A DNA stretch of 61,174 nt from contig NZ_AOIL01000070.1 in NCBI RefSeq assembly GCF_000337595.1, positions 147,692 through 208,865 on the forward strand, written 5' to 3'. Shown in pieces: positions 1-61,174 of the stretch (within the stretch, counting starts at the first letter, position 1; the number at the start of each line of letters is the position of its first letter). The DNA is from Natrialba taiwanensis DSM 12281. Its GTDB lineage: Archaea > Halobacteriota > Halobacteria > Halobacteriales > Natrialbaceae. The position numbers and the translations under genes were made by a program. The notes under the pieces are model-generated. The model had not been told where the DNA came from. It saw only the letters and a list, made by a program, of their open reading frames with translations, and made no database searches.

Positions 1-203
1 GACAACATATAGTATTCGGTCGTTCCAAATCTTACCACATTTATACGCGCAATCGGCTATCGTTGAAGCAGACGTAGTGGACGTCTCCCATGGACAGACC
101 TGTCGGACGAACGCTCCAGTGAGCTTCCCTTCGGTTTTGACGGCCTGATTGGGGCATGCGGTCGACAGATGCCGCCTATCCAAGACGTCTGCTGTATGTG
201 ACC

Positions 204-2183
204 ATGTCGCAGGAACCAACGGAAGAACGAACGGAATCGAGCGGCAGTCGAACAGCAACTGAACCGAGTTCAGCAGGCGGAGGCCCAAGCCCGTATATCC
301 CCGCGGGAAAAAGTATGGCTGAGCTCACGATCAAGGCAGTCGTGATCGGCCTCGCGCTCAACGTGGTGATGCTCACCGCGAATATGTACCTCGGGATGCG
401 CTCGGGGATGACGATCAGCGCCTCCATCCCGGCCGCAGTCATCAGCATGGGGATTTTCTACGGTCTTCGCCGGGCGGGTATCGGCGGAACGATTCTCGAG
501 AACAACATCGTCCAGACGATGACCTCCGCTGGCGAGGCACTGGCAGCTGGTGTGATCTTTACGATCGCCGGCGTCACGTTCCTCGATCAGCCGATCGATA
601 TCGTCGGAACCGCAGCGGTCGCGGTTCTGGGTGGACTGCTCGGGGTTCTGTTTATGATCCCGATGCGCCGGTATCTCATCGTCGATAAACACGAGGAGCT
701 TCCCTACCCCGAGGGAACTGCGTGTGCGGACGTTCTCGAGGCCGGCAACGAGGGCGACGACGGTGTGAAACTCATCTCGTTTGGCTTCATCGTGAGTTTC
801 ATCTACATGTGGTTGGCCAACGGGATGGCCGCCTTTCGGACGACGCTCCAGACAGCGTTTTCGGCGGGTCAAACCCGCGGGTTCGCCATCGGCGGCGACT
901 TTACGCCCGCACTCGTCGGCGTCGGGTACATTATCGGCCCGAAGATCGCCGGCTACGTCTTCGGCGGTGGGCTCATCGCCTGGATGATGCTGATTCCGCT
1001 GCTCATCACGGGTGGGTTCGTCCCCGAATCAGCCGCTGACGCGGCACTTATCGCCCAGGCCGACGCAGTCTGGGACGAATACATCCGCTACGTGGGGGCC
1101 GGCGCGATGATCGTTGGCGGATTTTACGCCATCGTCTCGATGCGCGGCACGATCGTCGACGCGCTCGGAACCGCGTTCGAGGAACTCCGCGGCTCCGCAG
1201 CGACCGCAACCGAATCTCAAAAGCGCACGCAGCGAGACCTCCCGATGAAGCTCGTCGTCGGCGGTGCCGTGCTGATCGCGCTCGCACTGGTCGCCGTCCC
1301 ACAGGTGCAAGTCGGGATTCTCGGCGGCTTCATCGCAGTCATCGCCGCGTTCCTCTTCGTCGCCGTGTCGGCCTATCTCGTCGGGGTCGTCGGCAGCTCG
1401 TCGAACCCCGTCTCCGGGATGGCCGTGGCGACGATCCTGATCGCCGCGCTGGCCCTGAAATCGACCGGTGTGAACGACCCCGTCGTCGTGCTGATGACGG
1501 CATCTGTCGTTGCGATCGCCGCAGCCGTCGCCGGTGACACGTCTCAGGACTTAAAGACCGGCTACCTCCTCGGTGCGACGCCGCGCAAACAACAGATCGC
1601 ACAGGTGATCGGGATTGCGCTCTCGGCGCTCTTCGCCGGCTGGATTCTGTACTTCTTCAACGAAGCCTACGGAATCGGCAGCGACACCATTCCCGCTCCC
1701 CAGGCCGGGATGATGGCGCTCATCTCCGAGGGCGTCCTCACGGGCACCGCCCAGTGGGGAATGATCCTCATCGGTGCCGTCTTCGCGTGCGTCCTGATCC
1801 TCATGGACGTTCCCGTCCTGCCGTTCGCGGTCGGCATCTACCTGCCGATCACGCTCGCAACGCCGATCTTCCTCGGCGGCCTGCTTCGTGCGGGAATCGA
1901 TAAGTACGTCGCGCGAAAGGACGACGAGGACGGCACACTCGCGGCACAGGCGACCTCTCGAGGCCGGATCGTCGCGGCCGGGCTGATTACCGGCGAGGCG
2001 ATCATGGGGATCGTTATCGGCGCGCTGTACATCACCGGCACCGGTGCCGCAAGCGGCGCACCGTTCGCGCTGGGTCTCGCCGGTGACACGCAGACGATCC
2101 TCGGCGGCGTCGCAATCGTCGCCCTCATCGGTCTCTTTACGGCCAGCGTGCTCCGGAACACCGGTAACGTCGCCGACGCGTAA
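204..2183 (+). CDS. OPT family oligopeptide transporter
   Basis: Polytopic inner-membrane protein of 659 aa that most likely imports oligopeptides or a metal-chelate by the OPT (oligopeptide transporter) mechanism. The frame is open from 156, but the ATG at 204 (MSQEPTEERTE) is the better start: it gives a hydrophilic acidic N-tail of about 40 residues followed by the first membrane segment. Around 14 hydrophobic helices are visible, with the family-typical 'NMYLGMRSGMTIS' stretch near the first helix and 'EELPYPEGTACADVLEAG' after the fifth, both characteristic of the prokaryotic OPT branch. The substrate cannot be told from sequence. A PqqD-like gene follows after 32 nt on the same strand, suggesting co-transcription. 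Confidence 0.9.
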   Translation: MSQEPTEERTESSGSRTATEPSSAGGGPSPYIPAGKSMAELTIKAVVIGLALNVVMLTANMYLGMRSGMTISASIPAAVISMGIFYGLRRAGIGGTILENNIVQTMTSAGEALAAGVIFTIAGVTFLDQPIDIVGTAAVAVLGGLLGVLFMIPMRRYLIVDKHEELPYPEGTACADVLEAGNEGDDGVKLISFGFIVSFIYMWLANGMAAFRTTLQTAFSAGQTRGFAIGGDFTPALVGVGYIIGPKIAGYVFGGGLIAWMMLIPLLITGGFVPESAADAALIAQADAVWDEYIRYVGAGAMIVGGFYAIVSMRGTIVDALGTAFEELRGSAATATESQKRTQRDLPMKLVVGGAVLIALALVAVPQVQVGILGGFIAVIAAFLFVAVSAYLVGVVGSSSNPVSGMAVATILIAALALKSTGVNDPVVVLMTASVVAIAAAVAGDTSQDLKTGYLLGATPRKQQIAQVIGIALSALFAGWILYFFNEAYGIGSDTIPAPQAGMMALISEGVLTGTAQWGMILIGAVFACVLILMDVPVLPFAVGIYLPITLATPIFLGGLLRAGIDKYVARKDDEDGTLAAQATSRGRIVAAGLITGEAIMGIVIGALYITGTGAASGAPFALGLAGDTQTILGGVAIVALIGLFTASVLRNTGNVADA

Positions 2184-2184
2184 A

Positions 2185-2214
2185 CAGAACCAGAACCAGA
2201 ACCAAAATCAGAAC
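2185..2214 (+). repeat. Five tandem hexamers (CAGAAC-type) filling an intergenic gap
   Basis: The gap between the transporter stop and the PqqD-like start is almost entirely five 6-nt units: CAGAAC three times, then CAAAAT, then CAGAAC. It ends directly before the ATG at 2216. Such a simple repeat can vary in unit number and so change gene spacing. Confidence 0.75.
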
Positions 2215-2215
2215 T

Positions 2216-2575
2216 ATGACCTCACACGGGCCGACGGCAACACCGATTCGAGCCGCCGACGACTGGGAAGCGACGACCGTCGACGGCGAGTCTCGGGTCA
2301 CGATCACTTGGACGAAATCGCCGCGAAACCGGATTGATCGATTCCTTTTCGATCTCTTCGGGACGAGCCGGGAACGCGACCTCACGCTCGACCCCGTCGG
2401 CACGACCGTCTGGAAACACTGCAACGGCGAGCACACCGTCGCCGAACTCGCTGCTATCGTCGCAGACGCGCACGAGGCTGAGCGCGTCGAACCGGTCGAC
2501 GAGACGCTCGCTCACTTCCTCATGCAACTCGAGGAACGCAACCTGATTCGGTTCGACGACGAGCAGACTGGGTGA
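2216..2575 (+). CDS. PqqD family (RRE-like) protein
   Basis: Small 119-aa protein with the PqqD fold signature: 'LDPVGTTVWKHCNGEHTVAEL' around residues 60-80, then a helical region and a terminal 'LEERNLIRF'. PqqD domains bind precursor peptides and present them to modifying enzymes; stand-alone versions of unknown role are common in haloarchaea. It lies 32 nt behind an oligopeptide transporter and no radical SAM partner or precursor peptide is visible nearby, so a role in peptide modification is only an inference. The N-terminal 55 residues are less typical and include a short basic/aromatic segment (RNRIDRFLFDLFG) that could be membrane-associated. Confidence 0.75.
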   Translation: MTSHGPTATPIRAADDWEATTVDGESRVTITWTKSPRNRIDRFLFDLFGTSRERDLTLDPVGTTVWKHCNGEHTVAELAAIVADAHEAERVEPVDETLAHFLMQLEERNLIRFDDEQTG

Positions 2576-2676
2576 ACCGCGCTCACCGCCGGAGACAACC
2601 GGGCGGACAGCAAAACGGAACTGACGGCTGACAACGAACGGTCTGACGGCGTCGCTCGAGCTGAACTCGGGGCGAC

Positions 2677-3615
2677 TTAGGGAAGGTCGACGGCGACGTC
2701 TTCCTGCAGACTCGCTGCTTTGACGGTATTGTACAGTAACATTGCGCGCGTCATCGGTCCGACGCCACCCGGAACGGGCGTGATTGCGCTCGCTTGCTCC
2801 TTTGCGCTCTCGAACTCGACGTCGCCGACGAGTTCGTATCCCTTCTCGGTGTCAGATTGGTCAGACGCCGTCTGACTGTCCTCCGAACGCCGTTCGGAGA
2901 CATCAACGCGATTGACGCCGACGTCGATCACGACCGCGCCCTCGCCGATCATCGAGCCGTCGATCAGTTCGGGGACGCCGACGGCGGCGACGACGATATC
3001 CGCGCTCCGGGTCTTCGCGCCGAGATCGTCGGTGCGGGAGTGACAGACCGTCACCGTGGCGTTGCCGTCCTCGGCCTTCTGGATCAGGAGGTTCACGAGG
3101 GGCTTGCCGACGATGTCCGAGCGGCCGACGATCGTCACGTCCTTCCCCTCGGGATCGACGCCGGCCGACTCGAGCAACTTCTGGATCCCATGGGGCGTGC
3201 AGGGCCGAAAGCGGGCGTCGCCGGCGACGAGGCGACCGACGTTCTCGGGGTGGAAGCCGTCGACGTCCTTGATCGGGTCGACGCGGCGGATGACCTCGCG
3301 ATAGTCGACGTGGTCCGGAACGGGAGCCTGGACGATGTAGCCGTGAACGTCCGGGTCGTCGTTGAGGTCGGCGATGGCGTCGTACAGTTCCGCGGGCGAG
3401 GCGTCCCCGTCGACGTCGACGTGGTGGCTCTCGATGCCGACCTCCTCGCAGTCGCGCTGTTTCATGTTCACGTAGGTCTGGCTGGCGGGGTCGTCGCCCA
3501 TCAACACCGTCGCCAGTCCCGGCCGCGCGCCCGCGTCGGCGAGCGTCTCGATAGCGGCCGTTAGATCGTCACGAATCTGGCTCGCGACGGCGTTGCCGTC
3601 GATGATCTCCGTCAT
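2677..3615 (-). CDS. folD: Methylenetetrahydrofolate dehydrogenase / methenyltetrahydrofolate cyclohydrolase
   Basis: Cytosolic bifunctional FolD (312 aa from the ATG at 3615), interconverting methylene-, methenyl- and 10-formyl-tetrahydrofolate for one-carbon metabolism. Hallmarks visible: 'SQTYVNMKQRDCEEVGI' holding the catalytic Tyr and Lys near residue 50, 'VQAPVPDHVD' (the usual VQLPLP), 'VDGFHPENVGRL', the NADP-binding 'VIGRSDIVGKPL' variant and C-terminal 'TPVPGGVGPMTRAML'. An upstream in-frame extension to 3645 exists, but the ATG at 3615 (MTEIIDGNAVA) matches the family N-terminus. An acidic insertion (EDSQTASDQSDTEKG) near residue 250 is a halophile-type loop. Confidence 0.96.
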   Translation of the reverse strand: MTEIIDGNAVASQIRDDLTAAIETLADAGARPGLATVLMGDDPASQTYVNMKQRDCEEVGIESHHVDVDGDASPAELYDAIADLNDDPDVHGYIVQAPVPDHVDYREVIRRVDPIKDVDGFHPENVGRLVAGDARFRPCTPHGIQKLLESAGVDPEGKDVTIVGRSDIVGKPLVNLLIQKAEDGNATVTVCHSRTDDLGAKTRSADIVVAAVGVPELIDGSMIGEGAVVIDVGVNRVDVSERRSEDSQTASDQSDTEKGYELVGDVEFESAKEQASAITPVPGGVGPMTRAMLLYNTVKAASLQEDVAVDLP

Positions 3616-3801
3616 AGTGCAACCGGCGGTCGCGACACTAATCAATGCTCGGGTTCGTGCCTACCACGGCGTGTAGAACGACCCAAAATATGCACTCTTG
3701 TGGATACTACTTTGGCAGAGTCGAGTATAGGTGAGCAACAGCACGCAAGCCGTGATCGCTCGCCCACATCTGTTTTGATGCTCCGCGGAATACGGTCCCC
3801 T

Positions 3802-4806
3802 ATGGAGTACACCACGCTCGGTACCACCGGGACGACCGTTTCGAAACTCTGCTTTGGCACCTGGCGATTCGGCATGACACACGACGATACCGTCGAAACC
3901 ACCCGCGACGAGGCCCACGACCTGCTCGATGCCGCCTGGGAGCACGGCATCAACTTCATCGACACCGCAAACGTCTACGGCGATCCCAACGGCACCAGCG
4001 AGGAGTGGATCGGCGAGTGGCTCGACGACCGCGACCACGACCGCGAGGATCTCGTCATCGCCTCGAAAGTCTACTTCCCCTTCGACGGCTGGGGCGACCC
4101 CGGTCCGAACGACTCCGGTCTCGGCCGCAAACACATCCGCGCCCAAATCGAGGGCACCCTCGACCGACTCGGCACCGACTACCTCGACCTCTACTACATC
4201 CACCGCTGGGACGAGAACACCCCCATCCGAGAAACCCTCTCCGTCCTCACCGAACTCGTCCGCGACGGCAAGGTCAACTACCTCGGTGCCTCCACGATGG
4301 CCGCCTGGCAACTCACCAAGGCGCTGTGGACCAGCGACGTCGAGGGACTCGAACGCTTCGACGTGACCCAGCCGATGGTCAACGCCGCAGCCTACGACGC
4401 CGTCGGCGACTACCTCGACGTCTGTGCCGATCAGGACCTCGCGGTCTGTCCATACTCCCCGCTCGGCGGTGGCTTCCTGACCGGCAAGTACGAGCGCACC
4501 GACGACGGCGGCGTCGAGGCCCCCGACGGCTCTCGAGGCAGCCTCTCCGAGATGTTCGAAGACCGCTATGCGACTGACCAGGCCTGGGACGTACTGGAGG
4601 CCGTCGAGTCAGTCGCCGGCGACGTCGACGCCACGCCAGCCCAAGTGTCGCTGCGCTGGCTGATCGAACAGGATCGCTTTACGTGCGTGCCGATCGTCGG
4701 CGCGCGAACCCCCGACCAGCTCGAGGAGAACGTCGCCGCGGTTGAACTCGATCTGACGGCCGACCAGTTCGAACGGATCGATGAGGCACGACAGGGCGAC
4801 GCCTAA
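3802..4806 (+). CDS. Aldo/keto reductase
   Basis: NADP-type aldo/keto reductase of 334 aa with a TIM-barrel fold, probably reducing aldehydes or ketones; the true substrate is unknown. The start at 3802 (MEYTTLGTTGTTVSKL) matches the family N-terminus, whereas the open frame begins at 3700. Catalytic residues are recognisable: Asp and Tyr in 'NFIDTANVYGDPN', Lys in 'VIASKVYFP', and His in 'YIHRWD'. The C-terminal 'PIVGARTPDQLEENV' is the cofactor-binding stretch. It stands alone, convergent with the heme O synthase gene that ends 16 nt downstream. Confidence 0.93.
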   Translation: MEYTTLGTTGTTVSKLCFGTWRFGMTHDDTVETTRDEAHDLLDAAWEHGINFIDTANVYGDPNGTSEEWIGEWLDDRDHDREDLVIASKVYFPFDGWGDPGPNDSGLGRKHIRAQIEGTLDRLGTDYLDLYYIHRWDENTPIRETLSVLTELVRDGKVNYLGASTMAAWQLTKALWTSDVEGLERFDVTQPMVNAAAYDAVGDYLDVCADQDLAVCPYSPLGGGFLTGKYERTDDGGVEAPDGSRGSLSEMFEDRYATDQAWDVLEAVESVAGDVDATPAQVSLRWLIEQDRFTCVPIVGARTPDQLEENVAAVELDLTADQFERIDEARQGDA

Positions 4807-4821
4807 TCCGAACTGGACGCT

Positions 4822-6333
4822 CTAAAAGATCGGCGACGTGAGCACGAGCGCGTCCACGAGAATCGCGACGAGGACGGCACCGAGGAAGGCGTTCGACGCG
4901 TGGAACGCGTGAAACGCTGCGGCCTCGGTCTGCTTGAAGTGGAGGCGAACCGCCGCCCAGAGGAAGAGTCCGCCGAAGACGACGACCGTTCCCGCATACA
5001 GCGCGCCGAGATCGGAGATCCAGGCCAGCGCGACCGTCCCGACGAGCGTCGCCGCGAGGTAGTAGAGGATGTGTTTTCGCGTCGCCGTCTCGCCGCGAAC
5101 GACGGGCATCATCGGGAAGCCGCCGCGGGCGTAATCGTCCTTGTAGGCCAGCGCGAGGTTGTAGAAGTGCGCCGGCGTCCAGAGGAAGATCACGCCCGCG
5201 AGAGCGAGCCCCCCGAGACCGATCTCGTTCGTGACCGCAGCCCAGCCGATCATCGCCGGTAACGCGCCAGCGAATCCGCCGATGACCGTGTTCTGGACGG
5301 TGTTCGGTTTAAGAACCAGCGTGTAGATGACGCTGTAAAACAGAATTGCGGCGAGGCCGAGTGCGGCCGCCAGCACGTTGATCGTCAGGAACACGGCGAG
5401 CGAAGCCGCCGTCAGACCGATGCCGAAGAGCAGGGCGTTTCGGACCGGAATCAGCTCGGTCGCAAGCGGCCGGTCTGCCGTCCTGGACATCCGTTTGTCC
5501 ACGTCGCGCTCCAGGATGTGGTTGAAGGTTCCCGACGCGCCGATCGCGAGGACGCCCCCGCTGAGCGTCGCGAGGATCGTCGGCACTTCCAAATTGCGAC
5601 CGGCGGCAAGGGCCATCCCCGCCGCGGCGACGAGACAGAGCAGCCACATCAGCCGCGGCTTCATCATCTTGAAGTAGGCAAACGCGGTGAGGCGGGCGCG
5701 AGCGAGGCGACCGGCCGGTAGATCGATACCGGAACCGACCGCGTCGGAATCGACTCCGGAGTCGGCGTTCTCGGCTGCGATCAGTTCCGGTTCGGTATCC
5801 GCTCCTCCGAGTAGTCCGCTTTCGCGGTCGATGCCGTCGTCGTGTTCGTCCCCGGTCGTCCGTTCGAGATTCCAGGCCAGCGCGAGCACGATCGCCCCGA
5901 AGAGGACGACGCCGAGTCCGAGGTGCAATCCCGGCACGATCGCGGCATCGCCCACGGTCGCCGTCATCGCACCGACGCCGATCTGGACGACGTACAACAC
6001 CGCGCCGACGAGAATCGACGCCCGAACGCCGCGCGAAACGTCGCCGGCGATCGCGCCGAACGCCGTCGTCGCGACGAGTATGCCGACCAGAACCGCGGCG
6101 ATGCGGTGACCCCACGCGATCACGAGTTCAGTCTGGTTCAGTGGGTCCGCTGGGGTGTGACAGGTTGGCCACGTCGAACACGCTGCAGCCGCGTCCGTCA
6201 GTGATGTCGTTGCGCCGACGATCAAGAGCAGATAGACGCCGAGGGCGGTCGCTGTGAGCAGTCCTGAGAAGCGACGGCGCGTGCCGATCGGACGAGGGAA
6301 CGGCGTGGATACAGATGCCACGGCTAGTCTCAT
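4822..6333 (-). CDS. ctaB: Heme O synthase (protoheme IX farnesyltransferase) with N-terminal COX15-like domain
   Basis: Fusion membrane protein of 503 aa. Residues 1-155 resemble half of a COX15/CtaA heme A synthase: four helices, a Cys pair (C52, C58 in 'ACSTWPTCHT') and His residues at 76 ('AWGHRIAA') and about 137 ('GLHLGLG'). An acidic linker spans about 160-210. The rest is a UbiA prenyltransferase with the Mg-diphosphate motif 'NHILERDVDKRMSRTADRPL' (N271, D277, D279) and a second Asp pair near 'YKDDYARGG'. It should farnesylate heme B to heme O for a terminal oxidase. Whether the COX15-like half is active is unknown, since it is only about half the length of a full heme A synthase. 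Confidence 0.93.
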   Translation of the reverse strand: MRLAVASVSTPFPRPIGTRRRFSGLLTATALGVYLLLIVGATTSLTDAAAACSTWPTCHTPADPLNQTELVIAWGHRIAAVLVGILVATTAFGAIAGDVSRGVRASILVGAVLYVVQIGVGAMTATVGDAAIVPGLHLGLGVVLFGAIVLALAWNLERTTGDEHDDGIDRESGLLGGADTEPELIAAENADSGVDSDAVGSGIDLPAGRLARARLTAFAYFKMMKPRLMWLLCLVAAAGMALAAGRNLEVPTILATLSGGVLAIGASGTFNHILERDVDKRMSRTADRPLATELIPVRNALLFGIGLTAASLAVFLTINVLAAALGLAAILFYSVIYTLVLKPNTVQNTVIGGFAGALPAMIGWAAVTNEIGLGGLALAGVIFLWTPAHFYNLALAYKDDYARGGFPMMPVVRGETATRKHILYYLAATLVGTVALAWISDLGALYAGTVVVFGGLFLWAAVRLHFKQTEAAAFHAFHASNAFLGAVLVAILVDALVLTSPIF

Positions 6334-6470
6334 CTAGAGCCTTCGCGTCCGTGTATTTATGGCTCCCGTTTTTGCGGACCAGTAACGCCTACCGACTCCT
6401 GCACTCAGTCCGGGCACTGCACCGATTCACAGCCCGGGAGAGACCCAGTTTTCATAGCCGTTGACGGCGT

Positions 6471-6746
6471 ATGTCTGCATCCGTGCAAAGCGAGAACAGA
6501 CCGGCCGACGCGTCGGATGCACCGATTCGCTGTCCGGACTGCGGGCAGCCGTTTTACACCCAGCGGCTCCAGCGACTCCACCGCGGGCTTGAGCATCCGG
6601 ACGAACTCGCCGACCGAGAGCGCGCCGCCATCGAGCGCGCCCACCGCGAGGAAACCGCCGCAATCCGACGGTTTCGGTTGCTTGCACTCGGCGCTGTACT
6701 CTTGCTTTACTTCTGTACGCTGTTTCTGTACGCCGTCGTCACCTGA
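6471..6746 (+). CDS. Small zinc-finger membrane protein
   Basis: Protein of 91 aa with a C2H2-like finger: 'CPDCGQPFYTQRLQRLHRGLEH' at about residues 21-42 supplies two Cys and two His. It is followed by a charged helix rich in Glu and Arg (ERAAIERAHREETAA) and one C-terminal transmembrane helix (LLALGAVLLLYFCTLFLYAVV). The finger would face the cytoplasm if the tail is a C-terminal anchor. It is divergent from the heme O synthase gene, 137 nt away; similar small proteins sit near oxidase genes in haloarchaea, so a role in oxidase assembly is a weak inference. Confidence 0.7.
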   Translation: MSASVQSENRPADASDAPIRCPDCGQPFYTQRLQRLHRGLEHPDELADRERAAIERAHREETAAIRRFRLLALGAVLLLYFCTLFLYAVVT

Positions 6747-6772
6747 TCTCAGAGTTCACAGTCACGACCCGT

Positions 6773-7090
6773 TCACATCCCCATATCCGCCGCCGCCTCC
6801 GGAACCGGCAACGTCCCGGGCGACACCTCGAGCAGCTCCGCCACATGATCGAGTGCCATGTCGAAGCCATAATAGCGCTCGAGTTCGTCGCCGTCGGCCG
6901 TCGGCCGAACCTTGAGCATGGCGTACCCCTCGCGATTCTGTGCGATGGCGGCGGTTGTTCCCGCGCCGGCCGAACTCTCGGCGTCGGGCGTCACGACGCT
7001 GAACTCGAGACGCCGCTCCGTCTCCGTCTCGTCGTAGGTCGCTCGGATGCCGTTGCCGTGTTCCTCCGCCGTCAGTGTCTCGTCGGTCAT
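6773..7090 (-). CDS. Conserved haloarchaeal protein of unknown function
   Basis: 105-aa soluble acidic protein starting at the ATG at 7090 (MTDETLTAEEHGNG); an upstream in-frame Met at 7114 is less likely. It has alternating beta-type segments (IRATYDETETERRLEFSVV, REGYAMLKVRP) and a C-terminal helix (YYGFDMALDHVAELLEV). No catalytic motif or Cys is visible. I recognise it only as one of the haloarchaea-restricted small proteins. It is divergent from the membrane protease gene that starts at 7258. Confidence 0.6.
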   Translation of the reverse strand: MTDETLTAEEHGNGIRATYDETETERRLEFSVVTPDAESSAGAGTTAAIAQNREGYAMLKVRPTADGDELERYYGFDMALDHVAELLEVSPGTLPVPEAAADMGM

Positions 7091-7257
7091 GCGCTGAACT
7101 CGTGTGTGGGCCATCGGGAAAGTATCGGTTCCGGTTGAGACGCTATGAACAGTGTTCGCGATGGCGCAGTGGATTCTGGGCCGACTGTCGCCGCTCGGGA
7201 CCGTGTGTCACAGACGGGTGTCGACGAATCGATACCGCTTTTTTGCCACCACCACGA

Positions 7258-8205
7258 GTGTTTCGCGTGCGTGAGAGCGAGTCCGAGAGCCGGTCGGCTG
7301 GGCGCTGGCAGTCTCCACGGCTGCTCGCGGCGTTTCGATTGACGAGATCAGTCGCGCTCCAGTGGCTCGTCGTGGCAGTCATCGGGTTCTTCGCGTTCGC
7401 CTACTGCGGTGTGCGACTGGCGGCCGCGCTACAGGGGCGACAACTCGAGCGGATCGCTGTGCCGGCGGTCCCGCCGGAGACCGCCGTGCTCTGGGGCGGG
7501 CTCGCGTTCGTGATACTGGCGCTCGTCGTCGGACTCCACGAGTGCTTCCACGGCGTCGCGATGGCCCGCTATGGCAGCGATCCCTCCTACGGAATCGGGG
7601 TGTCGTACTTCGTCCTCCCCTACGCCTACACCGAGGTCGAGCGCGCTCGCTACACCAGAGCGCAGATGCTCGTCGTCCTGCTCGCGCCGGTCGTGGGGAT
7701 TACGGTGCTCGGGCTCGCACTCGTGGCCCTGATCCCGGAGCTCTCGGCCGTCGTGCTGGTCGCGCTCGCGGCCAACGGTGCCGGCTCGATCGGTGACCTC
7801 TGGATGGCCGGCGTCCTGCTGCAGTATCCTGCGGGGGTCCGCGTCGACGCGCTGCCGAACAGCACCGTGCAGGGATTCGGCGTCTACGGGCCGCCCGACG
7901 AGTCGACCGCGCGACGGTCCAACAGCGAAGTGCTCTCGCGGATCGCCGCCGGCGCGATCGCCACGCTCGCCCTCTTCGGCGCGCTCGCCATCGTGCTCGC
8001 CCTCGCCTCGCTCGCCGTCGGCTCCGGAACGGTCGAACTCGGGCCAGTCGCCGGTCGCTGGGTTCTCTTCCGCCACGAGGTGGACGCGACCGGGACGGCA
8101 TGGATCGAGATCGGCGAGTGGCCGGTGCTCGGGCTGGCGGTCGCGGGCGGTCTCCTCTGGGCCGGGTTCGGCGCTGTTCGCGCGCGCTTTAGGAACTACT
8201 ACTAA
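7258..8205 (+). CDS. DUF3267/M50-like membrane zinc metalloprotease
   Basis: Polytopic membrane protein with the zinc protease motif HECFH (residues 94-98, HExxH form) in the second hydrophobic segment, as in the DUF3267/site-2-protease-like superfamily. A GTG at 7258 (VFRVRESESES) is chosen because upstream in-frame sequence is Cys/Arg-rich and atypical; this gives 315 aa. About six hydrophobic segments are visible, and 'GAGSIGDLWMAGVLLQYP' (about 178-195) probably carries the third ligand Asp of 'xxDxxM'-type motifs. It probably cleaves or processes membrane proteins; the target is unknown. Confidence 0.75.
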   Translation: MFRVRESESESRSAGRWQSPRLLAAFRLTRSVALQWLVVAVIGFFAFAYCGVRLAAALQGRQLERIAVPAVPPETAVLWGGLAFVILALVVGLHECFHGVAMARYGSDPSYGIGVSYFVLPYAYTEVERARYTRAQMLVVLLAPVVGITVLGLALVALIPELSAVVLVALAANGAGSIGDLWMAGVLLQYPAGVRVDALPNSTVQGFGVYGPPDESTARRSNSEVLSRIAAGAIATLALFGALAIVLALASLAVGSGTVELGPVAGRWVLFRHEVDATGTAWIEIGEWPVLGLAVAGGLLWAGFGAVRARFRNYY

Positions 8206-8299
8206 CACGAACCTGAACTCGCAGCTGCCGGAGTGGTATCGACCGCGCCCGTCTTCGCTTTTGGTCTTCCTGGAATCAGATCGTCAACCAGAATACATT

Positions 8300-8316
8300 A
8301 CTGGGAGGGAGTTCAC
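8300..8316 (+). promoter_or_regulatory. Ribosome-binding site deciding the start at 8317
   Basis: A GGGAGGGAG run (about 8303-8311) lies 6 nt before the ATG at 8317. It selects that ATG over the in-frame codon at 8233. Confidence 0.5.
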
Positions 8317-8811
8317 ATGTCCGTGATGATCGATCCAGAACGGCTTCTCGAGCGTCCGGATATCGTCTCGACCACCGAAACTGTTCGAATCGATCCGGAC
8401 GCGGCCCCGGAGTATCGCACCTTCGACAGCCACGCGGCGGTGGGGATCACGAACGAACGCGGGGAGGTGCTCCTCGCCGACGACGGCGCTCACGGTCCGG
8501 GGCTTCCCGCGCGGGCGGTGAGTCGGAACGATCGCTGGATCGACGCAGCGACGGCCATCGTCGAAGGAATTTGCGCTGAACTCGAGTATGAATTAGCCGT
8601 CAGAAAGGTTCGCCGAACGAGATTCGCGATCGAGCAACGTGACGAACAGATCTCGATGTACAACGTGATATTCGACGTGGAGAGCGAGGAGACGGCGAAG
8701 GTAACGCCGACGGGAGCTGCCCACGAGCAATACGACTCGGTCGAGTGGGCGTCGTCCGTGCCGGTCGAGCAGAGCGGTGCCATGGCCGAGGATATCCGGT
8801 TATTCGTCTGA
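8317..8811 (+). CDS. Nudix-fold-like protein with degenerate catalytic box
   Basis: Protein of 164 aa. The segment from 'HAAVGITNERGEVLLADDG' (about 39-57) through 'YNVIFDVESEE' has the beta-strand order of haloarchaeal Nudix hydrolases. However, the place of the Nudix box (G-x5-E-x7-REUxEExGU) reads 'DAATAIVEGICAELEYEL' (76-93), so the REx2EE metal-binding core is lost. It may be a non-catalytic nucleotide-binding protein or have altered chemistry. The start at 8317 is supported by a purine-rich ribosome-binding site. A PadR-type regulator follows 51 nt downstream. Confidence 0.6.
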   Translation: MSVMIDPERLLERPDIVSTTETVRIDPDAAPEYRTFDSHAAVGITNERGEVLLADDGAHGPGLPARAVSRNDRWIDAATAIVEGICAELEYELAVRKVRRTRFAIEQRDEQISMYNVIFDVESEETAKVTPTGAAHEQYDSVEWASSVPVEQSGAMAEDIRLFV

Positions 8812-8841
8812 ACTCGCGCGGGAATCGTAACGCTCGTGGGC

Positions 8842-8858
8842 TATTCTCGCCGAGTATA
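8842..8858. promoter_or_regulatory. Inverted repeat just upstream of the PadR-type gene
   Basis: TATTCTCG, one spacer base, then CGAGTATA: arms match at 7 of 8 positions. It ends 4 nt before the ATG at 8863, a place suited to autorepression by the regulator it precedes. Confidence 0.5.
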
Positions 8859-8862
8859 GAAT

Positions 8863-9231
8863 ATGGGAAAGTGGCTTCAGAGCGGACGGCGGCGTGATCT
8901 CTGCGTGCTTCTTGCGGCCGCAGGGAGAGCGGACGGCGGGACGACGAAAGCGACAACCGAGGCCGAATCGGAAGACGAGAACGGACGGGAAGAGGCAGGC
9001 GGAACAACCGGAGAACTGCGCGGCCAGCGGCTCAAATCGCAACTCGAATCGCACTACGACGACCGCATCGAACCGAAGGCGTTCTACGGCTCGCTCTCGG
9101 CGCTCGTCGATGCGGGATTCGTCGAGAAGCGAACGGCTGGCATCCACGACGTGTACGCGCTGACGGCGGCCGGCGAACGCCGACTGGACGACCACTACGA
9201 ATGGATGCGCGATTGTCTCGAATCTCCGTGA
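8863..9231 (+). CDS. PadR-family winged-helix transcriptional regulator
   Basis: 122-aa DNA-binding protein. The PadR wing-helix signature is 'KAFYGSLSALVDAGFVEKR' (about 67-85) followed by 'DVYALTAAGERRL'. A low-complexity Thr/Glu insertion (about 24-50) splits the N-terminal helix from the recognition part, a halophile-type loop rather than a second domain. An imperfect dyad (8842-8858) abuts the start codon, so autoregulation is plausible. The Nudix-like gene upstream is the nearest possible target. Confidence 0.8.
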   Translation: MGKWLQSGRRRDLCVLLAAAGRADGGTTKATTEAESEDENGREEAGGTTGELRGQRLKSQLESHYDDRIEPKAFYGSLSALVDAGFVEKRTAGIHDVYALTAAGERRLDDHYEWMRDCLESP

Positions 9232-9287
9232 CCGTTCTGCGTACCGCTTCATCTCCTGAACTCGGTGAATCCATCACGTCCCGGCCA

Positions 9288-10121
9288 TCACTCTCGATCC
9301 CGGCCGATCAGGAATCCGAGCGCTGCACCGGAGAGCGTGAACGGCCACGTGACGGTCACGAACGCGAGGACGGAACAGAGTTCACCGACGCCGGCGACGC
9401 CGGACCGCCACCGTTCGCGGCGAGTGCAGACGCCGAGGACGAGTCCGATCGCGGGCAGAATCCAGATGGCGGTGCCGATAATTGCACCGACTGTCGAGGG
9501 GAGTTCAGTGCCGACGAGCGGAATCTCGCGGACGGTAGTGAGAGCCACCCCCGAAAAGCTGCCGTCGTAGGCGGCGGTTCCGAAAAGAACGGCGGTCCAG
9601 ACGCCGACGACGGCCCACGCGTTTCGTGGCGTCAACTGCGGCGTTCCGTGCCGCGCCATCATCGCGCCGAGCGTCAGTGCGAGCGCCCCGGCAAAACCGA
9701 CGGGAACGCGAAACCGTTCGGGAAGGACGGGCGGCGATCGGTCCATCGCGACGACGCTGAGCCTGTATGCGGTATCGTCTACCATAACGACTTCCGAGAC
9801 GTGTTCGAACAGCCCGGTCGTCGGAACTGCCTCGCGACTCTCGTACCGAGGCCAGTCGTGCCCGCCGCCCTGATCCTCGCGGAACCAGCCGTCGGGGAGG
9901 TCATCGGCTGCCTCGGTCGTTTCGATCGCGGTCTCGACGGCGACCGTGGTCTCGCGAGGCAGCGATTCGATCGGAACCGCCGTCGTCGGTTCCGAGACGG
10001 TGTCGACCTCGCCCGCACGAAGTTCGTACGCGTCGGGGTGGTGGGGCCAGAGGTAGAACGGATTGACGAGCAATCCGATGCCGAGGACGATCAGGAGGGT
10101 GGCTCGAACGCGTGCGGACAT
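9288..10121 (-). CDS. Predicted multi-pass membrane protein, unknown function
   Basis: 277 aa from the ATG at 10121 (MSARVRATLL); a TTG at 10142 would add seven residues. It has an N-terminal signal-anchor helix (LLIVLGIGLLVNPFYLW), an extracytoplasmic region of about 130 residues (acidic, with 'GGGHDWPRYESREAVP'), then about four hydrophobic helices in the C-terminal half ending 'LGFLIGRDRE'. No catalytic motif is visible. I do not recognise the family beyond a general resemblance to haloarchaeal membrane proteins. It is convergent with the PadR gene. Confidence 0.65.
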   Translation of the reverse strand: MSARVRATLLIVLGIGLLVNPFYLWPHHPDAYELRAGEVDTVSEPTTAVPIESLPRETTVAVETAIETTEAADDLPDGWFREDQGGGHDWPRYESREAVPTTGLFEHVSEVVMVDDTAYRLSVVAMDRSPPVLPERFRVPVGFAGALALTLGAMMARHGTPQLTPRNAWAVVGVWTAVLFGTAAYDGSFSGVALTTVREIPLVGTELPSTVGAIIGTAIWILPAIGLVLGVCTRRERWRSGVAGVGELCSVLAFVTVTWPFTLSGAALGFLIGRDRE

Positions 10122-10226
10122 GAGTTCGTTTTCATCGTCCAATTCATATTAGATATATGTAGTGAATCGCGCCGGTGATCTCGAAAAATCGTCTGCCACC
10201 GACCGGCTCGTGAAAACCGAGTTCAG

Positions 10227-11372
10227 TCAGGTGTCGAGCAACTGATCGCCGATCGTGTTCCGCAGCACTTCGCTCGTCCCCTCGTAGATCTCGTTGAGTT
10301 TAGCGTCGCGGTAGAACCGCTCCGCGGGGAAGTCCTTGGTGTAGCCGTAGCCGCCGTGGATCTGGATGCCCTCGTTTGCGATCTCGCGGGAGATTTCGCT
10401 GGCGTAGAGTTTGGCCTGCGAGGAGTCTTTGATGTAGTCCTCGCCCCGTATCTTCTTGTCCGCGGCCTTGTGCATCAGCATGCGAGCCGCCTGGATCTTC
10501 GTGTCCATGTCCGCGAGCTTGTGTTTGATCGACTGGAACTCGCCGATCGGCTGGCCGAACTGCTCGCGCTCGCCGGCGTACTCGCGGGCCTCGTCGAACG
10601 CCGCCCGCGCGATTCCGAGACTGCGTGCTGCGATGGTGATCCGGCCGCCGTTGAGCGTTTTCAGCGCCTGCACGAAGCCCTCGCCCTCCTCGCCGAGCAG
10701 GCGGTCCTCGGGCACGCGGAGGTCGTCGAATCGGAGTTCAGCCGTCGGGCAGCCCTTGTCGCCGAGTTTCTCCTCCGTGTTCTCGACGATGAAACCGTCG
10801 TCCGCCTCGGGGCGCACGACGAACGAGGAAATACCCTTGTTGCCAGCGTCGGGGTCGGTCTTCGCGAACACCGTGACCGTATCGGCGACGGAGCCGTTCG
10901 AAATCCAGAGTTTGCCGCCGTTGATCACGTACTCGTCGCCGTCCTTCTCGGCGGTGGTCTCCATCGACGGCACGTCGCTGCCCGCACCCGCCTCCGAGAG
11001 GGCGAACGCACCGATGTCCTCGCCCGCCGCAAGCGGCGTCAGGTACGACTCCTTCTGGGACTCGTTGCCGAACTCGTAGACCATGTTCCCCGCGAGCGAG
11101 GTGTGGGCCGCGACGACCGTTCCGAGGCCGCCTGAGCCGCGCGAAATCTCTTCGATTCCGATCGCGTAGGAGTGATAGTCGAGTCCGGCCCCGTCGTACT
11201 CCTCCGGGAAGGGCATCCCCATCAACCCGAGTTCAGCCATCTCGTCGACGAGTTCTTGGGGGAACTCGTCCGTGTGGTCGATCTCGTCGGCGACGGGGAC
11301 GACCTCCTCGTCGACGAACTCCGAGACCATGTCGCGGATCTGTTGTTGCTCAGCCGAGAGTGCGAAGTCCAT
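10227..11372 (-). CDS. Acyl-CoA dehydrogenase
   Basis: FAD-dependent acyl-CoA dehydrogenase of 381 aa, catalysing alpha,beta-desaturation of acyl-CoA in fatty-acid or branched-chain amino-acid breakdown. Characteristic stretches include 'AFALSEAGAGSDVPSMET' (FAD/substrate), 'YVINGGKLWISNG', 'IQIHGGYGYTKDFPAERFYRDAKL' and 'IYEGTSEVLRNTI' carrying the catalytic Glu region. Full family length. Chain-length preference cannot be read from sequence. It is a single gene, with a NAD(P)-binding oxidoreductase upstream on the same strand 78 nt away. Confidence 0.95.
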   Translation of the reverse strand: MDFALSAEQQQIRDMVSEFVDEEVVPVADEIDHTDEFPQELVDEMAELGLMGMPFPEEYDGAGLDYHSYAIGIEEISRGSGGLGTVVAAHTSLAGNMVYEFGNESQKESYLTPLAAGEDIGAFALSEAGAGSDVPSMETTAEKDGDEYVINGGKLWISNGSVADTVTVFAKTDPDAGNKGISSFVVRPEADDGFIVENTEEKLGDKGCPTAELRFDDLRVPEDRLLGEEGEGFVQALKTLNGGRITIAARSLGIARAAFDEAREYAGEREQFGQPIGEFQSIKHKLADMDTKIQAARMLMHKAADKKIRGEDYIKDSSQAKLYASEISREIANEGIQIHGGYGYTKDFPAERFYRDAKLNEIYEGTSEVLRNTIGDQLLDT

Positions 11373-11450
11373 AGCGGAGCTATTGCGGGGTCGATTCTTT
11401 ATTGTTGTCTCTCCGGGTCGTCCACTGACGGCCGGTTGTATCGGGTTTAT

Positions 11451-12110
11451 TCACTCCGACGCCATCGACGCCAGCGCGTCGTCGATCGGATCTTCGCCCG
11501 CAAGGAGTTCGAACGTCTCGCCGACGAGCGACGAGCGGTCGAGCGCGGCGACGAGGACAGTGGCCACGTCCTCGCGCGGAATATCGCCATCGCCCAGTTC
11601 GAAGTCCGTCCCGACCCGTACCTCGCCGGTTCCGGGCTCGTTCGTCAACTCGCCCGGTCGAACGATCGTGTGCGCGAGCGAACTCTCGCGGAGGTACGCG
11701 TCGGCTTCGGCCTTCGCGATCAAGTAGTCCCGGAGTGGGTCGGGTCCGGATTCGGGATCGTCCGCACCCATCGAACTGAGCATGACGAACCGGTCAATAC
11801 CCGCCTCTACCGTGGCATCGATGAGACGGATCGCACCATCCCGGTCGACGCCGTAGACGTCTTCACCGCCGGAGCCGGCGGCGAAGACGACCGCATCGCA
11901 GCCCTCGACGGCGTGATCGACGGCGTCGGTCAGATCGGCGACGACCGCCTCCGCGCCCGTTGCTTCCATCTCCTCGACCTGGTCGTCCGCGCGGACCATC
12001 GCGCGGACACCGTGATCGCTCGCGACGAGTTCAGTCGTGACGTGCTGGCCGACCTGTCCGTGGGAGCCGGCGACGAGGACGGTCGCGTTCGAATCGGTGG
12101 TGTCTACCAT
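11451..12110 (-). CDS. NAD(P)-binding oxidoreductase (atypical SDR, NmrA-like)
   Basis: 219-aa Rossmann-fold protein: 'VLVAGSHGQVGQHV' near residue 10 is the GxxGxxG dinucleotide motif, 'VVADLTDAVDHAVEGCDAVVFAAG' follows as in atypical short-chain dehydrogenases, and 'RFVMLSSMGADDPES' replaces the Tyr/Lys catalytic region, which is absent. It belongs to the SDR_a5-like group, often with flavin-reductase or sugar-epimerase-like roles. Substrate unknown. The next gene on the other strand starts at 12277. Confidence 0.88.
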   Translation of the reverse strand: MVDTTDSNATVLVAGSHGQVGQHVTTELVASDHGVRAMVRADDQVEEMEATGAEAVVADLTDAVDHAVEGCDAVVFAAGSGGEDVYGVDRDGAIRLIDATVEAGIDRFVMLSSMGADDPESGPDPLRDYLIAKAEADAYLRESSLAHTIVRPGELTNEPGTGEVRVGTDFELGDGDIPREDVATVLVAALDRSSLVGETFELLAGEDPIDDALASMASE

Positions 12111-12276
12111 ACGTCCCAGTCGGCGATGAAAGGGGATAGTGTTGGTCCCGAGGACTGCCGGGGTGAGTGTGTGGCACGAGCACTAACGGCAGTGATTCCG
12201 TGGCGCGAGTTCCAACAGAATGAAATGTTTGGACCGCGGTGTTTTTCCGGGATGGGGACGTAATAGGAGCGAGTAG

Positions 12277-13329
12277 ATGACTACGGGCCAGTCCGAACAC
12301 ACAACTGACGCCGACATGGAGTGGTGCTACGATGCGGTTCATGGCGTTTCGCGGACCTTCTCGATCACCATCGACCGACTCGAGGAACCAATGGCGAAGC
12401 ACATCTGCCTGGGCTACCTCTTGTGTCGGGTTGCTGATACGATCGAGGACGCGGGCCACATTCCGCCGGCGGAACAGACTGCCCTACTCTCGACATACGA
12501 CCGCCTGCTCGATCCAAACGCAGCACAATCACTGGAGTCGTTCATGGACGACATCGAGCCGTGGCTTCCCGGTCCGGAAAACCGATCCAACGACTGGGAG
12601 GTCGTCGCCAACACGCCGCGCGTGGTAGCCACGTTCGAAACGCTCGACGAGGAACCCCGTGAGATCATGCGCGAACCCGTTCGTGAACTCGTCGACGGGA
12701 TGGCGATGTTCACCGACCGGTACGCCGACGAGGGCGGACTGCGCCTCCAGACGCTCGACGAACTCGAGGAGTACTGCTGGTATGCCGCCGGAACCGTGGG
12801 GACGCTCATTACCGGACTGGTCGCCCGCAGTGCCTCCCCCGACCGAGCCGCGGAGATGCGGGACAACGCACGATCGTTCGCGTTGCTCTTACAACTGGTC
12901 AACATCGCCAAGGACGTCGAGACTGACTATCACGAAGAGAACAACGTCTATCTTCCCGCCGAGTGGCTGGCCGAGGAGAACGTCGACATCGAGGCCGTCA
13001 CCGAGGTGGAAAACAAAAGCGGCGTGACGAACGTCGTCAAACGAATTACGGGCCGCGCGGAAACCTATCTCGATGATGCCCAGCGATATCTCGAAGTCGT
13101 CCCCGAATGCCACGGAAACCGCCTTTCGGCGTGGGCGATTCCGTATTTGCTCGCGGTCGGGACGATGCGCGAACTTCGCGAACGCCCCGAGGATGTCGTC
13201 GAGGAGGGGAACGTCAAAATCGCGCGCGCAGAGGTCTATGCGTTGATCCAACAGTTCGAGGAGGGCATGTCCCGCTCGCGGCTCGACGAACTCCGGAGCA
13301 AGATGGCCGAACAGCCGCTTCACCACTAA
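12277..13329 (+). CDS. Squalene/phytoene synthase family protein
   Basis: 350-aa head-to-head prenyl synthase. Asp-rich motif one is in 'CRVADTIEDAG' (near residue 53), the 'EYCWYAAGTVGTLITGL' segment matches the YCHYVAGLVG-type box, and the second Asp motif is 'NIAKDVETDYHEENNVYLP'. The match to the eukaryotic-type squalene synthase boxes favours squalene synthesis from two farnesyl diphosphates. Phytoene synthesis for bacterioruberin cannot be excluded, since haloarchaea have both paralogues. No other carotenoid or isoprenoid gene is adjacent. Confidence 0.85.
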   Translation: MTTGQSEHTTDADMEWCYDAVHGVSRTFSITIDRLEEPMAKHICLGYLLCRVADTIEDAGHIPPAEQTALLSTYDRLLDPNAAQSLESFMDDIEPWLPGPENRSNDWEVVANTPRVVATFETLDEEPREIMREPVRELVDGMAMFTDRYADEGGLRLQTLDELEEYCWYAAGTVGTLITGLVARSASPDRAAEMRDNARSFALLLQLVNIAKDVETDYHEENNVYLPAEWLAEENVDIEAVTEVENKSGVTNVVKRITGRAETYLDDAQRYLEVVPECHGNRLSAWAIPYLLAVGTMRELRERPEDVVEEGNVKIARAEVYALIQQFEEGMSRSRLDELRSKMAEQPLHH

Positions 13330-13413
13330 CTGGCCGAACTGACCGTCGAATTCTACAGCGCAGAAGGCGTGTCGACGACTGGAAGTGCCGACGGTGAGTC
13401 ACAACGACGAGAA

Positions 13414-14637
13414 TCACTCCGCTGCCACGCGCCGGCCGATCAGGGAGAGAACGTATCCGACGAGTCCGGCCCCGAGCGACCACGGGAGGAACAGCAAGAC
13501 GCCGACATACAGCAGTGAAAGCGAACTGCCGTACGGCGCAAAGGCAGTCGCTACTGCGAGCGGTCCCAGAACGGCGAGTGCGCTGTAAGCCCACACAGCA
13601 GCGGTATCGCCGCGTTCGAGCGCGTGCCCGAGCGGGAGGAACGCCGCGGCGGCGAGGACGAACGAGCCGACGAGGACTGCGTTCGGGAATCCGAACGCAA
13701 TCCAAATTCCGACGGTGAGGACGGCTCCCGCGCCGAACGCGAGCAGCGAAAGCGTTCGTCGCCCGAGGGAGAGACCGAGCGCACCACAGCCCGTCTCGAT
13801 CGCAGTGTGGCCGCGGGCGCTGATCGAGCGCCGAGCGCCGAACCTCCCGGTCCGTCCGATCCCGAACTGCCTCGTCGTAACCGTTACAAAGCCTAGAACG
13901 ACGACGGGAACGACTCCTGCGCGGACGGCGTGTGACGTTACCAGCGGCCCGAACGTCACCGCTGCCCCGCCCCAGGAAGCGAGCGTGCCGGCAACGCCGG
14001 CCGGTCCGTAGGTAACGTATGTCCGACTGCTGAACTCATCAGTAGCGAACTCGTCTGCAGCGGACTCACGAGTCCACGTCAGCGTTCCATCCTCGGCGGC
14101 GGAACCCGACGGCGAGTTCGTCGCCGCGTACCCGTCCGGCAGGTGAATCGAAACCCGCTCGGCGACGAGGTCGTACCGGTCGGACGTGTCGCCGGCGTAG
14201 AAGTAATCGAGAACCCAGCCGTCGCCGACCGCTGAACTCGCGACGCCCGGAACGGTATAGTTGACGCGGACCGTCTGGCTTTCGGGATCGACCGACGGCG
14301 TAATGTCCCGGGCATCGTCGGCAGCGACGTCGTAGCGGTGCCAGCCGTCCTCGACGGCGGCCTCGAGCGCGGTGGTATTCGTGCGGTAGGTTTCGGCCGC
14401 CGTGTCGTTGACGGGGACGTGAGCGACCCAGCGCGAGTCACCGGTTTCGTCGACGTGGATGTCGAGCGTTCCCGGCCCGGTCGCTCCGTCGATTGAGTCC
14501 GGACCGCAGACGCCACAGATAGACAGCGGTGGTGGGGCAGCAGCGACGAGCGAGACGGCCGTGAGACAGCAGAGGGCGACGAAAGAGAGAGCGAGCGCCG
14601 AACGCGCGACCACAGCGAGGGACGGGAGTGAGCGCAT
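13414..14637 (-). CDS. Exported multi-domain membrane protein, unknown function
   Basis: 407 aa from the ATG at 14637 (MRSLPSLAVVARSAL), giving an N-terminal signal peptide (LALSFVALCCLTAVSLVAAAPPP). A mature extracytoplasmic domain of about 200 residues follows, with 'CGVCGPDSI' right after the signal and several Asn/Thr/Ser-rich segments. The C-terminal half has about five hydrophobic helices. The layout, exported sensor-like region plus membrane part, is seen in haloarchaeal orphan families, but I do not recognise a named one. The Cys pair may form a disulfide. The stretch upstream to about 14793 is open in frame but hydrophilic and not part of the protein by my choice. Confidence 0.6.
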   Translation of the reverse strand: MRSLPSLAVVARSALALSFVALCCLTAVSLVAAAPPPLSICGVCGPDSIDGATGPGTLDIHVDETGDSRWVAHVPVNDTAAETYRTNTTALEAAVEDGWHRYDVAADDARDITPSVDPESQTVRVNYTVPGVASSAVGDGWVLDYFYAGDTSDRYDLVAERVSIHLPDGYAATNSPSGSAAEDGTLTWTRESAADEFATDEFSSRTYVTYGPAGVAGTLASWGGAAVTFGPLVTSHAVRAGVVPVVVLGFVTVTTRQFGIGRTGRFGARRSISARGHTAIETGCGALGLSLGRRTLSLLAFGAGAVLTVGIWIAFGFPNAVLVGSFVLAAAAFLPLGHALERGDTAAVWAYSALAVLGPLAVATAFAPYGSSLSLLYVGVLLFLPWSLGAGLVGYVLSLIGRRVAAE

Positions 14638-14889
14638 ATCCCACAATTGATGTTGGAAATTATAATTGTTTGGATCAATTGAACGATCGTCGCCGGGAAC
14701 GTGATCGTCGAACTGTTGTACGGGCTGTCTGTCAGCATAATCGATAGGCGAACCACCGAATTTAGCCCGGATGTCCTGAGTCCGTTGCAGCATCCTTCTC
14801 CCGCCCGCTGTTCACGGTACGAACGCGTCTGACGGGAGTCAACTCGAGGACAAGTTTCAAGGCTAGACAGTGAGAGCTACGGACGAGCG

Positions 14890-15831
14890 GTGACTCGCGT
14901 GAGTAAAGAACAGTTCGTAACCGAGTCGGGGGAGCCGAGTTCGGGGCGCGGCCGAGAGCGGGGTACGGGGGCGAGAACAGACCACCAGCACGAGGACGAC
15001 ACCAGTCAAACGGCGGTCGAAACGAGGGCCGAAGACGGTGGAAGTGAGTGCGATACCGAGCCCAGTAGTGATGCTGACGCTGACAACGACGCTGACGGCG
15101 ATGCCGATGCCGGCAGAACCGACACCGCCGAAAGCGGGGCGCAGGAAACGGACGCCGGACCGCGAACGATCAGCCTCGATATCGGCCTCGGGATCGAACT
15201 CGAGATCGATCCCGACGCCGACGAGGTGTTCGAGGTGGAGACGACCGGGCAGTCACGGGGGCTTCCCAGATCGAACTCGCGGTTCGAATCGGCAGAACGG
15301 GCGTCGCTTGCGGCCGCGGATATCGAGCCCGAGGCAGTTGCGAACAAGGAATACTCCTACCAGATGCTGCTCGAAACGGAGGTCGACGAAGCCCTTGCGG
15401 ACCGCCTTCGGCGGCGGTTTTCGCTGCCGTGGTCGTTCCAGACGGACGACGACCACAGTCTCGACCGACGCTCGAACGAAGTTCGCGGGCTCGGAGCAGC
15501 CGAACGCGCCTGGATCGCAGCGAGCGGTGACGAGGCGTGGCAGACCTTCGAGGAAACGGCTCCGGACGCTGATGACAACGAGGAAACCGTGATCGACGGG
15601 GACCAGACAGACGCCGAACGCGACAGCGAGAATCGGCCCTGGCCGCGACCAACGCCGGTGACGACGGTAACCGGAGTCGGCCCGGACGACGCCGAGACAC
15701 TCGCCGAGGCGGGCATCCGCTCTGCGGAACGACTGGCGACAATCAACGCCGCGACCGTTGCCCGCCTCCTTGAACTCGACGTGCTCCACGTTCGGACGTG
15801 GCGTCACAACGCGCGCGAAGTCACCAACTAA
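14890..15831 (+). CDS. Conserved haloarchaeal protein with C-terminal helix-hairpin-helix domain
   Basis: 313 aa from the GTG at 14890; a second GTG at 14899 is equally possible. An acidic low-complexity region (about 15-95, rich in Asp/Ala/Glu) leads to 'TISLDIGLGIELEIDPDADEV' and a middle helical domain (about 120-230) with 'YSYQMLLETEVDEALADRLRR'. The last 60 residues, 'VTGVGPDDAETLAEAGIRS' and what follows, are a helix-hairpin-helix tandem of the kind that binds DNA or acts as a protein-protein module. Function unknown; a DNA-associated role is an inference from the HhH part alone. Confidence 0.7.
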   Translation: MTRVSKEQFVTESGEPSSGRGRERGTGARTDHQHEDDTSQTAVETRAEDGGSECDTEPSSDADADNDADGDADAGRTDTAESGAQETDAGPRTISLDIGLGIELEIDPDADEVFEVETTGQSRGLPRSNSRFESAERASLAAADIEPEAVANKEYSYQMLLETEVDEALADRLRRRFSLPWSFQTDDDHSLDRRSNEVRGLGAAERAWIAASGDEAWQTFEETAPDADDNEETVIDGDQTDAERDSENRPWPRPTPVTTVTGVGPDDAETLAEAGIRSAERLATINAATVARLLELDVLHVRTWRHNAREVTN

Positions 15832-15892
15832 TCACGGACTGGCGAGTGTAACCAGCTCACAAACGCCGGACTGGACGCCGGTTCCGAACACT

Positions 15893-15909
15893 TACTACCC
15901 AAATGAGTA
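15893..15909 (+). promoter_or_regulatory. TrmB-type operator (TACT-N8-GAGTA)
   Basis: TACT, eight bases, then GAGTA: this matches the published haloarchaeal TrmB motif TACT-N7/8-GAGTA, which links sugar status to gluconeogenesis genes. The flanking bases extend it to a TTACT...AGTAA dyad. It lies about 25 nt upstream of the TATA-like box, where TrmB acts as an activator in Halobacterium (established knowledge); activity here is inferred. Confidence 0.72.
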
Positions 15910-15922
15910 ATTTCGATAATGC

Positions 15923-15960
15923 GGACCATCAGAGATATATAGCGGCCTAGTGGACCATCA
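15923..15960 (+). promoter_or_regulatory. TATA box flanked by direct repeats GGACCATCA, aldolase promoter
   Basis: ATATATA (15935-15941) sits 25-31 nt before the ATG at 15966, as in leaderless haloarchaeal promoters. GGACCATCA occurs at 15923-15931 and again at 15952-15960, bracketing the box; a second regulator could bind them. Confidence 0.6.
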
Positions 15961-15965
15961 AACAG

Positions 15966-16754
15966 ATGATTCCGATCGACGATTCCCCGATCGTTCGTGA
16001 CGGTAAAACACTGATCCTCGCGATGGACCACGGGCTGGAACACGGACCGACCGATTTCGCGGACGTGCCGGAGAAACTCGACCCGGAGACGGTCTTCGAG
16101 ACGGCAACCCACGACGCCGTCACCGCGATGGCCGTCCAGAAGGGAATCGCGGAGGGGTACTACCCGAGCTACGAGGACGACGTGAATCTGCTGGCCAAAC
16201 TCAACGGCACCTCGAACATGTGGATGGGCGAACCCGACTCCTCGATCAACTGGTCGGTCGACTACGCTGCAGAGGTGGGGGCCGACGCCATCGGCTTTAC
16301 CGTCTACAGCGGCTCGAACCATGAAGTCGAGATGTACGAAGAGTTCCGGAAGGCCCAGGAAAAGGCCCGCGAGTACGACCTGCCGGTCGTCATGTGGTCC
16401 TACCCGCGCGGACAGGGGCTCAAGAACGACACCAAACCGGGCACGATCGCCTACGCCAGCCGCATCGCGCTCGAACTCGGAGCTGACATTGCGAAGGTAA
16501 AGTATCCCGGCAGCCCCGAGGCAATGCAACACGCCTGCAAGGCTGCGGGCGATATGAACGTCGTCATGAGCGGCGGCTCGAAAACCTCGGATTACGAGTT
16601 CCTTTCGACGGTCGAGGCGGCGGTCAACGCCGGCTGCACCGGCCTTGCCGTCGGCCGGAACGTCTGGCAGCGCGATGACCCAACCCGCCTCCTCGATGCG
16701 CTCGAAAAGGTTATTTACGAGGAGGAAACCGCCGACGCTGCACTCGAGGACTAA
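15966..16754 (+). CDS. Archaeal class I fructose-bisphosphate aldolase
   Basis: 262-aa DhnA/DeoC-type aldolase, forming fructose 1,6-bisphosphate from the two triose phosphates through a Schiff base. 'LAMDHGLEHGP' at the N-terminus, the lysine motif 'ADIAKVKYPGSPEAM' (about 177-191), 'VVMSGGSKTSDYEFL' and 'GLAVGRNVWQRDDP' are the archaeal class I signatures. It is the first gene of a two-gene operon with fructose-1,6-bisphosphatase 6 nt downstream. Together they carry two consecutive gluconeogenic steps. The promoter holds a TrmB-type site. Confidence 0.93.
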   Translation: MIPIDDSPIVRDGKTLILAMDHGLEHGPTDFADVPEKLDPETVFETATHDAVTAMAVQKGIAEGYYPSYEDDVNLLAKLNGTSNMWMGEPDSSINWSVDYAAEVGADAIGFTVYSGSNHEVEMYEEFRKAQEKAREYDLPVVMWSYPRGQGLKNDTKPGTIAYASRIALELGADIAKVKYPGSPEAMQHACKAAGDMNVVMSGGSKTSDYEFLSTVEAAVNAGCTGLAVGRNVWQRDDPTRLLDALEKVIYEEETADAALED

Positions 16755-16760
16755 CGCTGC

Positions 16761-17654
16761 ATGACGGTATCCGATCCGATCGTCGAGAGCGTCATCACGA
16801 CGCTCAGTCGTTCGGTAACGGAGATTCGACAGGGGTTGGTCGGTCGCCGCGGGAGTGCAAACGCCGAGAACCCGAGCGGCGAAACCCAGATGGAAGCCGA
16901 CATCTGGGCGGATGATCTGCTCGCAGACCGTCTCTCCTCGATCGATGGCATCAGTCAGTACGCAAGCGAAGAGCGAGACACGGTTCTCGACTGTGGGGAC
17001 GGGGACGGGACCTCGACCGGGGACGGCTACGCCGTCGCAGTCGACCCGCTCGATGGCTCCTCGAACCTCAAATCGAACAACGCTATGGGGACCATCGTCG
17101 GCATCTACGACGCCCACCTGCCAGCCCGCGGCGATGAACTCGTCGCGGCGGCGTACGTGCTCTACGGACCGATCACGACGATGGTCTTGGCGACCGACGA
17201 GACTGTCTCAGAGTACGAATTGACAGGTGGCGAGCGACGACTCGTTCGCCGCGACGTGACGCTCCCCGAGGACCCCGTCGTCTACGGCTTCGGCGGCCGC
17301 GTTCCCGACTGGACCGACGAGTTCAGGAGTTACGCTCGCGAGATCGAACAGGAGTACAAACTCCGGTACGGTGGCGCGATGATCGGCGATATCAATCAAG
17401 TGCTGACCTACGGCGGGGTATTCGGCTATCCGGGACTCGTCTCCCGTCCGGAGGGGAAGCTTCGGTTGCAGTTCGAAGGCAATCCGATCGGGTACATCGT
17501 CGAACGGGCGGGCGGCAGGTCCTCGAACGGACACCAGTCGCTGTTGACGGTTGCTCCGAACGCTGACGACATCCACGAGCGGACGCCGGTATTCGTCGGC
17601 AACGACGCGCTGATCGATCGACTCGAAGCTGAACTCGCGGATGCACGCGTGTAG
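16761..17654 (+). CDS. fbp: Class 1 fructose-1,6-bisphosphatase
   Basis: 297-aa cytosolic FBPase, hydrolysing fructose 1,6-bisphosphate in gluconeogenesis. The signature '[19 protein letters not shown]' (about 95-113) contains the metal-binding DPLDGSS box; an upstream 'YASEERD' supplies acidic ligands, and '[20 protein letters not shown]' and '[20 protein letters not shown]' match the C-terminal substrate site. The start is 6 nt after the aldolase stop, so the two are almost certainly co-transcribed under the same site. Confidence 0.95.
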
Positions 17655-17829
17655 CTGAGTGCGATCGGTCGTGTCGGGCGCTGTGCGGTGCTATTCGTAG
17701 CTGTCTACCACTTCTCGCTGCTATTCGATACTGTTCGATTCTTCTCGCTGTTCCTCGCTGGTTCTCGGTGGCTGCGTGGATGCGGCAAACGCCTGCCGAC
17801 GGCGAGGCCGTCGGCGTCTCAGTTGGGGC

Positions 17830-18192
17830 TCAGCTACTGAGCCAGGGCCGAGTTATGGAAACGTAGCCGCCAACGGAGACCACGACCAGTCCGTAGAACG
17901 CCACCTGCGGTATCCCGGTTCGAAGAGCGACTAGTGTCAACAAGAGGACGAGGGCCAGAATCGCGATAGCATCGACGACGATCGTGAGGCCGGCCATGGC
18001 GACACTCCCCAGTCCTGCTTCGGCCGGTGAACGCCCGGAATCGGACGGGGAGGCGGTCGCTGTCTCATCCGCGGATGCACCTCCGGAACCACCGTCGGCG
18101 TCGGATCCGGAGGTGGGACTGGAGCCAGCAGTGTGACGCCGAACGCGCGTTGGCTCTCGATCGCGCTCGCGGGGTGATCGTCGATCACTCAT
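17830..18192 (-). CDS. Small two-helix membrane protein with acidic/Ser-rich N-terminus
   Basis: 120 aa. The first 65 residues are basic then Gly/Ser/Asp-rich (for example 'SGSDADGGSGGASADE'), followed by two transmembrane helices (VDAIAILALVLLLTLVAL and VAFYGLVVVSVGGYVSI). No motif recognised. It is a hydrophilic-tail plus membrane-anchor protein of unknown role. Support is the codon pattern and membrane segments only. Confidence 0.45.
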   Translation of the reverse strand: MSDRRSPRERDREPTRVRRHTAGSSPTSGSDADGGSGGASADETATASPSDSGRSPAEAGLGSVAMAGLTIVVDAIAILALVLLLTLVALRTGIPQVAFYGLVVVSVGGYVSITRPWLSS

Positions 18193-18257
18193 CGTTCACC
18201 GAGCGGTATTCACTGCAGGACGTACTCGCCGAGGCCGGTTCGCTGGTCGGTTGGTGG

Positions 18258-19460
18258 TTAGAAGTGATAGCCATGGCGTTCAGTCATCTTGTATGCACCA
18301 ACGCCCCAGACGTAACTCTGGCCGGGCCACCAGGTTCGAGCGTTGTTGAATCCCGCAATGAGGACATCGCCGTCCGCACCGTCTGGATCTTCGTGAAAGC
18401 TAACCGAGCCGCTATCCCCGTCGGTCAGGTCCATTTCGCCACCCCAGCGAATCTGCCCACGCCGACAGAACGCCTCCGTGAAGCAGGTAACGGCGTCGAT
18501 TCCCTGAATGGCGCCGGTCGTATGGCCGGTCATCGCACCGACTTTCTCGAGGCGCTCGCCGCGAGCCATGAGGTCTGCAAGGCCGAATCTCGTGTACTGT
18601 CCGCGCACGCGGAATGGCGACGGCGAGTCGATTAGACTCGTCGGCTCGAGTTCACCGGTCGGCTCGACCGTCGCGAGGTCGAGGACGGGGGGGGTAGTTG
18701 AGAGCGTGCCGATCGCGACCGGATCGCCCCCCTCGATGGGAAGCGTGAGGCGCGTCTCATCTTCCGATGCCGACTTGAAGGCGTGATTCGCGGTGACGAA
18801 GAGCGACTGTTCCCTCTCCGGGTGATACAGTGCTGGCCCGAGCGTCGCCAGACTCGTGGCTGTCTCACAGGCAACGCCGCTTGGAGCATAGCCATTGTGG
18901 GCCTGTTCGACGAGTCGCGGTTCGAACGAATCCGCACCCCTCTCGAGATCGTCGAGGTCATCGATACCCTCGTCGTCGAAATCGTCTCCCTCGAAAATAG
19001 TCTCGATGTCGACCGGGAAGCCAGCAATGAGCTGTTCGATGAACTCGCGCAGTGACACCCAATCCCGCGAGATACCGACCGAGACGGCCGCCGTCCCGTT
19101 CTCGTAGGAACCGGGGACGACCGCACTGCCTAGATACCCGGTAAAGGCGACCTGTGCCAGGAGTTCGTTCAGTTCGAACGCTTTCTTGACGGCAGCGTAC
19201 CACTCCGCAGGGACGTATCGCGTCCGCTCCGTCAGCGACCAGGGATCATCCGGGTCCTCCCTGACCAGCGCAGTGACGACCGGAACCTCCCCGTCGCCGG
19301 CCGAGAGAAAATCATCAACACCGAGAAACTGCGCGACCCCGATCGCGTACCCGCCGGTCGCAAGCGTCCGAATGAACTCGCGGCGGTCCATCCCCCCATC
19401 GAGTTGCTCACGGAGCGTCGATAGTCGCTGAACAGCCCCCGAATCACTCTTCTCTGACAT
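18258..19460 (-). CDS. Tat-exported trypsin-like serine protease-like protein
   Basis: 400-aa protein with a Tat-type signal: 'MDRREFIRTLATGGYAIG' (about 24-41), with twin Arg and a hydrophobic core. The C-terminal half resembles chymotrypsin/trypsin-like proteases: a strand then 'FVTANHAFKSA' (H226), a candidate Asp in 'PVLDLATVE' (D261), 'KVGAMTGHTTGAIQGI' like the VGRTTG-T-G loop of secreted proteases, and 'TDGDSGSVSF' with S350 of GDSGS. A novel N-terminal region of about 140 residues and an Asp-rich stretch (156-180) precede it. Likely an exported extracytoplasmic peptidase or a catalytically similar binder; its target is unknown. Confidence 0.65.
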   Translation of the reverse strand: MSEKSDSGAVQRLSTLREQLDGGMDRREFIRTLATGGYAIGVAQFLGVDDFLSAGDGEVPVVTALVREDPDDPWSLTERTRYVPAEWYAAVKKAFELNELLAQVAFTGYLGSAVVPGSYENGTAAVSVGISRDWVSLREFIEQLIAGFPVDIETIFEGDDFDDEGIDDLDDLERGADSFEPRLVEQAHNGYAPSGVACETATSLATLGPALYHPEREQSLFVTANHAFKSASEDETRLTLPIEGGDPVAIGTLSTTPPVLDLATVEPTGELEPTSLIDSPSPFRVRGQYTRFGLADLMARGERLEKVGAMTGHTTGAIQGIDAVTCFTEAFCRRGQIRWGGEMDLTDGDSGSVSFHEDPDGADGDVLIAGFNNARTWWPGQSYVWGVGAYKMTERHGYHF

Positions 19461-20108
19461 AAACTGATAGCCGATTCCGTCTTCGGTTCCACCACCTCAC
19501 GCTAAAGCTAATATTCACGTACACGGGTCACTCAAGTACGCCTCGTACGATCGAGCGAGCTGCGAATAGACGTTCTGCCTGCAGTCGCCACCATTTTGGC
19601 CACCACAAATAAAATATCTGGTATCTGTCGTGGCGGAGAATTTGCTTATAATATCTGTCTCACTGAACGCAACCGTTCGTGGGTCCTGAGTCACTACCTG
19701 AACTCGTCTCCGTGCTGGTGACCGCGGAGACACCACAACCGACACACCGCTACGCGGGTCGTGCCAGCCGTTCCAGCACGCACCTCCCGTCGCCTGTTCG
19801 AGGGGGGTTGCCGCCCTGTCGTGCAACGGGTGGCTCGACTCGTCGTCCGCTCTCGTTATGACTCCCGTGAATCCTCGTGAGTAACTGACCGGAGCGGGCG
19901 CTGGCTCTCTACAGCACTTCGCCGGCCCGTATTCGTTCGCGCCCCTCGTTCGAGTTTATCACTGCTTACTCGGCCGTAATGACCGATGATACCGATCTAT
20001 GGTTCGGATAACAATACCGCCGCTTCGCGACCCATCGATCGGAAGAGCCTCTCGATGGGCACGTGGCCAGTCTCGGGCCGCTCCCGGTTCGATTCCGGGC
20101 GAGAGCCT
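19461..20108. other. Gene-free stretch between two divergent genes
   Basis: About 650 nt. I see no supportable gene; a 103-aa minus-strand frame (19515-19826) lacks any recognisable feature. An AT-richer block at about 19590-19650 and 'TTACTCGGCCGTAA' (about 19967-19980) before the DUF5658 gene are the only notable marks. Confidence 0.4.
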
Positions 20109-20459
20109 ATGCAATCCAACGGCGTCCTCCGCTCTCGCGGATTAGCGGTCGCCATTACGCCGTCCGAACTCGAACGGCTGCTCTGGGGACTCGTCGCCGT
20201 CTCACTCATCGGGGACGTACTCACGACCTTCGTCGGACTCCACCTCGGTCTGACGGAGTCGAACCCGGTCGCTCACAGCGCAATCACGGGCTACGGCGTC
20301 ATCGGAATGCTCGCGCTCAAAGCCGGCGCACTGGCCGTCGGACTCGCCTGTCGACCCCTGCTTCCGCCAACGTATCGAGCGGTCGTTCCAGCCGGCCTCG
20401 CGATTCCGTGGACGCTCGCCGTCGGCATCAACGTCTACATGATCTCGACGGTCGTCTGA
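20109..20459 (+). CDS. DUF5658 family membrane protein
   Basis: 116 aa from the ATG at 20109 (MQSNGVLRSRG); an ATG at 20055 or further upstream would extend an unstructured N-terminus. Three to four hydrophobic helices are visible. 'IGDVLTTFVGLHLGLTESNP' is the DUF5658 hallmark (an Asp in a helix, then LTESNP). Function unknown in any organism. A PH-domain operon lies convergent downstream. Confidence 0.75.
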   Translation: MQSNGVLRSRGLAVAITPSELERLLWGLVAVSLIGDVLTTFVGLHLGLTESNPVAHSAITGYGVIGMLALKAGALAVGLACRPLLPPTYRAVVPAGLAIPWTLAVGINVYMISTVV

Positions 20460-20505
20460 TATCGCCCGATCGACGTCGCACAAACTGACGGGTTTCACCG
20501 ACCGA

Positions 20506-21201
20506 TCACCGAACCGTTTCGCGTTCATCGAGCGCCCGGCGCACCGCACGAACCTCTTCGCGGACCGCCTGCCACTGCGCGAGCGTCCCCGGAATCGACT
20601 CCGAACGAGTCGAGCGCGAGGCAGCCTCATTTTGCAGTCGCCGATCACGACACCGGGACCGATACCGATCGAGCGTCCGCCGAACTGAACTCGGGTCATC
20701 GACGTTCCAGAACGCGAGGGGCGCGCCGCCAGCAGTATCGATCGAGACGGTGCCATGCCCGACAAACCGACCCGCAACGCCCTGCGTGACCGTCGTATTC
20801 TGGATGTGTTCGAGTGAAACCGTTCGGACGGAGCGTCCGAGCACCCCCTGCCTGATCGCAACTCGCCGCGTCGTGATCACGAATACCGTTCGCGAGAGAC
20901 GCGCGTACTGCCAGGCCGTCGGAACGGCAAGGAGCGCCACCAGCAGGAGTCCCTGCCATGGGACGAGTTCACTGACGACGGCGGCGAGGAGTGTGAGCGT
21001 TCCCAGGAGCGTGACGGCGAGCCAGGGATAGATGGTCTGGATACGCGGGCAGCCACGCCACCGGACGGATTCGTCGGGAGCGAGTGCAAGCCAGGCGAGT
21101 TCGGCGTCACCGAGCGCCGTGGACTCGGATGGAGCCGGAGAGTCGGCTGCAGCCTCGCGTTTGCCGGCAGGCTCACCGGACGTGCTATCGTATGAGTTCA
21201 T
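20506..21201 (-). CDS. PH (bPH2) domain membrane protein, second copy
   Basis: 231 aa. Two adjacent hydrophobic helices (about 60-95) precede a bacterial-PH2 domain with 'TTRRVAIRQGVLGRSVRTVSLEHIQNTTVTQGVAGRFVG' type strands, followed by 'GTVSIDTAGGAPLAFWNVDDP'. YdbS/YdbT-like proteins of this type sit in membranes and are often found in pairs. Its ATG overlaps the upstream PH gene's stop (ATGA), so it is translationally coupled. Confidence 0.85.
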   Translation of the reverse strand: MNSYDSTSGEPAGKREAAADSPAPSESTALGDAELAWLALAPDESVRWRGCPRIQTIYPWLAVTLLGTLTLLAAVVSELVPWQGLLLVALLAVPTAWQYARLSRTVFVITTRRVAIRQGVLGRSVRTVSLEHIQNTTVTQGVAGRFVGHGTVSIDTAGGAPLAFWNVDDPSSVRRTLDRYRSRCRDRRLQNEAASRSTRSESIPGTLAQWQAVREEVRAVRRALDERETVR

Positions 21202-21962
21202 GACCGGGACGATTGGTCGTCGTACGTGTGCGTGCGTGACCGGTTCGCGTTCGTCTCTGCGTTGCCGTTTGCGTCTGTATTGTCGTCGTTCGTCTCTGTG
21301 TTGTCGTCGGTGTGAGTCCGATCGGTTCCCGTGCGAGCACCGGCCCCTGCGTGGCGGTCACGGTCGTCCGAGGGGCCGGTCCCGTGAGCGCCCTCCGACT
21401 CCTCCAGCAGTTCGCGGATCGTCCGGAGTTCGGTGCGAATATCGACGAGTACGTCCGCTTTCGTTGCATCACTGCCCGCTTGCGGTTCGGAATCGGTCTG
21501 TTGCGGTGCTCCTCGCCCGCGGCGACCGCGCCGTGTTCGATCGAGTTGTTCGCTGAGCAGTTGCTGTACTCCCGTCGGATCCGGCACTGATTTGAACGAC
21601 ATTTCGACGCCCGACCCGCCCGCAGTGCTGATCTCGACCGTTCCGTAGCCGAGTCGCGTTCCGAGGGCGGATTGGGAGTAGGAACTGTCCTGTACCTTCT
21701 CGTGTTCGATGCGCTTGACATCTCGCGAGAGGATACCCGTCTTCCGGTAGAGTGCACGGTTCGTGACGACGTACTGGGTGTTCGTCACGCGGAGATACTC
21801 GGCCGCGATGATGACGAGCCCGATCAGCACGATCGAGAGCGGAATGCCGATGAGCACCACCGGGAGGAGCGTTCGCCGATCCGGGCCGCTCTCCCAGACG
21901 AGTTCTTCGTCGTCGTCTATCGTGAGCCACTCCAGATCGGCGTCAGTCTGTGGCGCGCTCAT
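21198..21962 (-). CDS. PH (bPH2) domain membrane protein, first copy
   Basis: 254 aa. Hydrophobic helices near residues 32-60 precede a bPH2 domain of about 100 residues: 'NTQYVVTNRALYRKTGILS', 'IEHEKVQDSSYSQSALGTR', and 'GTVEISTAGGSGVEMSFKSV'. A C-terminal tail rich in Asn, Asp, Thr and Arg follows (about 190-254), likely disordered. Middle gene of a MaoC/PH/PH operon with 4-nt ATGA overlaps on both sides, so all three are co-translated. Its role is unknown. Confidence 0.85.
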   Translation of the reverse strand: MSAPQTDADLEWLTIDDDEELVWESGPDRRTLLPVVLIGIPLSIVLIGLVIIAAEYLRVTNTQYVVTNRALYRKTGILSRDVKRIEHEKVQDSSYSQSALGTRLGYGTVEISTAGGSGVEMSFKSVPDPTGVQQLLSEQLDRTRRGRRGRGAPQQTDSEPQAGSDATKADVLVDIRTELRTIRELLEESEGAHGTGPSDDRDRHAGAGARTGTDRTHTDDNTETNDDNTDANGNAETNANRSRTHTYDDQSSRS

Positions 21963-22426
21963 TGGGTGGGGTCGTCGACGAACTCGCGTTTCAACGAGAG
22001 AACGGTCCGGTCGAACGCGCAGACGAGGTCGTCGTCCTGGTTGAAGGCCTCGACGTGCATGGTGACGACGCCGCGCTCGCCGTCGCTGGTCTCGCGCTTG
22101 TCCGTGACCGTCGACTGGGCGCGGATGGTATCGCCGTGAAAGACCGGCTGGGGATGTTCGACGTTGTCGTACGAGAGATTCGCGACGATAGTGCCGTCGG
22201 TCGTCTCGGGGATCGAAACGCCGACGGCGAGACTCATGGTGTAGAGCCCGTTGACCAGCCGTTCGCCGAACTCGGTGTCGTCCGCGAACTCGGCGTCGAG
22301 ATGCAGCGGTTGCTGGTTCATCGTCATATCGCAGAACCGTTGGTTGTCGCTTTCTGAAATCGTTCGCCGACGCTCGTGGGCAATCGTCTCGCCGACTGTG
22401 AACTCCTCGTAGTACAGCCCGGTCAT
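21959..22426 (-). CDS. MaoC-like hotdog dehydratase
   Basis: 155 aa from the ATG at 22426 (MTGLYYEEFTVGETIAH); an in-frame upstream extension is not supported. MaoC/R-hydratase hotdog fold with the catalytic Asp-His-type segment near 'ISESDNQRFCDMTMNQQPLHLD' (split here by position, about 24-45) and 'ERLVNGLYTMSLAVGVSI'. It should hydrate enoyl-CoA to 3-hydroxyacyl-CoA. It leads an operon with two PH-domain genes, an unusual pairing; the stop overlaps the next ATG. Confidence 0.85.
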   Translation of the reverse strand: MTGLYYEEFTVGETIAHERRRTISESDNQRFCDMTMNQQPLHLDAEFADDTEFGERLVNGLYTMSLAVGVSIPETTDGTIVANLSYDNVEHPQPVFHGDTIRAQSTVTDKRETSDGERGVVTMHVEAFNQDDDLVCAFDRTVLSLKREFVDDPTQ

Positions 22427-22531
22427 AGAGTCGCAGTGGGCCAGCGCCACCAAAAAACTAGTGTCGTGTCCCGGCACAATCACCGATCGATGCGAACCAC
22501 CTGCCCGCTCGTGCGGACAAACGCGAGCGCG

Positions 22532-23929
22532 TTACTCGACTAAATCCGTCTCCTCGCCCGCGTCCCGCTGCACCCAGATCGTCTTCGTGTTCACGAACTC
22601 GCGAATGCCCTCGCGCGCGAGTTCGCGACCGTAGCCCGAATCTTTCACGCCGCCGAAGGGCAGTCGCGGGTCCGACTTGACGAGTTCGTTGACGAACGCT
22701 AGGCCGGATTCGAACTCGCGGGCGACGCGCTCGCCGCGGTCCAGGTCCTCGGTCCAGACGCTCGCTCCCAGCCCGAACCGGGTGTCGTTCGCCTTCTCGA
22801 TCGCGGCGTCCTCATCGGGGACGCGAAACACTGTCGCGACGGGGCCGAACAACTCCTCGCTGTCGGCGGGCGCGTCCGCGGGAACGTCCGTCAGTACCGT
22901 CGGCGGGTAGAAGGCACCCTCGCGGTCCATCGGCTCGCCGCCCAGTCGAACCTCGCCGCCCTGATCGACCGTCTCTTGGACTTGCTCGTGAAGCTGATCA
23001 GCCAGATCGTCGCGGGCCTGCGGGCCGATGTCCGTCTCCTCGGCCATCGGATCGCCGACGACCTGGTCGTCCATCTCCTCGACGAACCGATCGATGAACT
23101 CGTCGTAGACGTCCTCGACGACGACGAATCGCTTGGCTGCAATACAGGACTGCCCGGAGTTCAGCAGTCGGGCCTGGACTGCCGTCTCGACGGTCTCGTC
23201 CATCGGGGCGTCCTCGAGCACGACGAAGGGGTCGCTGCCGCCGAGTTCGAGAACGGTCTTCTTGAGTTCGCTGCCGGCGGTTTCGGCGACGGCTCGACCC
23301 GCCCCGTCGCTGCCGGTGAGCGTAACGCCGGCGATGCGGTCGTCTTCGATCACTGCGTCGATCTCGTCGGAACCGATCAACAGCGTCGAAAAGACGTTCT
23401 CCGGGAAGCCCGCTTCGCGGAACACGTCTTCGATGGCGCGCGCACAGCCGGGGACGTTCGAGGCGTGTTTCAACAGCCCCACGTTGCCCGCGACGAGGTT
23501 CGGGGCAGCGAATCGAAACACCTGCCAGAACGGGAAGTTCCACGGCATAATCGCGAGGATCGGTCCCAGCGGCTGGTGGGCGACGACCGTCCGCGCGTTC
23601 GGCTCGCCCGCGACGACCTCGTCCCCTAAGAACTCGGCCGCGTGCTCGGCATAGTAGTCACAGACCCACGCGCACTTCTCGACCTCCGAGCGCGCCTGGT
23701 CGATCGGTTTCCCCATCTCCGCCGTCATCAGTTCCGCGTACTCCTCGCTGCCGTCTCGAAGCACATCGCCCGCGGCGGCGAGCAGTTGCTGGCGCGTCTC
23801 GATGGGGACCGTCTGCCACTCCTCGAACGTCTCCGTCGCGTTCTCGAGATGGTCGTCCCACATGTCCGAGTCCGCCTCGTAGGTGTCGATGGTCTCGCCG
23901 GTCGCCGGATTCGTGCTCTCGATACTCAT
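22532..23929 (-). CDS. NAD(P)-dependent aldehyde dehydrogenase (succinate-semialdehyde type)
   Basis: 465 aa from the ATG at 23929 (MSIESTNPATGETID); an in-frame Met at 23944 would add five residues. Catalytic Cys262 lies in 'LNSGQSCIAAKRF' and the general base Glu228 in 'VLELGGSDPFVVLED'; 'MPWNFPFWQVFRF' is the cofactor/substrate entry box. The closest pattern is the succinate-semialdehyde dehydrogenase group, oxidising succinate semialdehyde to succinate, but the family is large and the substrate is not proved. Confidence 0.9.
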   Translation of the reverse strand: MSIESTNPATGETIDTYEADSDMWDDHLENATETFEEWQTVPIETRQQLLAAAGDVLRDGSEEYAELMTAEMGKPIDQARSEVEKCAWVCDYYAEHAAEFLGDEVVAGEPNARTVVAHQPLGPILAIMPWNFPFWQVFRFAAPNLVAGNVGLLKHASNVPGCARAIEDVFREAGFPENVFSTLLIGSDEIDAVIEDDRIAGVTLTGSDGAGRAVAETAGSELKKTVLELGGSDPFVVLEDAPMDETVETAVQARLLNSGQSCIAAKRFVVVEDVYDEFIDRFVEEMDDQVVGDPMAEETDIGPQARDDLADQLHEQVQETVDQGGEVRLGGEPMDREGAFYPPTVLTDVPADAPADSEELFGPVATVFRVPDEDAAIEKANDTRFGLGASVWTEDLDRGERVAREFESGLAFVNELVKSDPRLPFGGVKDSGYGRELAREGIREFVNTKTIWVQRDAGEETDLVE

Positions 23930-24137
23930 GCGGAGAGCCACCACGAGGAGACACTTGAACAGCCCCGGTTAGGACGCAACCACAACTCGCGGTCACCGGG
24001 TGACCGTCGCGCTGAACTCGATGGGTGGCAAAAATCAATGGCAGCAAGCGAGGGATCCTCGAGAACAAATTGACCGAAGACCGATCGAACCGGCAATTGC
24101 AAGTATTGCACGAATTCAATCTGAGTAACAAGGGTTA

Positions 24138-24194
24138 TGGCAGTGGACCGGAAACTGCCACATCTACACCCGCCTGACAGTCACGCTGTGACTG
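24138..24194. promoter_or_regulatory. Two stacked inverted repeats upstream of the first glutamate dehydrogenase
   Basis: TGGCAGT (24138-24144) and ACTGCCA (24154-24160) form a 7-bp dyad with a 9-nt gap. CAGTCAC (24178-24184) and GTGACTG (24188-24194) form another with a 3-nt gap; ACTGCC recurs at its end. Located 58-114 nt before the ATG at 24252, this could be a regulator site or a transcript hairpin. Confidence 0.5.
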
Positions 24195-24251
24195 CCCATT
24201 CACTATGGGGCGTCCGATCGTCGTTCCACGCGGGGACTCCACTCTCTGACT

Positions 24252-25535
24252 ATGACAGCAGCCGAACCGACAACGGAATCGGAAATAGAGGAGGAGGAAA
24301 GTGCCGTCGAAACAGCCCGCCGCCAGCTCGAACGCGCAGCCGCCCATCTCGATGTCGACGAAGGCATCGTCGAACGGCTCCGCCACCCGACGAGCGTCTA
24401 CCGCGTCACGATTCCCCTCGAGCGCGATGATGGAACGCGCGAGATGTTCACCGGCTATCGCGCCCACCACGACAGCGTTCGCGGCCCCTACAAGGGCGGG
24501 CTGCGCTATCACCCAGCCGTCAACGAGGAGGAGTGCGTTGGGCTCTCGATGTGGATGACCTGGAAGTGCGCCGTGATGGACCTCCCCTTTGGCGGCGCGA
24601 AAGGCGGCGTCGTCGTCGACCCCAAGGACCTCAGCTCCGACGAAAAGGAACGGCTCACCCGCCGCTTTGCGGAAGAGCTTCGTCCAGTCATCGGATCGAA
24701 AACCGACATTCCTGCACCCGACATGGGCACCGATCCGAAGACGATGGCCTGGTTCATGGACGCCTACTCGATGCAGGAAGGCGAAACCGAGCCCGGCGTC
24801 GTCACCGGCAAACCCCCGGTCATCGGCGGCTCTTACGGCCGTGAGAAGGCTCCCGGCCGCAGCGTCGGTATCATCACCGAACAGGCGATCGACTACTACG
24901 ACTGGGACGTTACCGATACGACCGTTGCCGTCCAGGGATTCGGCAGTGTCGGGGCGAATGCCGCCCGCTATCTCGACGATCTCGGCGCTTCCATCGTCGC
25001 CGTCTCCGACATCGACGGCGCGATCTACGACCCGGACGGCTTCGACACGAACGACGTCGAAGACCACGACGAAACCCCCGGTATGGTCTCCGGCTACGCT
25101 GACGCGCAGTCTCTCTCGAACGAAGAACTCCTTGAACTCGACGTCGACGTGCTTATCCCCGCCGCAATCGGCAACGTGCTGACCGGCGAAAACGCTCGCC
25201 GCGTCCAGGCGGACATGATCGTCGAAGGGGCAAACGGACCCACGACCTCGACGGCGGGTCAAATCTTCGAAGAGCGCGATATTCCCGTCATCCCCGACAT
25301 CCTCGCCAACGCCGGCGGCGTCACCGTCTCGTACTTCGAGTGGCTGCAGGACATCAACCGACGCTCCTGGCGGCTCGAACGCGTCCACGAAGAACTCCAG
25401 ACGGAAATGCTGCGCGCCTGGGGGTGCGTCCGCGACGAGTACGACGCCCGCGATATCACCTGGCGCGATGCAGCCTACATCGTCGCACTCGAACGAATCG
25501 CCGAGGCACACGACGCCCGCGGCCTCTGGCCGTAA
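24252..25535 (+). CDS. gdhB: Glutamate dehydrogenase (GdhB-type)
   Basis: 427-aa Glu/Leu/Phe/Val dehydrogenase, interconverting glutamate and 2-oxoglutarate plus ammonia. The substrate motif '[12 protein letters not shown]' (Lys) and '[16 protein letters not shown]' are present, as is the Rossmann part '[17 protein letters not shown]' and the C-terminal '[16 protein letters not shown]'. Full family length with an acidic N-terminal 25 residues. It lies next to the orc1/cdc6 gene and has a paralogue at 29421. Confidence 0.95.
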
Positions 25536-25580
25536 CACGACCGCGATCGATTCTCCGCTTCAGTATCGCAGTGATTCTCG

Positions 25581-25608
25581 CCGCCCCCACCCCCTGTTCA
25601 GACTGAAA
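25581..25608 (-). repeat. Origin recognition box (copy a)
   Basis: Read on the minus strand it begins TTTCAGTCTGAA and runs into a GGGGG-TGGGGG string. It lies downstream of orc1/cdc6. Confidence 0.7.
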
Positions 25609-25660
25609 GCGGCGCGAACCGCCCCGGGGTAGAACTCGACATACTCACGCGAGATTCTGT

Positions 25661-25688
25661 CTCCCCCACCCCCGTCGTTCAGACTGAA
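25661..25688 (-). repeat. Origin recognition box (copy b)
   Basis: On the minus strand TTCAGTCTGAACGA then GGGGGTGGGGG. It ends immediately next to the orc1/cdc6 stop codon at 25690-25692. Confidence 0.7.
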
Positions 25689-25689
25689 C

Positions 25690-26982
25690 TCACGAAAACG
25701 AGGAGAGGTCCGTCTCGATATCGCGCTTGTGCGAGGACCCGCCGGTATTCGCGAGCTGATCGTAGGCTGGTAACTCTTCGAGCGACGAGTCGCGTCGAAC
25801 CGCCTTGACGATGTGTTTCGGGTCCGTCACGAGCCGATGGAGGAGATAGCTCCCCTGCGAACGGCCACCGCCCGTCTTTTCTGACTCGATGACGCCGAGG
25901 AAGGCCTGTTCTTTGAGCTGTCGGTACAGACCGTTCTCCGTGATCGGATCGTTTGCAACCATCTCGCAGATTCCGACGTATCGCTGGTAGATTTCCCGCG
26001 TCTTGTACGTCTCGCGGTCACCGGTGATAATACGGCTCGCAAGCGAGTAGAGCGCGAGTTTTGCATGGACCGTCGCCCCGCTCGTCAGTTCTTCGATGCG
26101 ATTGATCTCGGCGACCTCTTGGGCCTGCTGGATGTGGCTCTCAGAGACGGTCTCCGAGCCCGTCCGCCGAGCGAGTTCACCTGCCTCCTTGAGAATCTCG
26201 ATTGCTTTTCGGGCGTCGCCGTGTTTCTTCGCGGCGAGGGCGGCGCAGAGTTCGATCGTCCCGTCCTCGAGAACGTCGGGCTGGAAGGCGTCCTCGCGGT
26301 TTCGCATGATCTCACGGAGCTGGGAGGCGTCGTAGGGGTGAAAGAACAGTTCGCGATGACCGAAACTGCTGTCGATGCGTTCGTCGAGCGTTTCGCGGTA
26401 CTGGACCTTGTTGCTGATGCCGATCACGCCGATGTAGGCGTCGGTTTTACGCGCTTCGCGAGCGCGGGAGAGTTGCATCAGGATGTTGCTGTTATCGAGT
26501 TTGTCGATCTCGTCGAGAATGATGATCGTCGCGTCGAAAAACGACTCCAGGATTCTCCAGATGTGTTGGTAGTACTCCATCGTCCCGACGCCGCGAAGCG
26601 GGATGTGGTCCTGGTAGCTCGTTTGTTCCGTGAGGTTGAGCGCGAGTTGTCGCGTTGCCCGCGTTTCCGTATTCGCCTCGGAGCAGTCGACGTAGAGGAC
26701 GCTACAGTCGATATCGTTGTCCCGAGCGGCATCCTGTGCTCGCGTCGCAACGTGGCGAGAGATGAGACTCTTTCCGGTACCGGTCTTGCCGTAGATCATC
26801 ACGTTGTTCGGCGGATCGCCGCGAGTGATCGCGCCGACTTCGGCAGCGACTGACTGAATTTCGTTGTCCCGGCCGACAATGCGATCCTCATCGGGAACGT
26901 GTCCGACGTGTAAGAGTTCTTTCCGATTGAAAATCGGATCGTGAGATTGAAAGAGCGGGTCCCCACCAGCCGTATCAGCCAT
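25690..26982 (-). CDS. orc1/cdc6: Orc1/Cdc6 family replication initiator
   Basis: 430-aa archaeal origin-binding AAA+ ATPase, loading the replicative helicase. Walker A 'GKTGTGKS' is at 65-72, Walker B 'ILDEID' at 155-160; a sensor region 'VIGISNKVQYRETLDERIDSSF' follows. The C-terminal winged-helix domain (about 330-410, 'YVGICEMVANDPITENGLYRQL') is the DNA-binding part. Box elements on both sides of the gene (25581-25688 and 27137-28291) are probably its binding sites. The promoter is directly upstream of the ATG at 26982 and has a box-like half near it, so autoregulation is likely. Confidence 0.97.
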   Translation of the reverse strand: MADTAGGDPLFQSHDPIFNRKELLHVGHVPDEDRIVGRDNEIQSVAAEVGAITRGDPPNNVMIYGKTGTGKSLISRHVATRAQDAARDNDIDCSVLYVDCSEANTETRATRQLALNLTEQTSYQDHIPLRGVGTMEYYQHIWRILESFFDATIIILDEIDKLDNSNILMQLSRAREARKTDAYIGVIGISNKVQYRETLDERIDSSFGHRELFFHPYDASQLREIMRNREDAFQPDVLEDGTIELCAALAAKKHGDARKAIEILKEAGELARRTGSETVSESHIQQAQEVAEINRIEELTSGATVHAKLALYSLASRIITGDRETYKTREIYQRYVGICEMVANDPITENGLYRQLKEQAFLGVIESEKTGGGRSQGSYLLHRLVTDPKHIVKAVRRDSSLEELPAYDQLANTGGSSHKRDIETDLSSFS

Positions 26983-27040
26983 GCTTCCATTCTGGAAGAC
27001 AGGTGTTATAAAACCAGGGGAAAGAATTCAGACTGATAAC
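26983..27040 (-). promoter_or_regulatory. orc1/cdc6 promoter with dyad and box-like half site
   Basis: On the minus strand a TTTTATAA box (27006-27013) sits 24-31 nt upstream of the ATG. The dyad CTTCCA-TTC-TGGAAG (26984-26998) lies between the box and the start. TTCAGACTGA (27026-27035), a half match to the origin boxes, lies just upstream of the TATA box. Both could let the initiator control its own gene. Confidence 0.55.
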
Positions 27041-27136
27041 GAACAGCAATGATAGAAATATTCCGAGATGAGCGTCAGATACCACCGTATAGCACGAGTT
27101 CGTGTTCGAGTTCTCGGAACCAGTGCTCCGAACGGG

Positions 27137-27160
27137 CCCGCCCCTGATTCAGAGTGAAAC
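27137..27160 (-). repeat. Origin recognition box (copy c)
   Basis: On the minus strand GTTTCACTCTGAATCA then GGGGCGGGC: the same box core, with a shortened G run. Confidence 0.7.
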
Positions 27161-27294
27161 GGGCGAAGGTGGGGATGGGTCACGACGGGTCGGTACCGAG
27201 CGTACCGTTGCGGTGGTCCTAAATAGAGCGATACGGCGAGGAGGGACGGATCGCCAAGTACGGATCACCAAGCGGACGAAACTGTGAGCCGTTC

Positions 27295-27795
27295 CTACTC
27301 GAACTGCCAGCGCGTCGAGGAAACCGACGCATCCAGACCGAAGCCGAAGACCGTCTCCGGGGTTACTTCGTACACCTCGTACGGTGGGTCCCCTGCAGTG
27401 GGAGCGCCAGCAGCGTAAAATGCACCGTCACGAATCTCAACTTCCCACTCGTATTTAGTCGCATACATATCGGCCGCGTCCTGGAGCGCGGTTTCGTCGC
27501 TCCGCTTCGCCGCCTCGCCTTCGATCACGAAGTGGAACGTGTCCGTTTCGGCCGCGAGACTGCAGAAGGGACCGGCTGTGAGATTCCCAACCTTCCGCGT
27601 GGCTGCTCCCGAACAGAAGTACATCGCGTCCGCGACCCAAACGGCGAGCAACGGCCGGACGTGCGGCCGACCGTCCGGATGCACCGTTGCGAGCCAGTAG
27701 TAATCGGCTGCCGCAAGCTGCTCGCGCGCATCCGCCTACGCAGTCGCGTTACCGTCTTTGAGGGGCTGTGTTTCCGGTTGTTTTCTTCGAGTCAT
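27295..27795 (-). pseudogene. Pyridoxamine 5'-phosphate oxidase family gene with an in-frame amber codon
   Basis: Reading from the ATG at 27795 (MTRRKQPETQPLKDGNATA) the frame stays open to 27295 except for a single TAG at 27736-27738, codon 20, followed by 'ADAREQLAAADYYWLATV' and 'HPDGRPHVRPLLAVWV'. The remaining 146 residues are a complete split-barrel PPOX/flavin-binding domain ('GAATRKVGNLTAGPF'). Relatives often have Trp near this position ahead of a helix like 'ADARERL', so TGG to TAG is the simplest change (inference). A GTG at 27684 could start a truncated protein. Either a recent pseudogene or a sequencing error; amber suppression is not expected here. Confidence 0.7.
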
Positions 27796-28076
27796 CGATG
27801 CTCACCATACTTTCTTCGGTCGCTACCCACAGGAACAGCGCGCCACACGGCAAATAGACGATAAAACGACGATAACCAGTGTGTAACCGCTCTGTCCAAT
27901 CTGTAACCGTTCTTTCCCCAGTTGTTCTTCCGTCCTAGTCTAGTTTTGTATTGTATGTTATGATACCAGAAATACTCGCCGAAAACGGTTCATCTATATC
28001 TCACACTCGTCCCCTCACCGAAACCGGCGACGAACCCCCCGCCTCTTCCACCCCCCACCCGGCCCTTGACCGAATA

Positions 28077-28092
28077 CACTCTGAATCGGGGG
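28077..28092 (+). repeat. Origin recognition box (copy d)
   Basis: CACTCTGAATCGGGGG on the plus strand, followed by TGCCCCTGG. The G run faces the inverted copy at 28217. Confidence 0.7.
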
Positions 28093-28216
28093 TGCCCCTG
28101 GTCGAGTACACCCGACGTATCGGTTCGGCAATTACTGCACCGGCTCTCACCCGCTATCACGTTCGAAAACAGGTACTGCTTACCGTGAGGATCGTCGATA
28201 GTTCACGAGAATACCA

Positions 28217-28237
28217 CCCCCGATTCAGAGTGAAAAC
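28217..28237 (-). repeat. Origin recognition box (copy e)
   Basis: On the minus strand it reads GTTTTCACTCTGAATCGGGGG, the same core as copy d, and faces it with a 124-nt gap. Confidence 0.72.
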
Positions 28238-28269
28238 GATTCGACGGACCCCCGCCTCTCACGCCGGCC

Positions 28270-28291
28270 GTTTCACTTTGAACGACGGGTG
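28270..28291 (+). repeat. Origin recognition box (copy f)
   Basis: GTTTCACTTTGAACGACGGGTG on the plus strand starts here (core with one change, short G run). It is the box closest to the citE-like gene. Confidence 0.6.
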
Positions 28292-28390
28292 TCTCAGCGA
28301 GTAATCGGGCGGTGAGCACACTCGGTTCCACTACGATGGGCGAACTCCGTAATCCGTACTTTCACGTCACCACTTCACGCACACTGAGAT

Positions 28391-29275
28391 ATGGTACGGC
28401 GTAGTCTCCTCTTCACACCCGGTGATCGTCCGAAAATGCTCCGCAAAGCGCCCGAATCAGGTGCCGACACGATCGTCTTCGATTTCGAAGATGCAGTGGC
28501 ACCCAGTCAGAAAGACACGGCCCGAGAAACGGTCCGCGAGGTCCTCTCGGACCCCGAGTTCGTGCCGGATTGTGAAGTTTGCGTGCGCGTTAACACGTCG
28601 TCCGCGTCCATCGCCGCGGATCTCGAGGCACTGCTCGCTCACGGACCCATCCGACTCGACAGTCTGTTGCTCCCGAAAGTCGAGCACCCTGACGACGTCG
28701 AAGCCCTCGTCGGTGAACTCGAACGGTTTGACAGCGGCGACGCTGACGTCCCCGTTCTCGCATTGATCGAAACCGCTCGCGGCGTCCTCGCCGCACCCGA
28801 CATCGCCACCGTTCCGGTAACCGACGCACTCGTCTTCGGCGCTGAAGACCTCTCAGCCGATATCGGAGCCACGCGAACCGACGACGGGACCGAAGTGCTC
28901 TACGCCCGCGAACGCGTCGTGCTCGCCGCCGCTGCGAACGACTGTTCCGCAATCGATACCGTCTTCACCGATTTCGGGGACGAGACGGGACTGATCGACG
29001 AAACCGAGTTCGCGATCCAACTCGGGTACGACGGTAAACTCGCGATTCATCCTGCCCAGGTCGACCCGATCAACGACGCGTTCACGCCAACGGCTGAAGA
29101 ACTCGAGTGGGCAAGAGACGTGCTGGACGCGAAACGAGACGCCGACGCTGACGGCCGCGGTGTCTTCGAAGTCGACGGACAGATGATCGACGCGCCGCTG
29201 ATCGCCCAGGCAGAACGAATCGAGGCCCGAGCCGCGGCGGATTCCACGGACGAAGACGGCAGTCCCGACAGCTAG
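28391..29275 (+). CDS. HpcH/HpaI aldolase / CitE-like CoA-ester lyase
   Basis: 294-aa protein of the citrate-lyase beta-subunit/malyl-CoA lyase superfamily. N-terminal 'RRSLLFTPGDRPKMLRKA' and 'DTIVFDFEDAVAP' carry the CoA-binding and acidic catalytic residues; 'LIETARGVLAAPDIA' and 'VFGAEDLSADIGA' include the Mg-binding Glu/Asp; 'AIHPAQVDPINDAF' is the C-terminal box. The likely reaction is cleavage or formation of a malyl- or methylmalyl-type CoA ester, but thioesterase paralogues look alike. It follows the origin region on the plus strand. Confidence 0.85.
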   Translation: MVRRSLLFTPGDRPKMLRKAPESGADTIVFDFEDAVAPSQKDTARETVREVLSDPEFVPDCEVCVRVNTSSASIAADLEALLAHGPIRLDSLLLPKVEHPDDVEALVGELERFDSGDADVPVLALIETARGVLAAPDIATVPVTDALVFGAEDLSADIGATRTDDGTEVLYARERVVLAAAANDCSAIDTVFTDFGDETGLIDETEFAIQLGYDGKLAIHPAQVDPINDAFTPTAEELEWARDVLDAKRDADADGRGVFEVDGQMIDAPLIAQAERIEARAAADSTDEDGSPDS

Positions 29276-29329
29276 CTGCTCCGTCTGTCCCCGATCCGCC
29301 CCAATTGTCACTCAGTGCCATCGCACAGA

Positions 29330-29372
29330 ATATAATGGGATCTATAATCCTTATATTGTGTTTTACTTACTA
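29330..29372 (+). promoter_or_regulatory. AT-rich promoter region of the second glutamate dehydrogenase
   Basis: TATAATGGGATCTATAATCC (29331-29350) and TTATATTGTG precede a TTTTACTTAC stretch, 50-90 nt before the ATG at 29421. It has promoter character but no single clear TATA box at the leaderless distance, so a short leader is expected. Confidence 0.4.
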
Positions 29373-29420
29373 TGGATGTCTTCGTCACGCTTATTTCCGG
29401 TTCGCTAGAACTGGGGTGTA

Positions 29421-30677
29421 ATGGTAGCAGACATCAATCCATTCGAGAGCCTCCAGTCGCAGATCGACGACGCGGCGGCGCACCTCGACATCGGCGACGA
29501 CGTCATCGAACGGCTCAAACACCCGGAACGAGTTCTCGAAACGAACCTCACGGTCGAACTCGACGACGGTGAACTCCAGCGGTTCAAAGCGTTCCGCTCG
29601 CAGTTTAACGGCGACCGCGGCCCGTACAAAGGCGGGATCCGCTACCACCCGAACGTCTCCCGCGACGAGGTCAAGGCCCTGTCGGGCTGGATGGTCTACA
29701 AGTGCGCCATCGTCGACATCCCCTACGGCGGCGGCAAGGGCGGTATTATCATCGACCCCGATGACTACTCCGAAAGCGAACTCGAACGCCTGACGCGGTC
29801 GTTCGCAACCGAACTCCGTCCGCTCATTGGTGTGGACCGCGATATCCCCGCCCCCGACGTGAACACGGGTCAGCGGGAGATGAACTGGATCAAGGACACC
29901 TACGAAACGCTCGAGAACACCACCGAACCGGGCGTCATTACGGGGAAAAACATCGCGAGCGGCGGTAGCGAGGGCCGCGTCGAGGCGACCGGGCGCTCGA
30001 CGGTCATCGCCGCGCGCGAGGCGTTCGACTACCTCGACAAGGACCTCAAGGACGCGACCGTGGCCGTCCAGGGCTACGGAAATGCCGGCTGGATCGCCGC
30101 CAAACTCATCGACGAGATGGGAGCCACCGTCGTCGCCGCGAGCGACTCGAGCGGCGGTATCTACAATCCCGACGGCTTCGATCCGGTTGCCGCGAGGGAC
30201 CACAAAAACGAAACCGGCAGCGTCGTCGGCTACGAGGACAGCGTCGAGGAGGTAACCAACGAGGACGTACTCACGATGGATGTCGATCTGCTCATCCCCG
30301 CCGCACTCGAGAACGCAATCGACCGCGACCTTGCCACGGACGTCACCGCCGACGTCATCTCCGAGGCCGCGAACGGACCGTTGACGCCCGAAGCCGACGA
30401 AGTCCTTCAGAAACAGGACACCTTCGTCATCCCGGACATCCTCGCAAACGCCGGCGGTGTTACCGTCTCGTACTTCGAGTGGGTCCAGAACCGCCAGCGC
30501 TTTTCCTGGAGCGAACAGCGCGTCAACGACGAACTCGAGACGCTCATCGTCGACGCCTTCGATGCGCTCGTCGATACCTACGAAACGTACGACCTCGACA
30601 ATCCTCGGACTGCCGCTTACGTCGTCGCAGTCGACCGCGTCGCCAACGCCTACGAGGAAGCGGGTAGCTTCCCCTGA
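29421..30677 (+). CDS. Glutamate dehydrogenase (second paralogue)
   Basis: 418-aa Glu dehydrogenase-family enzyme. '[14 protein letters not shown]' and '[16 protein letters not shown]' hold the catalytic Lys, '[16 protein letters not shown]' the NAD(P) site, and '[16 protein letters not shown]' the C-terminal core. It lacks the long acidic N-terminus of the first copy (24252). Haloarchaea commonly keep several such paralogues with different cofactor use (established); which direction this one runs is not readable from sequence. Confidence 0.94.
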
Positions 30678-30814
30678 TCGGCAACCCAACTGTCGTATCG
30701 CTCTCGACCGTCAGTTACCGTTGAGTTCCCGTGAGGTTCTGTTAGAGCGATACGTAGTTCTTCACCGATCGCGGTCTTTTTCCACGTCCACCCGATAGGA
30801 CACATGGACAACGC

Positions 30815-31318
30815 GTGAGCATACGGGACCGACTCGATCACTATCGCGAAGAGGCCCTCCACAAGCTTACTGTCGCGATTCAGGAGGAACACACGCCCCA
30901 CGAGGTCGCCGCCAGTTTCGCCATCGGGATTTTCGTGACGGCATTGCCATCCGGTGGTCTCGGTATCGGCTTGTTCTTCGTGTTCAGCGCCCTGTGGTCG
31001 TGGATCTGCAAGCCGGCACTGTTCGCCTCCATCGCCGTCCTCAACCCGTTCGTCAAACCCGTCGTCTACCTTTCGAGTGTTCACGTCGGCGGCGTCCTCC
31101 TCGGCACCAGTCCGATCCGTTCGCAGGAAACGATAACCGAATCCGCCACCGCCACCGTTCACCAACTGATCGTCGGCAACGTCGTGTTCGCGACGGTGCT
31201 TGCGGCCATCGGTTACGTTATCGTTCGGCGACTGACGCGGCTTCACCGCCGCCGAGCGCAACGCTCGACCGATCGCTCGGTCGTCTCGACGATCCGTCGC
31301 ATGCTCCGTCGCAACTAA
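30815..31318 (+). CDS. DUF2062 family membrane protein
   Basis: 167 aa from the GTG at 30815. The first 35 residues form a charged helix (RDRLDHYREEALHKLTVAI), then 'SFAIGIFVTALPSGGLGIGL' and 'ALFASIAVLNPFVKPVVYL' are the DUF2062 hydrophobic core, and a third helix lies near 'QLIVGNVVFATVLAAIGYVI'. The tail is basic. Function unknown. It sits between the second glutamate dehydrogenase and a lipoprotein gene. Confidence 0.8.
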   Translation: MSIRDRLDHYREEALHKLTVAIQEEHTPHEVAASFAIGIFVTALPSGGLGIGLFFVFSALWSWICKPALFASIAVLNPFVKPVVYLSSVHVGGVLLGTSPIRSQETITESATATVHQLIVGNVVFATVLAAIGYVIVRRLTRLHRRRAQRSTDRSVVSTIRRMLRRN

Positions 31319-31416
31319 GGATACGGATACCACACGACGATAGCGTCCTGTTAGGAAATCGAGAGACAATCAGGGGACCAGTAAACACTTATCAACTGAT
31401 CGTTGATTGTGATACC

Positions 31417-32238
31417 ATGAAACGTCGAACGCTTCTGAGCGGCCTCGGTGTCGCCGGCCTTACTAGCCTTTCAGGCTGTCTGGGGCTCGTCGGCCTGGCA
31501 CGCCACAAAGCCTTGCCCGCCGGTGTCGATGCGTCCGTTCGCAACGATACCGGGTACGAGCAGACCGCAATCGACGAGTTCACCGTCGAGCGCGAGGTTG
31601 GCGTCAGTATCGCAAGCGAGACGGTCGTGATCACGAATTACATGACCGAACACGAGAAGGCGGTCGACATGGGTCCGCTGGGCGAGCAACGCGGGGCCGT
31701 CTTCATCGTCCTGACGACGCCGCAGGTCAACGCGCTCGGCTCGCAGTTCAATCCCGTCGAGGACATGTCCACCGACGAACTCGTCGAGTTGGTCGCGAGC
31801 AATTACGACGATATCGGCTCCGTGTCCTTCGTCGAGGAAACGTCGGTGACGGTGTTCGACCAGTCGACGACGCAGTCCAGATACACCGCCGAGGTGTCGT
31901 TCCAGGGACAGCCTGTCGATGTCGCGTTGCACGTGAGCGAGGCCATCGAGACCGACGACGATCTGCTCGTAACGGTCGGCGTCTATCCGAACGAATTCGA
32001 TTGGAGCGAGGAAGAACAGATATTCTCGCTGATGGACGGTGTCGTTCCGGATATCGACGAGGAGGCTGCTGGCGATACCGAGAACGGAACCGGCGAGTCG
32101 GACAGTGACGGTAACGACACCGAGACTGGCTCCGAGAGCGATACCGAGGGCAACGATACTGACACCGGTAACGGGACGGACGAAAACGGTGACAACGACG
32201 ACGACGACGACGGCGGCCTTCTTTCTGATAGCAACTGA
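31417..32238 (+). CDS. DUF6517 family lipoprotein
   Basis: 273 aa. The chosen ATG at 31417 gives 'MKRRTLLSGLGVAGLTSLSGC', a Tat-type signal with a twin Arg and a lipobox (LSGC), so the mature protein is lipid-anchored outside the membrane. The middle is a folded beta-rich domain ('EVGVSIASETVVITNYMTEHEKAVD'); the last 55 residues are a low-complexity tail of Asp, Asn, Gly, Thr and Glu. I place it in the haloarchaeal DUF6517 group from memory of its layout; function unknown. Confidence 0.7.
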   Translation: MKRRTLLSGLGVAGLTSLSGCLGLVGLARHKALPAGVDASVRNDTGYEQTAIDEFTVEREVGVSIASETVVITNYMTEHEKAVDMGPLGEQRGAVFIVLTTPQVNALGSQFNPVEDMSTDELVELVASNYDDIGSVSFVEETSVTVFDQSTTQSRYTAEVSFQGQPVDVALHVSEAIETDDDLLVTVGVYPNEFDWSEEEQIFSLMDGVVPDIDEEAAGDTENGTGESDSDGNDTETGSESDTEGNDTDTGNGTDENGDNDDDDDGGLLSDSN

Positions 32239-32363
32239 CGGGTGTCAATCCCGTCCCGTCTGGTGGAGTGCCAAACCCGACCGTCTGGTTGCGTGTCAAC
32301 ACTAAGCTGTCTTGTTGGTACGAGCCGATTTCGATGCGTAATCGAGTTCAGCGAGTGACTGTC

Positions 32364-33575
32364 TTACCAGCCGCGGTCAGCGTTGTCGTCGCGGTCGTCA
32401 CGGTCGTCGCGGTCGTCGTTGGGAGTAGCGTCGTCATTGCGGTCATCAGTAGCGTCGGTCCCGGTTCGATCATCATCGAACCCGGACTCATCGAGCCACC
32501 CGTAGTCGTCGGTTTCGTCGCGGGATTCGGTGTCGAACTCGTCGTGTGCGTCGTCGGAGCGATCAGTGCGGTCGATCCGCTCGTCGGCTCGAACCGTCTC
32601 GCCGGCACCGGTGTGATTGGCCCGGGCGGCGTCTCGTTGTTCCGGAACGAGGTCGAGTTCGGAATCGGTGTCGCCGAGCAGGAGCAACGCGTAGTACTGG
32701 AAGTAGGTTCGGACCGGCATCTGGACGAGAGCGACGAGTGCGATGAGCGCGAGCAGACCGACGACACTGATGACACCGGCGAGGTAGACCCCGCCACCGC
32801 CGAGCGCATATGCCAGTACGCCGACGATTACGAACGGAATCGCGAGGACGACCGCGCCGAAGAGGACGACGAATCCGACGGCGATACCCGTCACGAGTTG
32901 CAGAATCCAGACCAAAAGCAGGTAGACGACGTACTCGCCGACGTTCCCCCGAAGCGTCGCCCAGAATCGTCGCCACCCACCGAGCACGCCGCGGTCCTCG
33001 AGCAGCATGATCGGCGCGACGAACTCGGACGTAAAGCGCATCACGATGGCGTAGACGATATAGAGCGGAATCGCCACGAGCGCGATCAGCGCGAGTTCGC
33101 CGATGAACTCGTCCATGGTGGCCGTGCTGGTGAGGAGGTAGCCGACTGGAACGGCGACGATTGCAAGCAGACCGAGCGAGACAAGCGCCCGAAACGCAAA
33201 GAGCCGGATGCCGCGACCGAGATTCGCCCTGCTGTATCGTCGCACGTGGATCTCCGTCGACCGGAGCGTTTCGATGAAGACGAACTCCATGATGGCACCG
33301 AGGAGCGCGAACAGGGCCCAGAGCAGGATAGCAACAACGGCGAGAACAACGGCTGCTGTGAGCACGTCGTCCGGAATCTCGCCGATTCCGCCCTGCGGCA
33401 TCGGCTCGTCGCCGACCATCTGCGGGTCGCTGGTTGCGAGGTTCCCCGGTGAACCCAGACTCCCGCCGACGAAGAGCACGACGACGGATAGCTTGAGCCA
33501 CAACCACGCGCGCACCGGGAGTAACAGCGCTCGCGTGGTTTCGATCGCATCCCCGAGATCGTCGACAGCATCCAT
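32364..33575 (-). CDS. Multi-pass membrane protein with Asp/Arg-rich tail
   Basis: 403 aa from the ATG at 33575 (MDAVDDLGDAIETTRALL); the open frame extends to 33638 but that part is hydrophilic and unlike the start region. About five to six hydrophobic helices are visible ('LAVVAILLWALFALLGAIMEFVF', 'LVSLGLLAIVAVPVGYLL' and others). The last 90 residues are acidic and disordered, ending in DDR repeats. A haloarchaeal membrane family; no function known to me. Confidence 0.65.
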   Translation of the reverse strand: MDAVDDLGDAIETTRALLLPVRAWLWLKLSVVVLFVGGSLGSPGNLATSDPQMVGDEPMPQGGIGEIPDDVLTAAVVLAVVAILLWALFALLGAIMEFVFIETLRSTEIHVRRYSRANLGRGIRLFAFRALVSLGLLAIVAVPVGYLLTSTATMDEFIGELALIALVAIPLYIVYAIVMRFTSEFVAPIMLLEDRGVLGGWRRFWATLRGNVGEYVVYLLLVWILQLVTGIAVGFVVLFGAVVLAIPFVIVGVLAYALGGGGVYLAGVISVVGLLALIALVALVQMPVRTYFQYYALLLLGDTDSELDLVPEQRDAARANHTGAGETVRADERIDRTDRSDDAHDEFDTESRDETDDYGWLDESGFDDDRTGTDATDDRNDDATPNDDRDDRDDRDDNADRGW

Positions 33576-33732
33576 AGCTACGGTAAACGTCTCAGAGCAA
33601 CGATAAAAATGGTGCTGTCTCTCGTGTCCAATCTGCACTCGAGTGCGAGCCGAGAGTGATGGCTCACCGATGACTGTCGATGCTAGTAGCGTTCAGGTGA
33701 CTGGATACATCTCGTTTGCAACACTTCGAGAC

Positions 33733-33742
33733 GCATTTAACC
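33733..33742 (+). promoter_or_regulatory. TATA-like box before the RIO-like kinase gene
   Basis: GCATTTAACC lies 24-33 nt before the ATG at 33766, a leaderless-type spacing. This supports 33766 as the start rather than the earlier in-frame 33643. Confidence 0.45.
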
Positions 33743-33765
33743 GCGAGTCCACTCACGGTCTAGTA

Positions 33766-34575
33766 ATGGACCTCCGCCAGCTCGCTCGCGGGACCGTCGA
33801 GTGGGGACGCATCGAGCGCGTCATCCGCACGCTGGCGGAACGCCACGACCGCGAGTTCGTCCGCGTCGAGTTCCTCGAAGCCGATAACTGGCTGTCGACG
33901 CCCTGCGTTATCGACGAGCGGTGGTTCGTCAAAATCGTCAGCCGTCAGAACGCCCTCGTCCACGCGCTCTTGACGACGGGGCGAAACGTCGGCGCGGTGT
34001 CCTCGGGTACCGAGGGCTTTTTCGGCCGCTTCGATACGCCCCGCGAGATGGTCGAACACGAGTACGAGGCGACCCAGCGGATGCGCGAAGTCGGTCTCAA
34101 CGCCCCGCGCCCGATCGAAGCCTTCGAGGTCAACGGCCTGGGCGTGCTCGTTCTCGAGTACCTTCCGGAGTTCGAGTCGCTCGGAGACGTTTCCGACGCC
34201 GTCGTCGCCGAGCGTGCGCCGGATCTGTTCGAAATGCTCTCGCTCTTGCACGACCACGGCCTGGCCCACGGCGACCTGCGCGACGAAAACATCCTGCTTT
34301 GCGACGGCGACCTCTACTTCATCGATGCGACCAGCGTCCACGAGAACCGCGTCGCGGAGACGACCGCCTACGACCTCGCCTGTGCGCTCGCCGTTCTGGA
34401 ACCGCGTATCGGTGCCCGCGAGGCCGTCCTCGCCGCCTCGTCGGTCTACGACACCGACGAACTCCTCTCGGCGCGGCGCTTCCTCGACTTCGTCCGCCTG
34501 CGCCCCGACCACGAGTTCGACTCGACGCTCCTCCGGAGTGAACTCGAGAAGGCGGCGGATCTGAGCCAGCACTGA
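33766..34575 (+). CDS. RIO/ABC1-like serine/threonine kinase-fold protein
   Basis: 269 aa. The catalytic loop is 'HGDLRDENIL' (168-177) and the metal site 'FIDAT' (185-189) replaces DFG; 'RWFVKIVSR' (about 52-60) supplies the ATP-binding Lys. The N-terminal lobe is short and the glycine-rich P-loop of ordinary kinases is not visible, as in RIO-type and lipopolysaccharide-kinase-like families. Likely an ATP-dependent phosphotransferase of small or protein targets; the substrate is unknown. Divergent from the Asp-tailed membrane protein. Confidence 0.75.
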   Translation: MDLRQLARGTVEWGRIERVIRTLAERHDREFVRVEFLEADNWLSTPCVIDERWFVKIVSRQNALVHALLTTGRNVGAVSSGTEGFFGRFDTPREMVEHEYEATQRMREVGLNAPRPIEAFEVNGLGVLVLEYLPEFESLGDVSDAVVAERAPDLFEMLSLLHDHGLAHGDLRDENILLCDGDLYFIDATSVHENRVAETTAYDLACALAVLEPRIGAREAVLAASSVYDTDELLSARRFLDFVRLRPDHEFDSTLLRSELEKAADLSQH

Positions 34576-34631
34576 CGTTCGAAGCGGATTTCAAAGTTCG
34601 AGTTCGATAGTACAGTACTACCGAAGAGCGA

Positions 34632-36041
34632 TCAGGCGCGAGACGGCGACGGCGACGACAACGAACTCGTGAGGTAACTGACGAGGACGATGAGCACGCC
34701 GGCGACCGGTGCCGCGATGATCACCGCATCCAGTCCGTAGGGACTTCCCATGACCGTGTCCCAGGAGACCGCGAGCACGGCACCGACGATCATTCCGGCG
34801 AGGCCGCCGATCTTGGTCAGGCGCTCTCGCATCAGGAAGATCGCGAGCAGCGGCGGCGTGATTGCGGCCCCGTAGGCCGTATAGGAGTACATCTGGACCT
34901 CAAGAATCGTCGGGAAGTACTGCCCGAGGACAAACGCGAAAATACCGAGGACGACCACGAACGCGCGGGTCAGCCAGAACACCTGTTGGTCGGATGCATC
35001 GGGATTGATGAGCCCTTTGTAGAGGTCCTGGGAGAGGTTGGTACAGGCAGACAGCAGGTAGGAACTTCCCGTCGTGACGATGAACGCCGTGGCGGCGGCC
35101 AGCAAAATGCCGCCGATCCAGGTCGGGATCTCCGTTGTCGTTGCGATCAGCGCCATTCCCGGATCGAGTTCGGGAAACATCGCTCGCGAGGCGAACGCGA
35201 TGAGGGGGACAAGCGTCATGGTTGCGATAGCGCCGCCGAACCAGGCGATGAGTCCGGTGTTCGTCCCTTCGTCGGTTTCGCCGGCGATGATGCGCTGGTA
35301 CATGTTCTGGTCGGCGAGGATTAACAGCAGCGGTGGGGCCCACAGCGCGAAGAAATCGAAGAACGAGAGGTTTCCGAGCGTGTCGAAGTGGGTCGCGGGG
35401 ACGTTCGCTGAGATTCCGCTCCAGCCGCCGGCTTCGATGAGGACGAACGGGACTGCGACGACGAGGCCGACGAGCATCAGGAAGGCGCTGATCGCGTCCG
35501 TGTACGCGACGGACATGAGGCCGCCCATCGCGGCGAGTGCGATGATGAGGACGGTTCCGATGAGCGTCCCCTGGGCAACCGGGATGCCGGTCGTGACGTT
35601 CAGCACGAACCCGAGCCCGGTGAACTGGTAGGAAACGATTCCGACGTATGCGAACGCGATGACGAGCAGGCTGATGATGCGCCCTTCCTTGCCCAGTTCT
35701 TCCTCGATCATTTCGGGAACCGTCAGCTTGTCGAAGGCCCTGATACGCGGTGCGAGCGCCTTCAGAATGCCGATACCGAGGAGCGATCCCGTACCGAGGA
35801 TGATCGCGGGCCACAGCCCGTTGTCGTACGCGATCGAGTTCGCACCGCCGGTCACCGTTCCGGACCCCATCCACGTCGCAAGCAGCGTTCCGGCGATGAT
35901 CACCGCGCCGAGGCTTCGGCCCGCGACCATGAAGTCCTCCGCCGTGTTCGTTTTTCCGTACGCCCAGACACCGACGCCGAGCATCACGACCAGATACGCG
36001 GCGACGATGTACAGTAACGTCATGTCGCTCTCGACTGCCAT
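34632..36041 (-). CDS. Sodium:solute symporter (SSS family)
   Basis: 469 aa from the ATG at 36041 (MAVESDMTLLYIVAAYL). About 12 to 13 transmembrane helices; 'TWMGSGTVTGGANSIAY' near helix 2, 'YVGIVSYQFTGLGFVLN' and 'SYLLSACTNLSQDLYKGLI' are typical SSS core segments including the sodium-site region. SSS members import proline, sugars, carboxylates or osmolytes with sodium; the substrate is not readable. It is divergent from a creatinase-like M24 hydrolase, 143 nt away, so the two may share a substrate. Confidence 0.92.
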   Translation of the reverse strand: MAVESDMTLLYIVAAYLVVMLGVGVWAYGKTNTAEDFMVAGRSLGAVIIAGTLLATWMGSGTVTGGANSIAYDNGLWPAIILGTGSLLGIGILKALAPRIRAFDKLTVPEMIEEELGKEGRIISLLVIAFAYVGIVSYQFTGLGFVLNVTTGIPVAQGTLIGTVLIIALAAMGGLMSVAYTDAISAFLMLVGLVVAVPFVLIEAGGWSGISANVPATHFDTLGNLSFFDFFALWAPPLLLILADQNMYQRIIAGETDEGTNTGLIAWFGGAIATMTLVPLIAFASRAMFPELDPGMALIATTTEIPTWIGGILLAAATAFIVTTGSSYLLSACTNLSQDLYKGLINPDASDQQVFWLTRAFVVVLGIFAFVLGQYFPTILEVQMYSYTAYGAAITPPLLAIFLMRERLTKIGGLAGMIVGAVLAVSWDTVMGSPYGLDAVIIAAPVAGVLIVLVSYLTSSLSSPSPSRA

Positions 36042-36152
36042 GGCGTGAGAATAAGAGACACGGGTGTTAAATACCTCACCGACCAATCGTTCCTGATCGA
36101 TACATACAGATATCAAATATAAACGCGGCAAGACCGACCTGGTCGGGTCCGG

Positions 36153-36160
36153 TTTTAATA
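36153..36160 (+). promoter_or_regulatory. TATA box of the M24 hydrolase gene
   Basis: TTTTAATA is 25-32 nt before the ATG at 36185, fitting a leaderless transcript. Confidence 0.45.
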
Positions 36161-36184
36161 TCGCGAGCCGTTTGATGGCGTGTG

Positions 36185-37357
36185 ATGGCAGACCTCACTA
36201 TCCCCGAATCGGAACACCGCGAGCGAAAGCGAACAGTGCTGGAGCGCGCCGACGCGGACGGGTACGACGGGCTCGTTCTCTTCGGATCGCTAAACATTCA
36301 CTACGTCACCGGCATGTATCACCTGCCGACCGAGCGGCCGGTCGCGCTCGGGATCACCGACGAGCGCGTCGAGGCCGTCGTTCCGCGACTCGAACAGGAA
36401 CACGCCTCCCGGGACGAGTTCATAATCGACGATGTCACGACGTACTTCGACTATCCCCAGGGTGAGCCGATGGAGGCGGTCGCCGATATGTGTGCCCGAC
36501 TCGGAATCGCCGACGGGAGCATTGCGGTCGATGCTGACGGGAGCCCGGCCCGAAACGGATACACCGGCCCCGCGCTCTCGTCGGTCGTCGCCGCGGATGT
36601 CGGTGTCGAGGAGTACATCACCGAGTTGCGCGAAACGAAAAGCGACCACGAAATCGAACTCATCCGCGAGGCGAGCGTTTGGGCCAACCTCGGCCATCGA
36701 CTCCTGCAGGAACACATCGAGCCGGGCCGACGCCCCATCGAAGTCCGGGCGGAAGTCGAGGCCGAGGCCGTCAAGACGATGCTCGATACGCTCGGCGACC
36801 GCTACGAGATGCGCTCGTGGGCGAACCCGATGCAGTGTCTGTTCACGACCGGCGACGTGACGGCACGACCCCACAGCATGGACCAGACGACGCGAATCGA
36901 ACGCGGGGACAACATCGTCACGATCGTCAAACCGAACGTCGGCGGCTACACAACTGAACTCGAGCGGACGATGTTCGTCGGGGAGGTCTCCGATGAGCAA
37001 CAGACGTACTTCGAGATCATGACGGAATCCCAGGAGATCGCGATCGACGCGATCGGACCGGGTGTCGAGTACGCCGCAGTCGAGGAGGCCGTCGTCGACT
37101 ACTACGAAGAGCAAGGCGTGGCCGAGTTCACCCAACATCACGCCGGCCACAACATCGGTATGCAGGGCCACGAACGGCCGTTTCTCGATGTCGACAGTGA
37201 CGGTGAAATCCGCCCGGGAGAACTGTTCACTGTCGAACCCGGATTCTACGTCCCCGATCTGGGCGGCTTTCGCCACTCCGATACGGTGCTCGTGACCGAC
37301 GATGGAACGGAGACGCTGACGTACTATCCCCGCGATCTCGAGAGCCTGATCGTTTGA
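36185..37357 (+). CDS. Creatinase-type M24 (pita-bread) hydrolase lacking canonical metal ligands
   Basis: 390 aa with the M24 fold: 'LRETKSDHEIELIREASVW' between the domains, 'CLFTTGDVTARPHSM', and 'HHAGHNIGMQGHERPFLD' (H319, H322) then 'FTVEPGFY'. The usual ligands are largely replaced: the DxG...GYxxDxTRT box reads 'VKPNVGGYTTELERT' (Asp gone, then Glu), and the last Glu is Ser in 'GFRHSDTVLV'. Metal-free creatinase and ectoine-hydrolase-type members look like this, so an aminopeptidase is unlikely. The enzyme probably opens a small C-N substrate. Neighbours are a symporter, a HTH_10 regulator and an aldehyde dehydrogenase. Confidence 0.8.
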   Translation: MADLTIPESEHRERKRTVLERADADGYDGLVLFGSLNIHYVTGMYHLPTERPVALGITDERVEAVVPRLEQEHASRDEFIIDDVTTYFDYPQGEPMEAVADMCARLGIADGSIAVDADGSPARNGYTGPALSSVVAADVGVEEYITELRETKSDHEIELIREASVWANLGHRLLQEHIEPGRRPIEVRAEVEAEAVKTMLDTLGDRYEMRSWANPMQCLFTTGDVTARPHSMDQTTRIERGDNIVTIVKPNVGGYTTELERTMFVGEVSDEQQTYFEIMTESQEIAIDAIGPGVEYAAVEEAVVDYYEEQGVAEFTQHHAGHNIGMQGHERPFLDVDSDGEIRPGELFTVEPGFYVPDLGGFRHSDTVLVTDDGTETLTYYPRDLESLIV

Positions 37358-37481
37358 GAAAGCGCCGACACAGCTCCGGGGAAACCACATATCTACTAGA
37401 TTGATGCCCATACTCTTTTCAATCGACACAATTAGCGGACAAAGCGCAACATAGAAGCCCTTGCTACAGACACGCAGAGAC

Positions 37482-38210
37482 ATGAGCCTGGAGCACGAGT
37501 TATCGAGCGTTCGATTAACCCTCGACCTGTGGCACCCGGACTGCTGGGCCATCGAAGCGACGGACCGAACGGGCGGTGGCGTCCTCGCACACGCGATCTA
37601 TAACTCTCCGAAGATCAAGAGCGATAAGCCCAGTCCGAATACGGTCGAGGGCCTGTTCACCGCGTTCGGCGATACCGCCGCAGAGGTCCGCGACCTCCTC
37701 GATGCGATCCGTGCGTCGAACCATGCCGGAGAACTGTTCGAGCTTCAAAAGCGGTTCGGACGTGCACGCAACGCCCCCGGCAACGTCGTCCGCGAGTTCT
37801 TCCTCGAGTACGATCCCGACGAGATGGTCTGTCCGACGCTCCTGGAGAACGGCTTCGTTCACAGCGCGCCGGTCCGAATCCAGAACGGGAGCGAGGAGTG
37901 GAACCTCTGTTTCGCGGGTGATCGATCCCGGATCGAAGAGTCCCTAGACGACGTGCGCGATCAGGCTGGCGCGGAGGTAACGATCACGTCGATTACGACC
38001 GCCGATTCGCCCGAGCGTTCGACGCGCGACCAGCGTCTCGATACGCTCACGACGGCCCAGCGCGAAGTGTTCGAACACGCCCGCGAGGCCGGCTACTACG
38101 AGTGGCCCCGCGAAATAACGACCCGCGAACTGGCGGCCGAACTCGACATCGCGAAGTCGACGCTGCTCGAACATCTGCGGACGGCTGAATCGAAGCTTCT
38201 GGACCCGTAG
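37482..38210 (+). CDS. HTH_10 (Bat-type) transcriptional regulator
   Basis: 242 aa from the ATG at 37482 (MSLEHELSSVRLTLDL). The C-terminal 50 residues are the HTH_10 domain: 'QREVFEHAREAGYYEWPR' then 'TTRELAAELDIAKSTLLEHLRTAESKLL'. The N-terminal 180 residues form the haloarchaeal bacterio-opsin-activator-like region. It lies between the M24 hydrolase and an aldehyde dehydrogenase on the same strand, so it probably controls this local set in response to a metabolite. Confidence 0.88.
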   Translation: MSLEHELSSVRLTLDLWHPDCWAIEATDRTGGGVLAHAIYNSPKIKSDKPSPNTVEGLFTAFGDTAAEVRDLLDAIRASNHAGELFELQKRFGRARNAPGNVVREFFLEYDPDEMVCPTLLENGFVHSAPVRIQNGSEEWNLCFAGDRSRIEESLDDVRDQAGAEVTITSITTADSPERSTRDQRLDTLTTAQREVFEHAREAGYYEWPREITTRELAAELDIAKSTLLEHLRTAESKLLDP

Positions 38211-38489
38211 TCGCGCTCCCGTAATCTCGCTCCAAACGGCCGATCAACGCAGAATCCCCGTCGAAGACAGACGACAGACACGGACGAGATCCTCCTTTCG
38301 CTCTCGAACTCGTCGGGAGACGTCGGGGAGTCGTTCGGGATCCTTCCGAGTTCGCTCGAGATTCGCCCGGGAGCAGGCGTTCAAGGCCGTTCCCGCCGTA
38401 TTCATTGTCTTTACTAGTATTGAAATAAATTGTCGACACGTGACCATGATCGGTGGGGATTACATGGGATTAGCGCGTAATCACGAACT

Positions 38490-40025
38490 ATGTCGCACCA
38501 ATCCGGAACGCAACTGAACCAACATTACATCGACGGCGAGTGGACCGACGGCGACGGCTCGGACACGTTCGCAAGCGAGAGCCCCGCAACGGGAGAGACG
38601 CTGGCGGAGTTCACACGCGGCACCGAGGCCGATGTCGATGCTGCGCTGGCCGCAGCGGACGAGGCCACCGAGGAGTGGCGTGAACTCTCGTATATCGACC
38701 GTGCGGAGTATCTCTGGGAGATCTATCACGAACTGCGCGACCGGCATCAGGAATTAGGCGAGGTCGTCTCCAAGGAGTGTGGCAAGGAGATTTCGGAAGG
38801 GAAAGCCGACGTGACCGAAGCCTGGCACATGGTCGAGTGGGCGGCGGGCAACGCTCGCCACCCCCACGGTGACGTGGTTCCGTCGGAAGTCGGTGCCAAG
38901 GACGCCTACATGCGCCGGAAGCCACGGGGCGTCGTCGGCTGTATCACACCCTGGAACTTCCCGGTCGCGATTCCGTTCTGGCACATGGCTATCGCCCTCG
39001 TGGAAGGGAATACGGTCGTCTGGAAGCCGGCCGAACAGACGCCGTGGTGTGGCCAGATTATCGCCGAGATGTTCGACGACGCCGGCATTCCCGACGGCGT
39101 GTTCAACATGGTCCAGGGCTTCGGCGACGCCGGCGCAGCGATCACGGACGACGACCGCGTCGACACCGTTCTCTTTACAGGCTCGGCAGAGGTCGGCCAG
39201 GAAATCGCCGGCAAGGTCGGCGGCGAACCCGGCAAGCTCGCAGCGTGTGAGATGGGCGGCAAGAACGGCATCGTCATCACCGAGGAAGCCGATCTGGACA
39301 TCGCCGTTCACTCGGCGATCATGTCCTCGTTCAAGACCACGGGTCAGCGTTGTGTCTCTTCCGAGCGCCTGATCGTCCACACGGACGTTTACGACGAGTT
39401 CAAGGAGCGCTACGTCGAGATCGCCAAAGACGTCGCCGTTGGCGATCCGCTCGAAGAATCGACGTTCATGGGGCCGGCGATCGAGCCCGAACACGTCGAG
39501 AAGATCCGCAAGCACAACGAACTCGCCGAGCAGGAGGGAGCGAACGTCCTCGTCGACCGTTTCGAACTCGGCGAAGACGAGATCCCGGACGGCCACGAAG
39601 ACGGCAACTGGGTCGGTCCGTTCGTGTACGAGATCGAGTACGACACGGATCTGCGCTGTCTCAAAGAGGAGTGCTTCGGACCCCACGTCGCCCTGCTCGA
39701 ATACGAGGGCGACATCGAGGATGCCGTCGAGATTCACAACGACACGCCCTACGGTCTCGCCGGCGCTGTGATCTCCGAGGATTACCGCCAGATCAACTAC
39801 TTCCGCGATCACGCCGAGATCGGTCTCGCGTACGCGAATCTGCCGTGTATCGGTGCCGAAGTGCACCTGCCGTTCGGCGGAGTTAAAAAGTCCGGCAACG
39901 GTTACCCCTCGGCTCGCGAGGCCATCGAGGCCGTCACCGAGCGCACCGCCTGGACGATGAACAACTCCAAAGATATCCAGATGGCGCAGGGCCTCTCGGC
40001 CGACATCACCACGCAGGACGACTGA
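38490..40025 (+). CDS. NAD(P)-dependent aldehyde dehydrogenase
   Basis: 511-aa ALDH. Catalytic Cys288 in 'KTTGQRCVSSERL', Glu254 in 'ACEMGGKNGIV', and the fold box 'TPWNFPVAIPFWHMAIAL' are present. It resembles the ketoglutarate-semialdehyde and aminoadipate-semialdehyde subgroups, oxidising an aldehyde to an acid. Its place after the M24 hydrolase and Bat-type regulator suggests a late step in the same breakdown route (inference). An AT-rich segment at about 38400-38435 is a probable promoter area. Confidence 0.93.
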   Translation: MSHQSGTQLNQHYIDGEWTDGDGSDTFASESPATGETLAEFTRGTEADVDAALAAADEATEEWRELSYIDRAEYLWEIYHELRDRHQELGEVVSKECGKEISEGKADVTEAWHMVEWAAGNARHPHGDVVPSEVGAKDAYMRRKPRGVVGCITPWNFPVAIPFWHMAIALVEGNTVVWKPAEQTPWCGQIIAEMFDDAGIPDGVFNMVQGFGDAGAAITDDDRVDTVLFTGSAEVGQEIAGKVGGEPGKLAACEMGGKNGIVITEEADLDIAVHSAIMSSFKTTGQRCVSSERLIVHTDVYDEFKERYVEIAKDVAVGDPLEESTFMGPAIEPEHVEKIRKHNELAEQEGANVLVDRFELGEDEIPDGHEDGNWVGPFVYEIEYDTDLRCLKEECFGPHVALLEYEGDIEDAVEIHNDTPYGLAGAVISEDYRQINYFRDHAEIGLAYANLPCIGAEVHLPFGGVKKSGNGYPSAREAIEAVTERTAWTMNNSKDIQMAQGLSADITTQDD

Positions 40026-40465
40026 CCGTCGCTGCCGACACGCTGTTCCTGGGCTTTTCTTCTCTTGTGAGTCTGTCTCAACCGGCCAGGCAGAACGACG
40101 AGTTCAGTTGTCAGTTACTGGTTGTGTCAGTGAGTGCTGAACGGTAGCAATGAGAACTGAGCAGTGAGCAATGAGTAGTAAGTAGTGAGCAATGGCTGGT
40201 AACTGGTAAAAGGCGAAAGGAAGATGCGGACGAGGTGACGAGGAGACGGGAGTGCTCGTTCCCGGGAACGAGCAGTGCCGGGCCGGAGACGCGCTTGCCG
40301 GGTACGACGTGAAAAGCGTCTGTACCGGCATCCGTATTTCGATTTGCTGGACCAAAAAGTCAGCGGTCAGCGAATGTCGAATGTGATCTAGTGACACAGC
40401 ATCTCGCTGCCGGTTCCGCGTTTCCGTGTTGTCGTCGCGGTCTCGGATTTCCAGTTCGAGGCGAT
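40026..40465. other. Gene-free convergent intergenic stretch with repeats and a dyad
   Basis: 440 nt between an ALDH and a nitrilase that converge. It has a simple-repeat zone (40103-40210) with AGTGAGCAATG at 40163-40173 and again at 40184-40194 (21-nt period), and a perfect dyad at 40253-40274. No gene is supportable. Confidence 0.6.
40253..40274. repeat. Perfect 22-nt palindrome
   Basis: TGCTCGTTCCC followed by its exact reverse complement, with no loop. It lies between two converging genes, 190 nt from the nearest stop codon. Confidence 0.75.
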
Positions 40466-41323
40466 CTAGAACCGTCGGTCGCGTAGGGCGGGAAACTCCT
40501 CGCGTACGGCGGACACCGTTTCGCGGTCGAGTTCGGCCATTACGAGGTCGGGATCGTCGCCGGTCGAGGCGAGCGTGACGCCCCAGGGATCGGTGACGGT
40601 CGAGCGGCCGAGCAGCGTCGTCGTGTCGCCGGTGTCGCCGTCGGTGAACTGGCCGGAGCCGTTGATCGTCGCCACGTAACACTGGTTTTCGATGGCTCGC
40701 GCTCGCGAGAGCGTCTGCCAGTGTTCGAGTCGCGGGTAGGGCCACGCGCTCGGGACGAGGACGAGTTCAGCGCCAGCATCCACCAAGTGGCGGTAGAGTG
40801 CGGGAAAGCGCAGGTCGTAGCAGGTCGTCACGCCGACGGTCAGTCGGCCGATGGTTGCGGTTTCGATCCGTTCGCCGGGAACGAGCAGGTCGGATTCGGC
40901 GGAGTCGTAGCCGAAGAGGTGGTGTTTGCGGTAGACCAGTTGCAGGTCGCCGTCGGCGTCGAACAGCGCGGCAGTGTTGGCGAGTCCGCTGTCGGCGGGC
41001 GTGTCTACGGCGGTGGTCGCGCCGAGATCCTCGACGATACTGCCGGCGAGAACGGCGATGTCGTGTTCGTCGGCCGCCTCTCGGAGGCGCGCGTTCGTCG
41101 TGCCGAGCAGGGGTTGTGCATCACGTTCGTACCGGTCGAACGCGAAGTAGCCCACGTTGAACAGTTCGGGGAGGGCGACCAGATCGGCACCGCGGGCGGC
41201 CGCGCGGTCGATCGCGTCGAGTGCCCGGTCGACGTTTTCCTCGAGTGCACCGGCTTCGACGCGGAGTTGGGCCAGGGCCAGCGTGAGCGGTGGCGTTGCC
41301 TGGAATGTGGTTTCGGCAGTCAT
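40466..41323 (-). CDS. Carbon-nitrogen hydrolase (nitrilase superfamily)
   Basis: 285 aa with the Glu-Lys-Cys triad of the superfamily: E53 in 'LVALPELFNVGYF', K133 in 'LVYRKHHLFGYD', C168 in 'VTTCYDLRFPALYR'. It looks like the omega-amidase/Nit2-type group, hydrolysing small amides such as 2-oxoglutaramate. Its stop is close to the gene-poor dyad region. It overlaps the upstream SRPBCC gene by 4 nt (ATGA), so the two are co-translated. Confidence 0.9.
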   Translation of the reverse strand: MTAETTFQATPPLTLALAQLRVEAGALEENVDRALDAIDRAAARGADLVALPELFNVGYFAFDRYERDAQPLLGTTNARLREAADEHDIAVLAGSIVEDLGATTAVDTPADSGLANTAALFDADGDLQLVYRKHHLFGYDSAESDLLVPGERIETATIGRLTVGVTTCYDLRFPALYRHLVDAGAELVLVPSAWPYPRLEHWQTLSRARAIENQCYVATINGSGQFTDGDTGDTTTLLGRSTVTDPWGVTLASTGDDPDLVMAELDRETVSAVREEFPALRDRRF

Positions 41324-41754
41324 CGTGTCGCCTGAAGGTGACGCTCGAGTTCGTCGCGGAGGTTCTCGAGTTCGTCGTCGAGGTTGCGTTTGAAGAACTG
41401 CTCGACGCCCGGGAGTTTGCCGTCGACGACGAAGTGGTTCTCGAGGCGCGCCCCGGTTTCGGTCGCGACGATTTCGTGTTCGCCGGTGACGTCCAGGACG
41501 CTCGAGTTGCCGACGAACTTGACGTATTCCGGCGGTCTTCGTGTCACGTCTTCGGTGTCGACGGTGACGGTCCGTCGAACGAACGGAATCGGCAGGGCGA
41601 CCTGCCAGGTAACCTTGTGGCTTGCCGGGTCGGTGACGGTGAACTCGTCGACGACGCTGATCGCGCGGGCGCGGTTCTCGGGATCGGCGATAAACGACCA
41701 GACGCGTTCGGGTGGTGCCGATAGCTCGAACGACCGGTCGACCCGTACAGTCAT
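41320..41754 (-). CDS. SRPBCC (START-like) superfamily protein
   Basis: 144 aa with the SRPBCC fold: 'VDRSFELSAPPERVWSFIADP' at the N-terminus, 'GEHEIVATETGARLENHFVV' in the beta sheet and a C-terminal helix 'FKRNLDDELENLRDELERHL'. Binds a hydrophobic ligand in related proteins (COQ10/START-like). It is the first gene of an ATGA-coupled pair with the nitrilase; a shared role is unknown. Confidence 0.82.
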   Translation of the reverse strand: MTVRVDRSFELSAPPERVWSFIADPENRARAISVVDEFTVTDPASHKVTWQVALPIPFVRRTVTVDTEDVTRRPPEYVKFVGNSSVLDVTGEHEIVATETGARLENHFVVDGKLPGVEQFFKRNLDDELENLRDELERHLQATR

Positions 41755-41856
41755 GCCACTAACTGTGCGCGTAGTGGATAAAAAGACCGTGGGACCGTCA
41801 TGAATCGAACGGAGAGTCGAAGACCGGTCTGGTAACGCAATTCGAACTGGGAGTCA

Positions 41857-42093
41857 TCAGGCGGTTGAGGAGCTCAGGGTTACCTTCCACGTGGTCGAAC
41901 GCGCACGGCCCCACTTTTCGATGTCCACGTCGTCGGATTTCTCCGCGAGGTGTGGGAGGCGCGCGCCAACCTGTTTCGACGAAAGTCCGATCGCATCGGC
42001 GATGTTTTTCGACCGGAAGTAACGTTCACCACGGGTAGCGCTCTCGCGCAGATACGAGATAATCCGCTGTTCTTCGTCGGAGTAGTCGGTCAT
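41857..42093 (-). CDS. Small winged-helix DNA-binding-like protein
   Basis: 78 aa. 'EEQRIISYLRESATRGERYFRSKNIADAIGLSSKQVGARLPHL' has the arrangement of a winged helix-turn-helix, with the 'NIADAIGLSSKQVGARLPHLA' helices at about 29-50. No partner domain. Conserved in haloarchaea as a small orphan; likely a transcription factor or chromatin-associated protein. Confidence 0.65.
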   Translation of the reverse strand: MTDYSDEEQRIISYLRESATRGERYFRSKNIADAIGLSSKQVGARLPHLAEKSDDVDIEKWGRARSTTWKVTLSSSTA

Positions 42094-42161
42094 CGTCCGT
42101 ACGAAACATAGGAGGCCGCCGCTCTTAACTCTTGACGGCCGTTATGGCATGTGTTGGCGCG

Positions 42162-42350
42162 TCAGTCCCAGTAGAGATGAATGCCAACAACTGCGAGTGA
42201 ACTGAAGAGGACGGCACCGGCGAACCCGAAGGCAGCATCGATTTCCGGCGCGCCCGTCACCATCACGAGTGCGCCGATCGTGGCGAGCGCACCGAGTGCA
42301 AGCGCCAACCCGACGCCCTTGTCCGTCGTTGTCTCCGATTGCGTAGCCAT
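42162..42350 (-). CDS. Small two-helix membrane protein
   Basis: 62 aa from the ATG at 42350 (MATQSETTTDKG), after an in-frame but unlikely Met at 42386. A hydrophilic 12-residue N-tail is followed by two membrane helices ('LALALGALATIGALVMV', 'AFGFAGAVLFSSLAVVGIHLY'). Haloarchaeal orphan; function unknown. Confidence 0.6.
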   Translation of the reverse strand: MATQSETTTDKGVGLALALGALATIGALVMVTGAPEIDAAFGFAGAVLFSSLAVVGIHLYWD

Positions 42351-42456
42351 ACTCGTGGGTTTGTCAATGGGGTCTCTTAATTGCACTTATTCCGGCCAGC
42401 GAGAGGGTGTGTCACACCCGGTTGATCGTCGTCGCCGCCCGGCACCGCACACCGTT

Positions 42457-43488
42457 TCAGTTAATCGTCGTGTGCTCCGATTCCTCGTTCAGCGCGAGGT
42501 TTGCCGCGATTTCCGCGTTTCGCATCGCGTACTGGGCGGTCTGCTGGAGGCTCACGAGGACTTCCCGAACGCGAAGGAGTTCTTCGTTCGACATCTCCGG
42601 TAGCTCTACCAGGATTTCGTCCTCACGGTCGGCGATCTCGTGGAAGAGTTCACGAACCTTGTTCGATTTGTCGTAATCGCGTTCGACGGCGGATTCGACC
42701 GCGAGCGAGGTGATCTCGTCGACCAGATCGTTCAGTTCGCGGATGTCGCGCATGACGGAACCCTCGACGTCGAGCGTGTGGCCGTTCGTCTCGATGACGA
42801 TCTCCGCGATGTCCTCGCCGTTGTCGGCCGTGAGTTCGAGGTTCTTCGCGATCGAGCGGTAGCCGATGAGCGGAAAGCCGCTGTTGAGGCCGACCGCACG
42901 CGCGAGGTTCGGGTTCTGGTAGGCCGTAAAGATGAGTCGCAAGAGGAGGACGAAGATCTTGTTCGCCTGTCGCTCGCGGTTGAGCGCCCGCTGTGCAAGG
43001 TCGGTATTCCCGTGAGCGAGCGCCTTGATCCCTTCGCCTCGCATCGTCTGTCCGGTTCGTTCGAGTCGCTCGAGCAGGTTATCGAGCGTAAAGTCCTCCG
43101 GGTCGACCGAACAGCGAATCGCGATACTCTCGGGCGTCTCCTCGATGACGCCCAGGCCCATCAGTTGCGTCTCGGCCTGGTACACCGCGTTGATGTGCGC
43201 AGATTCGAGCGCCCCCTCTTCGCGCTCGATTCGAATGACACGCCGGCCGAGGACGTACTGGGCGACGATCGCCCGTTCGACGGCCCCAGCGTCCAGGTTG
43301 TCCGCGTGGATAATCGCCTCCGTCTCTTCTGAACTCGCAGACTCGGGCATCACCGTTAGCGTCCCCTTGCCGCTCGTTCGGAGTGAGACCTCGTCTCCCT
43401 TCTCAACGTCCTGTTCGGACGCCCACTCGGCAGGCAGGGTCATCGCTAGCGTGGATGGCCCGAGTCGCTGGACTTTCCGCGTTTCCAT
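42457..43488 (-). CDS. AbrB-PhoU fusion phosphate-uptake regulator
   Basis: 343 aa. The first 50 residues are an AbrB/SpoVT-like swapped hairpin ('METRKVQRLGPSTLAMTLPAEWA'); the remainder is PhoU-like three-helix bundle repeats ('LLERLERTGQTMRGEGIKAL', 'DIRELNDLVDEITSLAVESAVE'). Haloarchaeal fusions of this type regulate the phosphate (Pst) response. No pst gene is in the window, so the target is elsewhere or different. Confidence 0.88.
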   Translation of the reverse strand: METRKVQRLGPSTLAMTLPAEWASEQDVEKGDEVSLRTSGKGTLTVMPESASSEETEAIIHADNLDAGAVERAIVAQYVLGRRVIRIEREEGALESAHINAVYQAETQLMGLGVIEETPESIAIRCSVDPEDFTLDNLLERLERTGQTMRGEGIKALAHGNTDLAQRALNRERQANKIFVLLLRLIFTAYQNPNLARAVGLNSGFPLIGYRSIAKNLELTADNGEDIAEIVIETNGHTLDVEGSVMRDIRELNDLVDEITSLAVESAVERDYDKSNKVRELFHEIADREDEILVELPEMSNEELLRVREVLVSLQQTAQYAMRNAEIAANLALNEESEHTTIN

Positions 43489-43593
43489 GCTCTCCCCGTA
43501 GTAGCGACACGACCTTAATATTGACTATACACCCATTATGTGAAACGCCGAGAGTTATATGGTTCTGGTTCTCACCCGTTTATCTCCGCCCCC

Positions 43594-44781
43594 TTAAACA
43601 ACGTTTACGAGTCGGGTCGTGAACCGCCCCGTTCGAACCTGCTGCCAGCCGCGCAGTTCATCGTTGATCGTTTCATCGTCCGTGTCGACGCGCAGCGCCT
43701 CGATTCCGTCGAGTTTGTCCTCGTCGGCGACGACGACGAGTTCGTCTGCGAACTCGATGACGGGCGGGGAAATCTGGTGGTTGCCGCGGCCGAAGATGAC
43801 GCCCTGGCCGCCGATGGGTGAGACGACGATCGTCGCGGGTTCGTCGAGTGCAGCCAGAATCTCGGATTCCGACGCATCGCGCGCGAGCAGCGTTCCGTTT
43901 CGCGTTTCGTCTGCCTCGTCTCTGTCGCCCGCTGACTCGGTGTTCGAACCGGGACCGGCGCGCCAGACATCCACCCCGAGCGGAGCGGAATCGATGCCGA
44001 GTTCGGATTCGATCGCGCCGACGGTGCCGCCGGGGCCGAAGACGTAGGTTCGTCCGGGCTCGATGTCGCGGGCGAAGCCGGCCGCCAGCGCGTCGACGGT
44101 GCCGCTCGAGAGCTGTTTGCTCGACTGGACGTTCGGAGCGACCGGGACGGGGACGACGGCTTTGAGTTCCGAACGGACTTCGCCCTCGCGGTAGGCCGCC
44201 TCGTCGATGTCGTTGACCTCGCGGGATTCGACGCGGTCGAACTCGGCGGCGATTCGACCGGCATCGGTCGGGGTGACGGCGAAGACGGAGGAGTAGATTT
44301 TGACGCCGGCGGGGACGCCGAGCATCGGCGTCAGTGGCGGCCGTTCATTGCCCGTGCTGTGCTCAGCCCCTTCGGTGTCTTCGAGAGCCGCAGCGACGTC
44401 GACCGCCGTTCCGTCGCCGCCGACGAACAGGACGAGGGAAACGTCGTGATCGAGCAGCGCGCGAACGGTCCGGCGGGTGTCTGCGGCGGTCGTTTCGGCG
44501 GTAGCGGGGTCGACGGTCGAGTCGGCGGTCGGATCGTAGACGGTGACCGGTTCGTAGCCGGCATCGCGCGCGGCGAACTCGCCCATGATGCCGGTCGCGG
44601 TGTAGACGGTCGCGTCCGGGGCGTGGCGGAAGAGGGCAGTCAGCGCCTCGCGCGCTCGCGTCGGGGCGCGCGGTTCGGCACCGCGCTCGCGAGCCTCGGC
44701 GAGTGTCTCGTCGGTTCCTTTGAGTCCAACTCGGCCGCCCATGCCGGCGATCGGGTTGACGACGACGCCCAGCGCGTCCAT
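43594..44781 (-). CDS. ATP-NAD kinase family protein
   Basis: 395 aa. 'LGVVVNPIAGMGGRVGLKGTD' near the N-terminus and 'LVLFVGGDGTAVDVAAAL' (the GGDGT motif) mark the NAD/diacylglycerol kinase superfamily. A C-terminal substrate domain ends 'VVSPIGGQGVIFGRGNHQISP'. Members of this longer type are annotated as ATP-NAD or polyphosphate-dependent kinases; substrate not proved. It is divergent from a 42-aa membrane protein. Confidence 0.82.
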   Translation of the reverse strand: MDALGVVVNPIAGMGGRVGLKGTDETLAEARERGAEPRAPTRAREALTALFRHAPDATVYTATGIMGEFAARDAGYEPVTVYDPTADSTVDPATAETTAADTRRTVRALLDHDVSLVLFVGGDGTAVDVAAALEDTEGAEHSTGNERPPLTPMLGVPAGVKIYSSVFAVTPTDAGRIAAEFDRVESREVNDIDEAAYREGEVRSELKAVVPVPVAPNVQSSKQLSSGTVDALAAGFARDIEPGRTYVFGPGGTVGAIESELGIDSAPLGVDVWRAGPGSNTESAGDRDEADETRNGTLLARDASESEILAALDEPATIVVSPIGGQGVIFGRGNHQISPPVIEFADELVVVADEDKLDGIEALRVDTDDETINDELRGWQQVRTGRFTTRLVNVV

Positions 44782-44908
44782 GGCCGGGCTACGGGGGGCG
44801 ATTCAAAAAGCCGTGCGATTGCGCCCCTGTCACGGCGACCGGTCGCCGAGTCCGTCGTTATTGGGCCGTTTCTCAAAAACTAAGAGGGATCGGGCTAGAG
44901 CACCGTTC

Positions 44909-45037
44909 ATGAACGAACTACCATACGTTCTTGCGGCGGAGTCGGAACTTCCGATGCCGATGGAGTACGTCGGGTGGAGCGCCCTGGCCCTGAGTCTTCT
45001 CGTCACGATCGCCTGGCTCGCCTACTTCTACCGGTAA
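44909..45037 (+). CDS. Small membrane protein, 42 aa
   Basis: ATG at 44909 gives MNELPYVLAAESELPMPMEY, then one transmembrane helix (ALALSLLVTIAWLAYFYR). Found in an otherwise short gap and keeps a clear frame. Too short to assign; no recognised motif. Confidence 0.45.
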   Translation: MNELPYVLAAESELPMPMEYVGWSALALSLLVTIAWLAYFYR

Positions 45038-45064
45038 TTCGACGGCACGACTGGTGGACGCCGA

Positions 45065-45748
45065 CTACGCGCTTTCGACCCGCTCGCGCAGCCACGCGGC
45101 GGCCTCCGCGACCGTCCGTTCGTCCGTTCCTTCGATCGAAATCCGAACGCCGTCACCGGGATAGCTGCCGACCGACACGTCGAACTGCCGGCGAAGTTCG
45201 GCGATCCGATCGAGTAACGCGCTCTCGGGTTCGTCCGCGACGACGACGAGCCGATGCGTCGGTTCGCCGTTGAACTCCGAGGCCACCGTCTCGAACATCG
45301 CTTTCATCTCCTCGGGGACCCCCGGAAGCACGTAGACGTCCTCGAGGACCGCACCCGGGGCCACCCCGACATCGTTGTGTAGCGCCCGCGCGCCTGCCGG
45401 CAACTCCGCCGTTCCGTCCGCGAGTTCAGCGTGAGAGTAGCCGTTTTCTTCGAGCCAGGAGCGGGCGGCGTCGTGTTCCGTCAGCGACCGGCCGAGTGCG
45501 GCGGCGACGCCGTCCATTGTGACGTCGTCGTGCGTCGGTCCCAGTCCACCCGTGACGATCACGGCGTCGTAGGCCGCTCGATACTCGTTGACCACGCGTG
45601 CGATGTCCGAAACGCGGTCCGGGATCGTCGTCACTCGCTCGATGTCGACACCGCGCTCGGCGAGTCGCTCGCAAAGCCACGTGGCGTTCGTGTTTGCCGT
45701 CCGTCCGGCGAGAAGTTCGTCACCGACCGTGACGACCGCAGCGTTCAT
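45065..45748 (-). CDS. cinA: CinA-type / molybdopterin-binding domain protein
   Basis: 227 aa from the ATG at 45748 (MNAAVVTVGDELLAGRTANTN), the family start. 'VGDELLAGRTANTNATWL' is the MoCF_biosynth box and 'DAVIVTGGLGPTHDDVTMDGV' the second. Only the N-terminal domain of CinA is present; the C-terminal amidase (PncC) domain is absent, so it acts as a nucleotide-binding or pyrophosphatase domain at most. The stretch 45749-45862 is a possible upstream extension I do not accept. Confidence 0.88.
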   Translation of the reverse strand: MNAAVVTVGDELLAGRTANTNATWLCERLAERGVDIERVTTIPDRVSDIARVVNEYRAAYDAVIVTGGLGPTHDDVTMDGVAAALGRSLTEHDAARSWLEENGYSHAELADGTAELPAGARALHNDVGVAPGAVLEDVYVLPGVPEEMKAMFETVASEFNGEPTHRLVVVADEPESALLDRIAELRRQFDVSVGSYPGDGVRISIEGTDERTVAEAAAWLRERVESA

Positions 45749-45888
45749 ACCCGCTCGTTCGCGGTCCCCCCTCAAATGTGTCTCGTCCGCGTCATTCGAT
45801 TTAAAATATTTCTTTTCTGACCACTCAAATTCCCTGTTACTCACCACAACCATAAGATTCAATTCTGATAATTAGTAACGGTGTGACA

Positions 45889-46242
45889 ATGCCTCGTCGG
45901 ACGCAACGAACTGACACCAATTCGACTACGGTTCTTTCAGCACTCGGCAGCAAGTACAGCGCCGAAATCCTCTGTGCTGCGGGAACTCCGAAGTCGGCAC
46001 AGACGCTGAGCGAAGACATCGAAATACCCATCGCGACCTGCTATCGACGCATCGAAGAACTCGTCGACGCGGGTCTGCTTACCTGCGAAGGACGACAACT
46101 CTCCGAAGAGGGGCGACGAACGAACATTTATCGCCGCACCGTCGACGAACTCGAGGTCGACTTCTCCGACGAGCAACCGACGTTCTCCCAGAAGCGCCGC
46201 ACCGAGGCCAAAAACCGACTGCAGGACCAGCTCGAGAACTGA
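45889..46242 (+). CDS. Winged-helix transcriptional regulator
   Basis: 117 aa from the ATG at 45889 (MPRRTQRTDTNS). The ArsR-like or MarR-like DNA-binding core is 'AEILCAAGTPKSAQTLSEDIEIPIATCYRRIEELVDAG' (about 24-61), followed by a wing 'LLTCEGRQLSEEGRRTNIYR'. The gene lies just before the archaeosine genes on the same strand, 199 nt away, so it is a candidate regulator of them (inference). Confidence 0.82.
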   Translation: MPRRTQRTDTNSTTVLSALGSKYSAEILCAAGTPKSAQTLSEDIEIPIATCYRRIEELVDAGLLTCEGRQLSEEGRRTNIYRRTVDELEVDFSDEQPTFSQKRRTEAKNRLQDQLEN

Positions 46243-46410
46243 TCGATCGACCGGTAGTGTCGTCGGCGCGATAGCAACCGAACTCGTAGTCGCAACTCCA
46301 CCGTCGTCACCGTCACGGGTGCCGTCACCACCGCCATTACCGCCACCACCACACTCACCGTCGCGGTTACCCCTCGCTCGAGTTCATCCCGGAGCGGGGC
46401 GTTCGACCAG

Positions 46411-46435
46411 ATTTAAGTATTCTCGAGAGAATACT
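46411..46435 (+). promoter_or_regulatory. queD promoter with inverted repeat
   Basis: ATTTAAG (46411-46417) is 24-30 nt before the GTG at 46441, a leaderless TATA-like box. AGTATTCT (46416-46423), four bases, then AGAATACT (46428-46435) is an 8-bp exact inverted repeat between the box and the start, where a repressor would block initiation. Confidence 0.6.
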
Positions 46436-46440
46436 CGCGT

Positions 46441-46929
46441 GTGACTGAATACGCCTCGGACGACGATCACGGCGAGGCCGACGGGTCGGCGACGGCCGAC
46501 GAGCGCCTGGTCGGTCGTTCTCGAACCCTCCACATCGGCCGCGACCGCCCGATCAGAATCAGCACCGGCCACCGAATCCTCCACCACGACGGCAAGTGCG
46601 CCAGACCGCACGGCCACAACTACGAAGTCGCGGTTACCATCGAGGGAACGCTCACCGAGGAGGGCTGGATCGCCGACAAGGGAGATATTACTGCAGTAAT
46701 ATACGAGTGGGACCACCGGTTCCTCCTCCAGCGCGGGGATCCGCTCGTCGAGGCCTTCGAAGCGGCCGGCGACGCGGACGGAATCGTCGTCCTCGACCAG
46801 CCGCCAACGGCCGAGGTGATGAGCGTCCTTCTCGAAGACAAACTCCGCACTGAACTCGGAGCGAACGTTACCGACATCGCCGTTCAGGTCAACGAAACGA
46901 ACGAACTCTGCGGCGGAAGCCAGTTCTGA
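46441..46929 (+). CDS. queD: 6-carboxytetrahydropterin synthase (QueD)
   Basis: 162 aa, GTG start at 46441. Makes 6-carboxy-tetrahydropterin from dihydroneopterin triphosphate, the first step towards preQ0. Zn/catalytic residues are seen in 'RISTGHRILHHDGKCARPHGHNY' (split at about 40-62) and 'QVNETNELCGGSQF'. An 18-nt palindrome (46685-46702) runs through seven A/T-ending codons. The operon continues with queE 5 nt downstream and queC. Confidence 0.93.
   Translation: MTEYASDDDHGEADGSATADERLVGRSRTLHIGRDRPIRISTGHRILHHDGKCARPHGHNYEVAVTIEGTLTEEGWIADKGDITAVIYEWDHRFLLQRGDPLVEAFEAAGDADGIVVLDQPPTAEVMSVLLEDKLRTELGANVTDIAVQVNETNELCGGSQF
46685..46702. repeat. Perfect 18-nt palindrome inside queD
   Basis: ATATTACTG then its exact reverse complement. 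The codons across it (D-I-T-A-V-I-Y) end in A or T although the gene is otherwise GC-rich. Confidence 0.7.
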
Positions 46930-46934
46930 TCACA

Positions 46935-47756
46935 ATGCCGGTCTCTCACTCGGTCGACCAGGAACCGTCCGGGGCGACGAACAGCACGGAGAACGAGCAC
47001 CAAAACCAAACTGACAACGACGACGACCGACCCGACGACGGACTCCCGATCAACGAACTCTTCTACTCGCTGCAAGGTGAGGGGACTCTCGCCGGTGTCC
47101 CTTCCGTCTTCGTCCGCACGAGCGGCTGTAACCTCCGCTGTTGGTTCTGTGACTCCTATCACACCTCCTGGGAACCGACCCACGCCTGGATGAGCCTTGA
47201 CGAAATCCTCGCCGAGATCGAATCCTACGACGCGGACCACGTCGTCCTCACCGGCGGCGAGCCGATGCTGCACGACGCGAGCGCGGACCTGCTCTCCGAA
47301 CTCGACGACCGCGGCTACCACACCACCGTCGAGACGAACGGGACGATCCACCGCGACGCCCCCATCGACCTCGCCTCGATCAGCCCGAAACTCGAAAGCA
47401 GCACCCCGACTCCCGAGCGCGATCCTGACGGCGACGGCGAATGGGAACAGCGCCACGAGAACGCCCGACTCGACCTCGACGCACTCACCGAACTCGTCGA
47501 GACCCACCCGTTCCAGTTGAAGTTCGTCGTCACCGACGCGGACGATATGCCGGAGATCCTCGACCTGCTCTCCGAACTTCGGGACGCAGCGACCGTTCCC
47601 ATCCGCGACGAGAACGTCCTGCTGATGCCCGAGGGCGCGACCCGCGAGCGCCTCGCCGAAACGCGAACGCGCACCGCCGAACTCGCAATGGAGCACGGCT
47701 TCCGGTACACGCCGCGGCTGCACGTGGATCTGTGGAACGACGCACCCGAGACATAA
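46935..47756 (+). CDS. queE: 7-carboxy-7-deazaguanine synthase (QueE)
   Basis: 273-aa radical SAM enzyme. The cluster motif is 'SGCNLRCWFCDSYHT' (C-x3-C-x2-C) near residue 60. A 40-residue Glu/Asn-rich acidic N-terminus precedes 'INELFYSLQGEGTLAG'. It rearranges 6-carboxy-tetrahydropterin to 7-carboxy-7-deazaguanine. 'VVLTGGEPMLHDAS' is the substrate/SAM region. Middle gene of the archaeosine-precursor operon. Confidence 0.95.
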   Translation: MPVSHSVDQEPSGATNSTENEHQNQTDNDDDRPDDGLPINELFYSLQGEGTLAGVPSVFVRTSGCNLRCWFCDSYHTSWEPTHAWMSLDEILAEIESYDADHVVLTGGEPMLHDASADLLSELDDRGYHTTVETNGTIHRDAPIDLASISPKLESSTPTPERDPDGDGEWEQRHENARLDLDALTELVETHPFQLKFVVTDADDMPEILDLLSELRDAATVPIRDENVLLMPEGATRERLAETRTRTAELAMEHGFRYTPRLHVDLWNDAPET

Positions 47757-47786
47757 CCAAGCGCCATCCCGATACGAAGAGACACG

Positions 47787-48563
47787 ATGACATCCGATTC
47801 ACCCACCACCGACTCAAGTACCGGCCCCAACACCGAATCAGCCGCTAACTCCAGCACCGACTCAACCACCGACCGCAAGCGCGCCGTCGTCCTCCTTTCG
47901 GGCGGCATGGACAGCGCCACCGCCGCCTACGAGGCCCGCGAGCGCGGCTACGACCTCTACGCCCTCCACACCTCCTACGGCCAGCGCACTGAAACCCGTG
48001 AACTCGACTGTGCAAAACGCCTCGCCGACGACCTCGAGATGAACGACTTCCTGCAGGTCGAAACCGGACACCTCTCGGCGATCGGCGACTCGAGTCTCAC
48101 CGACGACGAACTCGCTGTTGCGGACGCGGACATGGACGGCGACGAGATCCCCACCTCCTACGTCCCCTTCCGGAACGCGAACCTGCTCGCGATGGCCGTC
48201 TCCTACGCCGAAGCCAACGACTGCGAAGCCGTCTTCATCGGTGCCCACAGCGAAGACTTCTCTGGCTATCCGGACTGCCGCCCCGAGTTCTTCGAGGCGT
48301 TCGAAACCGTGGTTGACGTGGGGACGAAACCCGCAACCGACATCTCGATCGAAGCCCCCTTCGTCGAGTGGTCGAAGACGGACATCGCGTCCCGCGGCAC
48401 CGAACTCGAAGTTCCCTACGAACACACGTGGAGCTGCTATCGCGACGATCAGCCGGCCTGTGGCACCTGCGACGCCTGTGCCTACCGACTCCAGGCGTTC
48501 CAGCGCAACGATCGCCGCGATCCGATCGAATACGCCGAGCGGCCGTCCTACGTCGAGGAGTGA
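47787..48563 (+). CDS. queC: 7-cyano-7-deazaguanine synthase (QueC)
   Basis: 258 aa. 'VLLSGGMDSATAAYEARER' is the ATP-pyrophosphatase SGGMDS motif and 'CYRDDQPACGTCDACAYRL' the C-terminal zinc site (C-x8-C-x2-C-x2-C). Makes preQ0, which haloarchaea insert into tRNA G15 for archaeosine. An acidic/Thr N-terminus of about 30 residues precedes the core. A spacing of 30 nt after queE supports one operon. Confidence 0.95.
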   Translation: MTSDSPTTDSSTGPNTESAANSSTDSTTDRKRAVVLLSGGMDSATAAYEARERGYDLYALHTSYGQRTETRELDCAKRLADDLEMNDFLQVETGHLSAIGDSSLTDDELAVADADMDGDEIPTSYVPFRNANLLAMAVSYAEANDCEAVFIGAHSEDFSGYPDCRPEFFEAFETVVDVGTKPATDISIEAPFVEWSKTDIASRGTELEVPYEHTWSCYRDDQPACGTCDACAYRLQAFQRNDRRDPIEYAERPSYVEE

Positions 48564-48627
48564 GTGACGACTGCGTGATACGTTCGGGGAAGCAAACGTT
48601 CTTTGTCCATCCCATCGTTCTCCCGCT

Positions 48628-49080
48628 ATGTTCCTCCCGATCGTCTCGTGGGTTCGCGACGGGGACGGCGGTTGGACGCTCCCCGACGGCCGTCGCCGCG
48701 AGTTCATCGGCCTCGCGATTGGTCTCCCGGTGTTCGCCTGGTTTGTCGCGGACGATGTGGGGCCGCTCGCGCCGAGCCAGCACTGGCCGGTCATGGTACT
48801 TGGCGTCTGCTGTGGCGTTTACTATGCGGCATCCGTTCGATCCACGGTGTTCGAGTTGCTTCCCGACGGTCTCAGCGACATGACTGTGCTGTCACTGCTC
48901 AGTGGCGGAGCCGGTCTCTCGCTGCTCGAAATCGTTCACCTCGCAACGCCGACCGTCGTGTTCCTGGTGACTGCCGGTGTGACGATCCTTGGAATCTACG
49001 TGATTCGACTCGTTTCTCCCCTCCACGACGGGTTACAGCCCTCGCGTCGCGGAGTCGAGCCGCCGCCCGCGATAGAGTGA
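48628..49080 (+). CDS. Predicted membrane protein, four helices
   Basis: 150 aa, with membrane segments 'FIGLAIGLPVFAWFV', 'WPVMVLGVCCGVYYAASV', 'VLSLLSGGAGLSLLEIV' and 'TVVFLVTAGVTILGIYVIRL'. No named family recognised. A convergent iron alcohol dehydrogenase follows. Confidence 0.6.
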   Translation: MFLPIVSWVRDGDGGWTLPDGRRREFIGLAIGLPVFAWFVADDVGPLAPSQHWPVMVLGVCCGVYYAASVRSTVFELLPDGLSDMTVLSLLSGGAGLSLLEIVHLATPTVVFLVTAGVTILGIYVIRLVSPLHDGLQPSRRGVEPPPAIE

Positions 49081-49092
49081 ACGCCGCTCTGC

Positions 49093-50346
49093 TTACCACG
49101 CCGCTTCGAGTACGGCGACGAGTTCGTCGACCGACGGGTCGAGCCCCGGCGGCGCGTTCGCCATCATGCGATCCGCGAGCGTCGCCTCCGCGACGGCGCT
49201 GAACTCGTCGGGTTCGGGGCCGTCCACGTCCCGAAGCCGGGTTGGAAGCGAAAGCGCGTCGCGGACCGCGGTCACGCGGTCGACGACCGCGGCGGCCGGC
49301 TCCGCGTTTGCGCCGACGCCGAGCGCGTCCGCGAGCAAGTCGACGCGGGCGTCCACGCCTTCCTGGGCGAAGACGAACTCGAGGACGTGCGGGGCGACGA
49401 CCGCGTGAGCCGTCCCCTGTTGCACGTCGTTCGTGCGCGTCAGCCCGTGGCCGAAGGCGTGGATGATCGACAGCGTCGTCTCGCCGGGGCGGGAGATGCC
49501 GTACTGGACGAGGACGATCCCTTCGAGAATCGTCTCGAACGTCTCGGGGTCGCGCTCGCCGCGGCCGTACGCGCGCAATCCGGACTCCAGTGCGGCCAGT
49601 CCGCGCGACGCCGTCGCGTCGGTGATCGGCGTCGCGTTGGCGGCATAGATCGTCTCGAGACCCTTGTCGAAGCCGTTCATCGCGGACCCCGCGAGGACGA
49701 ATTCGGGCGTCGTCGCGACCAATTCGGGGTCGTAGAAGGCGGCCGCAGGCATCAGCTCCCGGCCACCGATTCCGCCCCCGAGTTCCTCGTCGATCCGACC
49801 CGATCCGTCTGACGCCGGTGCGGCCGTGACGCCAGCGGCCTGCGAGAGATCTGCCCCCGCGAGCGTCGTCGGCACTGCGAGGATCGGCACCAGCCCCGAC
49901 TCGGGAACGGTGATCGTTCCCGTCTCGCTGAACTCGGCGACGATATCAGCGCGCGAGCGCTCGTCGGCTGCGAGCACGCTGATCACCTTCGCCACGTCGA
50001 GGCTGCTGCCGCCGCCGACCGCAACGATCGCGTCGGCGTCAGTGCCGCGCAGGCAATCGAGTCCGTCGAACGCTGTCCCGAGCCGTTTCTTCGGCGTCGT
50101 CTCGTCGAAGACACCCGCGAGTTCAGTGCCGAGTCCCGTTCGGACCGGGTCGATCACCGTCGGCGTGCTCCCGACGGTCGACCCGCAGACGACCAGCGCG
50201 CGCTCGCGGTCCAGCCGCTCGAGTTCAGCGTCGAGGTCGGCGACGCAGCCTCGGCCGAAGCGGATCGTTGGCGAGGTGAACTCGAAGCGAAACGGGGTTC
50301 GATCTCGCGCCCTCTGGGCGAAGCCGTTCGAATCGGGTGCGGTCAT
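49093..50346 (-). CDS. Iron-containing alcohol dehydrogenase
   Basis: 417 aa from the ATG at 50346 (MTAPDSNGFAQRARD); the frame is open further up to 51168 but that overlaps the M48 gene and is not coding. 'DADAIVAVGGGSSLDVAKVIS' is the NAD/Fe-ADH glycine box and 'SIIHAFGHGLTRTNDVQQG' the C-terminal metal His region. Oxidises an alcohol to an aldehyde, or the reverse; the substrate is unknown. Confidence 0.92.
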   Translation of the reverse strand: MTAPDSNGFAQRARDRTPFRFEFTSPTIRFGRGCVADLDAELERLDRERALVVCGSTVGSTPTVIDPVRTGLGTELAGVFDETTPKKRLGTAFDGLDCLRGTDADAIVAVGGGSSLDVAKVISVLAADERSRADIVAEFSETGTITVPESGLVPILAVPTTLAGADLSQAAGVTAAPASDGSGRIDEELGGGIGGRELMPAAAFYDPELVATTPEFVLAGSAMNGFDKGLETIYAANATPITDATASRGLAALESGLRAYGRGERDPETFETILEGIVLVQYGISRPGETTLSIIHAFGHGLTRTNDVQQGTAHAVVAPHVLEFVFAQEGVDARVDLLADALGVGANAEPAAAVVDRVTAVRDALSLPTRLRDVDGPEPDEFSAVAEATLADRMMANAPPGLDPSVDELVAVLEAAW

Positions 50347-50464
50347 GGGGTCGTCTACGGACGGGGGACTGTTAACAGTGGAGTCCCCGGCGGGCCATGT
50401 CCGAGGGTCCGTCTCGATCCGTCGCTCCAAAACACTGTTGCCGTTTCCGGAACGATACTGCAAC

Positions 50465-51664
50465 GTGGCTCTCACACCGAACTGGCGACTCCGGGTTCGA
50501 ATCGCTGCCGCGCTCGCGCTGGTCGTGGGAGTGAACGGACTCCTGCTCGCGGCGCTCGCCTGGAGCGCTCTCCGCCTCCTCTCCGCGAGCGGCCGGTCGG
50601 TGCCGGTCGAACTCGGCCTCCCGCTCACCGTCGGGACGCTCCTCCTCGCCGCCGTCGGCCTCGTCGCCGTGCAGGCGCGATACGGCTCGCGGACGATCGT
50701 CTCCGGGCTCGATCTCGACGAACTCGGCGAGCTCGACGACCCCGACGACCTCGAAGGAACCAACCCGCAAACCCTCGGCGGCCGGGTTCGGCGACTCGCA
50801 GCGCAGGCGGACGTCCCGCTTCCGTCGGTGGCCGTCGCAAACCGAGCCGAACCCGCCTGTCTGACCGTCGGAACGCAACGCTCGCCGACGATCGTGGTCA
50901 CGACGGGATTGCTCGAGCAACTCGACGACGACGAACTCGACGCAGCCCTCGCACACGAGGTCGCCCACGTCGCCAACCGCGACCTGCCAGTCGTGACCGC
51001 AGTCGCCGCGACGGTCGCGATCGGCGATCGGTTGCTCGAGCGCGAGCGGAAACTCCGCGGCGTTCTCGCCGGCATGGCAGTGGTCGCCCTCTTTACCGGG
51101 ATCGGGCTCCTCATCTTCGCGGTCCCGATTCTCGTGGTCGGCGTGGTATACCTCGCCGTGAGTGTCATTGCACGGGCGCTGCTCGGACTGAACTCGATCG
51201 CGCTCGGACTGTTCTCGAAGACCCGCGAGTTCGCCGCCGATCGCGGCGCGAGTCGACTGACCGGCGAGCCGGCGGCGGTGGCGAGCGCGCTCGAGACGCT
51301 CGAGGACGAGCGATCGAAACCGGATCAGGATGCGCGACTGCACGCGAGCGCGACGCTCGGAATCGTTCCGCAGCCGCTGGCGTTCGAGCGCGCGGCTGAG
51401 GACGGCGACGGAGAGCAACATTGGTTCGATCGGTGGTTTGTCGGTCAGTTCTCCATAGAGACAGTCGACGAGCAAGCATCCGAGGGTCCCCCGGGACCCA
51501 TCGCCCGGCGCAAGGAGCGCGTCAAAACGTGGCTCCGCGAGCGGATCATCGAGCCGGTGCGGACGCGTATTCGACGGGCGCTCGCGTGGCGGCCCCCGAC
51601 GCATCCGGCGACCGAGGAGCGGATCGAACAGTTGCGGACGCTCGAACGGCGTCGGCGCGGGTAA
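50465..51664 (+). CDS. M48 (HtpX-like) zinc metalloprotease
   Basis: 399 aa starting with GTG at 50465 (VALTPNWRLRVRI), since the upstream frame lies antisense over the alcohol dehydrogenase. 'ALAHEVAHVANRDL' holds HExxH at 164-168 and 'KTREFAADRGASRLTG' the third Glu ligand. Two N-terminal membrane helices and two more after the active site place it in the membrane with the active site in the cytoplasm. HtpX-like proteases degrade damaged membrane proteins. Confidence 0.9.
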   Translation: MALTPNWRLRVRIAAALALVVGVNGLLLAALAWSALRLLSASGRSVPVELGLPLTVGTLLLAAVGLVAVQARYGSRTIVSGLDLDELGELDDPDDLEGTNPQTLGGRVRRLAAQADVPLPSVAVANRAEPACLTVGTQRSPTIVVTTGLLEQLDDDELDAALAHEVAHVANRDLPVVTAVAATVAIGDRLLERERKLRGVLAGMAVVALFTGIGLLIFAVPILVVGVVYLAVSVIARALLGLNSIALGLFSKTREFAADRGASRLTGEPAAVASALETLEDERSKPDQDARLHASATLGIVPQPLAFERAAEDGDGEQHWFDRWFVGQFSIETVDEQASEGPPGPIARRKERVKTWLRERIIEPVRTRIRRALAWRPPTHPATEERIEQLRTLERRRRG

Positions 51665-51694
51665 GCCTGCTCCCAGGGGTGCGACGCCGACGAA

Positions 51695-52675
51695 CTACCG
51701 GTCCGACGATGGCCCGGAATCGACCGCCGGGCCGTCGAACGACGGCAGCTGTGCCTCGATCCGCTCGCGTTCGTCCTCGAGCCACTCGGGCAGCGCCAGG
51801 CTTGACCCCAGTTCGTCGCGGTCCTCGTCGGCCGTGAACCCGGGCTCCGTCGTCGCCATCTCGAAGAGGACGCCGCCGGGCTCGCGGGTGTAGACCGACT
51901 GGAAGTACGTTCGGTCGATGATCTCGCTCGGGGAAAGTCCCTGCTCGGCGTAGGCCTCCCGCCAGCGCTCTTGTTCCTCGAGATCGGCCGCCTCGAAGGC
52001 GACGTGGTGGACCGTTCCGACACCCGTCTGTCCGCGACCAGCGTCGATCTCGATCAAATCGACGATCGAGCCCGGCCCGCCCGCCGCGCTTCGGTACCGG
52101 CGACGGCCGTCCGTCTCGTCCTCGAGTTCGTAGCCGAGCACGTCGGTCAGGATCGCCTCCGTCGGCCCGAACTCGCTGACGGCGAGCGTGACGCTGTGAA
52201 AGCCGCGGAGCTGGTGGGCGGTCGGGACGGGGCCGTCTTCCCACGGCGTCGCATCGCTCTCGGCGGCCGCATCGTCGGCCGGCGCGACGAGTTCGAGTTC
52301 GATCCCGTCGGGGTCGGCAAACCGGAGGACGGTTTCGTCGAAGCGCTGCGTCTGCTCGACGTCGATACCCTCGCTCTCGAGTCGGTCGAGCCAGTAGTCG
52401 ATCGAGTCGGGGCGGATCAGGTAGGCGGTCGCCTGCGTCTGGCCGGCACCGAACTCGCCCCGGCGGCCGCGGTCGGTCCAGGGAAAGAACGTAATATTCG
52501 TGCCGGGTGTCCCGCCTTCGTCGCCGAAGTAGAAGTGGTAGGAACCAGGGTCGTCGTGGTTGACGGTCTGCTTGACGAACCGGAGGCCGAGCGTGCCGAC
52601 GTAGAACTCGGCGTTTCGATCGGGATCGCCAGCGATCGCCGTGACGTGGTGTAATCCGGGCGTGGTCGGTGACAT
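51695..52675 (-). CDS. VOC ring-cleaving dioxygenase-type protein
   Basis: 326 aa from the ATG at 52675 (MSPTTPGLHHVTAIAGDP). Two VOC domains: metal His in 'GLHHVTAIAG' and again in 'RGFHSVTLAVSEFG', and Glu in 'GGVLFEMATTEPGF' form the non-heme iron triad. It belongs to the MhqO/YkcA-type branch, associated with quinone or catechol detoxification in bacteria; its substrate here is unknown. Confidence 0.9.
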   Translation of the reverse strand: MSPTTPGLHHVTAIAGDPDRNAEFYVGTLGLRFVKQTVNHDDPGSYHFYFGDEGGTPGTNITFFPWTDRGRRGEFGAGQTQATAYLIRPDSIDYWLDRLESEGIDVEQTQRFDETVLRFADPDGIELELVAPADDAAAESDATPWEDGPVPTAHQLRGFHSVTLAVSEFGPTEAILTDVLGYELEDETDGRRRYRSAAGGPGSIVDLIEIDAGRGQTGVGTVHHVAFEAADLEEQERWREAYAEQGLSPSEIIDRTYFQSVYTREPGGVLFEMATTEPGFTADEDRDELGSSLALPEWLEDERERIEAQLPSFDGPAVDSGPSSDR

Positions 52676-52794
52676 ACAGCGTGTAGGCACTCGGCCCTTG
52701 TGAGGGTTGTCCACGGTCGTGTCACCAGGGGACGCGACCGTTACCGGCTCGCGAATCGCGATTTCTTTATATGCTTCCGGAACAGATTAGAAAT

Positions 52795-53583
52795 ATGAAC
52801 CGACGACAGTGCGTGGTCGGTATCGCCACCCTCTCCTCGAGCGCCGTCGCAGGGTGTTTCTCGCGGGAACCGGGCGGCACACAGCAGTTGAACCTCACAC
52901 CGACCGACGACCGAGATGTCGAGACGGTCTCCTCGACGATGTTCGACGAGGACGTGACGCCGATCTGTGCCGAGGGCGAGTCGCTGACCGCGACCGTCGA
53001 CGGACCGAACGCGGATGCCGTGGCCGCCCACGAGTTCGTCCGCGATACCGAGAGCGGGCGGTACGGCGTTCGCGGTCGGATCGAGCCCGGAGAGCGGGGG
53101 AATATACCGAGCATTCGGGCGGCGTTCGACGACGGATCAAGCGAGTCGACTCGGGTGTACGGTCACGATGCGGACGAAACGTCTCTGTTTACGATCACGA
53201 CCGCAGACGGAGCGGCCGACGAAATCGGCGAGTACACGCTCACCGTTCGTGACGGGGAAACCGCGGATATCGGTCGCGTTTCGGAGCAGTACGCCACCGT
53301 CGACGGCGACTGGGGGCAGATCGGAACGTACGACGGGTCGCCGGTCTACGGCTACAGCGCGACGGTTGCGAACGATCACGACGAAGCCATCGAACTGTAC
53401 CCGCGGCTGAAAGCGTACCTGGATGAGACGACCGTGGCGTACAGCGGGACGGCTATCGAGTCGGCCATCGACGTCGCACCCGGCGAGACGAGAGCGGTAC
53501 TCTTCCCGTATCCCCGGTGCGATCCCGGGAGCATTGTCACAGTTGAGGCGTGGCTCGACTGGTCGACGATGCTGTACCCCTGA
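52795..53583 (+). CDS. Haloarchaeal lipoprotein, unknown function
   Basis: 262 aa. ATG at 52795 gives 'MNRRQCVVGIATLSSSAVAGC', a twin-Arg signal peptide and a lipobox (AGC). The mature part is acidic and beta-rich, with a C-terminal 'LFPYPRCDPGSIVTVEAWLDW'. Likely a cell-surface lipoprotein; no enzyme motif. Confidence 0.65.
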   Translation: MNRRQCVVGIATLSSSAVAGCFSREPGGTQQLNLTPTDDRDVETVSSTMFDEDVTPICAEGESLTATVDGPNADAVAAHEFVRDTESGRYGVRGRIEPGERGNIPSIRAAFDDGSSESTRVYGHDADETSLFTITTADGAADEIGEYTLTVRDGETADIGRVSEQYATVDGDWGQIGTYDGSPVYGYSATVANDHDEAIELYPRLKAYLDETTVAYSGTAIESAIDVAPGETRAVLFPYPRCDPGSIVTVEAWLDWSTMLYP

Positions 53584-53734
53584 TCGAACGGTTTTGCGGT
53601 TCGCGGTTTTCCACAGTATCAACCGCTCGGCGTATGGCGGACGGCGAGCGGCGAGTAGCGAACGGCGATCCTCAGAGGGCGGACGACGAACCCGGACGGC
53701 GAACAGCTAACACGATCGGCCCGGAACGATGCCT

Positions 53735-54019
53735 ATGTCCTGTCCGTTCCTGGACTACCGACTCGAGGCGAACGAGCGGCAATTCGACGAACCGCGGGCA
53801 TACTGCGAGGCGGCGGCGCGATTCGTCCAGCCTATGCGCGCTGATATCTGCAACGACCGCTACGACCTGGCACACGACAGCGACTGCGAAATCTACCTCG
53901 AGCACGCCGGGGCTGCCGACGAGAACGAGGGCGAGAACAAGCGGGAGCCGGAAAACGGGACCGAGAACCGAAGCGGTGACGGCGACGAGAATCGGGCCGG
54001 GTCCGGTGAAGACGCGTGA
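53735..54019 (+). CDS. Small Cys-containing protein coupled to a BKACE enzyme
   Basis: 94 aa from the ATG at 53735 (MSCPFLDYRLEANERQ). Four conserved-looking Cys: C3, then in 'PRAYCEAAARF', 'DICNDRY' and 'SDCEIYL', over the first 50 residues, suggesting a metal or Fe-S site. The C-terminal 40 residues are acidic, Asn/Gly-rich and probably disordered. The stop overlaps the next gene's GTG start (GTGA), so it is translationally coupled to the BKACE gene and may serve it. Confidence 0.65.
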   Translation: MSCPFLDYRLEANERQFDEPRAYCEAAARFVQPMRADICNDRYDLAHDSDCEIYLEHAGAADENEGENKREPENGTENRSGDGDENRAGSGEDA

Positions 54020-54858
54020 GTTACGACGAGTTCCTCGCCGGCGAACCGGTCATCATCACCGCCGCCCTGACCGGCGGCGTGCACGGCAAGGAGACCACGC
54101 CGCACCTCCCTGAAACGCCCGAAGAGATCGGGAAAGCGGCGGCGGAGGCCGAAGCCGCCGGCGCGGCCGTCGTCCACGTTCACGCGCGCCAACCGAACGG
54201 CGAGCGCACGTTCGCGACCGAGCGCTTCCAGGAGATCGACGATGCCATCCGCCGCCGCGCTGAGGACGTGATCATCCAGCACTCCACCGGCGGAACGGGC
54301 GCGCCGGATGCGGATCGACATCTTCCCCTGCGGACTGACCCCGCCCCGGAGATGGCCTCGCTCGACATGGGGCCGCTGAACCGGTACGATCACCTCACCA
54401 GCGAGAACACCCGCGGCCTCGTCGACTCGCTCCACGCGGAGATGGTCGAACGCGGCGTGAAACCCGAACTCGAACTCTTCAACGACGGCCACCTGAACGA
54501 GGCGTTCGGTCTGCTCGATCGGCGCGACCTTGCCAACCCCGTCTACGGAACTCTGATCTTCGGCCCCGGCACGCTCACCCCGCCGGCGCCGCGGAACTTC
54601 CTGACCGCGATCGACAACCTGCCCGCGGGCGCGCAGTTCAACACCCTCGGCTTCGGCCGCCACCAGCTTCCGTTCGCGACGATGGGCCTCCTCTTCGGCG
54701 GCCACGTCCGCGTCGGTCTGGAGGACAACGTCTACTACCGACAGGGTGAACTCGCAACGAGCAACGCGCAACTGGTCGAGCGAGTTGTCCGCATCGCCGA
54801 CGAACTCGGCCGCCCGGTCGCGACGCCGTCGCAGGCACGCGAAATTCTGGGTCTCTGA
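54016..54858 (+). CDS. 3-keto-5-aminohexanoate cleavage (BKACE) family enzyme
   Basis: 280 aa, GTG start at 54016. TIM-barrel fold with 'VIITAALTGGVHGKE' at the N-terminus, the zinc motif HVHAR (about 58-62, in 'VVHVHARQPNGE'), and 'QHSTGGTG' and 'ASLDMGPLNRYDH' as in the DUF849 family. It condenses a beta-keto acid with acetyl-CoA and releases an acetoacetyl product in known members; the local substrate is unknown. The upstream Cys protein overlaps it by the GTGA. Confidence 0.88.
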   Translation: MSYDEFLAGEPVIITAALTGGVHGKETTPHLPETPEEIGKAAAEAEAAGAAVVHVHARQPNGERTFATERFQEIDDAIRRRAEDVIIQHSTGGTGAPDADRHLPLRTDPAPEMASLDMGPLNRYDHLTSENTRGLVDSLHAEMVERGVKPELELFNDGHLNEAFGLLDRRDLANPVYGTLIFGPGTLTPPAPRNFLTAIDNLPAGAQFNTLGFGRHQLPFATMGLLFGGHVRVGLEDNVYYRQGELATSNAQLVERVVRIADELGRPVATPSQAREILGL

Positions 54859-54936
54859 GTCGCTTCTGCCCCCGTCCTCTGACGAATCCGGCGAAATCGA
54901 CCCAAATCATTAGCCCCCTTCCATCGTACCGGGCCT

Positions 54937-55698
54937 ATGGTCGCGGACGACTCGCCTCTCATGGAGGCACTCCAGATCGGGTCCGGCGTGGTCGCCGTCG
55001 TCGGCGCCGGCGGCAAGAAAACGACGCTCTACATGCTGGCGGAACGCGCCGCCCGACTGCCGTCTTCGAGAACCGTCCTCACCGCAACCGTTCGGATTCC
55101 CGTCTTCGATCGACACGTCCAGCGGGTCGCCGTCTCGGACGATCCGGTCGCAACCGCGGCCGCCGCGGATCGCTGGCCCCTCGGCGTCGTTCCGGAGCGA
55201 GAGGGCGACCGCTACGTCGGCTACGATCCCGCCACCATTGACGAACTCGCAGCCGCTGACACGGCCGACCTCGTTCTCGTTAAAGCCGATGGCGCGCGAA
55301 CGCGCGAGTTCAAAGCGCCGGGCGATCACGAGCCCCAACTGCCGCGGCGTACGGATACCGTCGTCCCGATCGCGAGCGTGCAGGCCGTCGGCAAGCCCCT
55401 CTCGGCCGAGTTCGTCCACCGGCCCGAGCGCGTCGCGGCGATCACCGATCGTGAACTCGGCGAGCCGATCCGGCCCGACGACGTGGCGCGGGTGCTCGCG
55501 AGCGAGCGCGGCGGGTTGAAGGGCGTTCCGGACGGGGCGACGGTCGTGCCGGTGCTTAACAAGGTAGACGACCCGTCGCTCCGGGCGACCGGCGAGGAGA
55601 TCGCAGCGGCCCTGCTCGATCGCACACCGGCTGTCTCTCGCGTCGTGCTCACGTGCTTGATCGATGATAAGCCGGTGGTTGCAGTTCTCGAGTCCTGA
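54937..55698 (+). CDS. yqeC: YqeC family protein (selenium/molybdenum cofactor maturation)
   Basis: 253 aa. P-loop-like 'VVAVVGAGGKKTTLYML' near residues 18-34, 'LVLVKADGARTREFKAPGDHEPQLP' in the core, and 'VVPVLNKVDDPSLRATG'. YqeC is linked to selenium-dependent molybdenum hydroxylase maturation in bacteria; haloarchaea lack selenocysteine, so a molybdenum-cofactor role is inferred. It converges with mobA, 24 nt apart. Confidence 0.82.
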   Translation: MVADDSPLMEALQIGSGVVAVVGAGGKKTTLYMLAERAARLPSSRTVLTATVRIPVFDRHVQRVAVSDDPVATAAAADRWPLGVVPEREGDRYVGYDPATIDELAAADTADLVLVKADGARTREFKAPGDHEPQLPRRTDTVVPIASVQAVGKPLSAEFVHRPERVAAITDRELGEPIRPDDVARVLASERGGLKGVPDGATVVPVLNKVDDPSLRATGEEIAAALLDRTPAVSRVVLTCLIDDKPVVAVLES

Positions 55699-55722
55699 TC
55701 CTAACGAAAGCGGGTTCCGATG

Positions 55723-56436
55723 TCACCCCTGCGAGGACGAGTCGGCGAGTCGCTCACACGCGGCTTCGAACTCCTCTCGCGTGTTGACGTTCTCGAACGT
55801 CTCCAGATCGGTGTAGTCGCGTATCTCGTCCGTCTCGACGACGACGTAGTCGAGATCGAACAGGGGTTCGACGACCCGTCGGTCGCCGCGGTCGACGGCG
55901 CGTTCGCAGGCCTCTCCCATCGGCTCGGTTCGGTAGACCGCCTGCGTCGTCTGGAACCACTCGTCTTCGAGTCGCGGGACCGCAGCGTCCGCGTCTGCAC
56001 TTGCCGCCCGATCGAAAAGGGCCGAGACGAGTTCGGGATCGACGAACGGCATGTCGCAGGCGACGACGACGGCGAACTCGGTCTGTGCCGCGCGAAGTCC
56101 GGTCATGATGCCCGCCATCGGCCCGCGGTCGGGGACTGGATCGACGGCGAAGGAGACTGGTTGCTCGCCAGCGCTATCGGAGTCGCCCGCATCGGCTGTG
56201 AGTGCATCGTCGATAACGGGCACCTGGTCGTCCCGACAGTTGATGATGAACTCGTCGACGACGGGGCTGAGTCGATCGACGACGCGGCGGATCATGGGCG
56301 TTCCCGCGAGTTCAGCGACGGCCTTGTCTTCGTCGCCGAAGCGGGTCGAGTGGCCGCCCGCGAGGATGACAGCCGTCCGCTTATCCGGCGTGGCGTCCGG
56401 TTGCGCTGCACCGCCCGGTCCGGTTGCAGGGGGCAT
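55723..56436 (-). CDS. mobA: Molybdenum cofactor guanylyltransferase
   Basis: 237 aa from the ATG at 56436 (MPPATGPGGAAQP). 'AVILAGGHSTRFGDEDKAVAEL' is the nucleotidyltransferase box near residues 22-43 (LAGGxSxRFG-DK), 'VVACDMPFVDPELVSAL' the metal-binding CDMP motif. It adds GMP to molybdopterin. The formate dehydrogenase-like enzyme nearby (57268) belongs to a family that can use the bis-MGD cofactor such a protein makes. Confidence 0.9.
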   Translation of the reverse strand: MPPATGPGGAAQPDATPDKRTAVILAGGHSTRFGDEDKAVAELAGTPMIRRVVDRLSPVVDEFIINCRDDQVPVIDDALTADAGDSDSAGEQPVSFAVDPVPDRGPMAGIMTGLRAAQTEFAVVVACDMPFVDPELVSALFDRAASADADAAVPRLEDEWFQTTQAVYRTEPMGEACERAVDRGDRRVVEPLFDLDYVVVETDEIRDYTDLETFENVNTREEFEAACERLADSSSQG

Positions 56437-56493
56437 ACGTGCATGTTGGGCAACCGGCGGCAAAAGTCCGCGGCCGACTGTCTGAATCGAGCG

Positions 56494-57111
56494 TTACTGG
56501 TCGGCAGTGGTGGCCGAGAGACGCCAGAGCGCCCGATGAACCGTCCACAACTCGCAGTCGACCGTCGCCGCAATCGATCGACAGCGGTCGAGATACGTCT
56601 CGTAGTCGCTCGCTGTTGGTGCGGTCGGGTACGGCTCCGCGAGTTCACCAGCGTCGTGAAGAACGGCCCACTCGCGAGGCCCGAGGACGGTGAACCGCTG
56701 CGGGGCGAGAAACATGAGAAAGGCGGTGGCGACCGGCACGTCGACACCGTTCAGGGCAGTGAGGGCATCGATCGCAGCGGCGGCGTCACGCACTGTGACG
56801 GTGGTCGCGTCGACGGCGTCCTGCTCCAGGCGGGTGATCGCAGCGCCGGCGTCCGCGATCGCAGTTCGGACGGCGTCGAACTCGTTCTCCTGAAAGCGCT
56901 CTTCTGCGGCCCGCCGCTCGGCGTCGGGATAGGAGCCGAGAAACCGCCGGTAGTACCACCTGACGACCCAGGCGGCGTCGCGCCACCCGAACGCGGCCGT
57001 CTCGAACGCTTGCGGGAGCGTTTCGAGTTGCTCCTGTTCGACAGGATAGAAGGGGTTCTCTGCCCGGTAGTCGGCCGCTTCGGAGCGCACTAGCTCGCGT
57101 GTGAACTCCAT
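56494..57111 (-). CDS. Conserved hypothetical protein with HhH-like segment
   Basis: 205 aa. A helical protein with no strong family hit. The segment 'DALTALNGVDVPVATAFLMFLAPQRFTVLGPREWAVL' (split here, about 118-155) resembles the helix-hairpin-helix and following Asp-region of HhH-GPD-like DNA glycosylases, but the catalytic Lys is not visible. A DNA-binding or base-flipping role is a guess only. It lies between mobA and the formate dehydrogenase-like gene on the opposite strand. Confidence 0.5.
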   Translation of the reverse strand: MEFTRELVRSEAADYRAENPFYPVEQEQLETLPQAFETAAFGWRDAAWVVRWYYRRFLGSYPDAERRAAEERFQENEFDAVRTAIADAGAAITRLEQDAVDATTVTVRDAAAAIDALTALNGVDVPVATAFLMFLAPQRFTVLGPREWAVLHDAGELAEPYPTAPTASDYETYLDRCRSIAATVDCELWTVHRALWRLSATTADQ

Positions 57112-57267
57112 CATGCTATTGTATGTCGTGGAGCGCTGTTAGCGTTCGCCCGAGGGGGTCGCGTTCCACCCGTCGTCTGGCCGCTCGTCTCTAGTGTGAT
57201 AGAAAAACTCTTGCACACTCGCGTTGTGAATGCACGCACCGCGATTCACCACCGAACGGAGCAGCCA

Positions 57268-59376
57268 ATGTCCAGTGATCAACACCAGACCGACGAACCG
57301 GTCACAACGATTTGCCCGTACTGCGGTGTCGGCTGTGGTATCCAGGTTCAACAGGGCGACGACCCAGGTGACGTGCAGTTCATGCCCTGGGGCGACGCGC
57401 CGGTCAACGAGGGCCGCATCTGTATCAAAGGCGGCGCGGCGACGGAGGTCGTCGACCACGAGGACCGACTGACCGACCCGCTCATCAAAGACAACAGCGG
57501 CGAGTTCCGCGAGGCGACCTGGGACGAGTGCTACGAGTTCATCGTCGATGAACTCGAGCGGATTCGTGCGGCGTACGGCCCGGACGCGGTGGGCTTTTTC
57601 GGCTCCTCGAAGACGATGAACGAGGAGAACTACCTCCTGCAGAAGATCGCCCGCCGCTACGGGACGAACAACGTCGACAACTGCACGCGGATGTGCCACG
57701 CCTCGACGGTCTGGGCGTTGCGGACGAGCCTGGGTGCGGGCGCGATGACGAACAGTATGGCCGACTTGCGGGCCGAAACCGACGTATTCTGGATTCAAGG
57801 GGCCAATCCGGGCGAGCAACACCCCATTGCGAACAGCCAGTACTTCCGGCAGGCCGTCCTTGACGGCGCGACCGTCATCCAGATCGATCCGCACGCGAAC
57901 AAGACGACCCGCTCGTTCCAGATCGATGAGACGGATCGACACATGCACCTCCAGTTGAATCCGGGGACCGACGTTCCCCTGTTGAACATCGTCCTCAAAA
58001 CGGTGCTCGAGAACGACTGGCTCGACGACGAGTTCATCGCGGAGCGAACCGAGGGCTTCGAGCATCTGCAGGAGACGCTCGCTGATTTCGACACAGAAGC
58101 CGCCGCCGAGGAGTGTGCGGTCCCGCTCGCGGACATCGAACTCGCTGCGGAAAAGTACGCGACCGCCGACAACGCGGCTATCTTCACCGGCATGGGGATG
58201 AGTCAGCACCGGTGTGGCGTCGACAACGTCCAGAACGAGATCAACCTGGCGCTGATCACGGGGAACCTTGGTCGCCCTGGGACCGGCGTCAATCCGCTGC
58301 GCGGCCAGAACAACGTTCAAGGGACCTGCGACGTTGGCGCGATGCCGAACGTCCTGCCGGGCTACCAGCTCGTCGACGACGACGAGGCCCGCGAGCGCGT
58401 CGAGGAAGTCTGGGGCTTCGACATCCCCGACGAGCCCGGCCTCACCAACGTCGAGGTTTCACATGAGTTCGGCGACGGGATTCGCGGCCTGTACGTCATG
58501 GGCGAGAACCCGATCATGAGCGAACCCGACGCGAACCGGGTCGCAGAACGGATGGAAGAACTCGAGTTCATGGTAGTGCAGGACATTTTCCCGACGGAGA
58601 CGGCCGAGTACGCCGACGTGATTCTGCCGGCGACGACCTGGGCGGAGCGCGGCGGGACGGTCACCAATACGGATCGTCGCGTCCAGCGCATGCGCGGCGT
58701 CGAGAAAGTCCACGAGAACACGAAACACGATCTCGAGATCCTTTCGGAAATCGGTACGCGACTCTTCGGCGCGGCTGGGTTCGACTTCGACACCCCCGAA
58801 GCCGTCTTCGAAGAACTCCGGCAGGTGTGTCCGAGTTACCACGGGATGACCTACGACCTGCTCGGCGAGGAGGGTCTCCACTGGCCCTGTTACGAACTGG
58901 GTGACGAGGGCGATCCCTACCTCTATGAGGAGGAATTCGACACCGAGAGCGGACTCGGACACATCGAGGGCGTGAGCCACACCCCGCCGGCCGAGACGCC
59001 GGACGAGGACTATCCGCTGATCCTCACGACGGGCCGCCTCGAAGAGCACTACAACACCGGCACGATGAGCCGTCGGTCGTCTACGCTCAACCGACAGACG
59101 CCGGAAAACTTCGTCGACGTGCATCCGGCGGACGCCGAGCGATACAGCATCGAGGCCGGCCAGATGGTTACCCTCGCATCCAGGCGCGGCGAGATCACCG
59201 TCGAGGCGAAGGTCACCGACGACACCAAGGAGGGCGTCGTCTGGACGACGCCGCACTTCGCGGCCGCCTCGGCGAACAAACTGACGAACGACGTGCTCGA
59301 CGACCGGGCAAAGATTCCCGAATACAAGGCCGCGGCGGCAGAGATCGAGGTTGAACTCGAGCCCGACGCCGACTAA
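57268..59376 (+). CDS. Formate dehydrogenase-like molybdopterin oxidoreductase (alpha subunit)
   Basis: 702 aa from the ATG at 57268 (MSSDQHQTDEPV). The [4Fe-4S] site is C16, C19, C23 and C52 ('CPYCGVGCG' and 'RICIKG'). C143 in 'RMCHASTVW' takes the place of the Sec/Cys that coordinates Mo in FdhF. 'QGANPGEQHPIANSQY' and 'ENPIMSEPDANRVAE' are cofactor sites, and 'YNTGTMSRRSSTLNR' the C-terminal lid. Likely oxidises formate in the cytoplasm, but no electron-transfer or diaphorase subunit is adjacent. Confidence 0.9.
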   Translation: MSSDQHQTDEPVTTICPYCGVGCGIQVQQGDDPGDVQFMPWGDAPVNEGRICIKGGAATEVVDHEDRLTDPLIKDNSGEFREATWDECYEFIVDELERIRAAYGPDAVGFFGSSKTMNEENYLLQKIARRYGTNNVDNCTRMCHASTVWALRTSLGAGAMTNSMADLRAETDVFWIQGANPGEQHPIANSQYFRQAVLDGATVIQIDPHANKTTRSFQIDETDRHMHLQLNPGTDVPLLNIVLKTVLENDWLDDEFIAERTEGFEHLQETLADFDTEAAAEECAVPLADIELAAEKYATADNAAIFTGMGMSQHRCGVDNVQNEINLALITGNLGRPGTGVNPLRGQNNVQGTCDVGAMPNVLPGYQLVDDDEARERVEEVWGFDIPDEPGLTNVEVSHEFGDGIRGLYVMGENPIMSEPDANRVAERMEELEFMVVQDIFPTETAEYADVILPATTWAERGGTVTNTDRRVQRMRGVEKVHENTKHDLEILSEIGTRLFGAAGFDFDTPEAVFEELRQVCPSYHGMTYDLLGEEGLHWPCYELGDEGDPYLYEEEFDTESGLGHIEGVSHTPPAETPDEDYPLILTTGRLEEHYNTGTMSRRSSTLNRQTPENFVDVHPADAERYSIEAGQMVTLASRRGEITVEAKVTDDTKEGVVWTTPHFAAASANKLTNDVLDDRAKIPEYKAAAAEIEVELEPDAD

Positions 59377-59473
59377 TTCTCGGCGACCGACGATCGACGG
59401 CCGCCGATCAGTTTCGGCGTGCGGACGGCACTTATGCCCACCGGGACCCAAGAGCGACCAACGGAGAGAGCCA

Positions 59474-59899
59474 ATGAAACTACAAATTCTGGACGGCGAA
59501 ATCGTGATTGACGAGTCGAGTATCGCCGAATCGGCCGCCGAAATCCGGGCGCAGGTGCGCGAGTACGAGCGGGGCGACCGGCGGCGCTTCGACCTCGACG
59601 TGATCGTGCCTGACGGGCTAACCGGCGACGTAATGGCCGCGATGATGGCAATCCCCTACGGCGAAACGCGCACGTACGGCGACCTCGCCGCTGACCTCGG
59701 AACAAGTCCAGTCGCCGTGGGTCAGGCCTGCGGCCGCAATCCCGTGCCGATCGTCGTTCCCTGTCACCGCGTCGTCGGCAGCGACGGCGCGCTCACGGGC
59801 TACTCGGCGGCCGACGGCGTCGCGACGAAGCGCCGACTGCTCGAACTTGAGGCGCGCGCGAGCGGCGGCCCGGTACAGACGCGATTGCCGACGACGTGA
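59474..59899 (+). CDS. ogt: Methylated-DNA-[protein]-cysteine S-methyltransferase
   Basis: 141 aa from the ATG at 59474 (MKLQILDGEIVIDESS). The active-site PCHR motif is at 96-99 ('VPIVVPCHRVVG', C97), preceded by the helix-turn-helix 'YGDLAADLGTSPVAVGQACGRNP'. Transfers an alkyl group from O6-guanine to itself, a one-use repair protein. A single gene, with no Ada regulator seen. Confidence 0.92.
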   Translation: MKLQILDGEIVIDESSIAESAAEIRAQVREYERGDRRRFDLDVIVPDGLTGDVMAAMMAIPYGETRTYGDLAADLGTSPVAVGQACGRNPVPIVVPCHRVVGSDGALTGYSAADGVATKRRLLELEARASGGPVQTRLPTT

Positions 59900-60036
59900 G
59901 GCTGTCATAGAACTGCTCTCACACCCCGATCTAATGATTACAATAATCGGTAAGTACGGACGAAGAACTGACTGGTGTTCATCGCTTCCAGAGTTGTCCG
60001 CAAAACACGTTCCGCAGCTTGCTCCATAGCTCAGAT

Positions 60037-60255
60037 ATGTCCACGACCATCACAACACCCGATGCAGACGAGGAATGTGCGTACTGTGGATCGCGTATCT
60101 TCGACCACGATCCGATCTGTGTACGTGATTGTACTGACGACTGTGGCTCACCCGCGTACTTCTGTAACTACGCGTGTCTCTCGACATATATCGACGAGAA
60201 CAGCCGTATGACGGGGAATGCGTGTGAATGGCCGCCTGGTGAACGCAATTGTTGA
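60037..60255 (+). CDS. Small zinc-ribbon-like protein
   Basis: 72 aa from the ATG at 60037 (MSTTITTPDADEEC). Nine Cys in 60 residues, including 'CAYCGSRIF', 'CVRDCTDDCG' and 'FCNYAC', fit a zinc-ribbon/treble-clef-like site. Small haloarchaeal orphan; maybe DNA- or RNA-associated. It has a typical haloarchaeal codon pattern, so I accept it. Confidence 0.6.
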   Translation: MSTTITTPDADEECAYCGSRIFDHDPICVRDCTDDCGSPAYFCNYACLSTYIDENSRMTGNACEWPPGERNC

Positions 60256-60411
60256 GTGACGCATCGTTAGATCCACATGTAGACTTACCGGTACGTTTCT
60301 CCGAATACGGTCTGGAATTCAGCCTGTGTGAATCGTTCTATGGCCCCCAGAGTCGGGAACACTGAACAGGATCTGAGAGGCCTGATGAACGGATTTGGTC
60401 AGAACAGGAAT

Positions 60412-60603
60412 CTACTCGTTCTCCAGAGCCGCGTAGATTTCGGCGTGGCGGCGTCCGTCGAGTTTTCCCATCTCGAGTGCGATCTCGTGGCGTTCCTCGT
60501 CGCTCTCAGCCGACTGATATCGCTCGTACAGCCGGCGGACCTCTTCATCGACCGCTGCCGAGGAGTCAGTACTGGACGCCATCGCTGTATCCCAAATACG
60601 CAT
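60412..60603 (-). CDS. Probable antitoxin of the Doc pair
   Basis: 63 aa from 60603, or 56 aa from the ATG at 60582 (MASSTDSSAAVDEEV). It is acidic and helical ('EVRRLYERYQSAESDEERHEIALEMGKL'), as expected of an antitoxin, but I recognise no named family. It lies 12 nt downstream of the Doc-like gene on the same strand, the reverse of the usual antitoxin-first order. Assignment rests on the position and size. Confidence 0.5.
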   Translation of the reverse strand: MRIWDTAMASSTDSSAAVDEEVRRLYERYQSAESDEERHEIALEMGKLDGRRHAEIYAALENE

Positions 60604-60615
60604 TGAATCCCTTTA

Positions 60616-61014
60616 TCAGTTGCGACGAGCACACGCTCGGAAGTAGATGACTGCCGTCTCGGTGTCGACCCCGGCTTCGTCCGTTGCAAATCGGTGCAGT
60701 AAGGTGCGAATTTCGTTGCCGTATTCGAACGTATACCCGTTCAACGTATAGAAGACAACCACTGTTCGGAGTGCAGTTCGTTTGTTCCCATCGACAAACG
60801 GATGATTCGCAACGAGGAGTCGCATCAAATGCACTGCTTTTTCGTGACGTGTTTGCGGTACCTCCCCGAAGAACCCTTCTGACACGTACTGCAGTGCGGA
60901 TTCAATCGCGTCCTCCGACCGAACTCCTGGTTCCGTATTGTCGCCTTCCGCAACGATCTGCTCGTGGAGATCGAGAATTAGTTCCTCGGAGGGATACCCG
61001 ATGTCGTCAGTCAC
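60616..61014 (-). CDS. doc: Fic/Doc family toxin (death-on-curing type)
   Basis: 132 aa. The Fic/Doc motif is 'HPFVDGNKRTALR' (71-83), matching HPFxx(G/A)NKRT. Doc proteins phosphorylate EF-Tu and block translation in bacteria; the target in archaea is not known. 'SEDAIESALQYVSEGFFG' is the typical Doc N-terminal region. A small gene follows on the same strand and is the probable antitoxin. At the window edge, so upstream control is not visible beyond 160 nt. Confidence 0.85.
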   Translation of the reverse strand: MTDDIGYPSEELILDLHEQIVAEGDNTEPGVRSEDAIESALQYVSEGFFGEVPQTRHEKAVHLMRLLVANHPFVDGNKRTALRTVVVFYTLNGYTFEYGNEIRTLLHRFATDEAGVDTETAVIYFRACARRN

Positions 61015-61174
61015 GCTCCCGACTCTCTCGGGCCACCCGATAGTAGTTTCTGATGAGTGATCTTCCCTGTCAGTACTGTCTAGTTACGTGATTCAGGCAT
61101 GCGTGGGCGTTCTGTGCAAACGGTTCTATTGAATCCACGGACGGCATCGGGGTAAGTCGTCAGAACGATTGAGG

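Follow-up and report, generated by a model that had tools for sequence, protein, structure and literature searches.

Haloarchaeal replication origins of the general kind that adjoins an initiator gene, as well as insertions in them, have been described (PMC3528665, PMC4441112). The closest described systems are the orc/cdc6-adjacent origins of Wu et al. 2012 (PMC3528665), in which an orc1/cdc6 gene lies beside ORB-like repeats with a G-string and an AT-rich stretch. In-frame stop codons have been described separately. Many bacterial in-frame stops occur in genes with dN/dS < 1, and the single-nonsense cases in prokaryotes combine one derived stop with a remaining frame that is conserved (Belinky et al., PMC7918605). 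For archaea, a review of recoding gives selenocysteine and pyrrolysine as the sole demonstrated cases of stop read-through (PMC8211752).

Here, both kinds of system meet at one locus of Natrialba taiwanensis DSM 12281, within a stretch of 61,174 nucleotides (the window) from a 4.6 Mb draft genome of 70 contigs that is 97.85% complete. A gene of the PPOX family lies inside an orc1/cdc6-adjacent origin and is interrupted by one amber codon. It differs from the in-frame stops of PMC7918605 only in its setting, and the origin differs from those of PMC3528665 in that a protein gene fills the gap between its third and fourth boxes in three of the seven Natrialba genomes compared. Judged from sequence comparison, the frame is very probably a recent, ordinary nonsense pseudogene, derived from a PPOX gene that is patchily distributed and under weak constraint.

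A PPOX gene with one internal stop

The nonsense-disrupted PPOX (PNPOx_N) family gene occupies 27295..27795 on the reverse strand, 167 codons counting the terminal stop. It begins with an ATG at 27795 and ends with TAG at 27297-27295. The original prediction described this frame as open but for a single TAG, and translation bears this out: the sole internal stop is the TAG at 27738-27736 (codon 20), with zero further stops or frameshifts. The window is GC-rich and carries long antisense ORFs. The stop-free run 3' of the internal TAG, exactly 146 codons, has a probability of only about 0.009 on base composition alone, and it matches the Pfam profile PNPOx_N (PF01243) with E = 3e-16, the match covering positions 5-117 of the 120 in the profile. 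Together, these two results exclude a chance origin of the open downstream frame. The score of 60.2 bits, against a curated Pfam cut-off of 28.1, places the protein in the family by sequence. The gene is single-copy in the genome, where two other PNPOx_N genes, searched for as possible compensating copies, are also present.

The likeness to F420- or FMN-type PPOX proteins thus extends over almost the whole Pfam profile. More specific matches are weaker. The solved relatives, Rv2991 1rfe and 3f7e, are weak sequence matches, and the F420 subfamilies NCBIfam TIGR03618 and TIGR03667 fall below their cut-offs (41 vs 79 and 41 vs 125 bits), so cofactor and substrate are left unassigned. An AlphaFold model built from three sequences gives a strand and helix order that is plausible yet unreliable (pLDDT 44). 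Among the homologues, a PPOX protein of Candidatus Roseilinea (Chloroflexota; L016 5920-6447) is 53-55% identical and is nearer than most haloarchaeal PPOX proteins, which suggests transfer between domains.

Ancestral codon and age of the break

Intact orthologues exist in two sister species. N. aegyptia DSM 13077 and N. asiatica DSM 12278 each carry a 166 aa frame at the same locus inside the same origin, with the same start and the same terminal TAG. These genes differ from the taiwanensis frame in having TGG at codon 20, which makes their frames complete. Protein identity to the taiwanensis frame is 94% for N. aegyptia (codons 21-166) and 90% for N. asiatica (codons 22-166). A match to the gene is absent from the other four of the seven Natrialba genomes compared.

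A wider alignment covered nine homologues: the two sister proteins, those of the haloarchaeon G294 and Candidatus Roseilinea, and five from actinobacteria. The codon-20 column holds Trp in all nine and is one of only 17 invariant columns. Because this Trp is invariant, the TAG is, on the evidence of the alignment, one derived G-to-A change (TGG to TAG) on the taiwanensis branch. The frame therefore carries a derived in-frame stop relative to intact orthologues, the mark of a nonsense pseudogene. Both the comparison with an intact sister orthologue that had been proposed as a check and the suggestion that Trp was the ancestral residue have thus come out in favour of the original prediction.

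The age of the break was approached through branch counts, with N. asiatica as outgroup and about 377 non-synonymous and 121 synonymous sites. The taiwanensis branch has 6 non-synonymous changes (the stop included) and 5 synonymous ones, the N. aegyptia branch 5 and 4, and the N. asiatica path 17 and 19. All branches have N/S rate ratios of roughly 0.3-0.4, with small counts. These values point to a weakly constrained gene that has not yet decayed beyond codon 20, as far as such small counts can indicate. The similar ratio on the broken and the sister branch suggests that little time has elapsed without selection and that the break is young. In their constraint, the downstream codons cannot be told apart from those of the intact sister gene, and the small counts fit a young pseudogene or a still-translated frame alike.

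Alternative explanations

The original prediction offered two options, a recent break or a stop that is read through. The first is supported. Suppression or read-through of the codon-20 stop, with full protein still made, would account for a downstream frame that is fully open and has the same N/S ratio as the sister's, and read-through has been proposed as common in bacteria (PMC7918605). We consider it very improbable. TAG behaves as a normal stop here: it terminates the PPOX gene itself in three species as well as the adjacent HpcH/HpaI (aldolase) gene, and 10 of the 52 gene-like ORFs of the window end in it. Moreover, the internal stop is not conserved, the sisters having TGG. Pyrrolysine-type recoding of UAG was rejected. 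In a profile search of the genome, the best match to PylS scored 30.8 bits, far short of the cut-off of 178, and none of the 45 tRNAs found has a CUA anticodon, in a scan that is incomplete, as it also missed tRNA-Trp, presumably owing to a long intron. A related idea, that the codon is decoded at a low level or conditionally, without pyrrolysine, and tunes a gene inside a replication origin, is extremely unlikely. Read-through, if it did occur, would be unexpected as a form of recoding in haloarchaea; nothing that was found points there.

A shorter working protein could also arise by restart. The earliest candidate past the stop is the GTG of codon 38 (27682..27684, reverse strand), where predicted strand 1 ends in the low-confidence model; initiation from its first base at 27684 would be in frame and give 129 aa. 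This product would be missing the N-terminal helix, which is conserved and includes Trp20, as well as strand 1, which includes Trp34 (as placed by the model of pLDDT 44), and the GTG lies 18 codons past the stop, which makes a functional restart a very unlikely outcome. An error of sequencing or assembly, with TGG as the true codon, would suit a draft assembly of 70 contigs and the TGG found in both sisters. However, a single-base substitution in unique, one-copy sequence is atypical of short-read errors, and if the strain is among the haloarchaea of PMC4230888, as it appears to be, Illumina mean depth was 90x (range 13-188x). An error is accordingly improbable. A recent nonsense mutation in an otherwise intact gene is the reading retained below.

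The origin and its boxes

The claim that the frame lies in an origin region stands on both the initiator gene and the repeats. The orc1/cdc6 gene (25690..26982, reverse strand; Pfam Cdc6_lid, Cdc6_C and AAA) is 95-100% identical and in one piece in five of the six other Natrialba genomes, and in N. asiatica it matches in two overlapping pieces at 99% identity. The pattern TTCAGAGTGAA, with one mismatch allowed, has six matches in the 61 kb window against 0.44 expected, all within 25597-28282. These ORB-like boxes lie at 25597..25607 (box 1, +), 25678..25688 (box 2, +), 27148..27158 (box 3, +; about 137 bp past the 3' end of the PPOX gene), 28075..28085 (box 4, -), 28224..28234 (box 5, +) and 28272..28282 (box 6, -). 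With a related pattern, the order +, +, +, -, +, - is found in all seven Natrialba genomes, some palindromic boxes matching both strands. Between the PPOX start and box 4 lies an AT-rich stretch (27850..27999, 39-44% GC), a probable unwinding element, the core of which is similar by eye to the spacer in the four gene-less Natrialba origins. The region thus shows the arrangement of haloarchaeal orc/cdc6-adjacent origins: next to orc1/cdc6 lies an AT-rich stretch that ORB-like repeats surround.

Other features of the neighbourhood were also observed. The N. asiatica orc1/cdc6 gene (G002:C31:13865-15229; L023, L032) appears to contain about 25 codons duplicated in tandem and in frame, with query residues 263-286 matched twice and an open frame of 470 aa. 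Paralogues of a Glu/Leu/Phe/Val dehydrogenase flank the origin at 24252-25535 (+) and 29421-30677 (+) in all Natrialba compared. Further along, a 414 aa frame at 30994-32238 (+) aligns in two frames in both sisters, with the break near codon 116; either a frameshift in taiwanensis or one common to the sisters would explain the discrepancy.

Probable gain of the gene and its place in the origin

Box 3 and box 4 are 927, 953 and 1018 bp apart where the PPOX gene is present (three genomes) and 488, 515, 576 and 495 bp apart where it is absent (four genomes). The longer gap in gene-bearing genomes indicates that the gene sits within it, with box 3 on one side and the AT-rich stretch on the other. 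The spacers of gene-bearing and gene-less Natrialba are too diverged for the exact ends of an insertion to be placed. Among 391 haloarchaeal genomes, G294 alone adds a further close match, which lies between genes for an HflX-type GTPase and moaC, and its tested neighbours include no orc gene. Because this sole match sits elsewhere, without an orc neighbour, gain in the three-species group appears the likelier history.

The original prediction also held that a live gene here would be read through the boxes, which is borne out only in part. An intact frame does occupy the same origin position in the two sister genomes, but the gene itself contains no ORB-like box by pattern search of the window, and box 3 would be reached only if transcripts pass the stop at 27295. 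Reading of the roughly 240 bp past this stop revealed no run of at least four T, and for this reason PPOX transcripts might run across box 3 toward cdc6.

The proposed sequence of events is as follows. A small PNPOx_N split-barrel gene, probably from a source outside the genus, would have entered the orc1/cdc6 origin, with box 3 to one side and the AT-rich element to the other, in the ancestor shared by N. aegyptia, N. asiatica and the taiwanensis genome, and would then have been kept under weak purifying selection. On the taiwanensis branch, one G-to-A change turned Trp20 (TGG) into TAG. Translation would stop after 19 residues, with no start codon giving a complete domain, and the product would be lost, probably without a fitness cost. 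The gene seems dispensable in the genus, since it is missing from four of seven Natrialba and has close matches in only 4 of 391 Halobacteria. The lesion has left the origin boxes intact.

In summary, this locus offers a clean case of recent gene decay: the lesion is single, the ancestral codon is known, and intact sister genes occupy the same position. The locus further indicates that this origin can accommodate a protein gene of about 500 bp among its boxes while their order stays the same.
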